In this document: in pieces, positions 1-41,998 of the stretch
Layout of the letters: the number at the start of each line of letters is the position of its first letter
Position numbering within the stretch: position 1 is the first letter of the stretch
Assembly (NCBI GenBank): GCA_001072465.1
Contig: JVKM01000016.1
Coordinates: 1 to 41,998, forward strand
Direction: 5' to 3'
DNA from: Xylanimonas cellulosilytica
Lineage (GTDB): Bacteria; Actinomycetota; Actinomycetes; Actinomycetales; Actinomycetaceae
DNA length: 41,998 bases
Program-made: the position numbers and the translations under genes
The notes under the pieces: model-generated
The model's database searches: none
What the model was told of the DNA's origin: nothing
Seen by the model: the letters and a program-made list of their open reading frames with translations, nothing else

Positions 1-186
1 CACCCCGACACCCTCACCTCGCGCAACAACCTCGCAGCCGCACACCATGCGGCGGGCCACCTAGCCGACGCCATCACCCTATACGAGCAGGTCGCCAAAG
101 ACTGTGCTCGCGTCCTAGGCGAAGACCACCTGCTCACCAAAACGGTACGCGAGAACCTCGAGGCAGCCCGGCGGGAGCTGGCGTAG
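1..186 (+). CDS. C-terminal end of a tetratricopeptide-repeat protein (partial)
   Basis: Frame 1 is open from the window edge to a TAG at 184-186, giving the last 61 residues. The segment holds one clear TPR unit of the kinesin-light-chain type: HPDTLTSRNNLA, then AGHLADAITLYEQV, then the beginning of a next unit, LGEDHLLTKTVRENL. Such TPRs are protein-interaction scaffolds. In actinobacteria they often sit at the C terminus of NB-ARC or other signalling ATPases, but the N-terminal part lies outside the window, so the full protein cannot be named. A strong hairpin follows 75 bases later, consistent with the end of this transcription unit. Confidence 0.8.
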   Translation, partial: HPDTLTSRNNLAAAHHAAGHLADAITLYEQVAKDCARVLGEDHLLTKTVRENLEAARRELA

Positions 187-261
187 CGAGAGGACAGCTC
201 ACCCACCGAGGAGCGCGAGGAGGACTGACGCGCGTCGCGCGCACTGCTACAGGCAAACGCT

Positions 262-293
262 GAGGGGCCGGAAGCTTTCGCTTCCGGCCCCTC
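262..293 (+). terminator. Intrinsic terminator-like hairpin
   Basis: Perfect 13-bp GC-rich stem (262-274 with 281-293) around a 6-nt loop, followed by a short pyrimidine run ending in TT. It lies downstream of the TPR gene on the plus strand and downstream of the tRNA on the minus strand, so it may serve both. Confidence 0.8.
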
Positions 294-301
294 GCCTCTT
301 G

Positions 302-375
302 TGGGCCCTACCGGGCTCGAACCGATGACCTTCTGGGTGTAAACCAGACGCTCTAGCCAACTGAGCTAAAGGCCC
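302..375 (-). tRNA. tRNA-Val (anticodon UAC)
   Basis: The reverse complement folds as a complete cloverleaf. The acceptor stem is GGGCCTT paired with AGGGCCC (one G-U pair), the D arm is GCTC/GAGC, and the anticodon stem is TCTGG/CCAGA around loop TTTACAC, which gives anticodon TAC. The T arm is ATCGG/CCGGT with a TTCGAGC loop. The discriminator base is A and no 3' CCA is encoded. UAC reads GUA valine codons. Confidence 0.95.
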
Positions 376-476
376 CACGCACGCGCCAATCTACCAGAAC
401 AGGCACGCACGGTCACATCCGACGCCGAGCGTCACAGCACATAACAGCGCTGGGCCGCCCAGGCCTCGTCGAAAAA

Positions 477-881
477 CTAGCGGCGCGAACGCGGACGCGC
501 GGTCAGGCGCACGCCCGCCCAGTTGTCTCCCAGCGCCGTCGACGTCGTCGCGTGCAGGCCCGCGATCTCCGCGGCCTCCTCCACGTCGCCCACGCGCACG
601 GAGTTGGGACGTCCCGGCTTGGGGATCAGCACCCAAATCAGCCCGCCATCATCCAGGTTCGACATCGCGTCCACGAGCACGTCCGCGAGGTCCTCTTCCT
701 CGGCGTCGTCCGCGCGCCACCAGACGATCGCGCCATCCACGACGTCGGCGTAGTCGACGTCAACGAGCGGATGCCCCGTCTCCCCTTCAACCGCATCGCG
801 CACGGCCTGATCCACGTCATCATCGACGTAGAACTCCTGCACGATCGCATCGGACGCAAAACCCAGGCTCACTGCCATCAC
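477..881 (-). CDS. DUF3052 family protein
   Basis: A 134-residue acidic protein resembling the actinobacterial DUF3052 family: a start near VSLGFASDAIVQEF, a VDDDVDQAVRDAVE segment, IVWWRADD in the middle, and the ending LGDNWAGVRLTARPRSRR. The function of the family is unknown to me. It is divergent from aceE, a neighbourhood also seen in mycobacteria. The start is either GTG at 881 or the adjacent ATG at 878; neither has a strong ribosome-binding site. No membrane segment or signal peptide is visible, so it is probably cytoplasmic. The intergenic region to aceE must hold both promoters. Confidence 0.8.
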   Translation of the reverse strand: MMAVSLGFASDAIVQEFYVDDDVDQAVRDAVEGETGHPLVDVDYADVVDGAIVWWRADDAEEEDLADVLVDAMSNLDDGGLIWVLIPKPGRPNSVRVGDVEEAAEIAGLHATTSTALGDNWAGVRLTARPRSRR

Positions 882-949
882 GCAGCACCACCCATCAACG
901 AGGCGGCGCTCAGTGTCATATCAACGTTCACGCCTTCATCCTAGGGCAT

Positions 950-977
950 TGGAGCTACTGGAATGCAAGGGATAGTC
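950..977 (+). promoter_or_regulatory. Possible aceE promoter
   Basis: TTGGAG at 950-955 and GATAGT at 972-977 are separated by 16 bases. If used, the aceE transcript would have an untranslated leader of about 220 bases that includes the hairpins at 1111-1176. This is a weak sequence match only. In the 320-base gap between DUF3052 and aceE I see no gene I trust. Confidence 0.25.
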
Positions 978-1110
978 CACGATGAAACACTCCCCCGAAC
1001 GCTCCCCCGCCTGAGCTGCGGATTCATTCGACGCGGAACGCCTACCAAGCGGTGATGCGCACGTCATAGTCACAAGCCAAGGCAAACACTCGCAAAGGTC
1101 TGCCATTAGT

Positions 1111-1176
1111 GGGACAATGGTCCCGAAATGTGCGGTGTCGCCAGAGGACACCGCTCACGCAGGCTGCGCAAGCAGC
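1111..1176 (+). promoter_or_regulatory. Cluster of three hairpins in the aceE upstream region
   Basis: Three inverted repeats follow one another. GGGAC/GTCCC has a 4-nt spacer (1111-1124). GCGGTGTC/GACACCGC has a 7-nt loop (1132-1154, 8 bp). GCTGC/GCAGC closes a GCAA GNRA-type tetraloop (1163-1176). They lie 26 to 91 bases before the aceE start codon. The first could be a protein operator; the other two look like RNA structure. No known riboswitch class is recognised. Confidence 0.5.
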
Positions 1177-1201
1177 ACCGAGTCAAGCGAGAAGGTACAC
1201 C

Positions 1202-3949
1202 GTGAGCCAACTCCACGAGTCCCGCCCTGTCGTCGTCAACGGCCTGATCCCTCAGGTTCCCGACAACGATCCCCAGGAGACCGCCGAATGGGTTGAGTCC
1301 CTGTCCGGGCTCATCAACGAAAAGGGCGGCCCCCGCGCACGCTACATCCTGCTGAACATGCTCAACGAAGCACGCCGCAACGGCGTTCAGCTCCCCCAGG
1401 AATACACGACCCCCTACGTCAACACGATCCCCGTTGACCAGGAGCCGTACTTCCCCGGCGACGAGGCCATGGAACGCGAATACCGCCGCTGGATTCGCTG
1501 GAACGCCGCCGTCCAGGTGACGCGCGCCCAGCGCCCCGGCGTCAAGGTGGGCGGACACATCTCGTCCTACGCCTCGGTTGCCACCCTCTACGAGGTCGGC
1601 CTCAACCACTTCTTCCGCGGCAAGGACCACCCCGGCGGCGGCGACCACGTGTTCTTCCAGGGACACGCCTCCCCCGGACCCTACGCCCGCGCCTTCCTCG
1701 AGGGTCGCCTCTCCGAAGAAGAGATGGACGGCTTCCGTCAGCAGGTCTCCACGGAGCACGGCCTGCCCTCGTACCCGCACCCGCGCCAGCTCGAGCACTT
1801 CTGGGAGTTCCCCACGGTCTCGCTCGGCCTGGGTCCCGCCGAGGCCATCTACCAGGCCTGGTTCGACCGCTACCTGCACATGAACGGCATCAAGGACACG
1901 TCGCAGCAGCACACGTGGGCCTTCATCGGCGACGGCGAGATGGACGAGCCCGAGTCCCGCGGCATGCTCCAGCTCGCCGCCCAGCAGCGCCTGGACAACC
2001 TGACCTTTGTCATCAACTGCAACCTGCAGCGTCTCGACGGCCCGGTGCGCGGCAACGGAAAGATCATCCAGGAGCTCGAGGCCTTCTTCAAGGGCGCCGG
2101 GTGGAACGTCATCAAGGTCATCTGGGGCCGCGGCTGGGACCAGCTGCTTGCCGCCGACAAGGACGACGCCCTCGTCCACGTCATGAACGAGACCCTGGAC
2201 GGCGACTACCAGACCTTCCGTGCGAACGACGGCGCCTACGTGCGTGAGCACTTCTTCGGCCGCGACCCGCGCACCAAGGAAATGGTCAAGAACTGGACGG
2301 ACGAGCAGCTCTGGGAGCTCAAGCGCGGCGGCCACGACTACCGCAAGGTCTACGCCGCCTACAAGGCCGCCATGGACCACACCGGCCAGCCGACCGTCGT
2401 CCTCGCGCACACCATCAAGGGCTACGCGCTGGGCACGCACTTCGCCGGCCGTAACTCGACGCACCAGATGAAGAAGCTGACGCTCGAGGACGCCAAGCAG
2501 CTGCGCGATCGCCTGCAGATCCCGATCACGGACGAGGAACTTGAGCGCGATCCCTACATGCCCCCGTACTACATGCCGCCGGCCGATCACCCGGCCCTGC
2601 AGTACATGAAGGAGCGCCGCGAGATCCTCGGCGGCTGGGTGCCCGAGCGCCGCGCCGACCGTCAGCCCAAGCTTCCCGCCCTGCCCACGCGTCCCTTCGA
2701 TGCGCTGTCCAAGGGCTCCGGCAAGCTTGAGGTCGCCACGACCATGGCTCTCGTGCGCCTCATCAAGGACCTGCTCAAGGACAAGGAGGTCGGCAAGTAC
2801 TTCGTGCCGATCATCCCCGACGAGGCCCGTACCTTCGGCCTGGACGCGATCTTCCCGTCGGCGAAGATCTTCAACACGACCGGCCAGTCCTACACGCCCG
2901 TCGACGCGGACATGATGCTGTCCTACCGTGAGTCCGAGCAGGGCCGCATCCTGCACACGGGCATCACCGAGGCCGGCTCCTCCGCCGCGTTCCAGGTCGT
3001 CGGCACAGCGTACGCTACGCACGACCTGCCGATGGTGCCGATCTACATCTTCTACTCGATGTTCGGCTTCCAGCGCACCGGCGACCAGTTCTGGGCAGCC
3101 GGCGACCAGCTGACCAAGGGCTTCGTCATCGGCGCGACCGCCGGTCGTACGACGCTTGCGGGTGAGGGCCTGCAGCACATGGACGGCCACTCGCACGTCC
3201 TGGCTGCCACCAACCACGCGTTCGTCTCCTACGACCCGGCCTACGCGTACGAGATCCGCCACATCATGTCCGACGGTCTCGAGCGCATGTACGGCGACGC
3301 GGGCGACCGCGACCCGAACGTCATGTACTACATCACCGTGTACAACGAGCCGATCCACCAGCCGGCCGAGCCGGAGAACGTGGACGTCGAGGGCATCATC
3401 AAGGGCATCTACAACCTCGATGAGCACCAGAACTTCGGTGGCCCCAAGGCTCAGCTGCTCGCCTCCGGCGTGGGCGTGCCGTGGGCACGCGAGGCCCGCG
3501 AGCTGCTGGCCCGCGACTGGGGCGTGGATGCCGCCGTGTGGTCCGTGACCTCGTGGAACGAGCTGCGTCGTGACGGCTTGGACGCCGAGGAGCACAACTT
3601 CCTGCACCCGTCCGAGCCGCGCCGCACGCCCTACGTGTCGACGAAGCTCGCGGGTCGCGAGGGTCCGTTCGTGGCCTCCTCCGACTTCGACCGCATGCTG
3701 CCCGACCAGATCCGTCAGTGGGTCCCCGGCGACTACCACGTGCTCGGCGCGGATGGCTTCGGCTTCTCCGACACCCGTCGCGCGGCCCGTCGTTGGTACC
3801 ACATCGACGCCGAGTCGATGGTCGTACGCACGCTGGCTGCCCTGGCCGACAAGGGTCAGGTTGACCCGTCCGTCGTCCAGCAGGCGATCGAGAAGTACGA
3901 CCTGTTCAACTACTCGATCCAGGGCAACGACCACGCTGGCGAGGAGTGA
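1202..3949 (+). CDS. aceE: Pyruvate dehydrogenase E1 component, homodimeric type
   Basis: This 915-residue protein is the thiamine-diphosphate enzyme that decarboxylates pyruvate and hands the acetyl group to the lipoyl E2 of the pyruvate dehydrogenase complex. It is the single-chain AceE type, with the expected length. The thiamine-diphosphate motif runs from GDGEMDEP (about residue 243) to NCNLQ (about 272). [16 protein letters not shown] and [18 protein letters not shown] are further AceE-like stretches. The frame is open 31 codons further upstream, but GTG at 1202 is preceded by GAGAAGG at good spacing and begins SQLHESRP, so I take it as the start. E2 and E3 genes are not in the window. 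A strong terminator follows at 4000. Confidence 0.97.
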
Positions 3950-3999
3950 TCGTCGCTAGGCCCGCGCTCCTCCATCGCGGTGCCCAGCGGTCATGAGAA

Positions 4000-4036
4000 C
4001 GAGGCCGGGGATCCCCACGCGGGGTCCCCGGCCTCG
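4000..4036 (+). terminator. Terminator of aceE (copy A of a repeated hairpin)
   Basis: A long GC stem (CGAGGCCGGGGA side pairing with CCCCGGCCTCG) with one bulged T and an ACGC loop. It lies 50 bases after the aceE stop. The core is repeated exactly at 4689-4726. Confidence 0.85.
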
Positions 4037-4039
4037 TCG
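4002..4039 (+). repeat. 38-bp direct repeat, copy A
   Basis: Identical over 38 bases to 4689-4726, in the same orientation, and contains the terminator hairpin. The two copies bracket the flavin reductase gene. Confidence 0.9.
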
Positions 4040-4099
4040 TTTGGGCCAAGCAATGGGATCGGCACTGCCTGCCCGCCGTATCCGGCAGACAATAGACCC

Positions 4100-4669
4100 A
4101 TGCACGTTCCCTACGAAACCGAGAAGTTCTACTACGGCTTTCCCGTCTACATCCTGGCCTACCCGGACGAGGCCGTGGGCGTCGGCATCACGACGGGTTC
4201 CTCCTCATACTCGCTGGGGCAGATGGTCATGATCGGCTGCGACACCACCACGCACGCTGCCCGCGCGATCAAGCGCTCCGGCGTGTGCTCCCTCAATCTG
4301 TTTGGCGCCGAGGCCATGGGTCTCTTCGAGTATGCCGGAACAGTCTCGGGCGGCGACAAGCTCCGCGACGCACAAGTGCCTTCGAGCGATTATGACGGTA
4401 TCCCCGTGCTCGACGGCTCCCAGATGAGCCTGCTGTGCCGTGTCCTGGAGGCCACGGATGACGGCACTTACACGCACTTCCGCTGCGAGATCACTCAGCG
4501 CCTGGTCGACTCCGCACTCATCGATAATCGCGGACGTTTCCGCTACGAGGACCTGCGCACCGTGGAGTACGTGGGGGACGCTCGCAGGCGCATCTACCGG
4601 TACTTCTCGGACCGAGTCGAGCGATTCGGCACTTTTGTCCGCTCCTTCAAGGAGTCTCTACTCCCCTAG
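4100..4669 (+). CDS. Flavin reductase-like FMN-binding protein
   Basis: A 189-residue protein of the flavin reductase-like / flavoredoxin fold. It starts MHVPYETEKFYYGFPVYIL, then VGVGITTGSSSYSLGQMVMI (the usual fold position for flavin contacts), and has a Phe/Tyr-rich C terminus ending SFKESLLP. Members bind FMN and reduce flavins or act in small redox chains; the substrate here is unknown. The frame is open 40 codons upstream, but that part crosses the aceE terminator and has no homologous look, so the ATG at 4100 is chosen. GACAAT ends 6 bases before this ATG and no Shine-Dalgarno is visible, so the gene may be leaderless. It is a lone gene between two copies of one terminator repeat. Confidence 0.8.
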   Translation: MHVPYETEKFYYGFPVYILAYPDEAVGVGITTGSSSYSLGQMVMIGCDTTTHAARAIKRSGVCSLNLFGAEAMGLFEYAGTVSGGDKLRDAQVPSSDYDGIPVLDGSQMSLLCRVLEATDDGTYTHFRCEITQRLVDSALIDNRGRFRYEDLRTVEYVGDARRRIYRYFSDRVERFGTFVRSFKESLLP

Positions 4670-4688
4670 CGACGCCGGCATGCAACGA

Positions 4689-4721
4689 AGGCCGGGGATC
4701 CCCACGCGGGGTCCCCGGCCT
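4689..4721. terminator. Bidirectional terminator between the flavin reductase gene and aspA (copy B)
   Basis: The same hairpin as at 4000-4036: AGGCCGGGGA with CCCCGGCCT arms, a bulged T and an ACGC loop. It sits between two convergent genes (stops at 4669 and 4744). Confidence 0.85.
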
Positions 4722-4726
4722 CGTCG
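4689..4726 (+). repeat. 38-bp direct repeat, copy B
   Basis: Exact second copy of 4002-4039, 687 bp downstream, same orientation. Confidence 0.9.
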
Positions 4727-4743
4727 ATGCCTACGTCAGGCGC

Positions 4744-6156
4744 TCAGTCTTCCTCGGTACCCGCGTACTTCGGGTTCGCAAGGTTCTCGGGCGAGAGGAT
4801 GCGCTCGACCTCTTCCTCAGACAGAAGCTCCATGTCGTGGATGACCTCGCGGACGGTCTTGCCCTCGGCCGCAGCGCGCTTACCCACAACATCGCCCAGG
4901 TGATGACCAATGACGTCGTTGAAGTAGGTGACGATGCCGATCGAGTTCTCCACGTAGCCGCGGCACACCTCTTCGTTGGCGGTGATGCCGGTGATGCAGC
5001 GCTCGCGCAGCGTGTCGCACGCATTGACGAGCAGGTTGATGGACTCGATGAGCGCCTGAGCGATCACGGGCTCCATGACGTTGAGCTGAAGCTGGCCCGC
5101 CTCGGCCGCCATGGTGACGGTCTGGTCGTTGCCGATGACCTTGAAGCAGACCTGGTTCACGACCTCGGGGATGACGGGGTTGACCTTGGCCGGCATGATC
5201 GACGAGCCCGCAGCCATCTTGGGCAGGTTGATTTCGTTGAGGCCGGCGCGAGGGCCGGAAGCCAGGAGGCGCAGGTCGTTGCAGACCTTGGACAGCTTGA
5301 CGGCGCTGCGCTTGATCGTGGCGTGCATGGACACGTAGGCGCCCGTATCCGACGTCGCTTCGAGAAGGTTCGGCGAGCCGACGACGCGCGCCCCCGTGAT
5401 GCGGCGCAGGTGGCGCACGACGACCTGCTGGTAGCCGTCCGGGGTGTTCAGGCCGGTTCCGATGGCGGTTGCGCCGAGGTTGGTCTCCAGGAGCAGTTCG
5501 GCATTGTTGACGAGGCGCTCGTCCTCCTCGCGCAGCGTGTGCGCGAAGGCGGAGAACTCGCTGCCGAGAGACATCGGGACGGCGTCCTGCAGCTGCGTGC
5601 GGCCCATCGTCAGAATGTGACGGAACTCTGCGCCCTTCTCATCGAAGGAGTCGGCGAGCTCATCGATGGCCTTGCGCAGCCGGTTCACCTTGCGCCACAG
5701 GGCGATGCGGAACGCCGTCGGGTACGCGTCGTTCGTGGACTGCGAACGGTTGACGTGATCGTTGGGGTTGATGATGTCGTAGCGGCCCTTCTCCTCCCCC
5801 AGGATCTCGAGCGCGAGGTTCGCGATGACCTCGTTCGCGTTCATGTTGACGGAAGTACCGGCACCGCCCTGGAACTGGTCGACGGGGAACTGGTCCATGC
5901 AGCGGCCGTTTTCGATGATCTCGTCGCACGCAGCGATGATCGCCTCGGCCTTGGCCGGCTTCATCGCCTTCAGTTGCATGTTCGCCATGGCGCACGCCTT
6001 CTTCACCTGCGCGAACGCGCGGATGAGTTCGGGTGCTTCATTGATCGTGCGACCCGAGATCTGATAGTTCTCGATTGCTCGCAGAGTATGAATACCCCAG
6101 TACGCGTCCTTGGGTACTTCGCGGGTGCCGAGCAGATCTTCTTCGGTGCGGGTCAA
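4744..6156 (-). CDS. aspA: Aspartate ammonia-lyase (aspartase)
   Basis: This 470-residue enzyme of the aspartase/fumarase superfamily reversibly converts L-aspartate to fumarate and ammonia. The three conserved regions are present: [14 protein letters not shown] (about 97-110), [15 protein letters not shown] (about 136-150) and the signature [11 protein letters not shown] (317-327). The opening [21 protein letters not shown] is typical of AspA rather than fumarase C. The ATG at 6156 has GGAAGGA upstream. The C terminus carries an acidic tail. It is monocistronic: it faces the flavin reductase gene at a shared terminator and is separated by 135 bases from the gene upstream. In facultative anaerobic actinobacteria such an enzyme can feed fumarate respiration or nitrogen metabolism; the role here is inference. 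Confidence 0.95.
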
Positions 6157-6240
6157 CGTTGTTCCTTCCGTCTGTTCGCCGGCCGGTTCATTCCGGCAGG
6201 TGCGCCTCCATGGTAGGCCCTGTAGGCCTGAAATTCCGGC

Positions 6241-6269
6241 ACTTTACGAACAATGGAAGCGTCGTTGAA
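6241..6269 (-). promoter_or_regulatory. Candidate aspA promoter
   Basis: On the minus strand TTCAAC (6269-6264) and TAAAGT (6246-6241) are 17 bases apart, about 85 bases before the aspA start. Only a partial match to the housekeeping consensus. Confidence 0.3.
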
Positions 6270-6291
6270 GCTCCGCTGACACGGCCTTTCG

Positions 6292-6663
6292 CTAGTGATT
6301 GGACGCGGCGTCAGAAACGGCGTCAAGCAGGTCAGCGAGCGTCACCCACTGCTCAATCTGAGAGTCGTTAAGCGTCACCTTCGCCTCGCGCTCCACGCGT
6401 GCAATAACGGCGTAGAGGGACACGTCGTCCATGTCGAGATCGCCGCGCAGCGTCAGCTCCCCGCGCGCATCGGCGGGATCGAGCTCCGCCTCGTCAATCA
6501 CGGCCTCCATCGCGGCCTCGCGGGCGCGGTCCTGGGCGGTCTCAGCAGCGCTCTCGGACGAGGCAGGGGCCGCGTCGGGCGCCTCGTCGGACGCATCGGG
6601 GTCGACCAGCTGCGCTAAGCCTGCACGCAGCTGGTCACCGAGCAGGTCGGCGATGGAGCCCAT
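6292..6663 (-). CDS. Acyl-carrier-protein-like protein lacking the attachment serine
   Basis: A 123-residue acidic protein. Residues about 20-50 are a low-complexity Asp/Ala/Ser linker. Residues about 68-117 read like the core of an acyl carrier protein: LRGDLDMDDVSLYAV, then a helix ARVEREAKVTL, then WVTLADLLDAV. In ordinary carrier proteins the DSL serine holds phosphopantetheine; at that position this protein has Asp80 (DDV), with Ser82 two residues on. It would therefore not carry an acyl group by the normal route. ATG at 6663 overlaps the stop of the DUF3145 gene (TAATG), so the two are translationally coupled. The carrier-like fold is my reading of the pattern; the function is unknown. 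Confidence 0.6.
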   Translation of the reverse strand: MGSIADLLGDQLRAGLAQLVDPDASDEAPDAAPASSESAAETAQDRAREAAMEAVIDEAELDPADARGELTLRGDLDMDDVSLYAVIARVEREAKVTLNDSQIEQWVTLADLLDAVSDAASNH

Positions 6664-7166
6664 TAGCCAACCCGATTGTTGAGCCAACGCACGGGCGCAC
6701 CGGCACCGGCGTGGCGGAAGGACTCGAGTTCGTCATCCCAGGCCTGGCCGAGAGCCAGGTCGAGACCCTCGCGCAGCTCCTCGTACGTCGTGGCGGACTC
6801 CAGGGCCGCACGGATGCGGTCCTCGGGGACAACGACGTTGCCGATGGTGTCCATCTGGGAGTGGAAGATACCGAGGGAAGGCGTGTGGCACCAGCGGCCA
6901 CCGTCGCTCGAGGCCGTGGCCTCCTCCGTGACCTCGTAACGCAGGTGCTCCCAACCGCGCAGTGCGGACGCCAAACGGGCGCCCGAGCCGATCGGTCCGA
7001 CCCACGAGAACTCGCAGCGAACCATGCCCGGCGCCGCTTCCTGGTCCGACCACTGGAGGTGAACCTCCTGGCCGAGCGCGGTGCCCAGCGCCCACTCGAT
7101 GTGCGGGCACAGAGCGGGCGGTGTTGAATGCACGAAAAGTACACCGCGGGTGTATGACCCTCTCAT
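6663..7166 (-). CDS. DUF3145 family protein
   Basis: A 167-residue protein matching the actinobacterial DUF3145 family: start MRGSYTRGVLFVHSTPPALC, then HIEWALGTALG, WSDQEAAPGMVRCEFSW, GSGARLASALRGWEHLRYEV, and the ending WDDELESFRHAGAGAPVRWL. The function of the family is not known to me. The ATG at 7166 has an excellent AGGAGG 4 bases upstream. The gene is first in a two-gene unit with the acyl-carrier-like gene, whose start codon overlaps its stop. Upstream, at 7236-7252, is a small 7-bp hairpin of unknown role. Confidence 0.85.
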   Translation of the reverse strand: MRGSYTRGVLFVHSTPPALCPHIEWALGTALGQEVHLQWSDQEAAPGMVRCEFSWVGPIGSGARLASALRGWEHLRYEVTEEATASSDGGRWCHTPSLGIFHSQMDTIGNVVVPEDRIRAALESATTYEELREGLDLALGQAWDDELESFRHAGAGAPVRWLNNRVG

Positions 7167-7278
7167 TGTTCCTCCTGTTGGCTTTGTCAGGATCGTCTTC
7201 CCCTACGCCCTAAACTGCCGTGAGTCGCAATGATCTGCGCCGAGACGGCGCACACGATGTGGTTACAGGATAGTCGAA

Positions 7279-7311
7279 CGCGCCGGGGAATGCACTCCAT
7301 TCCCCGGCGCG
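7279..7311 (-). terminator. Terminator of the proS-def unit
   Basis: Perfect 14-bp stem (7279-7292 with 7298-7311) and a 5-nt loop, 25 bases after the def stop. Confidence 0.85.
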
Positions 7312-7336
7312 TCCACGCCTCTACGAGGCCAGATCC

Positions 7337-7828
7337 TCAGAAGCCAGCGTTGCGGATGTCGCGCAGCGCCTTCTTGCGGGTCGCCCGATCGAGACGGTCG
7401 ATGTAGATGTGGCCGTCCAGGTGGTCGCACTCGTGCTGGATGCAGCGCGCCATGAGCTCCTCGCCCTCGACGACAACCTTTTTGCCATCCAGGTCGGTGC
7501 CCTCGCAGCGCGCGTACCAGGCGCGCTCGGTCGGATACCACAGCTCGGGAACCGACAGGCAACCCTCGTCGCCGTCCTGGTACTCATCCTCGCTCAGAGC
7601 AACGATGCGAGGGTTGAGCACGTAGCCGATCTCGCCGTCAATGTTCCAGGAGAACGCGCGCAGGCTCACACCGATCTGGTTGGCGGCCAGGCCGGCGCGG
7701 CCGTCCATGTCGACGCCCTCAAGGAGGTCCTCGACGAGTGCCTTCACGTTCGGGGTGATCTCCGTGATCGGGTCACAGACGGTACGCAGGACCGGGTCGC
7801 CGATGATGCGGATAGGACGAATAGCCAT
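7337..7828 (-). CDS. def: Peptide deformylase
   Basis: This 163-residue metalloenzyme removes the formyl group from the N-terminal methionine of new proteins. All three family motifs are visible: GLAANQIG (46-53), EGCLS with the metal-binding cysteine (88-92), and QHECDHLDG with the HExxH-type metal site (131-139). The ATG at 7828 follows the proS stop by one base, and GGGGGAG inside the proS end serves as ribosome-binding site, so the two genes are co-transcribed and probably coupled. The order proS-def pairs tRNA charging with protein maturation. The C terminus ends in a basic helix ([16 protein letters not shown]). Confidence 0.96.
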
Positions 7829-7829
7829 G

Positions 7830-9638
7830 TCACTCCCCCTTCAGGGCTGCAGCGTGAAGATCGCGCAGGCGCGCGACAGCTTCCTCGACGGGCACGACGA
7901 TGGTCTCGCCGGTGGCACGCACGCGGATCTCCACCTCGCCGTCGGCCAGCGAACGACCGACAACCAGGCCGAAGGGCACGCCCACGAGCTCGTAGTCCTT
8001 GAACTTCACGCCGGCACTCACCTTACGGCGATCGTCGACGAGAACATCCAGGCCGGCCGCGTCGAGCTGTTCGCCGAGAGACTGCGCGGTCTCGAAGACC
8101 TCGTCGACCTTGCCGGTGGCCAGGACATGCACGTCGAAGGGAGCAATCTGCGCGGGCCAGCTCAGGCCCTTGTCGTCGCAGTTGGCCTCGGCCAGGGCTG
8201 CCATGACACGGGTAACGCCGATGCCGTACGAGCCCATCGTGACGACCTGGGTCTTACCGTTCTCGTCGAGGACGGTCAGGCCCAGGGCCTTGGCGTACTT
8301 GCGGCCCAGCTGGAAAATGTGGCCGATCTCGATGCCGCGCTCCAGGTGGAGGGGGCCCGAGCCGTCGGGCGCCAGGTCACCCTCGCGCACCTCGGCGGCT
8401 TCGATCGTGCCGTCGGCGGTGAAGTCGCGGCCCATGACCAGGTTCAGGACGTGACGCTGCTCGGCGTTTGCACCCGTCACCCAGGCGGTGCCCTCGACGA
8501 CGCGCGGGTCCACCAGGTAGCGCACGGAACCGGAGGCGTTGCCCTCCTCGTCCACGACGCGCTTCGGGGAGTTCGGCCCGAGAACCGTGGGGCCGATGTA
8601 GCCGCGCACCAGCTCGGGGTGCGGCTCGAAGTCGGAGTCCGAGGCCATGTCGACCTCGGCGGGGGCCACGGCGGCCTCCAGGCGCTTCATGTCGACATCG
8701 CGGTCGCCAGGGACGCCCACGACGAGGAGCTCGCGCTCGCCGTCCGGGTGCGTCAGCGTCACGACGACGTTCTTCAGCGTGTCGCCGGCGGTCCAGGGGC
8801 GGTCCTCGCGCGGGTACTGCTCGTTGAGCAGATCAACAAGCGATTCGATCGTCGGAGCGTCGGGGGTGGGCACCTCGAGGGGCGCGGGCACGCCGGACGC
8901 GTCCTGAGCCTCGGGCACGGGGGTGGTCACAGCCTCGGCGTTGGCCGCGTAGCCACCCGGGGACGCCACGAAGGTGTCCTCGCCGATCGGCGAGGGGTGC
9001 AGGAACTCCTCGGAGCGGGAGCCACCCATAGCGCCGCTCATCGCGGAGACGATGACGTAGCGCAGACCCAGGCGCTGGAAGATGCGCTCGTAGGTGTCAC
9101 GCTCGGCCTGGTAGGAGGCGTTCAGCCCCTCGTCGTCGATGTCGAAAGAGTAAGCGTCCTTCATGACGAACTCGCGGCCGCGGATCAGACCGGCGCGCGG
9201 GCGGGCCTCGTCACGGTACTTCGTCTGAATCTGGTACAGCGTGGCGGGCAGGTCCTTGTACGAGGAGTACATGTCCTTCACCAGCAGGGTGAACATCTCC
9301 TCGTGCGTGGGGGCCAGCAGGTAGTCGCCGCCCTTACGGTCGTTCAGCTTGAACAGCGTCGGACCGTACTCTTCCCAACGGTTCGTCGCTTTGTAGGGCT
9401 CGGCGGGGATCAGGCCCGGGAAGTGAACTTCCTGAGCGCCCATCGCGTCCATCTCCTCGCGGACGATGTCCTCGATCTTGCGCAGCGTGCGCAGGCCGAG
9501 AGGCAGCCACGTGTAGATGCCGGGGGCGGAGCGGCGGATGTAGCCGGCACGCACCAGAAGCTTGTGCGAGTTGACCTCGGCATCGGCCGGGTCTTCACGC
9601 AGGGTTCGCAGGAAGAAAGTCGAGAGATTTCGAAGCAT
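7830..9638 (-). CDS. proS: Prolyl-tRNA synthetase, bacterial type
   Basis: This 602-residue class II aminoacyl-tRNA synthetase charges tRNA-Pro. Motif 2 ([20 protein letters not shown]) and motif 3-like [16 protein letters not shown] are visible. A long insertion between motifs 2 and 3 (roughly residues 230-400) corresponds to the editing domain of the bacterial form. The anticodon-binding domain ends with [18 protein letters not shown]. The frame opens at 9656, but [20 protein letters not shown] beginning at 9638 is the usual N terminus. A TACTCT hexamer ends 6 bases before this ATG, suggesting a leaderless transcript. The gene is first in the unit with def. Confidence 0.96.
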
Positions 9639-9644
9639 GCTCCA

Positions 9645-9650
9645 AGAGTA
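9645..9650 (-). promoter_or_regulatory. Candidate -10 of a leaderless proS promoter
   Basis: TACTCT on the minus strand, 6 bases before the ATG at 9638, with no Shine-Dalgarno between. The spacing matches the leaderless pattern seen at several other genes here. Confidence 0.35.
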
Positions 9651-9667
9651 CGGCACGCGAAGGCCCT

Positions 9668-9695
9668 GGGGCCACCGGCACAGCCGTGGAGCCCC
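9668..9695 (-). terminator. Terminator-like hairpin at the end of the pyrH-ispG operon
   Basis: An imperfect stem: GGGGC with GCCCC, then CCA/TGG and CGGC/GCCG with one bulged base on each side and an ACA loop. It lies just after the stop of the membrane protein gene ending at 9719. Confidence 0.6.
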
Positions 9696-9718
9696 TCATC
9701 GAGGTGTCAGCAACGCCC

Positions 9719-10132
9719 TCAGATGACCGCGCGGGCACCGAGCTCCCGCTCACGAGAACCCGGGTGCGACGCGTAGTAACGGCGAGCCATCCAACCCGGG
9801 TACGCCCATGCCGGGAGGCCTCCCAGGTACAGGGCGCGCACGGCGACGCCGACCATCGCAGCAAGGACGAGCGCGATGAGCATGCAGGTGCCTGCCGTGG
9901 CGAAGCCGGAGGCCTCACGGGCCACAAGATCGCCCGTCAGGAACCACAGGAGGGAGAGGAAAGGCATGAGGGGCCACACGAGCGCCGACATCTCACCAGC
10001 CGCGCTACCACCGCCGATCTCCAGACGCACCGACATACGTCGGGCGCTCGCGCCGAAACCGAGCCACGCCCACGCCCACACGGATGCGATGACGAGACCG
10101 ACCAGTGCGATGACGGCGGTGGAGTTGGACAC
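9719..10132 (-). CDS. Small integral membrane protein of unknown function
   Basis: A 137-residue protein starting at GTG 10132 (AAGGGGG seven bases upstream). Three hydrophobic helices are visible: about 6-26 (VIALVGLVIASVWAWAWLGF), 52-70 (LVWPLMPFLSLLWFLTG) and 80-105 (ATAGTCMLIALVLAAMVGVA). A basic and aromatic tail follows (WMARRYYASHPGSRERELG), probably cytoplasmic. I do not recognise a family. It is the last gene of the leftward operon, 108 bases after the SRPBCC-like gene. A longer reading from 10216 is possible but lacks a ribosome-binding site. Confidence 0.6.
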   Translation of the reverse strand: MSNSTAVIALVGLVIASVWAWAWLGFGASARRMSVRLEIGGGSAAGEMSALVWPLMPFLSLLWFLTGDLVAREASGFATAGTCMLIALVLAAMVGVAVRALYLGGLPAWAYPGWMARRYYASHPGSRERELGARAVI

Positions 10133-10240
10133 AGCGTCCCCCTTCGGACAATGCAACATCCCCGTTGGCGTTGCGTACAGGGCGATACTACAACACCAAC
10201 GGGGAGTAATGTCCAACCGAAACGGCGGGAACGAGACTAA

Positions 10241-10744
10241 TCAGGCATCAAGGAGCCCGCCGACGCATGCATCACGCAGATCGCGCAGCATCGACAGCGA
10301 GGACAGCGACTCGGCTGTGACGCCCGCCCACGCAAGCGCGCGGTCGCGTCCCTGCGCCTCGTGGCGCTCACGGATATGCAGAAGCGTGCGCGAGGGAGAC
10401 AGCGGCAGCAGAGCGATGACGCAGGTTCCCGAGGCCTCGGCACCTTCGGGGGCAGCCGGAGGTGCGACGCGCATGAGGATGTGGTCCTCGTCTTCGATAT
10501 CAATGATCGTCGACTCGTCCTCCGGCTCAAACACGTGGCCGAGGACATCCCACACGACGGACGCGGGCGCGTCGATCGCGATGCCGCGATCAACCACAAC
10601 ATTCGCGCCGGGCAGGATGAGATCTCCCGGGAGCGACACGTCCGCCTGCGAGGCCGTCAGGCCGATGCGACGAGGAAAGCCTGTAGCCGCAACGGCACAC
10701 GCGCCGGCGACGAGGGACAGAGCGGCAAGAGTGCGAATACGCAT
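10241..10744 (-). CDS. Secreted or anchored SRPBCC-like protein
   Basis: A 167-residue protein with an N-terminal signal or anchor segment (RIRTLAALSLVAGACAVAA). Next comes VVDRGIAIDAPASVVWDVL, which resembles the first strand and helix of the SRPBCC/START-like ligand-binding fold. Mid-protein strands and a long C-terminal helix fit that fold. Such domains bind hydrophobic ligands such as lipids or isoprenoids. The ATG at 10744 has AAGGAC upstream. It follows ispG by 21 bases, so it is part of the isoprenoid/lipid operon, and a role in handling a lipid or prenyl compound is a reasonable but untested inference. The fold assignment rests on a short motif. Confidence 0.55.
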   Translation of the reverse strand: MRIRTLAALSLVAGACAVAATGFPRRIGLTASQADVSLPGDLILPGANVVVDRGIAIDAPASVVWDVLGHVFEPEDESTIIDIEDEDHILMRVAPPAAPEGAEASGTCVIALLPLSPSRTLLHIRERHEAQGRDRALAWAGVTAESLSSLSMLRDLRDACVGGLLDA

Positions 10745-10765
10745 GCGATAGTCCTTATCAACAAC

Positions 10766-11971
10766 TCAGAAGTCGATGCCCGGAAGCTTGACCTCCGGGG
10801 CGGTGATCGGGGCAACCTCGACGCTTCCGGAACCCGGCTCAAGGCCCAGCTCCTCGGCGAGGGCGTTCGCGCGGCGGATCAGGGTCTCGACGATCTGGTC
10901 CTCGGGAACGGTCTCGACGACCTCGCCGCGAATGAAGATCTGGCCTTTGCCATTGCCGGAGGCGACACCCAGGTCGGCCTCGCGAGCCTCGCCTGGGCCG
11001 TTCACGACGCAGCCCATCACGGCCACGCGCAGCGGGACCGTCAGGTCCTTCAGGCCCTCGGTGACGTCCTCAGCGAGCGTCCACACGTCCACCTGGGCGC
11101 GACCACACGACGGGCACGAGACGATCTCGAGAGTCTTCTCGCGCAGACCCATGAACTCCAGCATCTTCGTGCCCACCTTGATCTCCTCAACGGGAGGAGC
11201 GGACAGGGAGACGCGGATCGTGTCACCGATACCCTCGGCCAGGAGCACCGAGAAAGCGGACACGGACTTAATCGTGCCCTGGAAGGCGGGACCGGCCTCG
11301 GTGACGCCCAGGTGCAGCGGCCAGTCCCCCGCCTCGGACAGCATGCGGTAGGCCTGGATCATGGTGAGCACGTCGTGGTGTTTGACCGAGATCTTGAAGT
11401 CGTGGAAGTCGTTCTCCTCGAACAGCGAGGCTTCCCAGATCGCCGACTCGACGAGAGCCTCGGGCGTGGCGCGACCGTACTTCTTCAGCAGTCGAGGATC
11501 GAGCGATCCTGCGTTCACGCCGATGCGCAGCGACACGCCGTGATCGGAGGCGGCCTTGCAGATGTCCTTCACCTGGTCGTCGAACTTGCGGATGTTGCCC
11601 GGGTTCACACGCACGGCGCCACAGCCGGCCTCGATCGCCTGGAACACGTACTTCGGCTTGAAGTGAATGTCGGCGATCACCGGGATACGCGACTGCTTGG
11701 CGATGATCGGCAGCGCGTCCGCGTCCTTATCCGTCGGGCAGGCGACGCGAACGATGTCGCAGCCGGCGGCCGTCAGCTCGGCGATCTGCTGGAGCGTCGC
11801 ACCGATGTCGTGCGTCTTCGTCGTCGTCATGGACTGGACGGAGACCCGCGCGCCACCGCCCACCGGAACGTCCCCCACCATGATGCGACGCGTCTGCTTG
11901 CGCGGGAACGGCGACGCCGCGACTTCGGGCATACCAAGATTGATTTCACTCACCGTGTCATTATCGCGCAC
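10766..11971 (-). CDS. ispG: 4-hydroxy-3-methylbut-2-enyl diphosphate synthase
   Basis: This 401-residue iron-sulfur enzyme makes HMBPP, the penultimate step of the non-mevalonate (MEP) isoprenoid pathway. The N-terminal TIM-barrel part shows [13 protein letters not shown] and [13 protein letters not shown]. The C-terminal cluster-binding part shows CPSCGR and [11 protein letters not shown]. Several in-frame starts exist; GTG at 11971 is preferred because GGAAGGAAGG lies about 7 bases upstream. It is downstream of rseP and dxr in the same operon, the order dxr-rip-gcpE seen in M. tuberculosis. Confidence 0.96.
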
Positions 11972-12050
11972 AGTGGCCTTCCTTCCCACACGGACCACGA
12001 ACGCGTGGTCAGGGTCGCTTTTCGGGCAGATATGTGTGACGTGCCGGCGC

Positions 12051-13292
12051 TCAGCCGAGCGACACCGGCTTCACGATGTCTGCAACGATCAAAATGACGC
12101 TCATCGCGACGAGCAGGCCGCCGACAACCCAGGTAACGGGAACGAGGCGAGCCGTGTCCGCCGGGCCGGGATCCTCCGCCCCACGCACGCGGGCTACCGT
12201 TCGGCGCACGCCTTCGTAGACCGCCCCGAGAATGTGCCCGCCGTCCAGCGGCGGCAACGGGATCAGGTTAAAGACGAAAAGGGCCATGTTGAGCGACGCC
12301 AAGAGGCTCAGCAGCACGGCGACAACCTGACGCGTGTCGCGCAGACCCAGCGCCTGCGAATCACCCGTCACCTCACCGGCCAGGCGCCCCACGCCCACGA
12401 CGGACACAACACCCGAAGAGTCACGCTTTTCGTCAGTGAACACAGACCGGCCGACCTGCCACACAGCCTGGGGCAGCCGGGTCACGACCGCCGTCGTCCC
12501 GGTGAACATCTGCCAGTTTGCCGCTGCCACATCGCCCAGAGACGCCGACACGTACTCGTATCCAGCCGTCACGCCCACCAAGCGCGCCCCCTGCGAGCCC
12601 GTCGCAGGCGAAACACTCAGGTCCACGGTACTGCCGTCGCGCTCCACCGTCAGCACGGCAGACTCACCCTCCTGGGTAGCCCCAACCGCGCGCTGCAGCT
12701 CCGCGAAGGTGGCAACCGGCTGCCCGTTCCACGCAACGACCGTGTCCCCGGGACGAACCCCTGCCTCGTACGCGGGAGAAGCAACTTCACCGGAAGCGCT
12801 CATGATCGTGGCCGGGACGTCCGCAATCGTGCGCGAGGCCGTGGGAGCGCCGATGCCGATCATCGTCACCGCCGATAACACGATGCAGATCAGCAGATTC
12901 ATGAGCGGCCCGCCGAGCATGACCGCGATCTTCTTCGGGGCGCTCAGACGGTAGAAGGCACGGTGTTCCTGGCCCTCGGGAATCTCCTCGGCCGAGGCCT
13001 CACGGGCCTCCTGCGCGAGCGTCGGCTTACCGCCTCGACCCACGAGCCGAGTGCCCGGACGCGCCGGCGCATACATGCCGACAATCTTGACGTAGCCGCC
13101 GAGCAGAATCGCGCGCAGCGCATAGGTCGTATCGCCGATCTTCTTCTTCCACAGTGCCGGACCAAAACCCACCGCGTAATCGGGGACCAGCACCCCGAAC
13201 TTCTTCGCGGGGAGCATATGACCCACTTCATGCAGGGCGACCGACGCCAAGATTCCGATAACGACAACAACGATACCGACGATTGAGCCCAC
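12051..13292 (-). CDS. rseP: Site-2 intramembrane metalloprotease (RseP/Rip1 family)
   Basis: A 413-residue membrane protease that cuts single-pass proteins within the membrane, typically anti-sigma factors. The zinc site HEVGH sits in the first membrane segment (about residue 25). The second catalytic element [11 protein letters not shown] lies in a C-terminal membrane helix (about 350). A PDZ domain lies between ([19 protein letters not shown]). GTG at 13292 is chosen over upstream GTGs because GGAAGGA is then at the best distance. It starts 2 bases after the dxr stop. In mycobacteria Rip1 acts on several anti-sigma factors; the substrate here is unknown. Confidence 0.93.
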
Positions 13293-13294
13293 GC

Positions 13295-14566
13295 TCACAT
13301 ATCCTTCCACTGGCCGGCGCGAACGAGTTCGCGCGCACGCTGATCAGCCCAGCGCTGTGCGGCCACAATATCTTCCAACGAGGGCTCAGCGACACCCTCG
13401 TGCTCATGCACGACGCGCGACACCGTGTCCACGATCGCAAGCCACGGCACCTCCCCCGCGATAAACGCGTCAACCAGCACCTCGTTCGCGGCGTTAAGCA
13501 CCGCGGGATGCGTCGCCGAGGCCGCGACCGCGAAGCGAGCAAGGTTGATCGCGGGGAACGTCTCGTTATCCACGGGCTCAAACGTCCATTCAGAAGCGGA
13601 CGCCCACGTCAGGGGCTTCTCAACGTCCTGGAGACGCTCGGGCCAAGTGAGCCCAAGCGCAATCGGCAGACGCATGTCCGGAGGCGACGCCTGGAGCGTC
13701 GTCGCACCGTCGCACCACGTCACCATCGAGTGCACGATGGACTGCGGGTGAACGGTCGCGATGATGTGCTCGGGGGCAACATCGAACAGCAGGTGGGCCT
13801 CGATGAGTTCCAACCCCTTATTGATCAGGGTCGAAGAGTTAATCGTGACGACGGGCCCCATCTGCCACGTCGGATGCGCCAACGCCTGCTCGGCGCGCAC
13901 GCCGCGCAGCTGGTCTCGCCTGCGACCGCGGAACGGACCTCCCGAAGCCGTGAGAACGAGGTCCGCGACCTCGGATCGGCCGGAAACCACCGGAGAGGTC
14001 AGGCCACGTTCATGCACACCCGAGGCCAACGCCTGTGCGATCGCCGAATGCTCGGAATCCACCGGAACGATCTGGCCAGGAAAACGCATCGCGTTCTTTA
14101 CCAGCGCACCGCCGACAACCAGCGATTCCTTATTCGCCAGCGCCAGGCGAGCGCCGCACTTGAGAGCCGCAAGCGTCGACGACAGGCCCACACCGCCCGT
14201 GATGCCGTTAAGCACCACCGGTGTCGCTCGCGGGTGCAGCTCCGCCGCACGTTCAACGGACGCGCACACAACCTCAACGGACGCGTTCTCGCCGACGAAA
14301 ACCTCCGGGCACGTCCCACCCATCGACTCCACGGCAGCCGACAATTCCTCGCAAACGTCGCGAGCCACGCCCACGTACGCGGGATTCAACGCGACGATCT
14401 GCTCGGCAAGCTCGGTGATCGACGCACCGCCGGCGCTGAGGCCAAGGACGTCGAAACGCCCGCGGTTCGCGTCGATGACCTCACGTGCCTGGGTACCGAT
14501 CGATCCCGTCGAGCCAAGCAGGACGACGGGGATAGTGGACGCGTGTTCTTCCACCGACACGGGCAT
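13295..14566 (-). CDS. dxr: 1-deoxy-D-xylulose 5-phosphate reductoisomerase
   Basis: This 423-residue enzyme is the committed step of the MEP pathway, converting DXP to MEP with NADPH and a divalent metal. The NADPH-binding LGSTGSIGTQ is at about 17-26. ALANKESLVVGG, VDSEHSAIAQAL with the metal-binding Asp and Glu, and LTASGGPFRG are all present, followed by the conserved NSSTLINKGLELIEA and HPQSIVHSMV. The ATG at 14566 overlaps the upstream stop (TGATG). It is in one operon with rseP and ispG. Confidence 0.97.
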   Translation of the reverse strand: MPVSVEEHASTIPVVLLGSTGSIGTQAREVIDANRGRFDVLGLSAGGASITELAEQIVALNPAYVGVARDVCEELSAAVESMGGTCPEVFVGENASVEVVCASVERAAELHPRATPVVLNGITGGVGLSSTLAALKCGARLALANKESLVVGGALVKNAMRFPGQIVPVDSEHSAIAQALASGVHERGLTSPVVSGRSEVADLVLTASGGPFRGRRRDQLRGVRAEQALAHPTWQMGPVVTINSSTLINKGLELIEAHLLFDVAPEHIIATVHPQSIVHSMVTWCDGATTLQASPPDMRLPIALGLTWPERLQDVEKPLTWASASEWTFEPVDNETFPAINLARFAVAASATHPAVLNAANEVLVDAFIAGEVPWLAIVDTVSRVVHEHEGVAEPSLEDIVAAQRWADQRARELVRAGQWKDM

Positions 14567-15114
14567 CAGTCAACCGCAAGCAGAATTTCGACGGCGCGCC
14601 CGAGGTAGGCGTCCACGGGGCCCTCCATGTAGGCCTTCTTGCCGCGCTTGGGCCGGAAGGTCGACAGACGAATCTCGTCAGCGGTCAGCTCCCCGGCCTC
14701 GTCGAAGTACGCCGCGATACGATCCAGCAGATCGTCGACTTCCTCGCAGGAGTAGCCACGTCCCGACGTCGGGTGTGCGAAGCGCTCACCGCGAGGGCGC
14801 TGCAGACGCGGGTACAGGGTCGTCGCACGGTCAGCAACCCTGTCGTACCACGCTGCTTCACCCTCAGCTGCGACGGAATCCGCGCGATCGCGGTTCACGA
14901 AAGCCGCCTCCAGGCGGTTCATCGCACCGTCCACGGCATCGATGTTGTAGCCGCGATTCTTCAGCTCAAAAGTGGCCAGGCGCACCTGCTCGGAGCTGAA
15001 CTGCTCCGGGGGAACACCGCCCTCGTAGGCACGGCGAGCATCTTCGAAGAACGCATCGACCTGTGCGCAGTCGTAGCCCTTCGAGAAGAGACCAACCCTA
15101 GGAAACTCAGTCAT
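14566..15114 (-). CDS. DivIVA-domain-containing protein (second of a tandem pair)
   Basis: A 182-residue soluble protein with two copies of a DivIVA-type repeat. The first is FSKGYDCAQVDAFFEDARRA followed by VRLATFELKNRGYNIDAVD. The second is GRGYSCEEVDDLLDRIAAYF followed by IRLSTFRPKRGKKAYMEG. The pattern G-Y-x2-x2-V-D-x-F/L matches the N-terminal membrane-targeting region of DivIVA/Wag31, but the long coiled coil of true DivIVA is missing. Its ATG overlaps the stop of the upstream DivIVA-like gene (ATGA) and its stop overlaps the dxr start, so it is tightly coupled. A role in polar growth is possible but unproven. Confidence 0.7.
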   Translation of the reverse strand: MTEFPRVGLFSKGYDCAQVDAFFEDARRAYEGGVPPEQFSSEQVRLATFELKNRGYNIDAVDGAMNRLEAAFVNRDRADSVAAEGEAAWYDRVADRATTLYPRLQRPRGERFAHPTSGRGYSCEEVDDLLDRIAAYFDEAGELTADEIRLSTFRPKRGKKAYMEGPVDAYLGRAVEILLAVD

Positions 15115-15515
15115 GACTGCTCCTTTTCCTGTGTCATGGAACGAAGAATCTGTTCGACGGCCTCAGGCGTGCCGAAATCAGCATACTCAGAGGAAGCGGT
15201 AGTCGGCTCCGCAGCTGGCAGCGTCGCAGCGTCAACGTCACTGCCCACACTGTTCTCACGGCGCGCCACACGCCTGCGCTCGGCGTGACGCAATATCTCA
15301 ATGAGACGGTCGATCTCAGCGTCGACCTCCTCGTCATTAAAGCCGCGCAGTTTCGTAGAAAACTCCACATCCAGAGCCTTCTGAGCCGTCACGACCCTCT
15401 CAGGATCCGTCTCTTCGCCAGTCAGCGTACGCTCGACGTCCGCGAGAAAAGTCAGGACCTCGCTCACGTCGTAGCCCATGCGCAGGAAACTGCGGGAAAA
15501 ATCTGTCCTGATCAC
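15111..15515 (-). CDS. Short DivIVA-domain-like protein (first of a tandem pair)
   Basis: A 134-residue protein with two DivIVA-like half-repeats, [20 protein letters not shown] and [21 protein letters not shown] charged linker ([12 protein letters not shown]) and a short acidic tail follow. It lacks the extended coiled coil of cell-pole DivIVA proteins. GTG at 15515 overlaps the rlmN stop (GTGA), and its own stop overlaps the next gene's ATG (ATGA). It looks related to its downstream neighbour by duplication. Function unknown. Confidence 0.65.
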
Positions 15516-16792
15516 GCGCGTGCCTCCTCGACCGGGCGCTTACCGTCGGCAACCGCCGTCGCCAGCTGCCCACACGCGCCGTCAATATCCGAGCCGCGCG
15601 TATCGCGGATCGACGTCGCGATGCCGTTGTCCTGCAGGCGCTTGACGAACGCCTCCTGAGCAGCCCGCGTCGATGCCGTCCAGATGGACCCGGGCGTCGG
15701 ATTCAGGGGAATGGGGTTCACATGCACCCAGCCGTGGCCGCGCTTGTTCAGCTCATCGGCCAGCAGCTGCGCGCGCCATTCCTGATCGTTCATGTCCTTG
15801 ATAAGCGCGTACTCGATCGACACGCGCCGGCCCGTCGCGAGGAAGTACCCGCGCGCCGCATCGAGCAGCTCGCCGACCTTCCACCGCGAGTTGATCGGGA
15901 TCAGCTCGTCACGGAGATCGTCGTCGGGCGCATGGAGCGAGACCGCGAGCGTCACCGGCATGCCCTCCCCCGCCAGCTTCTTGATCGCAGGGACCAGGCC
16001 GACCGTGGACACGGTGATGTTGCGGGCACTCATGCCGAAGCCTTCCGGCGCCGGATCGATCAAACGGTGGAGCGCGGCGACAACCGTCTTGTAGTTAGCG
16101 AGGGGCTCACCCATGCCCATGAAGACGACATTCGAGAGCTTCGTCGGCCCACCCGCCAGCTTGCCGTCACGGCACGATGCCTGGGCCTCTCGAACCTGGT
16201 CGACGATCTCCGCCGTCGACAGGTTGCGCGTCAGGCCCATCTGACCCGTCGCACAGAACGGACAGGCCATGCCGCAGCCCGCCTGCGACGAGACGCACAG
16301 CGTCGTTCGCTGCGGGTAGCGCATGAGAACGGACTCGACCTGCGCGCCGTCGTACAGGCGCCACAAATCCTTGATCGTGCGCCCGCCGTCAGCTTCCAGC
16401 GACACAACCTTCGTTACAAGCTTCGGCAGCAGGGCATCCGAGACAGCGTCGCGCATCCCAGCCGGGATATCGCTCATGTTCGCGGGATCGGCCTCAAAAT
16501 GCGTGAAGTAATGGCGCGACAGCTGATCGGCGCGAAAAGCGGGCAGCCCCAGGTCTTTGAGCACCTGCTTGCGGGCTGCGGCATCCAGATCAGCGAGATG
16601 CGACGGGGCCTTTCCCCGCCGCTTCGCAGTGAACGACAGGACAGGCTTAGCGTCCTTATGAGTCGCCCCCTCCGGCGGCTGATCCGTCGGACGAACCTCA
16701 CGGCGCGGGCTGCGACGCTGAAGATCCGACACCCCCAGGGTGTTCGGCGTACGTGCCTGCGCCCCGCGGGGCCCCTTCGTCGATTGACTCAA
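15512..16792 (-). CDS. rlmN: Dual-specificity RNA methyltransferase RlmN (23S A2503 / tRNA A37)
   Basis: This 426-residue radical-SAM enzyme methylates C2 of A2503 in 23S rRNA, and in some bacteria A37 in tRNA. The cluster motif CGMACPFC (Cys 173, 177, 180) is present, as are [11 protein letters not shown] and a catalytic cysteine near the C terminus in [10 protein letters not shown]. The N-terminal 50 residues are a poorly conserved Arg/Pro-rich extension. The start appears to be TTG at 16792, overlapping the cdsA stop (TTGA), with GGGAG upstream; a later start within the variable extension cannot be ruled out. It is cotranscribed with cdsA and frr. Confidence 0.95.
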
Positions 16793-17700
16793 TGGCTAGA
16801 CTCCCAAGAAATACCCGGCAGCGCCCACGCGAAAATGAAGTAGGCGACCGGCGCGCTCATGAGCAGCGCGTCCACTCGGTCGAGAACACCACCGTGCCCC
16901 GGCAGGATCTGCGACATGTCTTTCAGGCCGGCCTCACGCTTAATGAGAGACTCGGTCAGGTCGCCCATCGTACCCACAAAGGCGATCGAGATACCGGCAA
17001 CGACACCCCACCACCAGGAAGCTCCCAGCAACCACAGCCCGACCACGCCGACGGCGATGGCCGTCAGGGCAGAACCTGCGAAGCCTTCCCAGGATTTCTT
17101 CGGAGACAGAGCGGGAGCCATGGGGTGCTTGCCGAACATGACGCCGGCAGCCCAGCCGCCGGTGTCGTTGGCGATGACCATGAGCTCAAAGACGACGAAC
17201 ACCCAGGCGTTGTGCCACGCCGCCATCATGAGGACGACGAACGAGGCCAGGAACGGCACGTAGACGGCGGCAAACGTTGACGATACAACGTCGCTCATTC
17301 GCGACTCTTGACGCCGGTCCAAGAGTCTCCACGCCGCGCAGACGAATACCGTGATGTACAGGGCGAAGAGCATGCCCTCTGTACCCAGCCACCACGCGCA
17401 GGTCACCATGCCGATAGCGCCGACATACAGGGGCGTCACCGTCAACGTGATGCCCATGCGAGCGAAAGCACCCGCGAGTTCCCAGATTCCAACCAGGCAC
17501 ACGAAGGCAATGACGCCGACAAACGCGGGCAGCGACGTGAACAGAGGAATAGCAACAGCAGCGATCAGGACAACTGCGGTCGTGATCGCCTGCGGAAGAT
17601 TACGCCCAGCCTTCCCCGTTGCCCCACCCGCGGGATGATTGTCGCGAGTGGGGCCCGGGGAGAAGACTCGGGCAAGAAGTGAACGATCCGTCGACGCCAT
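16789..17700 (-). CDS. cdsA: Phosphatidate cytidylyltransferase (CDP-diacylglycerol synthase)
   Basis: A 303-residue multi-spanning membrane enzyme that makes CDP-diacylglycerol from CTP and phosphatidic acid, the branch point of phospholipid synthesis. Seven to eight hydrophobic segments are visible. The family signature is clear near the C terminus: [12 protein letters not shown], then [18 protein letters not shown] and [14 protein letters not shown]. The N-terminal 35 residues are a soluble basic extension. The ATG at 17700 overlaps the frr stop (TGATG). The order frr-cdsA is common in bacteria. Confidence 0.96.
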
Positions 17701-18257
17701 CAGATCGTCAGCAGTTCGCTTTCCTTCGTCGCGAGCATCTTATCGATCTGCTCGGTGTGGGCCTTCGTGAGGCCGTCAAGCTGCTTTTCAGCGCGCTCGA
17801 CGTCGTCCTCGGAGGCCTCGCCGTCCTTCTTCAGGCGGTCGAGCTGATCCTTCGCCTTACGACGCACACCGCGCACGGACACACGACCGTCCTCAGCCTT
17901 GCTCTTGGCTTGCTTCACGTACTCCTTACGGCGTTCCTCCGTCAGGGCGGGCAGAACGACGCGCACAACGTTGCCATCGTCGGTCGGGTTGACGCCGAGG
18001 TCCGACTCGCGCAGTGTGCGAATGATCTCCTGGGTCGCGGTGCGATCGAAGGGAGAGATCAGGACGGTGCGGGCCTCAGGAATCTGGAAGCTAGCAAGCT
18101 GCTGCATCGGCGTCGGCGCGCCGTAGTAGTCCACCAGAAGCTGCTCGAACATCGAAGACGTCGCACGTCCGGTACGAATGTTCGAAAACTCGTGGCTGGC
18201 CGCTTCCACGGCCTTGTCCATCTTTTCCTCGGCCTCGAGGAGAATATCGTCGATCAC
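17700..18257 (-). CDS. frr: Ribosome recycling factor
   Basis: A 185-residue tRNA-mimicking protein that, with EF-G, splits ribosomes after termination. Family features are EEKMDKAVEAASHEFSNIRTGRA at the start of helix 1 (shown in part), PTPMQQLASFQIPEARTVLI in domain II, and the C-terminal DQLDRLKKDGEASEDD helix. The start is GTG at 18257 with AAAGGAG 6 bases upstream. It lies 38 bases after pyrH, the usual pyrH-frr pairing. Length is typical. Confidence 0.97.
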   Translation of the reverse strand: MIDDILLEAEEKMDKAVEAASHEFSNIRTGRATSSMFEQLLVDYYGAPTPMQQLASFQIPEARTVLISPFDRTATQEIIRTLRESDLGVNPTDDGNVVRVVLPALTEERRKEYVKQAKSKAEDGRVSVRGVRRKAKDQLDRLKKDGEASEDDVERAEKQLDGLTKAHTEQIDKMLATKESELLTI

Positions 18258-18295
18258 TATGAGCTCCTTTAAGTCAGTGGTCTGTGAAGGTTATA

Positions 18296-19006
18296 TCACG
18301 CCGTCACTAGGGTACCGATTTCATCGCCCATCAGCGCGCGGGTCACGGCTCCGTCGCCACCCATGCCAAAGATGCGCGTCGTCAGTCCGTTGTCGCGGCA
18401 CAGGGCCAGCGCCGAACCGTCAATCACCTTGAGATCGCGACGCAGCGCCTCAGAGTAGGTCAGCGTGTCGAAGCGGTGAGCGTCGGGATTCTTGTTGGGA
18501 TCATCGTCGTACACTCCGTCCACGCCATTCTTGGCGACGAGGAGTTCGTCGCAGTGAATCTCCAGGGCACGCTGAGCGGACACGGTGTCCGTCGAGAAGT
18601 ACGGCAGGCCCGCTCCGGCGCCGAAGACAACAACACGTCCCTTCTCAAGGTGACGAATCGCTCGAAGCGGCAGGTAGGGCTCGGCAACCTGAGCCATCGT
18701 GATGGCAGTCTGCACACGAGCAGGGACACCGGACTGATCGATAAAGTCCTGGAGTGCGAGCGCGTTCATGACGGTACCGAGCATGCCCATGTAGTCGGCG
18801 CGCGAGCGCTCAAGACCCTCGCGGGCAAGCTGCGCACCACGGAAGAAGTTGCCGCCACCGACGACGATCGCCACCTGGACGCCCTCGCGCACAGCCGTCG
18901 CGACCTGCTCCGCAATGTTGCGGACAACCTTGGGGTCCAAACCGATCGATCCACCCCCGAATGCTTCTCCGGACAGCTTGAGCAAAACGCGGCGGTTCGT
19001 CGACAT
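18296..19006 (-). CDS. pyrH: UMP kinase
   Basis: A 236-residue bacterial UMP kinase of the amino-acid-kinase fold, making UDP from UMP and ATP. Motifs: [11 protein letters not shown] at the N terminus, [11 protein letters not shown], and [18 protein letters not shown] for the nucleotide sites; [13 protein letters not shown] in the second half. The frame opens at 19108, but the ATG at 19006 ([14 protein letters not shown]) has AAGGAG at the right distance and the family start. It is the first gene of the long leftward operon running to 9719, and the tsf terminator lies just upstream. Confidence 0.96.
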
Positions 19007-19075
19007 GACGCTTCTCCTTTGTAACGGCCCGGGAAGGGCGGAACGGTTAAGAACCATACTACCTGGTAAAAGGGA

Positions 19076-19103
19076 AGCGGCCCCGCCGTTCGGCGGGGCC
19101 GCT
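19076..19103 (-). terminator. Terminator of the rpsB-tsf operon
   Basis: Perfect 12-bp stem (AGCGGCCCCGCC with GGCGGGGCCGCT) and a 4-nt loop. On the minus strand a T-rich run (CTTCCCTTTT) follows. Confidence 0.9.
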
Positions 19104-19136
19104 CCCATTTGTCAGCAAGCTGACGAGGTGGCCAGA

Positions 19137-19964
19137 TCAGGCACCCACGTGCACGCGCACGAAGTTGGTGACCGTGGCGCCGGCCTCCTTGAGGACCTGA
19201 GCGACGGACTTCGAGGGGTCACGCGCGAAGGCCTGGTCAACGAGGCAGTTGTCCTTGTAGAACGCGTTCAGGCGGCCCTCAACGATCTTGGGAACGATGT
19301 TGGCGGGCTTGCCTTCCTCAAGCGTGATCTTCTCGAGGGTGGCGCGCTCCTTGTCGAGCACGTCGGCCGGAACCGAATCGCGATCGAGGTAGGCGGGCAT
19401 GTAAGCGGCAACGTGCATCGCGATGTCGTGGGCAACGGACTTGCCGGCGGCGTCGGTGACGACGAAGACGCCAACCTGCGGGGGCAGGTCGGGGTTGGTC
19501 TGGTGCAGGTAGAGGTCGACGTTCTCGCCCTCGACGCGCACGATGCGGCCAACCTGCAGCTTCTCGCCGATGATGGCGGCGAAAGCGTCCAGGCGGTCCT
19601 TGACGGTGCCCTCGCCCATGGGGGCGGCGAGCAGCGCGTCCAGGTCGGCAGCCTTGGAGGCAACGGCGGCGGCCAGAACCTCGTTGGAGAAGTCGATGAA
19701 CTTCTGGTTCTTGGCGACGAAGTCGGTCTCGGAGTTGACCTCGACCAGCACGCCGACGGTGCCGTCGGTCTGCGCGGCCAGCAGGCCGGCGGAGGCCTGG
19801 CGGCCCTCGCGCTTGGACAGGGACTTCAGGCCCTTCAGGCGGATGATCTCGAGAGCCTTCTCGGCGTCGCCGTCAGCCTCGGTCAGAGCCTTCTTGACAT
19901 CCATCATGCCGGCGCCGGTCTGCTCACGCAGCGCCTTCACATCTGCAGCGGTGAAATTCGCCAT
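19137..19964 (-). CDS. tsf: Translation elongation factor Ts
   Basis: A 275-residue nucleotide-exchange factor for EF-Tu. The N-terminal UBA-like domain reads ALREQTGAGMMDVKKALTEA, and the core has VEVNSETDFVAKNQKFIDF with the TDFVAKN contact motif. The C-terminal dimer module carries QAFARDPSKSVAQVLKEAG. Start ATG at 19964 with AGAGGAA upstream. It lies 25 bases after rpsB in the same unit and ends at the terminator at 19076-19103. Confidence 0.97.
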   Translation of the reverse strand: MANFTAADVKALREQTGAGMMDVKKALTEADGDAEKALEIIRLKGLKSLSKREGRQASAGLLAAQTDGTVGVLVEVNSETDFVAKNQKFIDFSNEVLAAAVASKAADLDALLAAPMGEGTVKDRLDAFAAIIGEKLQVGRIVRVEGENVDLYLHQTNPDLPPQVGVFVVTDAAGKSVAHDIAMHVAAYMPAYLDRDSVPADVLDKERATLEKITLEEGKPANIVPKIVEGRLNAFYKDNCLVDQAFARDPSKSVAQVLKEAGATVTNFVRVHVGA

Positions 19965-19989
19965 CGGATGATTCCTCTCAGTTAAAAGT

Positions 19990-20817
19990 TCAGTCCTGCT
20001 TGGGGGCTTCGGCGGCCTCAGCTGCGGCGGCAGCCTCGTCGGCCTTAACCTCGCCCTCGAGGAGCTCGCGCTCCCACTCGGCCAGCGGCTCAGCGGCGGC
20101 TTCTTCGCCCTTGCCCTTGCGGACGTCGGAGCGGGCGATCAGGCCCTCGGCGACGGCGTCGGCGATCACGCGGGTCAGCAGCGCGACGGCGCGGATGGCG
20201 TCATCGTTGCCGGGGATGCGGTAGTCGACCTCGTCCGGATCAGCGTTGGTGTCGAGGATGGCGACGATCGGGATGCGCAGCTTGCGAGCCTCGGAGACCG
20301 CGAGGTGCTCCTTCTTGGGGTCGACGATCCACACGGCCGAGGGAACCTTGGTCATGTCGCGGATGCCGCCCAGGGTGCGCGAGAGCTTGTCCTTCTCGCG
20401 GCGCATCATGAGCAGTTCCTTCTTGGTGTGACCAGAGGAGGCCACGTCGTCGAAGTCGATCTGCTCGAGTTCCTTCAGGCGCTGCAGACGGGTGGCAACG
20501 GTCGAGAAGTTGGTGAGCATGCCGCCGAGCCAACGGTGGTTCACGTAGGGCATGCCGACGCGCTGGGCCTGCTCGGCCACGGCTTCCTGGGCCTGCTTCT
20601 TGGTGCCAACGAAGAGCAGGGTGCCACCGTGGGCGACGGTCTGCTTCACGAAGTCGAAGGCGATGTCGATGTCAGCAATGGTCTGCTGCAGGTCGATGAT
20701 GTAGATGCCGTTGCGCTCGGTGAGGATGAAGCGCTTCATCTTCGGGTTCCAACGGCGAGTCTGGTGGCCGAAGTGGACACCGGACTCGAGGAGCTGACGC
20801 ATGGTAACGACTGCCAT
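19990..20817 (-). CDS. rpsB: 30S ribosomal protein S2
   Basis: A 275-residue S2. Conserved runs are [54 protein letters not shown] and [19 protein letters not shown]. An Ala/Glu-rich tail (about residues 245-275) is typical of actinobacterial S2. The frame is open to 21012, but the ATG at 20817 (GAAAGGAC upstream) is the family start. The promoter is placed about 200 bases upstream, leaving a long leader. Confidence 0.97.
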
Positions 20818-21016
20818 GGTTCGTCCTTTCCCCGCAAGTCGCGAGTGATCAGTGGGGTTTCCCCCGGGGTTATCGGTTTGCTGTGCGCTGTGCGCACCCT
20901 GGTGCCATGACCGGCGACCATCCCCGAAGGGACCGAAGCCGCCGCGCCTCGCTCCCCTGGCGGTTTCCCGTGGGTCGCGATAATGGCACGCGAAGTCACC
21001 TGCACAGGGCAAGTGC
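20818..21016 (-). promoter_or_regulatory. Long rpsB leader with possible RNA structure
   Basis: About 200 untranslated bases follow the predicted promoter. They contain a perfect hairpin GTGCGC-ACA-GCGCAC and a CCC-TTCG-GGG hairpin, among others. S2 autoregulates through its leader in other bacteria. No known leader class is recognised here; this is a hypothesis. Confidence 0.35.
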
Positions 21017-21022
21017 CCGGCT

Positions 21023-21051
21023 ATCTTACCTCACAAGTGCACAAATGTCCG
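21023..21051 (-). promoter_or_regulatory. Candidate rpsB promoter
   Basis: On the minus strand CGGACA (21051-21046) and TAAGAT (21028-21023) are 17 bases apart, a good fit to the housekeeping sigma consensus. Confidence 0.5.
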
Positions 21052-21135
21052 AAACCAGGCGGATGAGACGTTGCCTACTGGATTCATCGTCGACGAGGCC
21101 GGGGTAGCTCGACACAGACACGCCGTTTTCGCTCG

Positions 21136-21174
21136 TTATCCACAGGGTCCTTTCGCGTCGCGCCAGTATCCACA
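21136..21174 (+). promoter_or_regulatory. Pair of DnaA-box-like sites upstream of the M23 gene
   Basis: TTATCCACA (21136-21144, exact DnaA-box consensus) and GTATCCACA (21166-21174) lie on the same strand with 21 bases between, 51 bases before the ATG at 21226. The same arrangement occurs at 25948-25986 on the other strand. The rest of the roughly 175-base gap to the rpsB promoter shows nothing I can name. Confidence 0.6.
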
Positions 21175-21225
21175 ACCGACGCCGGCCGACTCGACCTGTG
21201 CGCGGTGTCCCCTCACGCTGATGTC

Positions 21226-21756
21226 ATGACCTCTGTAATCCCGAACCGTGGCTGCTTCAGCACGCTATCGCTGATCGCCGCCTTCGTCGGCACGCTACTC
21301 CTTGTCGCGACACCGCCGGGCGTAGCAACCCCGCACCGCGAGCGGTGGCAGTGGCCGACGGGTAGACCCGTGACCGTCGTCGAAGGATTCGCCCCACCCG
21401 CCCACGACTGGCTTCCCGGGCGTCGCGGGGTGACGTTGCAGTATCCGGCTCCATCCCCGGTGTACGCGTGCGGATCGGGCACTGTGACTGTTGCCGGTCC
21501 CATCGCGGGCCGGGGCGTCATTTCGATTCGGCACGAGGTCGGCGGCCGCGTCGTCTCGTCGACGTATCTGCCGGTGACGCCATCTGTTGCTGTTGGCGAT
21601 CACGTTCAGAAAGGGGACGTCATCGGCGTCGTCGAAGGGGATTCACCCACGCTGCACTGGGGCGCAAAGACCGGCAGGCGCACGTACATCGATCCAATAC
21701 GTATGACGCTCGGGCGTCCGCGTCTTCTCCCCTGGGACGACGTGTTGGCACGATAG
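21226..21756 (+). CDS. M23/LytM-fold secreted protein, probably non-catalytic
   Basis: A 176-residue protein with an N-terminal signal or anchor segment (LIAAFVGTLLLVATPPGVA). An M23/LytM-type beta domain follows: WLPGRRGVTL, VYACGSGTVTVAGPIAGRGV, VAVGDHVQKGDVIGVV and LHWGAKTG. In catalytic relatives the first motif is GHRGVDL, whose His and Asp bind zinc; here they read Arg66 and Thr70. The LHWG histidine (144) remains. It is therefore likely a non-catalytic cell-wall-binding or regulatory homologue. The position between rpsB and xerC matches Rv2891 of M. tuberculosis. The start is ATG 21226; an in-frame GTG at 21205 is possible. Confidence 0.75.
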   Translation: MTSVIPNRGCFSTLSLIAAFVGTLLLVATPPGVATPHRERWQWPTGRPVTVVEGFAPPAHDWLPGRRGVTLQYPAPSPVYACGSGTVTVAGPIAGRGVISIRHEVGGRVVSSTYLPVTPSVAVGDHVQKGDVIGVVEGDSPTLHWGAKTGRRTYIDPIRMTLGRPRLLPWDDVLAR

Positions 21757-21766
21757 CCTCATGCGA

Positions 21767-21788
21767 ATTGCCGAACGCGGTCGGCAAT
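21767..21788. terminator. Hairpin between convergent M23 and xerC genes
   Basis: Perfect 8-bp stem ATTGCCGA/TCGGCAAT with a 6-nt loop, between the M23 stop (21756) and the xerC stop (21823). Probably a two-way terminator. Confidence 0.65.
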
Positions 21789-21822
21789 CACCGGTGAAAC
21801 AACGCGTCCCAGCCCGCGGGTC

Positions 21823-22734
21823 CTAGGCTCGGGGGTGCGCCCGCTGATAGATCGCGCTCAGACGAGCGGTATCCACGTGGGTGTAGCGCTGAGTTGTCGA
21901 CAGCGACGAGTGACCGAGCATCTCCTGGACCGCACGCAGGTCGGCTCCACCCTGCAGCAGGTGCGTCGCCGTTGAATGGCGCAGCCCGTGTGGCGCAATG
22001 TCATGCACGCCAGCGCGCGCCGCCATCTTGTGCACCATCGACCGCACGATACGCGGATCGATGCGACCGCCCTTCTCGCCGAGGAAGAGGGCGTGCCCAC
22101 TGCGCTCCCCGGCCAACTGGGGACGGCCTCGAACCAGCCAATGGTCGAGGGCGTCGGCAGCAGGAGGACCGTAGGGAACCACCCGCTCTTTGTTACCTTT
22201 ACCGACGACGCACACGGTGAGGGCCTCACGGTTCAGGGACGAGATATCGAGGCCGCACACCTCGGAGACGCGAAGCCCACATGCGTACGTCAGCTCGAGG
22301 ATCGCCCAATTGCGAATCTGGGAGGCACCTCCCGCCGACGCTTCATCCCGAGCGGCGTTGAGAAGCACCCTCGCATCGGATTCGTCGAGTGGAGACGGCA
22401 GACGCTGGTCGGCACGCGGAGATGACAGGAGTGCCGCGGGGTCGCTCGCCAGTATTCCTTCACGCATTGCCCAGGAGGTGAAGTTGCGAATCGCAGCGGT
22501 GTGGCGCGCGATCGTCGAGCGCGCTCCCCCATCCGCGAGGGTGCGAGCCAGCCAGGAACGCACTGCGCGCTGCGTGAGCGCCTCTCGCAACTGCTCAGGG
22601 GTCACGTCCGCGTCGAGCGAGAGGAACTCCATGAGCGAGTGAAGATCCCCGAGGTACGCGGAAACTGTGTGGGGGCTCATCCGCCGCCCAAGGCGCAGGT
22701 ACTCTTCCCAGCGCTCCCCCACATTGCGTGTCAT
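21823..22734 (-). CDS. xerC: Tyrosine recombinase XerC
   Basis: A 303-residue site-specific recombinase that resolves chromosome dimers at dif together with XerD. The N-terminal SAM-like DNA-binding domain begins WEEYLRLGRRMSPHTVSAY. The catalytic domain has Arg in YACGLRVSEVCGL, Lys in VGKGNKERVVP, HGLRHSTATHLL, LGHSSLSTTQRYTHV with the His and the nucleophilic Tyr. It starts 9 bases after dprA and closes the yraN-comM-dprA-xerC operon, an arrangement shared with M. tuberculosis. No dif site is seen in the window. Confidence 0.93.
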   Translation of the reverse strand: MTRNVGERWEEYLRLGRRMSPHTVSAYLGDLHSLMEFLSLDADVTPEQLREALTQRAVRSWLARTLADGGARSTIARHTAAIRNFTSWAMREGILASDPAALLSSPRADQRLPSPLDESDARVLLNAARDEASAGGASQIRNWAILELTYACGLRVSEVCGLDISSLNREALTVCVVGKGNKERVVPYGPPAADALDHWLVRGRPQLAGERSGHALFLGEKGGRIDPRIVRSMVHKMAARAGVHDIAPHGLRHSTATHLLQGGADLRAVQEMLGHSSLSTTQRYTHVDTARLSAIYQRAHPRA

Positions 22735-22743
22735 ATGGGTATC

Positions 22744-23904
22744 CTACGGTCTGCCTCCGCCTGTTCGCGTCCAGCCGCGCGTCGTTCCGGCCACTAGACC
22801 CGCAACCGAGAGCTCCATGAGCGCGTAGTTCACTTCTTCGCGCGACAGGGCCGCAGCGACACAGATCGCTTCAACCGACGCGGGAGCGCTCCGGGGAAGT
22901 GCCTCCCACACCCGACGCTGAGTCGGCTCTAGGGCATCAACCCCGTGATCGTCGTCGACGGGCATACCGAACAGAGGCTGGGCGGCGTCAACGCTCACCG
23001 GGCGCACAAGTTCGAGGGCGTCACGCCCATCGCGGATGATCGTCGCTCCGTTGCGCGCAAGCTCGAGGCACCCCACCGACATCGGCGCGTCGACCGCGCC
23101 GGGGACTGCGCCTAGCTCACGCCCGTATTCCATGGCACGACGCGCCGTCGCAAGGGCACCGGAGCGCGCTCCCGCCTCGACGACCACGGTCGCCCCGCTC
23201 CATGCAGCAATCAGGCGGTTACGGGTCAGGAAACGCCACTTCGCCGGCCTCGCGGTGGGAGCGACCTCGGAGATGAGAGCACCACCGCCGTCGATGACAG
23301 CGCGAAAGTCGCCACCGTGGCACGCGGGGTACGGATTGCACACACCACCAGCGAGGATGCAGATCGTGCGCCCACGCGCGGACAGCGCACCCCGGTGAGC
23401 TTCGATGTCAATGCCAATCGCTCCCCCGGACACCACCGTCACCCCTGCTGTAGCAACAAATGCCGCCATGTTGCGTGCGCACCTGTTTCCCGCGCCGGTG
23501 GAAGCGCGAGCTCCCACGATAGACAGATGATGATCCGCCTGCGGAGCGTCGGGCAGGTCGCCGAGGAACCACAATCCCATCGGTTCCTCCTCCCCCAGGC
23601 ACGCAAGGTGCTCTGGCCAACGTGGATCGCCGGGCGTCATGAATCCGCCGCCCGCACGAGCGACACGTGTCAGCTCACTGTCGATGTCGACCGAGAGGGC
23701 CCGCTGCCTCCACCGATTCCACTGCGTGTGCCAGTCAATCCTCGAGTGACGGGCAAGCGACAACGGCGGTGCCGACCAGCTTCCGATCAGCCACGCGCGC
23801 GCATCTCGATCCCCTAAGGACTGACGAAGGACACGTGCGCACGGATCAGCCGGCTCAGCGACGGCAGACCACCACGCAGCCTCCCACAGTTCTGTGTCAT
23901 TCAT
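22744..23904 (-). CDS. dprA: DNA-processing protein DprA
   Basis: A 386-residue protein that loads RecA on incoming single-stranded DNA during transformation. The Rossmann-like core shows SIVGARASTGAGNRCARN, VVSGGAIGIDIEAHRGAL, and FLTRNRLIAAWSGATVVVEA. The C-terminal winged-helix domain (EPTQRRVWEALPRSAPASVE) is present. ATG at 23904 overlaps the last 8 bases of comM. The frame is open 58 codons further but that stretch lies inside comM. Whether this organism takes up DNA is unknown from the window. Confidence 0.93.
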   Translation of the reverse strand: MNDTELWEAAWWSAVAEPADPCARVLRQSLGDRDARAWLIGSWSAPPLSLARHSRIDWHTQWNRWRQRALSVDIDSELTRVARAGGGFMTPGDPRWPEHLACLGEEEPMGLWFLGDLPDAPQADHHLSIVGARASTGAGNRCARNMAAFVATAGVTVVSGGAIGIDIEAHRGALSARGRTICILAGGVCNPYPACHGGDFRAVIDGGGALISEVAPTARPAKWRFLTRNRLIAAWSGATVVVEAGARSGALATARRAMEYGRELGAVPGAVDAPMSVGCLELARNGATIIRDGRDALELVRPVSVDAAQPLFGMPVDDDHGVDALEPTQRRVWEALPRSAPASVEAICVAAALSREEVNYALMELSVAGLVAGTTRGWTRTGGGRP

Positions 23905-25444
23905 AGTGATCCGCTCCGTTCCGCAGCTGCTGCGCTGCAACAATGTGGTCAAAGGTCGGCCGAGGCGCAGCCTCGAGATCGGCGAGCGTCCATGCCAGGC
24001 GTAGCATCCGGTCGATTCCGCGCATAGACGAGTGACCGGAATCGATGAGCCGATCAAGTTGATGAATGAGCGAAGCATCGATGCCTGAGTGGTGTCGCAG
24101 CCACGCTCCCGGAAGCTGCGCGTTCATGGTCCACGGCGTGCCTTTAAGGCGCGCGCGTGCCCTCAAGCGCGCCTCGATAACACGCCCACGTATCGACGCG
24201 GAATCGCGTGTCTGTGTCGACGCCAGGTCCGCCCGACTGGGGGAATGCACGTCGATGCGGATGTCCATCCGATCCAGCAACGGCCCGGACAAACGCGCGA
24301 GATACCTGCGTCGATTCATCGAGGAACAGGTGCATCGACGCCCACCGTATCCGCCTCCGCACGGGCAGGGATTTGACGCCATCACCAGTTGGAATGCTGC
24401 GGGATAACGCGCCTGAACGCCGGAGCGGTGCACATGGATGACGCCCGATTCAAGGGGTTCACGCAGCGAGTCAAGGACGGAGGGAGCAAACTCGGCGGCC
24501 TCGTCGAGAAAGAGGATCCCCCCATGCGCCAGCGAGGCTGCCCCGGGGACGAGCGTGCGCGTGCCCCCACCGATCAGCGCCGGCATGGTCACCGAGTGGT
24601 GTGGGGCTTGGAATGGAGGCCGCGTCATCAGCGATATCGAGGAGGGCAACAGACCCGCCACCGAATGCAACGAGGTGGTGACGAGAGCGGTGTCGGCGTC
24701 GAGATCTGGAAGTATCGTCGGGAGTCGGGAGGCGAGCATCGTCTTGCCGGAACCGGGCTCTCCGAGAAGAAACACATGGTGCCCACCGGCAGCGGCAACT
24801 TCCAGAGCCCCAATTGCTTCCGGCTGACCGCGCACATCGGCCATGTCTGCAAGGGTCGCATCACCGTCACGTTCCCCCTCGCGGCGCACACCCATCCTCC
24901 CGTGGAACGGAGCCTTCACAGCCTCTCCACCGGCCCACGCGATCAGGTCAGCCAGATGCGCGAAGTCCAGGACCTCAATGCCACTGACTAGACGCGCTTC
25001 CTGGGCGCATGCCGACGGCACGATCACCCGGCGAACGCCCCGCGAACGCGCCGCGAGGACAGCCGGCAGCACTCCGCGCACCGGCTGAATACTTCCATCC
25101 AACGCAAGCTCACCAACGAGGACCGCGTCCTCAAAAGCCACCGGTGAGACAAGGCCCGTGGCCAGAGCAATGGACGCCGCGATCGAGAGGTCAAAAGCCG
25201 ACCCCGACTTCGGAATGCCCGCAGGGGACAGATTCACGGTGATGCGTTGGTCCAAGACGTCCAGGCCGCACGACTCGAACGCAGCGCGCACGCGATCGCG
25301 TGCCTCGCGCACGGAGGTGTCGAGCAGGCCGACGAGTGTGAACGCTACGAGGCCCGACCCCGCGTATGTCTCCACGTCGACAAGGTGCCCCTCGATGCCG
25401 ACGATGCTCATGGAATACGTGCGCGCAAGCCCCGGCCCTCTCAT
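23897..25444 (-). CDS. comM: YifB/ComM family AAA+ ATPase (Mg-chelatase-like)
   Basis: A 515-residue AAA+ protein; ComM is a helicase promoting branch migration during natural transformation. The N-terminal Lon-protease-like domain has VNLSPAGIPKSGSAFDL. Walker A is GEPGSGKTML, Walker B is GGILFLDEAAEF, and the zinc-finger region reads NPCPCGGGYGGRRCTCS. The C-terminal domain is FDHIVAAQQLRNGADH. The ATG at 25444 overlaps the yraN stop (ATGA). The long N-terminal extension readable from 25711 lies in yraN on another frame and is not coding. Confidence 0.92.
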   Translation of the reverse strand: MRGPGLARTYSMSIVGIEGHLVDVETYAGSGLVAFTLVGLLDTSVREARDRVRAAFESCGLDVLDQRITVNLSPAGIPKSGSAFDLSIAASIALATGLVSPVAFEDAVLVGELALDGSIQPVRGVLPAVLAARSRGVRRVIVPSACAQEARLVSGIEVLDFAHLADLIAWAGGEAVKAPFHGRMGVRREGERDGDATLADMADVRGQPEAIGALEVAAAGGHHVFLLGEPGSGKTMLASRLPTILPDLDADTALVTTSLHSVAGLLPSSISLMTRPPFQAPHHSVTMPALIGGGTRTLVPGAASLAHGGILFLDEAAEFAPSVLDSLREPLESGVIHVHRSGVQARYPAAFQLVMASNPCPCGGGYGGRRCTCSSMNRRRYLARLSGPLLDRMDIRIDVHSPSRADLASTQTRDSASIRGRVIEARLRARARLKGTPWTMNAQLPGAWLRHHSGIDASLIHQLDRLIDSGHSSMRGIDRMLRLAWTLADLEAAPRPTFDHIVAAQQLRNGADHYE

Positions 25445-25881
25445 TGCACACCCCGCAACCACACGACCTGTGCCCCCAGAGCGCGAAGATCCACGGCCTC
25501 GTCCATGGGAGCCGGCCACGATTCCAGCGTCCGCGCGTCCACGGTGATGGCGACGACGTCGATACGCACACGCGAAGCAAGGTGACCGTGGGCCCTGCAC
25601 CACGCACCCGTCAGCGCTCGAAGCCGCGCCACCTTGCGATGGTCGACCGACGCAAGCGCACTCCCCTTCCTGCGCCCGACCCTGGTGCGCACCTCCACGA
25701 TCACGGTCCACGAACGCAACGGATCGGTCTCGTCACGCGCGATGATATCGAGCTCGCCCCGGCGACCATCACGCCAGTTGGTGTCAAGAAGGCGCAGACC
25801 TGCCTCTTCGAGCGCCAGTCGAGCGGTGTATTCGCCCGCAGCGCCAATGGCCCGACGATCGGGCCGTATTGAGCATCCCAT
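25441..25881 (-). CDS. UPF0102 / YraN family endonuclease-like protein
   Basis: A 146-residue protein of the YraN family, an endonuclease-like fold. GELDIIARD and VIVEVRTRVG are the family's acidic and Glu-x-Lys/Arg motifs, with AAGEYTARLALEEAG at the N terminus. The biological role is unknown; the genes recur beside comM and dprA in actinobacteria. The ribosome-binding site is unusually strong: GGAGGTGATC, matching the 16S tail, 9 bases before the ATG (25881). It is first in the operon with comM, dprA and xerC. A pair of DnaA-box-like sites lies 66 bases upstream. Confidence 0.85.
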   Translation of the reverse strand: MGCSIRPDRRAIGAAGEYTARLALEEAGLRLLDTNWRDGRRGELDIIARDETDPLRSWTVIVEVRTRVGRRKGSALASVDHRKVARLRALTGAWCRAHGHLASRVRIDVVAITVDARTLESWPAPMDEAVDLRALGAQVVWLRGVQ

Positions 25882-25937
25882 CACGGATCACCTCCGCACC
25901 CACAGTGCGCCCGAGACGCTCAGTGACACAATGCGAA

Positions 25938-25965
25938 AACCGCCCCCTGTGGATAGGGAGCGGTT
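25938..25965 (-). terminator. Terminator of the lepB-rnhB-DUF2469 unit
   Basis: 10-bp stem (AACCGCTCCC with GGGGGCGGTT, one G-U pair), 8-nt loop, then TT on the minus strand. One DnaA-box-like site falls inside it. Confidence 0.75.
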
Positions 25966-25986
25966 CGCAAAAAGGCCTGTGGATAA
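25948..25986 (-). promoter_or_regulatory. Pair of DnaA-box-like sites upstream of yraN-comM-dprA-xerC
   Basis: On the minus strand TTATCCACA (25986-25978) and CTATCCACA (25956-25948) have 21 bases between them, 66 bases before the yraN ATG. Order, orientation and spacing match the pair at 21136-21174. Confidence 0.6.
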
Positions 25987-26008
25987 CCGCGGAGCGGCTC
26001 ATCCGCGA

Positions 26009-26308
26009 TTACGGGATATCGAGCTCCGGCTTGGAGAGCTCCTCGACGTTCACGTCTTTGTAGGTGATGACGCGCACCGAGCGCACGAAGCGCGACGAGC
26101 GGTAGATGTCCCACACCCACGCGTCGCTGAGCGTCAGCTCGAAAAAGACGTCGCCGCCGACCGGGCGCGCCTGCACATCAACGTGGTTGCACAGATAGAA
26201 ACGCCTCTCGGTTTCGACGACGTACTTGAACAACCCGATGACGTCGCGGTACTCCTTGAAGAGTTCCAGCTCCAGATTGTTTTCGTAACCTTCGATTTCT
26301 TCGCTCAC
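26009..26308 (-). CDS. DUF2469 family protein
   Basis: A 99-residue protein nearly identical in pattern to the actinobacterial DUF2469 family: MSEEIEGYENNLELELFKEY, VIGLFKYVVETERRFYLCN, then GGDVFFELTLSDAWVWDIYR. The function of the family is not known to me. GTG at 26308 gives the family start. It follows rnhB by 54 bases and precedes a terminator, so it ends the lepB-rnhB unit, as in M. tuberculosis (Rv2903c-Rv2901c). Confidence 0.9.
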   Translation of the reverse strand: MSEEIEGYENNLELELFKEYRDVIGLFKYVVETERRFYLCNHVDVQARPVGGDVFFELTLSDAWVWDIYRSSRFVRSVRVITYKDVNVEELSKPELDIP

Positions 26309-26362
26309 GCAACCATCATGCCGGGCCGCGCGCCCAGCCGAGCCACGCCACCCCGGCGCGCC

Positions 26363-27034
26363 CTACTTTGTGGCCTGCGTCGGCATCTTCCACGAGCGAC
26401 GATGCTGATCCGACACGCCGAGCTCGACGATCGCGCGAGTGTGGGCGGCCGACCCGTAGCCCTTGTTCGATGCCCATCCGTAGCCCGGATCCTCAAGTTC
26501 CTGCATGAGGTGGTCACGTTCAACCTTCGCGAGGACGGACGCTGCGGCAACGACCGCGCAGGACGCGTCGGCCTTCACCTGCATCTGGACGGGCAGATCG
26601 ACGCCAAAAGGATCCTCAGGCCCGTCGATGGCACCGAACAGATCGTCGGGGGCGGAGAGCCAATTGTGGGAGCCATCTAGCAGCACGCCACCGGGAACGA
26701 GGCCGTGGCTGGCTACCTCGGCCAGAGCTCGACGGCCCGCGAGGCGAAGCGCGGCGATAATGCCCCAGTCATCAATCTCCTGCGGGGAGGCGTAGCCAAC
26801 TGCGCTGGCCAACGCCCATTCCCGCACGGGATCGACGAGGGCCTCGCGCCGACGAGCGGTGAGGGCCTTCGAGTCGGTGAGGCCTTCGGGAACCGGTGCA
26901 GCATCGATGCCAATGAGCGCCACACCCACGGCGACAGGACCGGCCAGAGCTCCGCGCCCCACCTCGTCCATCCCCGCAACGATCCCCCACCGACGCGCGA
27001 GGGAGACCTCAAGGTCACGTGAGGCGGTTGTCAT
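26363..27034 (-). CDS. rnhB: Ribonuclease HII
   Basis: A 223-residue RNase HII, which cuts RNA in DNA-RNA hybrids and at single ribonucleotides. GIVAGMDEVGRGALAGPV carries the first catalytic Asp-Glu pair (DEVGRG). GVLLDGSHNWL and VKADASCAVVAAASVLAKV carry the other acidic residues and the conserved Ala/Ser helix, and the family GYxxxxH region is GYGSAAHTRAI. The ATG at 27034 overlaps the lepB stop (ATGA); the frame upstream of it lies within lepB. Confidence 0.95.
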   Translation of the reverse strand: MTTASRDLEVSLARRWGIVAGMDEVGRGALAGPVAVGVALIGIDAAPVPEGLTDSKALTARRREALVDPVREWALASAVGYASPQEIDDWGIIAALRLAGRRALAEVASHGLVPGGVLLDGSHNWLSAPDDLFGAIDGPEDPFGVDLPVQMQVKADASCAVVAAASVLAKVERDHLMQELEDPGYGWASNKGYGSAAHTRAIVELGVSDQHRRSWKMPTQATK

Positions 27035-27777
27035 GAGGCGTCCGGTACAGACGCGAATACCTCGTGGTGCGCAATGTCCGTCGTCCAACGCGACGTGGGC
27101 CAGATGACTGCCTGAACGGTACCGACAACCGAGGAGACGGGCACGTAGGGCGACTGTCCCGAGCCCATGTGGTAGCGAGAATCAGCCGAATTCGAACGGT
27201 TGTCGCCCATCACCCACAGGTGTCCCTCGGGAACGACAACATCAAAAGTGCGCTCGCCACACGGCACCTGCCCATCGGGCACGTAGGTCTCGTCAAGCTC
27301 AACTCCGTTGACGCTCACCTTACCGTTCGCACTGGTGCACGACACACGATCGCCACCCACGCCGATGACACGCTTCACGAGCGTTTGCTCACTGCCTCCA
27401 GGGACGAAACCGGTGAACTCCCCCAGACGGCGCAGCACTGAAGGAGAAGTTACCTGCGAGGAACCCAGCCAGCCGAGGGTGTCATCGAAGACGACGACAT
27501 CCCCGCGGTGCACGTTCGAACGAAGCGCATCGATACGCGAGACGGCAATGCGGTCATCCTCCACCAGCGTGTTGTGCATCGACGGTGAGGGAATCCAGAA
27601 GACCTGGACGATGAAGGCACGAAGCAGCGACGAGATCACGAGGGCAACGACGATGATCATGAGGATCTCGCGCAGCCACACGAGCGGGTTGCGACGAGCG
27701 CGAGCCTCCGCGCGATCACGATCCCGGAGAGAAGGCGAATGCAGTGGTCCGAGCGACGGTCCTGCTGTCGGGGTCAT
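27031..27777 (-). CDS. lepB: Signal peptidase I
   Basis: A 248-residue membrane-anchored serine protease that removes signal peptides from exported proteins. The single N-terminal membrane segment is ILMIIVVALVISSLLRAFIV (about 40-60), after a basic cytoplasmic tail. The catalytic Ser is in FWIPSPSMHNTL, and the general-base Lys is in LVKRVIGVGGD. The C-terminal box GDNRSNSADSRY is intact. ATG at 27777 has AAGGAG upstream. Confidence 0.95.
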   Translation of the reverse strand: MTPTAGPSLGPLHSPSLRDRDRAEARARRNPLVWLREILMIIVVALVISSLLRAFIVQVFWIPSPSMHNTLVEDDRIAVSRIDALRSNVHRGDVVVFDDTLGWLGSSQVTSPSVLRRLGEFTGFVPGGSEQTLVKRVIGVGGDRVSCTSANGKVSVNGVELDETYVPDGQVPCGERTFDVVVPEGHLWVMGDNRSNSADSRYHMGSGQSPYVPVSSVVGTVQAVIWPTSRWTTDIAHHEVFASVPDAS

Positions 27778-27819
27778 GCAATCTCCTTGTCGTTGCGTCA
27801 ACCATCCCAGGATACGGCG

Positions 27820-27850
27820 AGGCCCGACACCGGCGCGCGGTGTCGGGCCT
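27820..27850. terminator. Hairpin between rplS and lepB
   Basis: Perfect 12-bp stem AGGCCCGACACC/GGTGTCGGGCCT with a 7-nt loop, 37 bases after the rplS stop. It lacks a T-tract on the minus strand. Confidence 0.75.
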
Positions 27851-27887
27851 TTCCGTGAAAAATGCCAAGGCGTATGCCTGGCAAGCC

Positions 27888-28244
27888 TCAGGCGGACTTG
27901 CCGGAACGGTGTTCCTTGATCTTCGCGGCCTTGCCGTGACGCTCACGCAGGTAGTAGAGCTTAGCGCGACGCACGTCGCCCTTGGTGACGACCTCGATGT
28001 GGTCGATCGTGGGGGCGTGAACCGGGAAGGTACGCTCGACGCCCACACCGAAGGAAACCTTGCGGATGGTGAACGTGGAGGACACACCGTGACCGCGACG
28101 AGCGATCACGACACCCTGGAAGACCTGGATACGAGAGCGGTTACCTTCGATGACCTTGACGTGCACCTTGAGGGTGTCGCCAGCTCGGAACGAGGGGATG
28201 TCATCGCGCAGCGAAGCCGCATCAACGGCGTCCAGCTTCTGCAT
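27888..28244 (-). CDS. rplS: 50S ribosomal protein L19
   Basis: A 118-residue L19, at the 30S-50S interface. Conserved runs: [55 protein letters not shown], and [20 protein letters not shown]. The ATG at 28244 has AAGGAG upstream; the frame is open 6 codons further with no ribosome-binding site. It is transcribed from its own promoter after the trmD stop (28417) with a structured leader. Confidence 0.97.
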
Positions 28245-28262
28245 TTCTTCTCCTTGACGCAA

Positions 28263-28349
28263 CTGCCGCAGGTCGGAAGCGCCTGGTTGGGCGGGTCGAA
28301 CCCGCTCATTTGACGTGTGATCGTGCGCCTCGGTGTCCCCCTGCGGCAG
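28263..28349 (-). ncRNA. Structured 5' leader of rplS (possible L19 autoregulatory element)
   Basis: On the minus strand a 10-bp perfect helix (CTGCCGCAGG at 28349-28340 with CCTGCGGCAG at 28272-28263) closes a 67-nt loop. Inside is a second perfect hairpin, GCGGGT-TCG-ACCCGC (28305-28291). The 3' arm ends 18 bases before the rplS ATG, close to the ribosome-binding site. L19 leaders are known in Firmicutes; I cannot show homology to that family. Confidence 0.55.
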
Positions 28350-28373
28350 GATGAACCGCGCACAATCCCTGCT

Positions 28374-28379
28374 ATTATC
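28374..28379 (-). promoter_or_regulatory. Candidate rplS -10
   Basis: GATAAT on the minus strand about 130 bases before the ATG, inside a 6-bp inverted repeat CCTGCT/AGCAGG (28389-28384 and 28373-28368). No good -35 seen at 17 bases. Confidence 0.45.
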
Positions 28380-28416
28380 CCACAGCAGGACGCAACAGGG
28401 CTAGTCTGCGGCCGTG

Positions 28417-29769
28417 TTATGCGGTGAGATCACGCACCATGACGACGTCATAGTTGCGTACGCCGCCCACATCGAAGGTTCTGCTCGATCGCTTGCGGAA
28501 TCCGTGGCGCTTGTAGAAGGCCTGCGCCTCCTTGTTAGCACGATTGGTGCCGAGCACAACAGCGGCATGCCCCAAGTCACGCGCATTGGCGATAGCACGC
28601 TCGATGAGTGCGTCCGCAACACCGCTGCCACGCCATGCCTCGTCGACATAGCACTTGGACAGGTAGGCACTACCTTCCTCCACGCGTCCGGGACGTACGA
28701 GATCGCTGGGCAGCGCGTCCGGGCCGACGTGGGTGAGCACGTAACCGACGAGGCCACCCCAGACCTCGGCGACAAACAGGCGATGACGCTCAGGATCGGA
28801 AATAAGAGCGTCAAACACGTCAGCGCTCAGCTGCGTGGCGATGTGCTCCGCGATCGCTTCCTGGGGCAGGTTCTCCGGGCAAGCATCCGGGAACGTGCGC
28901 GCCGCAAGCTCGCTGACTGCGACGACGTCCTCAAGCTCAGCCTGTCGCACGTCGAGACGTTCCGCCGCGCCAGCTCGCGGATACGCAACACCGCAGCGGG
29001 CCAGCATCGCGCGATCCTCGCGCGTCAGCGACGAAGCATCCAGCGACAGCGCGAGATCGGGGCGCACGCGAGCTGTCTTCTCAATCGCTCGATCCCGGCG
29101 CCAACGCTCAATCGCTGCGTGATTGCCGCCGAGGAGCACCTCGGGAATCTCTAGCGAGCGAAACTCCCTGGGCTTGGTGAACACGGGGTATTCGAGCAGA
29201 CCCGCACCCGAGTGCGATTCTTCAACGAGGGAGTCCGGGTTTCCCATGAAACCGTCGAGAAGACGCGCGACCGCCTCAGTGAGGACCATCGCGGCGACCT
29301 CGCCGCCGTTGAGGACGTAGTCTCCGATAGAAAACTCGACAACCTCGACGCCAGCGCCGCGGTAGTGCTCGGCGACACGCGCGTCGATCCCCTCGTATCG
29401 ACCGCAGGCGACGATGATCTGGTCGGCACGCGCAAGATCCTCAACCCGCGCCTGGGTGAGCGGCGTACCGGACGGCGTCGGGATCGCAAGGACGCGACGC
29501 GGCGAGGCCTGGGTCCCATCACCGTCACGCTCCGCGAGCGGCATGGCGAGGACCTCGTCAAGGGCAGGCGCCCACACATCCGCGCGCATCACCATGCCTG
29601 CGCCACCGCCGTAGGGGGTGTCATCGACGCTGCGATGCTTGCCGGTGGCCCACTCGCGCAAGTCGTGCGCCTGGAGGTGCACGAGGCCGGCGTCCTCTGC
29701 CTTCCCCATCAGCGAGAGGCGAAGAGGCGCAAAATAGTCAGGGAAAATCGAAATAAGGTCGAAGCGCAC
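28417..29769 (-). CDS. trmD: tRNA (guanine37-N1)-methyltransferase fused to a GNAT acetyltransferase domain
   Basis: A 450-residue protein with two parts. Residues 1 to about 238 are TrmD, which methylates G37 of tRNAs next to the anticodon: FDLISIFPDYF, DDTPYGGGAGMVMRAD, CGRYEGIDARV, SIGDYVLNGGE, and LLEYPVFTKPREF (the SAM knot). Residues about 273-450 are a GNAT N-acetyltransferase: YLSKCYVDEAWRGSGVADAL carries the acetyl-CoA R-x-x-G-x-A loop, and EAQAFYKRHGFRKRS is the conserved C-terminal motif. Free-standing TrmD is about 230-250 residues. GTG at 29769 lies 4 bases after the rimM stop. No frameshift or stop divides the parts. The acetylation substrate is unknown. Confidence 0.93.
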   Translation of the reverse strand: MRFDLISIFPDYFAPLRLSLMGKAEDAGLVHLQAHDLREWATGKHRSVDDTPYGGGAGMVMRADVWAPALDEVLAMPLAERDGDGTQASPRRVLAIPTPSGTPLTQARVEDLARADQIIVACGRYEGIDARVAEHYRGAGVEVVEFSIGDYVLNGGEVAAMVLTEAVARLLDGFMGNPDSLVEESHSGAGLLEYPVFTKPREFRSLEIPEVLLGGNHAAIERWRRDRAIEKTARVRPDLALSLDASSLTREDRAMLARCGVAYPRAGAAERLDVRQAELEDVVAVSELAARTFPDACPENLPQEAIAEHIATQLSADVFDALISDPERHRLFVAEVWGGLVGYVLTHVGPDALPSDLVRPGRVEEGSAYLSKCYVDEAWRGSGVADALIERAIANARDLGHAAVVLGTNRANKEAQAFYKRHGFRKRSSRTFDVGGVRNYDVVMVRDLTA

Positions 29770-29773
29770 GGTG

Positions 29774-30286
29774 TCAGTCGCCCTCGCGCTCCGACACAGC
29801 ATCGTCATCGAACAGGCCGGGCGGCGCGTCGATAACAACGATCCCGCCCTCGACGTCGACGGTCGGAACGAGGGCCGTCACGAAAGGAACCATGACAGTG
29901 CCGCGATCCGTGGCAACGAGAAGCAAATCCTGAGCCGCGCCCGGGGTCAGTCCGCTGACGGTACCGAGAACATCGCCCGACGGAGTGCGAGCCTGGAGCC
30001 CCTTGAGTTCGTGCGGATACCAGGCGTCCTCCTCGGGGTGGGCGTCGACGAGCAGGCGGGCGCCGCGCAGCGCCTCCGCATCCTCGCGAGTCACGCATTC
30101 CTCAAACGACGCAAGCACGCGATCCTTATGCACACGAACGGTGCGCACAGTGAGGCTGCGCTGATCTCCCGCAATGTCCAAACGTGAACCGGGTGCCATG
30201 ACCTCGGGATCGTCGCTGCGCACGTCCACGATAACCTCGCCTCGCAAGCCGTGGGCAGGGCCGACGATAGCGGCTGTGAGCTGCAT
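29774..30286 (-). CDS. rimM: Ribosome maturation factor RimM
   Basis: A 170-residue factor for 30S head assembly around S19. The N-terminal barrel starts MQLTAAIVGPAHGLRGEVIV. The PRC-barrel half has DAWYPHELKGLQA, VSGLTPGAAQDLLLV and MVPFVTALVPTVDVEG. ATG at 30286 has CAGGAG at good distance. It starts the rimM-trmD unit downstream of the khpA terminator. Confidence 0.95.
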   Translation of the reverse strand: MQLTAAIVGPAHGLRGEVIVDVRSDDPEVMAPGSRLDIAGDQRSLTVRTVRVHKDRVLASFEECVTREDAEALRGARLLVDAHPEEDAWYPHELKGLQARTPSGDVLGTVSGLTPGAAQDLLLVATDRGTVMVPFVTALVPTVDVEGGIVVIDAPPGLFDDDAVSEREGD

Positions 30287-30328
30287 GTGTTCTCCTGACG
30301 ATAGACGGGGACTCCCCCGAAGGATACA

Positions 30329-30361
30329 ACGAAGGGGCCCGGCAGTGCCGGACCCCTTCGT
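30329..30361 (-). terminator. Terminator of the rpsP-khpA unit
   Basis: Long stem ACGAAGGGG/CCCCTTCGT then CCGGC/GCCGG with one C-A mismatch and a short loop. It separates rpsP-khpA from rimM-trmD. Confidence 0.85.
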
Positions 30362-30375
30362 GACGTGTGCGAGTC

Positions 30376-30615
30376 TTACTCGCGATCCGTGTCGACGACG
30401 TCAACGCGGACGGTGCCACGCGTGGACAACGCACCCATGACGGTGCGCAGCGCGCGAGCCGTCCGACCGCCGCGTCCGATGACGCGACCCAGATCCTCGG
30501 GGTTCACGCGAACCTCAAGAAGCTGGCCACGTCGCATGGAACGAGGCGTCACCTCGACATCTTCGGGGTGGTCAACGATGCCGCTGACCAGGTGCTCCAA
30601 CGCGTCGGCGAGCAT
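30376..30615 (-). CDS. khpA: KH-domain RNA-binding protein KhpA
   Basis: A 79-residue single KH-domain protein. The G-x-x-G RNA-binding loop reads VIGRGGRTARALR. In Gram-positive bacteria KhpA works with KhpB in RNA binding linked to growth and division; the partner is not in the window. The ATG at 30615 follows the rpsP stop by 2 bases, with GGAGAGG inside rpsP as ribosome-binding site. The C terminus is acidic (DVVDTDRE). Confidence 0.9.
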   Translation of the reverse strand: MLADALEHLVSGIVDHPEDVEVTPRSMRRGQLLEVRVNPEDLGRVIGRGGRTARALRTVMGALSTRGTVRVDVVDTDRE

Positions 30616-30617
30616 GC

Positions 30618-31085
30618 TCAGGCATCCTCTCCGGCGGCCTCTTCGGAAGCCTGCTCGCCGGCCTCAGCCTCAGCAGCGGCTGCAGCAGCGGCGGCCTCTT
30701 CCTCGGCCTTCTTGGCGGAAGCAGCGGCCTTGGACTTCTCGGCAGCAGCCTCGGCGTCCTTGATGGCCTGCTCGGCCTGGGCGGCCTTGTCGGCCTCGGA
30801 GACGATGACGCGGGAAACAGCGTCGGCCTTGCCGTTGAACTTGGCGATGTCACCGGTCAGGACCAGCAGCTTGCGGACCTGGTCGGAGGGCTGAGCGCCA
30901 ACACCGAGCCAGTACTGGGCACGCTCAGAGTCGATGCGGATGATCGACGGGTTGGGCTGAGGATCGTAGTAACCGACCTCTTCGATGACGCGGCCGTCAC
31001 GCTTCTTGCGCGAATCGACAACGACGACACGGTACTGGGCAGCGTGGATCTTACCCACGCGCTTCAGGCGAATTCGAACTGCCAC
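30618..31085 (-). CDS. rpsP: 30S ribosomal protein S16
   Basis: A 155-residue S16. The ribosomal part reads [39 protein letters not shown] and [16 protein letters not shown] (about 1-105). Residues about 106-155 are a low-complexity Ala/Glu/Lys tail ([16 protein letters not shown]). GTG at 31085 has GGAGAG upstream. A good promoter lies 131 bases upstream (31216-31245). Confidence 0.96.
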
Positions 31086-31215
31086 TTGAGTGGTCTCTCC
31101 ATTTCAGATTGGTGTGGACCTTTGCGTCCCAAGGTGGGAAACACAGGGGTCGCATTGGACCGGGACACGACGGCACGCAGTGAGAGGGTCTACGAACCGC
31201 CGGGTACAGCTAGCG

Positions 31216-31245
31216 ATTATGCCATATTTCGCCCCTTAATCCCAA
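31216..31245 (-). promoter_or_regulatory. Promoter of rpsP-khpA
   Basis: On the minus strand TTGGGA (31245-31240) and CATAAT (31221-31216) are 18 bases apart, one of the best consensus matches in the window. The leader is about 120 bases. Confidence 0.6.
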
Positions 31246-31300
31246 GTCAGGAGCGAGTGCCATGTCGCGCGAATCGGTTAAATCGATCACTGCCGCGAGT

Positions 31301-32407
31301 TCAGGCGGACGGACGCTCCCACACGGGCGTTCCACCCACCGTGACGCGCGCAGGGTTCGCGAGGATCGTCGGATTGGCCCTCGGGTCCTCGTCCAAGATG
31401 AGGAAATCAGCGGGACCGCCCTCGACGAGGCCGGGGTAGCCGAGGTAGCGCTGGCTCACCCACGTCGCAGCGTCGATCGTGAACTCAGCGGGCGCGCCCC
31501 ATTGGAGCCACAGGTCAAGCTCGCCGGCGATCGTGCCGTGATCCTGGTAGCCACCCGAGTCGGTTCCCATGAGGAGAAGGACGTCGGAGTCGACGAGCAT
31601 CTCGAAGTGGGAGCGTCGCGCGTCGTACATTGCCTGCATTGTCGCCGCATAGACGGGATACTTCTGGCCCGCCTGGGCCGCAAAGTCCTTGAAGAGCTCG
31701 ACCTGGCGCAGCGTCGGCGTCACCGCGATACCGCGAGCGGCAATCTCGCTGGCCTGATCCTCATCGATGCCGCTGCCGTGTTCAATGTCGTCAACGCCGG
31801 CCTCGATGAGCGAGTCGATGACGCGGTGCGAGAACGCATGCACGGCGATCCTTGCCCCGGCCTCGTGCACGGCGGCGACCGCGTCAGCCAACACGGCGGG
31901 GTCCCACAGGGGCATGAGGTCCGAGTCTGCCCCGCCACTGCGGTCGATCCAGTCTCCGACGATCTTCACCCACCCGTCGGAGGAGTGAGCCATCGACGCG
32001 AGGACCACGGGAAGCTCGCTCTGATCGTCAACGTCCAGCGGCAGGTCACGCATGTAGCGCTTCGGACGCGCAACATGGCGACCACAGCGGATCAGGTGCA
32101 GACCGGTTGCGCAAGCGGCAGGCGAGTTATCGACCGGCACGCCACAGTCACGCACGACGGTCACGCCGCTCGCGAGCGTCGCGCGCGCCTGCTCCACCAT
32201 CTCAGCCTCGGACACCGAACCGGACTCCGAGTACCCAATGTGGCAGTGCGTATCCACCATGCCGGGGACGATGAATCCCACCGACGGCGACTCTTCCCTA
32301 TCAGAGACGCGGCGGATCACTCCCCCATCGACTCGCCACGTGCCGCGCACCCACGACGGGCGCTCGGACTCGTTATCCGCCCACAGGGCGAGGCCACTGA
32401 ACTCCAT
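31301..32407 (-). CDS. Amidohydrolase family protein
   Basis: A 368-residue metal-dependent amidohydrolase. The metal motif is VPGMVDTHCHIGY (about 48-60). A lysine candidate is in GWVKIVGDW, His ligands in IAVHAFSHRV and IEHGSG, and the final Asp in LLMGTDSGG. The C-terminal strand module ADFLILDEDP closes the composite barrel. Closest in layout to imidazolonepropionase-like hydrolases; the substrate is unknown. The ATG at 32407 follows the ffh stop by 3 bases. M. tuberculosis has an amidohydrolase gene (Rv2915c) at the same position after ffh. Confidence 0.85.
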   Translation of the reverse strand: MEFSGLALWADNESERPSWVRGTWRVDGGVIRRVSDREESPSVGFIVPGMVDTHCHIGYSESGSVSEAEMVEQARATLASGVTVVRDCGVPVDNSPAACATGLHLIRCGRHVARPKRYMRDLPLDVDDQSELPVVLASMAHSSDGWVKIVGDWIDRSGGADSDLMPLWDPAVLADAVAAVHEAGARIAVHAFSHRVIDSLIEAGVDDIEHGSGIDEDQASEIAARGIAVTPTLRQVELFKDFAAQAGQKYPVYAATMQAMYDARRSHFEMLVDSDVLLLMGTDSGGYQDHGTIAGELDLWLQWGAPAEFTIDAATWVSQRYLGYPGLVEGGPADFLILDEDPRANPTILANPARVTVGGTPVWERPSA

Positions 32408-32410
32408 GCC

Positions 32411-33994
32411 TCAGAGCTGGCCGAGCATGCGCTTGACGTCATCCGGCAGATCGTCGATCGTCGGACGCGGAGCGGGGGCCTCCTGGGCAACGCCGAAGGA
32501 GGAACCCTGGGGCGCGCTGCGCTCAGACGGAGGCAGCATGGCCTCCAGCTCCTGCTGGCGACGCTTCGCGGGGTTACCGGAGCGTGCGCTCTTCTTCATG
32601 CGGGCACGCTGGGCCTGAGCCTTGCGGGCATTGGCCTTCTGCTTCGCCTTGCCGCCGCGGCCGGGCAGTGCGCCCATACCGGGAACACCACCACCCATCT
32701 GGCCCATCTGCGCCATCATTTCGCGCGCAGCCTCGAAACGCTGGACGAGCTGGTTCACCTCGGTGACAGTCGTGCCGGAACCGCGGGCGATACGCGCTCG
32801 ACGCGAACCGTTAAGGATCGACACGTCCTCGCGCTCGGCCGGGGTCATCGAGCGGACGATGGCCTCCACGCGGTCGACCTCGCGCTCGTCAAAGTTCTCG
32901 ATCTGCTCGCGCATCTGGGCAGCGCCCGGGATCATGCCGAGCATCTTCTTCATCGAGCCGAGCTTCTTGATCTGCTGAAGCTGGCTCAGGAAGTCGCCAA
33001 GGGTGAGCTGGCCGGCCATTGCCTTGGCCGCGACCTTCTCCGCCTCCTCGGCATCCATCTTCTTTTCGGCCTGCTCGATGAGGGTGAGGATGTCACCCAT
33101 GTCGAGGATGCGGCCGGCCATACGGTCGGCGTGGAAGCGCTCAAAGTCGTCGAGGCCCTCGCCCGTCGAGGCAAACAGAATCGGCGCACCGGTCACGCCG
33201 CGAACGGACAGCGCGGCACCACCGCGCGCATCGCCGTCCAGCTTGGACAGGACGACGCCCGTGAAGCCGACGCCGTCACGGAAGGCTGTGGAGGTGGAGA
33301 CCGCGTCCTGACCGACCATGGCGTCAAGGACGAACATGATCTCGTGGGGGTTGACGGCGTCGCGGATGGCGATCGCCTGGTCCATCATCTCCTGGTCGAC
33401 GCCGAGGCGGCCGGCCGTATCGACGATGACCACGTTGATGCCGCTCTGGCGGGCAAACTCGACGCCGCTACGCGCGACCTCGACGGGGTCGCCCACGCCG
33501 TTACCGGGCTCGGGCGCCCACACCTTGACGCCGGCGCGCTCGCCGACAACCTGGAGCTGCTGGACGGCGTTGGGGCGCTGAAGGTCGGAGGCGACGAGCA
33601 GGACGGTCTTGCCCTCCTCGCGCAGCCACTTACCCAGCTTTCCGGCGAGCGTGGTCTTACCGGCACCCTGGAGGCCGGCGAGCATGAAGACGGTGGGGCC
33701 GGACTCAGCAAAGGTCAGCTCACGCGTGGCGCCACCGAGGATCTCAACGAGCTCCTCGTGCACGATGGAGACGACCTGCTGGCCCGGGTTGAGGGCCTTC
33801 GAGCGGGCTGCGCCGTAGGCCTTTTCGCGCACCTGCGTCGTGAACTGGCGAACGACGGGGAGCGCAACGTCCGCGTCGATGAGGGCGCGACGAATGTCGG
33901 AAATCGCGTGATCGACGTCCGACTCGGTCAGGACGCCGCGGCTGCGCAGGCTACGGAACGACTGGCTCAGACGATCTGACAGGTTTCCAAACAC
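32411..33994 (-). CDS. ffh: Signal recognition particle GTPase Ffh
   Basis: A 527-residue SRP54. The N domain starts FGNLSDRLSQSFRSLRSRG. The GTPase shows G1 MLAGLQGAGKTTLAGKL, DTAGRLGVDQEMM and LSKLDGDARGG. The Met-rich M domain binds 4.5S RNA: MGQMGGGVPGMGALPG, preceded by SRRARIARGSGT. The tail is basic and variable. GTG at 33994 gives the family start with GGGAG upstream. SRP RNA is not in the window. Confidence 0.97.
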   Translation of the reverse strand: MFGNLSDRLSQSFRSLRSRGVLTESDVDHAISDIRRALIDADVALPVVRQFTTQVREKAYGAARSKALNPGQQVVSIVHEELVEILGGATRELTFAESGPTVFMLAGLQGAGKTTLAGKLGKWLREEGKTVLLVASDLQRPNAVQQLQVVGERAGVKVWAPEPGNGVGDPVEVARSGVEFARQSGINVVIVDTAGRLGVDQEMMDQAIAIRDAVNPHEIMFVLDAMVGQDAVSTSTAFRDGVGFTGVVLSKLDGDARGGAALSVRGVTGAPILFASTGEGLDDFERFHADRMAGRILDMGDILTLIEQAEKKMDAEEAEKVAAKAMAGQLTLGDFLSQLQQIKKLGSMKKMLGMIPGAAQMREQIENFDEREVDRVEAIVRSMTPAEREDVSILNGSRRARIARGSGTTVTEVNQLVQRFEAAREMMAQMGQMGGGVPGMGALPGRGGKAKQKANARKAQAQRARMKKSARSGNPAKRRQQELEAMLPPSERSAPQGSSFGVAQEAPAPRPTIDDLPDDVKRMLGQL

Positions 33995-34040
33995 GTGTTT
34001 ACTCCCAAGATGGCGGCTGTACTAGGCACAGGTTAGCGCA

Positions 34041-34075
34041 CCTCGGCCCCGGGAGTCGTCTCACCGGGGCCGAGG
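34041..34075 (-). terminator. Terminator of ftsY
   Basis: Perfect 12-bp stem CCTCGGCCCCGG/CCGGGGCCGAGG with an 11-nt loop, 21 bases after the ftsY stop. Confidence 0.85.
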
Positions 34076-34096
34076 TACGCGTCATGGTGGCGGGGT

Positions 34097-35338
34097 TCAG
34101 CCCTGCGCGGAACCCACGATCGCGTCGACGAAGCCCTGCGGATCGAAGGGGGCCAGATCGTCGGCCCCCTCGCCGAGGCCGACGAACTTGACGGGAACGC
34201 CCAGCGCACGCTGGACGGAGACGACGATGCCACCCTTGGCGGAACCGTCGAGCTTCGTCAGAACGATGCCGGTCACGCCGGTAGCTTCCGCGAAGACCTC
34301 GGCCTGCTTCATGCCGTTCTGGCCGGTGGTGGCGTCAAGCACGAGAAGGACCTCGGAGACCGGGGCCTGCTTGGTCATGACGCGCTTGATCTTGCCGAGC
34401 TCGTCCATCAGCGTGGACTTGTTCTGCAGGCGTCCCGCGGTGTCGACGAGAACAACGTCGACGTCACGCTCGACGCCTTCGCGCACGGCTTCGAAAGCAA
34501 CCGAGGCCGGGTCTGCGCCCTCGCGGTCGCTGCGCACGACATCGACACCGACACGCTCGCCCCACGTCGCCAGCTGATCAGCGGCGGCCGCGCGGAAGGT
34601 ATCGGCGGCACCCAGGATCACGGACTTATCTTCCGCGACGAGGATGCGCGCGAGCTTGCCAACGGTCGTGGTCTTTCCGGTGCCGTTCACACCGACCATC
34701 AGGACGACCGCGGGCTTGACGGAGCCGTCGACCTCGGGGCGCTCGAGGTTGAGTGAGCGATCCATGGAGGGATCGACGAGGGCCAGGAGCTCCTCGCGAA
34801 GGATCTCGCGGATGCGCGCTTCGTCAGTCACGGACTCGACCGCGACGCGACGCTTGAGGGCTTCCATCAGCGTGTCAGTGGCCTCGAGGCCTAGGTCAGC
34901 GATGAGGAGAGACTCCTCGATCTCCTCCCAGTCGGCGGCACCGAGCTGGCCGCGGCTGAGAACGCCGAGGATCGCACGCCCAAGCGAGCCGGAAGACGCG
35001 AGGCGTTCGCGCAGGCGCTCCATGCGGCCGCGCACGGGTTCGGGGCGCTCGATGGACGAGGCCGGGGTTGTGGGAGCCTCAGGGCTCTGCTCTGGGGTGG
35101 GCTCGAGCTCATCTACCGGACCCGCTCGAGGCTGGTCCGCTGTATCAAGCGACGCCTCGGTAGGCGAATCGGGACGAGCCTCGACAGGAGCCTGAGCCTG
35201 CGGCTGAGGGGTCACATCCTGCGAGGAACGGCGACGCGAACTCACGACAAGACGAATAACGACGCCGATAAGCACGGCGACCGCCAGGGCAATAACGACT
35301 GCCCACGGCGATTGGAGGGTGGAAATAAAAGCGTCCAT
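34097..35338 (-). CDS. ftsY: Signal recognition particle receptor FtsY
   Basis: A 413-residue SRP receptor GTPase that docks ribosomes to the membrane. A hydrophobic N-terminal anchor (WAVVIALAVAVLIGVVIRLV, about 12-31) is followed by a Pro/Glu-rich linker to about 90. The NG domain has VGVNGTGKTTTVGKLA, ADTFRAAAADQL, DTAGRLQNKSTLM and TKLDGSAKGG. ATG at 35338 is the only sensible start: there is no Shine-Dalgarno, and GATAAT ends 6 bases upstream, so the transcript is probably leaderless. The start lies inside a 13-bp inverted repeat. Confidence 0.96.
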   Translation of the reverse strand: MDAFISTLQSPWAVVIALAVAVLIGVVIRLVVSSRRRSSQDVTPQPQAQAPVEARPDSPTEASLDTADQPRAGPVDELEPTPEQSPEAPTTPASSIERPEPVRGRMERLRERLASSGSLGRAILGVLSRGQLGAADWEEIEESLLIADLGLEATDTLMEALKRRVAVESVTDEARIREILREELLALVDPSMDRSLNLERPEVDGSVKPAVVLMVGVNGTGKTTTVGKLARILVAEDKSVILGAADTFRAAAADQLATWGERVGVDVVRSDREGADPASVAFEAVREGVERDVDVVLVDTAGRLQNKSTLMDELGKIKRVMTKQAPVSEVLLVLDATTGQNGMKQAEVFAEATGVTGIVLTKLDGSAKGGIVVSVQRALGVPVKFVGLGEGADDLAPFDPQGFVDAIVGSAQG

Positions 35339-35363
35339 AGGGTCATTATCCCCTATGGACGCT
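35330..35363 (-). promoter_or_regulatory. 13-bp perfect inverted repeat over the ftsY -10 and start codon
   Basis: On the minus strand AGCGTCCATAGGG (35363-35351), spacer GATAATGA (35350-35343), then CCCTATGGACGCT (35342-35330). The spacer holds the -10; the right arm holds the ATG. Looks like an operator for a dimeric regulator. Confidence 0.6.
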
Positions 35364-35396
35364 CTTGACAGAAAAGCTGAGTGCGGCATCACTGCC

Positions 35397-35795
35397 TTAT
35401 GACTGCGGTGAGTCCTGCACGGACTCGCCGCCTCCGTCAGCACTACGACGGCCGCGGTCAAAGCGCACACTCACGCGGTCAGTCACAGTTTCGAGGCGGT
35501 CGATGCCGGGTAGACGGTCAGCGTCAAAGTAGGCGCTCTTCGAGTCAGCGCTTTGCAGGAGCGAGTGCAGGGACGCCGTACGCGGTACCACGGGTCCGTC
35601 TGGTGAGGAGGAGGCACGCTTGGGTAGCGAGTGATGGGTCTTCACCTCATCGGCGATTTCTTCGCTCTCTCGCTTGATGACGCCCTTCCACTCGTCCGCG
35701 CTACGGCGCGACAGCGCCAGGACAGCGACGACGCCGCCAGCGACAACGAGTACCAGAACGACGGTCAAAACGAGAATCAGTGCACCCTCAAGCAT
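35397..35795 (-). CDS. Small single-pass membrane protein of unknown function
   Basis: A 132-residue protein. After MLEGALI a single hydrophobic helix runs to about residue 28 (LVLTVVLVLVVAGGVVAVLA). A basic stop (LSRRSADEW) then leads to a soluble, charged C-terminal domain of about 100 residues with no family I recognise (SLHSLLQSADSKSAYFDADR). The ATG at 35795 is chosen over 35909 because the upstream part crosses a non-coding-looking region. It lies between the sigA terminator and ftsY, 58 bases before the latter. Topology suggests an outside N terminus and a cytoplasmic tail. Confidence 0.6.
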   Translation of the reverse strand: MLEGALILVLTVVLVLVVAGGVVAVLALSRRSADEWKGVIKRESEEIADEVKTHHSLPKRASSSPDGPVVPRTASLHSLLQSADSKSAYFDADRLPGIDRLETVTDRVSVRFDRGRRSADGGGESVQDSPQS

Positions 35796-35873
35796 GTGAC
35801 CATCCTGCCTTACGAAAACCTCAATACGCGACGATGCCACCCGCACATGCATGCATTGTGACGATGTTGTCAC

Positions 35874-35903
35874 GAGGGCCGGGAACGATTGTTCCCGGCC
35901 CTC
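35874..35903 (-). terminator. Terminator of sigA
   Basis: Perfect 13-bp stem GAGGGCCGGGAAC/GTTCCCGGCCCTC with a 4-nt loop, 18 bases after the sigA stop. Confidence 0.88.
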
Positions 35904-35921
35904 CAACACGTCGATAGCGCG

Positions 35922-37520
35922 TCAGTCGAGGTAGTCGCGCAGAACCTGCGAACGCGAGGGGTGGCGCAGCTTCGACATGGTCTTGGACTCAATCTGACGG
36001 ATACGCTCGCGCGTCACGCCGTAGACCTTGCCGATCTCATCGAGAGTCTTCGGTTGGCCGTCGCCCAGGCCGAAGCGCATCGACACGACGCCGGCTTCAC
36101 GCTCGGACAGCGTGTCCAGGACGTGGTGGAGCTGCTCCTGAAGCAGGGTGAAGGACACGGCGTCCGCGGGCACGATGGCCTCGGAGTCCTCGATGAGGTC
36201 ACCGAACTCGGAGTCGCCATCCTCGCCGAGAGGCGTGTGCAGCGAAATCGGCTCGCGACCATACTTCTGAACTTCGACGACCTTCTCGGCGGTCATGTCG
36301 AGTTCCTTTGCCAGTTCCTCGGGAGTGGGTTCGCGACCCAAGTCCTGGAGCATCTGGCGCTGGACCCGCGCGAGCTTGTTGATGACCTCGACCATGTGCA
36401 CGGGGATGCGAATTGTGCGAGCCTGGTCCGCCATCGCGCGGGTGATTGCCTGACGAATCCACCAGGTGGCGTAGGTCGAGAACTTGTAGCCCTTCGTGTA
36501 GTCGAACTTTTCGACAGCGCGAATGAGGCCCAGGTTGCCTTCCTGGATCAGATCCAGGAACTGCATACCGCGGCCGGTGTAGCGCTTGGCCAGCGACACG
36601 ACGAGGCGGAGGTTCGCCTCGAGCAGGTGGTTCTTGGCCTGCTGACCGTCCTGTGCGAGGAAGTGCAGCTCGCGACGCTCGCGGCTGGTCATCTCATCGG
36701 CCTGGTTCTTCAGCTTGTATTCAGCGTAAAGGCCGGCTTCGATACGGCGGGCGAGGTCCACTTCCTGCTCGGCGTTCAGCAGGGAAACCTTACCGATCTG
36801 CTTGAGGTAGTCCTTCACCGGGTCGGCGGTGGCGCCGGCGACCGTCACCTGCTGGACGGGTTCATCGGTCTCATCAGAATCGGAGACGACGAAGCCACCC
36901 TTGACGTGGATACCGTCGTTCGTGCGTTCACGAAGTGCGGCGCCCTCAGCGAGCTTCGGATCCTCTTCCTCCGCTTCGTCCTCTGCGTCAGCTTCGTCTT
37001 CGTCGACGGTCTCAGTATCGAGTTCGGGATCCTCAAGGTCCTCGCCAGTCGGCTCGAAGTCTTCGTCGACGGTGTCAACGAGCTCCTCGACGGCCTCCTC
37101 GACGACCTCTTCTTCCTTCTTCTTGCGACCGCGCGTCTTCTTCGCGGCGGGCTTCTTCGTTGCCTTCTCTTCGGACGCGTCGGCGGCCTTCTTCGCCGTC
37201 TTCTTGGCGGCAGTCTTCTTCGCGGGAGCCTTCTTCTCGGTCTCCGCGGCGTCGTCAGCCTTCTTCGTGGTCTTCTTAGCAGTCGCCTTCTTTGCCGAAG
37301 CCTTCGGCTCGACATCTGCAGCGTCAGTAGCCTTCTTCGCGGGACCCTTCTTCGCCGAGGCCTTCTTCGCGGCAGACTTCTTCTCCTCGGCGGGAGCGCT
37401 CACCGCGTCGACCGTCGCGGCAGCCTTCTTGGCGCGCGTGGTCTTCTTCGCGGGGGTCTTCACCTCCGTGGTTTCCTCAGTCGTCGCGGAGTCCTTTGCC
37501 GAAGCGCGAGATGCACTCAC
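35922..37520 (-). CDS. sigA: Primary sigma factor (RpoD/HrdB/SigA)
   Basis: A 532-residue housekeeping sigma factor. The last 300 residues are standard: region 1.2 [16 protein letters not shown], region 2 [19 protein letters not shown] and [20 protein letters not shown], 2.4 [17 protein letters not shown], region 3, and region 4 [20 protein letters not shown]. The N terminus is long and unusual: residues about 20-135 are Lys/Ala-rich PAKKT-type repeats, followed by an acidic stretch to about 200. GTG at 37520 is preferred (AAAGGGAC upstream), though ATG at 37535 is possible. A 7-bp hairpin lies in the leader at 37556-37572. Confidence 0.95.
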
Positions 37521-37669
37521 ACGGGTCCCTTTCATTGATGGGCATGCACAACGGAGCCGATTGCAAATCGGCATACCAACGCCAAGTCTAGTGCCTTGCC
37601 GTTTAGTTTTCCTGACGGTAGGTGTGAGGATCCCCCGCCTTAGGATCACGCGCGCACTCGAACCTCGGT

Positions 37670-37675
37670 TAGAGT
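37670..37675 (+). promoter_or_regulatory. Candidate -10 of a leaderless prenyl synthase promoter
   Basis: TAGAGT ends 6 bases before the ATG at 37682, with no Shine-Dalgarno between. Confidence 0.45.
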
Positions 37676-37681
37676 GGGCCT

Positions 37682-38785
37682 ATGACTCTGAGCGACAGTT
37701 TCGCAACGCTGCGTCCATCAATCGACGAGGCGACGGCCACCAGCCTCGCACATCTCCTCGCCCGTGCAGGCACTTCCGACCGTTCTGAGGAGTTCTCTCG
37801 CGCGGTCCTCGCCTCTATATCCGGAGGAAAGCGCTTCCGTGCCCTCATGGCCCACGTGGGCTACGCACTCAGTTCCGGAACATCCATCGAGAACGTCTCG
37901 CTCCCCCATCTCAGCGCGGCACTGGAGCTCTATCAGGCCAGCGCCCTCGTCCACGACGACATCATCGACAAGGCCGACGAACGACGCGGCATGCCCACCC
38001 CTCACCGCACGCTCACGGATTACCACGCCGCACAGTCGTGGATCGGATCATCGACGGACTTCGGTCGACACGGCGCTATTTTGGTCGGCGACTTCCTCTT
38101 TTCGGCGGCAACGGCTGCCGCTGACGAACAGGCCCTGGCACTGCGCGAGGACTGTGCACGTGCTTTTTCGCGCCGGTTCGCCGATATGCACGCGGAGGTC
38201 GCGCTGGGCCAGTACCTCGACATCACCGCCGAACAAACCCCGCTCGATCCTGAGCGCACCGATGCACTCAGCACGAGCGACTCGCTCGAGGTGGCACTGC
38301 ACAAGTCAGCCCACTACTCGGTCGTCCACCCGGCGCTCCTCGGCGCGATTTGCGGAGCTTCATCGTTCGATCGCGTCGCCGACCTGCTCGATGTTCTCGA
38401 GACGATTCTGACCCCGTGGGGCCTGGCTTTCCAGCTGCGCGATGATGATCTCGGGGTCTTCGGAGACCCGGTAGTGACAGGCAAGCCAGCCGGCGACGAC
38501 CTACGCGAGGGAAAGCGCACCGCACTCCTGGCGCTCACGTGGGAGGCTTCCTCCCCCGCCGAGCGGCGCGCCCTCACCGATGTCCTCGGGGTGGCCGAGG
38601 CCTCGCTAGAGCAGATCGCGACTGCTACCGACATCGTGGAGCGCAACGGGCGCGCAGCGCACGAGGCCGAAATTGCACGGCTCGTCGCCGACGGAGACGC
38701 CGCCCTTGAGGCCAGCACCTTCGATGAGGATGCTCGCGCCATGCTGCGCGAACTGTGCTCGATCCTGACCGCCAGGCGGGCCTGA
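37682..38785 (+). CDS. idsA: Polyprenyl diphosphate synthase (IdsA-like)
   Basis: A 367-residue trans-prenyltransferase that extends allylic diphosphates with isopentenyl diphosphate. The first aspartate-rich motif reads LVHDDIIDKADERRG; the second is FQLRDDDLGVFGD. GGKRFRALMAHVGY and GQYLDITAEQ are other family blocks. Two residues before DDIID are H and V; the product length cannot be told from this. It uses the C5 units made by dxr and ispG in this window. Neighbours Rv2175c homologue and PASTA kinase match the idsA2 region of M. tuberculosis. The transcript is probably leaderless. Confidence 0.9.
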   Translation: MTLSDSFATLRPSIDEATATSLAHLLARAGTSDRSEEFSRAVLASISGGKRFRALMAHVGYALSSGTSIENVSLPHLSAALELYQASALVHDDIIDKADERRGMPTPHRTLTDYHAAQSWIGSSTDFGRHGAILVGDFLFSAATAAADEQALALREDCARAFSRRFADMHAEVALGQYLDITAEQTPLDPERTDALSTSDSLEVALHKSAHYSVVHPALLGAICGASSFDRVADLLDVLETILTPWGLAFQLRDDDLGVFGDPVVTGKPAGDDLREGKRTALLALTWEASSPAERRALTDVLGVAEASLEQIATATDIVERNGRAAHEAEIARLVADGDAALEASTFDEDARAMLRELCSILTARRA

Positions 38786-38800
38786 CAAGACGGGATAGCG

Positions 38801-39154
38801 TCAGAAGGCCAGCGTCGAGGCGATTCGATTCACTCGGTGATGACGGCCCGACGTGAGCGCATCGATCGGGCGCTCGCCCAGCTCGTCCTGCACGGTGTAG
38901 AGCCACGCGGCTGCTTCCTCCGCCGTGAAGCCGTCGTCGGCGAGCAGAGTCAGTGTGCCCTGCAGGAACGGCAGCGGCTCCCACCCGTTGTCGCCCTTGA
39001 CGATAACCTCCTGCGGGACGCCGCGCGCCCCGCTGGCGTCGCGCGCTTCGATGAGCACACGATCGCGGATCAGCTGCTTGAGGCGGCGTTCCTCGATGCC
39101 GAGGAGACGGCAGACCTCGTCGGTGGAGAGCACGGTGAAATCAACACTGGTCAT
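38801..39154 (-). CDS. Rv2175c family DNA-binding protein
   Basis: A 117-residue protein with a winged helix-turn-helix start: STDEVCRLLGIEERRLKQLI, then QEVIVKGDNGWEPLPFLQGT and a helical C-terminal domain (DGFTAEEAAAWLYTVQDELG). In M. tuberculosis Rv2175c is a DNA-binding substrate of the adjacent kinase PknL. Here it is divergent from a PASTA kinase with 83 bases between the starts, which supports the same pairing. TAGTCT ends 7 bases before the ATG and no Shine-Dalgarno is seen: probably leaderless. Confidence 0.88.
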   Translation of the reverse strand: MTSVDFTVLSTDEVCRLLGIEERRLKQLIRDRVLIEARDASGARGVPQEVIVKGDNGWEPLPFLQGTLTLLADDGFTAEEAAAWLYTVQDELGERPIDALTSGRHHRVNRIASTLAF

Positions 39155-39161
39155 GAGCGCA

Positions 39162-39167
39162 AGACTA
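39162..39167 (-). promoter_or_regulatory. Candidate -10 of leaderless Rv2175c-like gene
   Basis: TAGTCT on the minus strand, 7 bases before the ATG at 39154. Confidence 0.45.
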
Positions 39168-39224
39168 CCCCATTCATGCGCCGCACCGACGTGGGCACTT
39201 CCAATGATTTCGCGAAAACTCCCA

Positions 39225-39230
39225 TAGAAT
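39225..39230 (+). promoter_or_regulatory. Candidate -10 of leaderless kinase promoter
   Basis: TAGAAT, 7 bases before the GTG at 39238. It lies back to back with the promoter at 39162-39167. Confidence 0.5.
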
Positions 39231-39237
39231 CAAGCAA

Positions 39238-41181
39238 GTGAGCGATGAACAGACATTCGACCAGACGGACCCGTTGATTGGCCTCCTCGTCGACGAACGG
39301 TACCGGGTGACGCGCAGGCTGGCGCGTGGCGGCATGGCCACCGTCTACATCGCGCAGGATGAACGCCTTGATCGCCCCGTCGCCCTCAAGGTCATGCACC
39401 CGCACCTGGCAGACTCCGAGGATTTCGTCGCACGTTTCCGCCGCGAGGCGCGCTCCGCTGCGCGCATCGTTCACCCCGGCGTCGTCTCCGTGTTTGACCA
39501 GGGCGTGGTCACGGGCCAGGGGTTCCTCGTCATGGAGCTCATCGACGGCACGAACCTGCGCCAGCTGCTGCGCGCGCAGGGGGCCTTCACGATCCCGCAG
39601 GCACTGCGCTACACCACCGACATTCTTGAGGCGCTGCGCGCCGCCCACCGCGTCGGCGTTATTCACCGTGACGTCAAGCCCGAGAACATTCTCGTTCCGT
39701 CCGACGGACCGGCGAAGGTGACCGACTTTGGTCTCGCACGAGCTGCCTCCGAAGTCTCCATGTCCTCGACGGGCAACATGCTCGGCACGGTTGCGTACAT
39801 CGCCCCGGAAATCGCGACAACTGCGCAGGCCGACGCACGCTCAGACATTTATTCGGTCGGCATCATGCTCTACGAAATGCTGACGGGCTCCGTTCCGTGG
39901 GCGGGTGAGTCACCTCTGCAGATCGCGACGCATCACGTCTCCGACGACGTCCCCAGCCCGTCGGAGGCCCAGCCGTGGATTCCGAGAGAGATCGACGACC
40001 TCGTCGCCGCCCTGACCGCCCGCGACCCCGCATCGCGCCCCGCCGACGCATCGGATGCAATCGACCTCGTCACTCGCGCTGCTGCCACCATTCCGTCGGA
40101 GCTGGCCAACCGCCGCGCGGACATCGCGCCGGCTGACCGGGCGGGCGCCTCGGAAACGAGCGCGCTCAACACCGAGCTGATCTCGGCTCAGTTTACGAGG
40201 CCTCTGCCCCTCCCGGCGCCGTCGACGGTCGCCACTGTCCACACGTCGGCCCCGCTTCCCAATGCTTCGGAGAACGGCGGCACCAAGACGTACAAGCGCG
40301 CCGCCCTGTGGGCTACCCTCGTCGTTCTGCTCCTCGCCGCCGCAGTCGTTGGCGGACGCTGGTGGTGGACCGAATACGGCCCGGGCTCCTACCTGACCAT
40401 GCCCGCGACGGACGGTCGTCCGCTCGCGGATGTTCAGGCCGAGCTCAATGCGATGGGACTTGCTTCTTCCGTTGAGGAGGAGTTCTCTGACGACGTCGCT
40501 GCCGGTTCGATCACTCGCTCCGATCCGGAAGGCGGCGAACCCGTCCACAAGCGCGCCGAGGTTCAGCTCCACGTCTCCAAGGGCGTGGACATGAAGACGG
40601 TCCCTGACGTCGTCGGTAAGAACCAGGAGGACGCACGCAAGGCGCTCACCGATGCCGGCCTCGCCCTGGGTGCCATCACCGACGCATACTCCGAGGACGT
40701 CCCGCAGGGCCAGGTCATCTCACAGTCCCAGGCAGCTGGTTCACAGCTCGCGCACGATAGCGCCGTCGATGTGGTGCTGTCGAAGGGCCGTGAGCCCCTC
40801 ACGGTACCGTCGCTGAACGGCATGAGCGCCGATGCCGCGAAGAGCTCCATTGAGGGCCTTGGCCTCGTGGCTACGCCGACCGAGGCATTCTCCGACACGG
40901 TCGCCGAAGGCCAGGTCATCTCGCAGCAGACCAATGAGGGCACGATCCTGCACCGTGGCGACACCGTCGCCTACACGGTGTCGAAGGGACCCGAGAAGGT
41001 CGCGGTGCCCGACGTCGTGGGCCGCCAGCGCCAGGATGCTCGCGCCGCCCTCGAGGCAGCCGGCTTCACCGTGCAGGAGGAGGCAATCCTCGGCGGCTTC
41101 TTCGGAACCGTCCGACAGACCGATCCCGCCGCCGGAACAATGCTGAAAAAGGGCAGCGTCGTCACGATCACGATCGTCTGA
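39238..41181 (+). CDS. pknL: PASTA-domain serine/threonine kinase (PknL/PknB type)
   Basis: A 647-residue transmembrane kinase. The kinase domain (about 20-280) has the glycine loop RLARGGMATVYIA, Lys in VALKVMHPHL, HRDVKPENIL, DFGLARA and a GTVAYIAPE activation segment. A linker leads to one membrane helix near 354-372 (AALWATLVVLLLAAAVVGG). Four extracellular PASTA repeats follow (for example VPDVVGKNQEDARKALTDAG), which in relatives sense peptidoglycan fragments. GTG at 39238 has a TAGAAT 7 bases before it and no Shine-Dalgarno. The naming as PknL follows the Rv2175c neighbour; PknB is the other possibility. Confidence 0.9.
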   Translation: MSDEQTFDQTDPLIGLLVDERYRVTRRLARGGMATVYIAQDERLDRPVALKVMHPHLADSEDFVARFRREARSAARIVHPGVVSVFDQGVVTGQGFLVMELIDGTNLRQLLRAQGAFTIPQALRYTTDILEALRAAHRVGVIHRDVKPENILVPSDGPAKVTDFGLARAASEVSMSSTGNMLGTVAYIAPEIATTAQADARSDIYSVGIMLYEMLTGSVPWAGESPLQIATHHVSDDVPSPSEAQPWIPREIDDLVAALTARDPASRPADASDAIDLVTRAAATIPSELANRRADIAPADRAGASETSALNTELISAQFTRPLPLPAPSTVATVHTSAPLPNASENGGTKTYKRAALWATLVVLLLAAAVVGGRWWWTEYGPGSYLTMPATDGRPLADVQAELNAMGLASSVEEEFSDDVAAGSITRSDPEGGEPVHKRAEVQLHVSKGVDMKTVPDVVGKNQEDARKALTDAGLALGAITDAYSEDVPQGQVISQSQAAGSQLAHDSAVDVVLSKGREPLTVPSLNGMSADAAKSSIEGLGLVATPTEAFSDTVAEGQVISQQTNEGTILHRGDTVAYTVSKGPEKVAVPDVVGRQRQDARAALEAAGFTVQEEAILGGFFGTVRQTDPAAGTMLKKGSVVTITIV

Positions 41182-41231
41182 ACGCGCGCGAGACACTCGC
41201 CCGTCATAAGTATCCCCGGCCTCGTCCATAA

Positions 41232-41998
41232 TGAACTGCGCCCCGAAACTTGGACGCTTTAAATGGTAGCCGTTATGCGGCTTCCTGTAGGGCCTGATCC
41301 CGGTATTCTGCCGGGGTCAGGCCCTTGAGCTTTACTTGGCGTCGTGTTGTGTTCCAGTGCGTGATGTAGGCGTCGAGGTCGGCTTTGAAGCTCTCGAAGG
41401 TCTGCCAGTCTTGGCCGCGAAAAAACTCGTCCTTGATGTGACCGAAGACCTGCTCAGTGGCACCGTTGTCGATGCAGTTGCCTTTGCGTGACATGCTCTG
41501 GATGAAACCGTTATCGGCAAGCGTGCTGATGTAGCTCTCGTGCTGGTACTGCCATCCCATGTCCGAGTGCAAGATCGGCTCGACCCCTGCTGGTTTGGCG
41601 TCCATGAGTATCTGGAGCATCTCTTGTTGCTGGGCGAGGTTGGGGCACATAGAGATGGAGTAGGCGACAATCTCTTTGCTGGCAAAGTCGTAGACCGGAG
41701 CGAGGTAGGCCTTACCGAAGGAGAGCTTGAACTCGGTGACATCGGTACCCATTTTCTGCCAGGGGCCGGTCGCCGTAAAGTCGCGACCGATGATGTTGTC
41801 GAAGCGTTGCCCCACGTCCCCCTTGTAGGAGTTGTACCTGTGGTAGGCCCTCTCGCGGCGTATGCCGCAGCGCAGCCCCATCTGGCGCATCATCTTCAAG
41901 ACCGTCTTATCGGCGATGCGCTCCCCTTCCTCAGCACGCAGGCACATGGCTACCTGCCTGTGACCGCACCCGTTGGGGGTTCGTGAAAAGATCTGGGC
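41232..41998 (-). mobile_element. IS3-family (IS150-like) insertion sequence, one end only
   Basis: The end begins TGAACTGCGCCCCGAAACTT at 41232, matching the TG-starting terminal repeat of IS150-group elements. The transposase ORF follows inward. The other end and any target duplication lie beyond the window. Confidence 0.85.
41273..41998 (-). CDS. IS3-family transposase, orfB (5' end cut by the window)
   Basis: The frame is open from the window edge to a TAA at 41273-41275 (241 residues visible). The integrase core has DDE residues in KMGTDVTEFKL, LHSDMGWQYQ and CIDNGATEQVFGHIKDEF. SRKGNCIDN before the Glu is typical of the IS3 family. The HTH_21-like IFSRTPNGCGHRQV region begins at the edge, so the true start lies outside, probably through frameshifting from orfA. 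The DDE triad is intact, so the protein could be active. Confidence 0.93.
   Translation of the reverse strand, partial: AQIFSRTPNGCGHRQVAMCLRAEEGERIADKTVLKMMRQMGLRCGIRRERAYHRYNSYKGDVGQRFDNIIGRDFTATGPWQKMGTDVTEFKLSFGKAYLAPVYDFASKEIVAYSISMCPNLAQQQEMLQILMDAKPAGVEPILHSDMGWQYQHESYISTLADNGFIQSMSRKGNCIDNGATEQVFGHIKDEFFRGQDWQTFESFKADLDAYITHWNTTRRQVKLKGLTPAEYRDQALQEAA

Follow-up and report, generated by a model that had tools for sequence, protein, structure and literature searches.

A paired DnaA-box-like element upstream of putative natural-competence genes in the Schaalia odontolytica clade and other Actinomycetes

Introduction

The DNA analyzed here (the window, 41,998 nucleotides in full) carries two pairs of DnaA-box-like sites, one on the plus strand before a gene for an M23 family peptidase, and one on the minus strand before a unit with the gene order yraN-comM-dprA-xerC. 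An earlier note on this DNA, made from the letters alone, had proposed that DnaA or another regulator controls DNA-processing genes through these sites. This raises the question of whether the pairs mark a common control, of which process, and by which protein. The organism is an oral bacterium, and boxes about 30 letters apart stand 5' of many of its DNA uptake and processing genes.

Results

Box pairs in the window

An exact count returned four TATCCACA sites in the window and none besides, at the places and on the strands that the earlier note gave; the mean expectation was 0.28, and 0/100 shuffles reached 4. The pattern TTATCCACA-N22-TATCCACA, with up to two mismatches allowed, was found twice, both times exactly (0.00 expected). 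Box order, orientation to the gene and the 30-bp period are as previously described at both pairs, and the distances from box 2 to the start, 51 bases (ATG 21226) and 66 bases (ATG 25881), were reproduced. The features of the two loci are listed in Table 1, in which the M23 gene would have a leaderless start.

Table 1. Features of the two loci with paired boxes in the window.
Feature	Positions	Strand	Remarks
M23 box 1, TTATCCACA then GG	21136..21144	+	exact match; kept in orthologues
M23 box 2, GTATCCACA	21166..21174	+	exact match; kept in orthologues
-35-like TCGACC, M23 promoter	21191..21196	+	regulon-enriched offset, columns +16 to +19 past box 2; putative function
-10-like CACGCT, M23 promoter	21214..21219	+	6 nt 5' of ATG 21226; putative function, from geometry
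M23 family peptidase gene	21226..21756	+	PF01551; ATG 21226 favoured over GTG 21205
yraN-unit box 1, TTATCCACA then GG	25978..25986	-	exact match
yraN-unit box 2, CTATCCACA then GG	25948..25956	-	exact match
Inverted repeat, box 2 of yraN unit in loop	25938..25965	-	by sequence, no fold computed; putative function
-10-like CACTGT, yraN unit	25902..25907	-	column analysis; putative function
yraN (UPF0102)	25441..25884	-	PF02021
comM, Mg-chelatase-like ATPase	23897..25435	-	PF01078/PF13541/PF13335
dprA	22744..23904	-	PF02481; predicted start
xerC-like tyrosine recombinase	21823..22734	-	PF00589/PF02899

The inverted repeat around box 2 of the yraN unit, seen by eye in the window and in several relatives, probably serves as terminator for the DUF2469 gene that lies upstream, and box 2 could then be merely the loop of that terminator. 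We consider this scarcely credible, given that the loop word stays the same among relatives while the stem changes, and that no such hairpin was seen by eye at the M23 pair, the one other locus inspected.

Pairs across the genome

In the whole genome, which belongs to the Schaalia odontolytica clade, the pattern TATCCACA-N22-TATCCACA occurs as eight exact pairs; with up to three mismatches, 16 rows at 13 loci were obtained, and the reversed control gave 0 in both searches. A pair upstream of comEA, found by starting from the gene, is the 14th locus. Lying beyond the view of the earlier note are this genome-wide occurrence, the comEA pair and three loci with three boxes. The genes of uptake, pilus and processing behind the pairs are yraN-comM-dprA, comEA-comEC, two Tad-pilus units and that for SSB, and the further genes encode the M23 peptidase, a 3-methyladenine glycosylase, an EccC-like ATPase, a WXG100 protein and DUF559-type proteins. 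One cis element is thus placed 5' of comEA/EC, tad, dprA/comM and ssb, the combination by which a competence regulon would be recognized. The ATPase is called EccC-like only, because its TIGR03924 score of 185 bits lies under the cut-off of 509 for an EccC/EssC equivalog; the WXG100 protein (locus L043) scores 56.3 with TIGR03930 (cut-off 44.85) and also matches PF06013.

Conservation within the genus

A scan of the genus with up to two mismatches gave matches in 22/35 genomes, of which nine had between 13 and 17 rows, and the reversed control gave one match apiece in two genomes. In five Schaalia genomes (G085, G042, G131, G121 and G066), homologues of the units of the window's genome lie behind the pair in 59/60 stretches, which cover 69/77 listed rows, as eight rows were left out (one from G131 and seven from G066). 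Among orthologues of 10 units, the mean identity was 0.97 and 0.95 for the two boxes, 0.45 for the spacer and 0.40 for the upstream flank. The box values are partly built in because the rows were selected for resembling the pattern; the GG that follows box 2 (0.88) is free of that selection. The GG previously noticed after box 1 is present in both window pairs and is kept among orthologues. The CTTT-GCG stretch described together with it is also present in both spacers, but it is ruled out as a common element by the low spacer identity as compared with that of the boxes.

As a check, the earlier note had named conservation of the motif upstream of orthologues. Starting from the genes, and searching for an exact TCCACA pair with a period of 26-32 bp, we found one at 28/30 yraN and 23/30 comEA loci of the genus (two and seven upstream regions, respectively, had none), and antisense pairs numbered 0 in both sets. 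Permuted-word controls in the gene-first sets averaged 0.05-0.20, with a maximum of 1/30 in the genus sets except for ATCCAC, which overlaps the box. Counting against a competence-specific element, the same loose criterion also gives a pair in 5/19 regions adjoining dnaA and in the region upstream of dnaA in the window's genome (27 bp).

Spread across the class

At class level the conservation of the promoter is partial, since only 10/30 comM loci, the window's genome counted in, have a TCCACA pair and 20/30 upstream regions have none; one antisense pair was observed. Outside the genus, TATCCACA pairs were found in 3/114 genomes, one pair each, and TRTCCACA pairs in 7/165 genomes of other genera, also one each. 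The wider spread was seen only with the looser pattern TCCACAGG-N19-23-TCCACAG, among the matches listed, and by gene-first reading. The reversed pattern gave mostly 0 or 1 per genome and 6 in one genome (G468), again among the matches listed.

In five genomes of two other families, chosen for their high pair number, about 26/40 stretches around pairs lead to competence-type genes: recA, ssb, tad, comEA-comEC, yraN-comM, comF-like, M23, nuclease/helicase and DUF559-type genes. The weaker cases in this count are L362, L380 and L383, which score under a curated cut-off, and L377 and L382, which rest on a tad match further down the operon. An obvious competence gene is absent from the other 14/40, and with a simple gene caller no same-strand gene was found behind the pairs of L358, L370 and L386. 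For G456 the gene reading covered 12/14 pairs; other genomes with high counts (G365, G375, G436 etc.) were left out of it. Additionally, in a named scan (at least 80 loci among the matches listed), a regulon homologue lies behind the pair in 27 loci, a match to a neighbour gene at L107 being left out of the count, and not in 53, of which 20 are non-actinobacterial by title.

The period is nearly constant inside one genome and varies between genomes (27-31 bp). The suggested spacing of three helical turns therefore describes the 30-bp period of the window's clade and fails as a strict rule, other values within the searched 26-32 bp being found elsewhere.

Promoter geometry

Predicted starts lie 49-54 nt past box 2 in 18/37 cases, and the pattern TA...T is enriched at a single offset past box 2. 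The -35 columns and one -10 column exceed the rotation null, while for the exact TA...T hexamer no offset holds at least three of the 12 sites of the window's genome. Taken together, -35 and -10 elements at a fixed distance from the boxes suggest activator sites. At recA and DUF222-type sites of other families, TGTCGGTG-N8-TAGcGT-like words were seen by eye about 22 nt past box 2. These resemble the PafBC/RecA-NDp DNA-damage promoter motif of actinobacteria; the paired boxes, however, sit upstream of that motif and stand alone at most of the other promoters inspected.

Other bacteria have sites that titrate DnaA, and the pairs could be ordinary DnaA boxes that serve titration or chromosome marking and whose nearness to these genes is accidental. 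Such a role would need no orientation to the gene, no fixed -10 distance and no particular gene set, and all three were observed, the same gene set even in distant families; we regard it as very improbable.

Discussion

The proposed regulon

We propose that the paired boxes are very probably bound by an activator that controls a natural-competence regulon extending over the class. Directly visible in the DNA are the pairs with their geometry and the common gene set with its conservation; from these we infer a start site, activation rather than repression, a single common regulator and competence as the trait. The target of the regulator would be a set of direct repeats (two, at some loci three) of about YYRTCCACAGG, whose period is 30 bp in the window's clade and 26-32 bp (the searched range) elsewhere. 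The centre of box 2 would lie at about -56 and that of box 1 at about -86 relative to a promoter of the sigma-70 type, with the -35 element about 16 bp and the -10 element about 40 bp past box 2. Binding would activate Tad-pilus assembly, ComEA/ComEC uptake and processing by ComM, DprA and SSB, to which RecA and a ComF-like protein would be added in other families; in the Schaalia clade, the M23 peptidoglycan hydrolase, the WXG100 protein and the EccC-like ATPase may also be under the same control.

The regulon thus looks like one of natural competence rather than of a DNA-processing block alone, and appears to reach other families of the class. As the boxes stand 5' of the same types of gene in the window's organism and in distant relatives, they are probably a switch of natural transformation; no report of natural transformation of this organism was found in the literature searched. 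As to the earlier proposal, the comparison lends strong support to a shared control of DNA-processing genes via paired sites; it neither establishes nor excludes DnaA as the binder.

Candidate binding proteins

One candidate, whose chance we put slightly below even, is DnaA itself, which at the pairs would activate competence genes and couple DNA uptake to replication state or stress. The core TTATCCACA/TTGTCCACA/TCGTCCACA is a DnaA box, several genomes with pairs also have the same variants adjoining dnaA, and the TCCACA core persists throughout the class. The upstream region of dnaA in the window's genome contains a 27-bp pair. Bac_DnaA_C gave one match in 34/35 genomes of the genus (G130 had none) and in 11/11 others; with at most one match per genome no DnaA paralogue was seen, and a paralogue as the regulator is thus unsupported. 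Against DnaA, the TCCACA word is absent from two dnaA-side regions (G141 and G247; 900 bases read). Moreover, G is commoner in competence boxes than on the dnaA side at position 10 (73/94 vs 67/117, p 0.002) and at position 11 (61/94 vs 38/117, p 4e-6); near-identical genomes were removed first, the p values are too strong because boxes from related genomes are interdependent, and the dnaA-side set may include chance words. In addition, E. coli DnaA favours 2-3 bp between boxes, according to the accessible part of that source (PMC11317965), whereas 17-23 bp separate the 9-mers here, so the pairs are not of the E. coli type.

The other candidate, equally open in our view, is a dedicated, so far unnamed transcription factor with the DnaA-box-like site YYRTCCACAGG. 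It would fit the extra GG after the core and a period that is near-constant within a genome and different between genomes. Several possible regulators were identified by position: an HTH_17 protein (PF12728) encoded behind a pair in G280, a homologue of which likewise follows a pair in Cryobacterium sp. MLB-32; an HTH_31 protein in G247; and a WhiB-family protein (PF02467) behind the EccC-like gene in the window's genome and likewise in G042 and G066. No regulator gene, however, is common to all regulons read. A dedicated regulator other than ComK would also agree with Micrococcus luteus, described as lacking ComK in the part of the report seen (PMC4322843).

A broader reading, which we put forward tentatively and consider rather doubtful, is that across Actinomycetes DnaA is the master activator of competence, acting via paired boxes 26-32 bp apart at uptake, pilus and recombination promoters, and in the Schaalia clade also at the M23 hydrolase and the WXG100/EccC-like set, which may free the DNA of neighbours. 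If DnaA were the regulator, DNA uptake would be wired to replication itself. A cis element common to families of the class could serve as bait for isolating the regulator of competence in Actinomycetota. The element could also predict transformable species, and it lists unsuspected candidate competence genes, namely those for a 184-aa protein, a TPR protein, the WXG100, EccC-like and DUF559-type proteins, and the M23 peptidase.

Comparison with known systems

No description of a paired-box motif of this kind was found in the literature searched, the larger result sets being sampled in part. The Com-box and CIN-box regulons of Firmicutes are controlled through ComK boxes and ComX/SigX boxes. 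As here, a single cis element serves uptake, pilus, DprA/SSB/RecA and accessory lysis genes; in our case, however, the element is a DnaA-box-like word directly repeated at a distance of 26-32 bp, with candidate regulators only. Lysis or secretion genes are likewise tied to competence in competence-linked killing, as in the TfoX-controlled T6SS of Vibrio cholerae and in the fratricide and bacteriocins of streptococci, whereas here the candidate genes are those for the M23 peptidase, the WXG100 protein and the EccC-like ATPase.

Within the same class, M. luteus, known here from papers alone, has a Tad/ComEA-ComEC competence system with the same machinery genes (PMC4322843, PMC8467076, PMC12849477). 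In the accessible parts of these three papers no control element was found; the words 'motif' and 'DnaA' are absent from the 2026 paper and 'DnaA' from that of 2021, and the former states that the signals or regulatory cascade upstream of competence are still to be identified (PMC12849477). As far as the consulted part of the source goes, the double DnaA boxes of the E. coli DnaA regulon share with our pairs the 9-mer core and the position 5' of regulated genes, and differ from them in the narrower gap given above and in their target genes (PMC11317965).

Paired boxes in the window and in its genome

The four TATCCACA words of the window lie exactly where the earlier note had placed them, with no others in the window (4 found against 0.28 expected), and the paired pattern occurs twice, as it had also reported, against 0.00 expected. 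The distances it gave to the starts are likewise correct, 51 bases to the ATG at 21226 and 66 bases to the ATG at 25881. In the whole genome (2.46 Mb), TATCCACA-N22-TATCCACA was found 8 times exactly and 11 times with at most one mismatch, and the reversed pattern 0 times. When the pair was extended by the GG that directly follows the box core, with up to 3 mismatches allowed, 16 rows at 13 loci were obtained against 0 in the control; three boxes were present at 3 of these 13 loci. The genes behind the pairs, identified with a simple gene caller together with Pfam and NCBIfam, are shown in the table.

Paired boxes, the genes behind them and related features (C, contig of the window's genome unless preceded by another genome, G; L, DNA stretch read around a pair or gene; box 2, second box of a pair)
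Location	Feature	Remark
C1:17286	SSB	gene behind pair
C1:54503	184-aa protein, then pyrD	no match of the protein in Pfam or NCBIfam
C8	WXG100 protein	gene behind pair
C15:74134	TPR protein, then lepA	gene behind pair
window (C16)	M23 gene; yraN-comM-dprA-xerC	two units behind pairs
window 25938-25965	terminator-like inverted repeat of the upstream gene	loop holds box 2 of yraN; likewise in relatives, where the stems differ
C31; C27	DUF559-type genes	C27 copy interrupted by IS3-type element
L049:1-1900 (C27)	DUF559-type frame behind pair	shortened by the IS3-type insertion
C36	3-methyladenine glycosylase	gene behind pair
C45	EccC/EssC-like ATPase, then WhiB-family gene	genes behind pair
L052:1507-1758	WhiB-family gene	after box-controlled EccC-like gene; likewise in G042 and G066
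C54:7090	105-aa protein without Pfam match, then weakly lipase-like protein
C54:25258	tad operon	TadA start about 1.1 kb on; first gene unread in this genome
C54:28747	DUF4244 pilin and TadE-like protein	TadE assigned by eye, without Pfam match
L054:4738-7448	mycosin-like serine protease (TIGR03921, under cut-off); 510-aa protein	both convergent to box-controlled Tad pilin genes
C63:5422	31-bp pair	without assigned gene
	comEA-comEC-holA	pair CGTCCACA-N22-TATCCACA, in the window's genome
L045:3976-4003	CCGTCCACAGA and TTATCCACAGG	upstream of the genome's own dnaA; single TCCACA pair, 27-bp period
L044:4840-5009	TTATCCACA, CTATCCACAGG and TTGTGCACAGG	upstream of dnaB; 83 bp between the first two
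G121:C7:116604 and 119844	two comEA-like genes with box pair	3.2 kb apart; first match shorter
L375:523-750 (G280); L114 (Cryobacterium sp. MLB-32)	76-aa HTH_17 protein	behind pair in two distant genomes

Conservation in congeners and in other families

The pair was found at up to 2 mismatches in 22 of 35 congeners (own genome counted), and the reversed pattern gave one match each in two genomes. Nine congeners (G000, G009, G042, G066, G085, G102, G121, G125 and G131) have 13 to 17 pair rows each. Sixty stretches around pairs were read from five of these nine, covering 69 of 77 rows; in this search of related genomes, which the earlier note had proposed, a homologue from the own-genome regulon set lies behind the pair in 59 of the 60 stretches. 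The sole exception is L274, for which less than 500 bases behind the pair were read. Over 10 units, in rows picked by likeness to the pattern, identity is 0.97 and 0.95 for the two boxes and 0.96 and 0.88 for the GG that follows them, against 0.45 for the spacer, 0.40 for the upstream flank and 0.52 for the downstream flank.

In a scan of named genomes, Schaalia odontolytica FDAARGOS_732 accounts for 5 matches among the best 80 of 116 stretches, and, among the matches listed, the pairs of this strain and its close relatives lead, where assigned, to own-genome regulon genes. On this basis the window is assigned to the S. odontolytica clade. In records labelled Sanguibacter keddieii 250_SKED (L122, L142 and L144) the regulon genes match those of Schaalia with 88-98% protein identity, and for this reason the label looks wrong.

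Selection by the motif was avoided by choosing loci by protein and then looking for a TCCACA pair with a period of 26-32 bp upstream of the gene. Among the congeners, such a pair precedes yraN in 28 of 30 loci (34 genomes matched, own genome included) and comEA in 23 of 30 (33 genomes matched), and no pair was found on the antisense strand of either set of upstream regions. The 59 permuted words used as a control gave averages of 0.20 (yraN) and 0.12 (comEA); the high counts of 11 and 7 come from ATCCAC alone, which overlaps the box, and every other count is at most 1. Class-wide, the pair is present at 10 of 30 comM loci (45 genomes matched; own genome among the 10). Its period is 27-30 bp in 9 of these, and it lies 442-548 bp ahead of comM, at the expected position of the yraN start; the controls gave one antisense pair and, for permuted words, an average of 0.05 and a maximum of 1. 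For comparison, when the same loose rule was applied to 19 regions directly behind dnaA, 5 had a pair, with periods of 26-32 and mixed letters following.

The pattern TCCACAGG-N19-23-TCCACAG is present in 139 of 296 genomes of the class, up to 14 times per genome, and its reversed control mostly 0 or 1 times, with 6 in G468. In two other families of the same order, five genomes were picked for their many pairs, and 40 stretches around these pairs were read. About 26 lead to regulon-type genes, including the assignments in L362, L380 and L383, which are under the curated cut-off, and that in L384, a DUF559 match for which Pfam gives AbiEi_4 instead. These genes are recA (4), ssb (3), tad operons (5), comEA-comEC (2), yraN-comM (3), M23 adjoining XerC (2), DUF559-type proteins (3), and a ComF-like protein, a SAF-domain protein, a PD-(D/E)XK nuclease and a RecQ-like helicase. 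Behind the remaining 14 are DUF222, DUF4192, DUF2695, HTH or unknown proteins, or no called same-strand gene (L358, L370 and L386). The paired boxes are a real, conserved cis element, present in several families of the class, of a probable competence regulon.

Promoter geometry

Measured from the TCCACAG of box 2 at the class sites, the distance to the predicted start is 49-54 nt in 18 of 37 cases. The commonest offset of TA...T is 38, with 5 of 40 sites against 3 for the 99.9th percentile of the rotation null. At 12 own-genome sites, T at +16 (10/12), G at +18 (10/12) and T at +45 (9/12) pass the 95% threshold of the best-column null, which A at +41 (7/12) does not reach; exact TA...T has no offset shared by three or more of the 12. 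A TTGA-like -35 element would lie about 16 bp, and a -10 element about 40 bp, beyond box 2, and many starts behind pairs are probably leaderless. A site upstream of the -35 element is the usual position of an activator. The boxes would lie there, and we infer that they act in activation.

At the recA and DUF222-type sites of the other families, the -35 region is, by eye, TGTCGGTG-N8-TAGcGT or close to it. Such words are found about 22 nt beyond box 2 in L347, L358, L359, L364, L365, L366, L374 and L385, and resemble the PafBC (RecA-NDp) motif.

Possible regulators: DnaA or a dedicated factor

The earlier note had proposed that DnaA or another regulator controls the DNA-processing genes; its idea of a common control was right in kind, and the role of DnaA is still hypothetical. 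We consider DnaA and a dedicated regulator evenly matched. The box core is a DnaA box, com boxes share variants with the dnaA neighbourhood in several of the same genomes, and Bac_DnaA_C has one match in 11 of 11 other genomes and in all but one (G130, no match) of the 35 congeners. However, the spacing of the pairs differs from that of the E. coli double boxes as presented in an excerpt of PMC11317965, and GG is commoner after gene-first com boxes than after boxes beside dnaA (position 11, 61/94 vs 38/117; the p value of 4e-6 is overstated because the genomes are related). As leads only, candidates for a dedicated regulator are the small HTH_17 protein and the WhiB-family protein encoded after the EccC-like gene.

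In the own genome, boxes are also present beside dnaA and upstream of dnaB. Because the dnaA upstream region has a 27-bp box pair, dnaA might itself be part of the paired-box circuit; the words upstream of dnaB possibly represent plain DnaA control.

Relation to known systems

No description of the paired-box element was found among the matches listed from the literature searched, mainly open journals and few preprints. An excerpt of PMC10633639 concerns transformation of epibionts whose hosts are bacteria of this kind; the host's own transformation is not its subject. For M. luteus, regulation is described as little known in an excerpt of PMC8467076, and the upstream cascade as still to be identified in one of PMC12849477; according to an excerpt of PMC4322843, tad genes are required for transformation in M. 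luteus.
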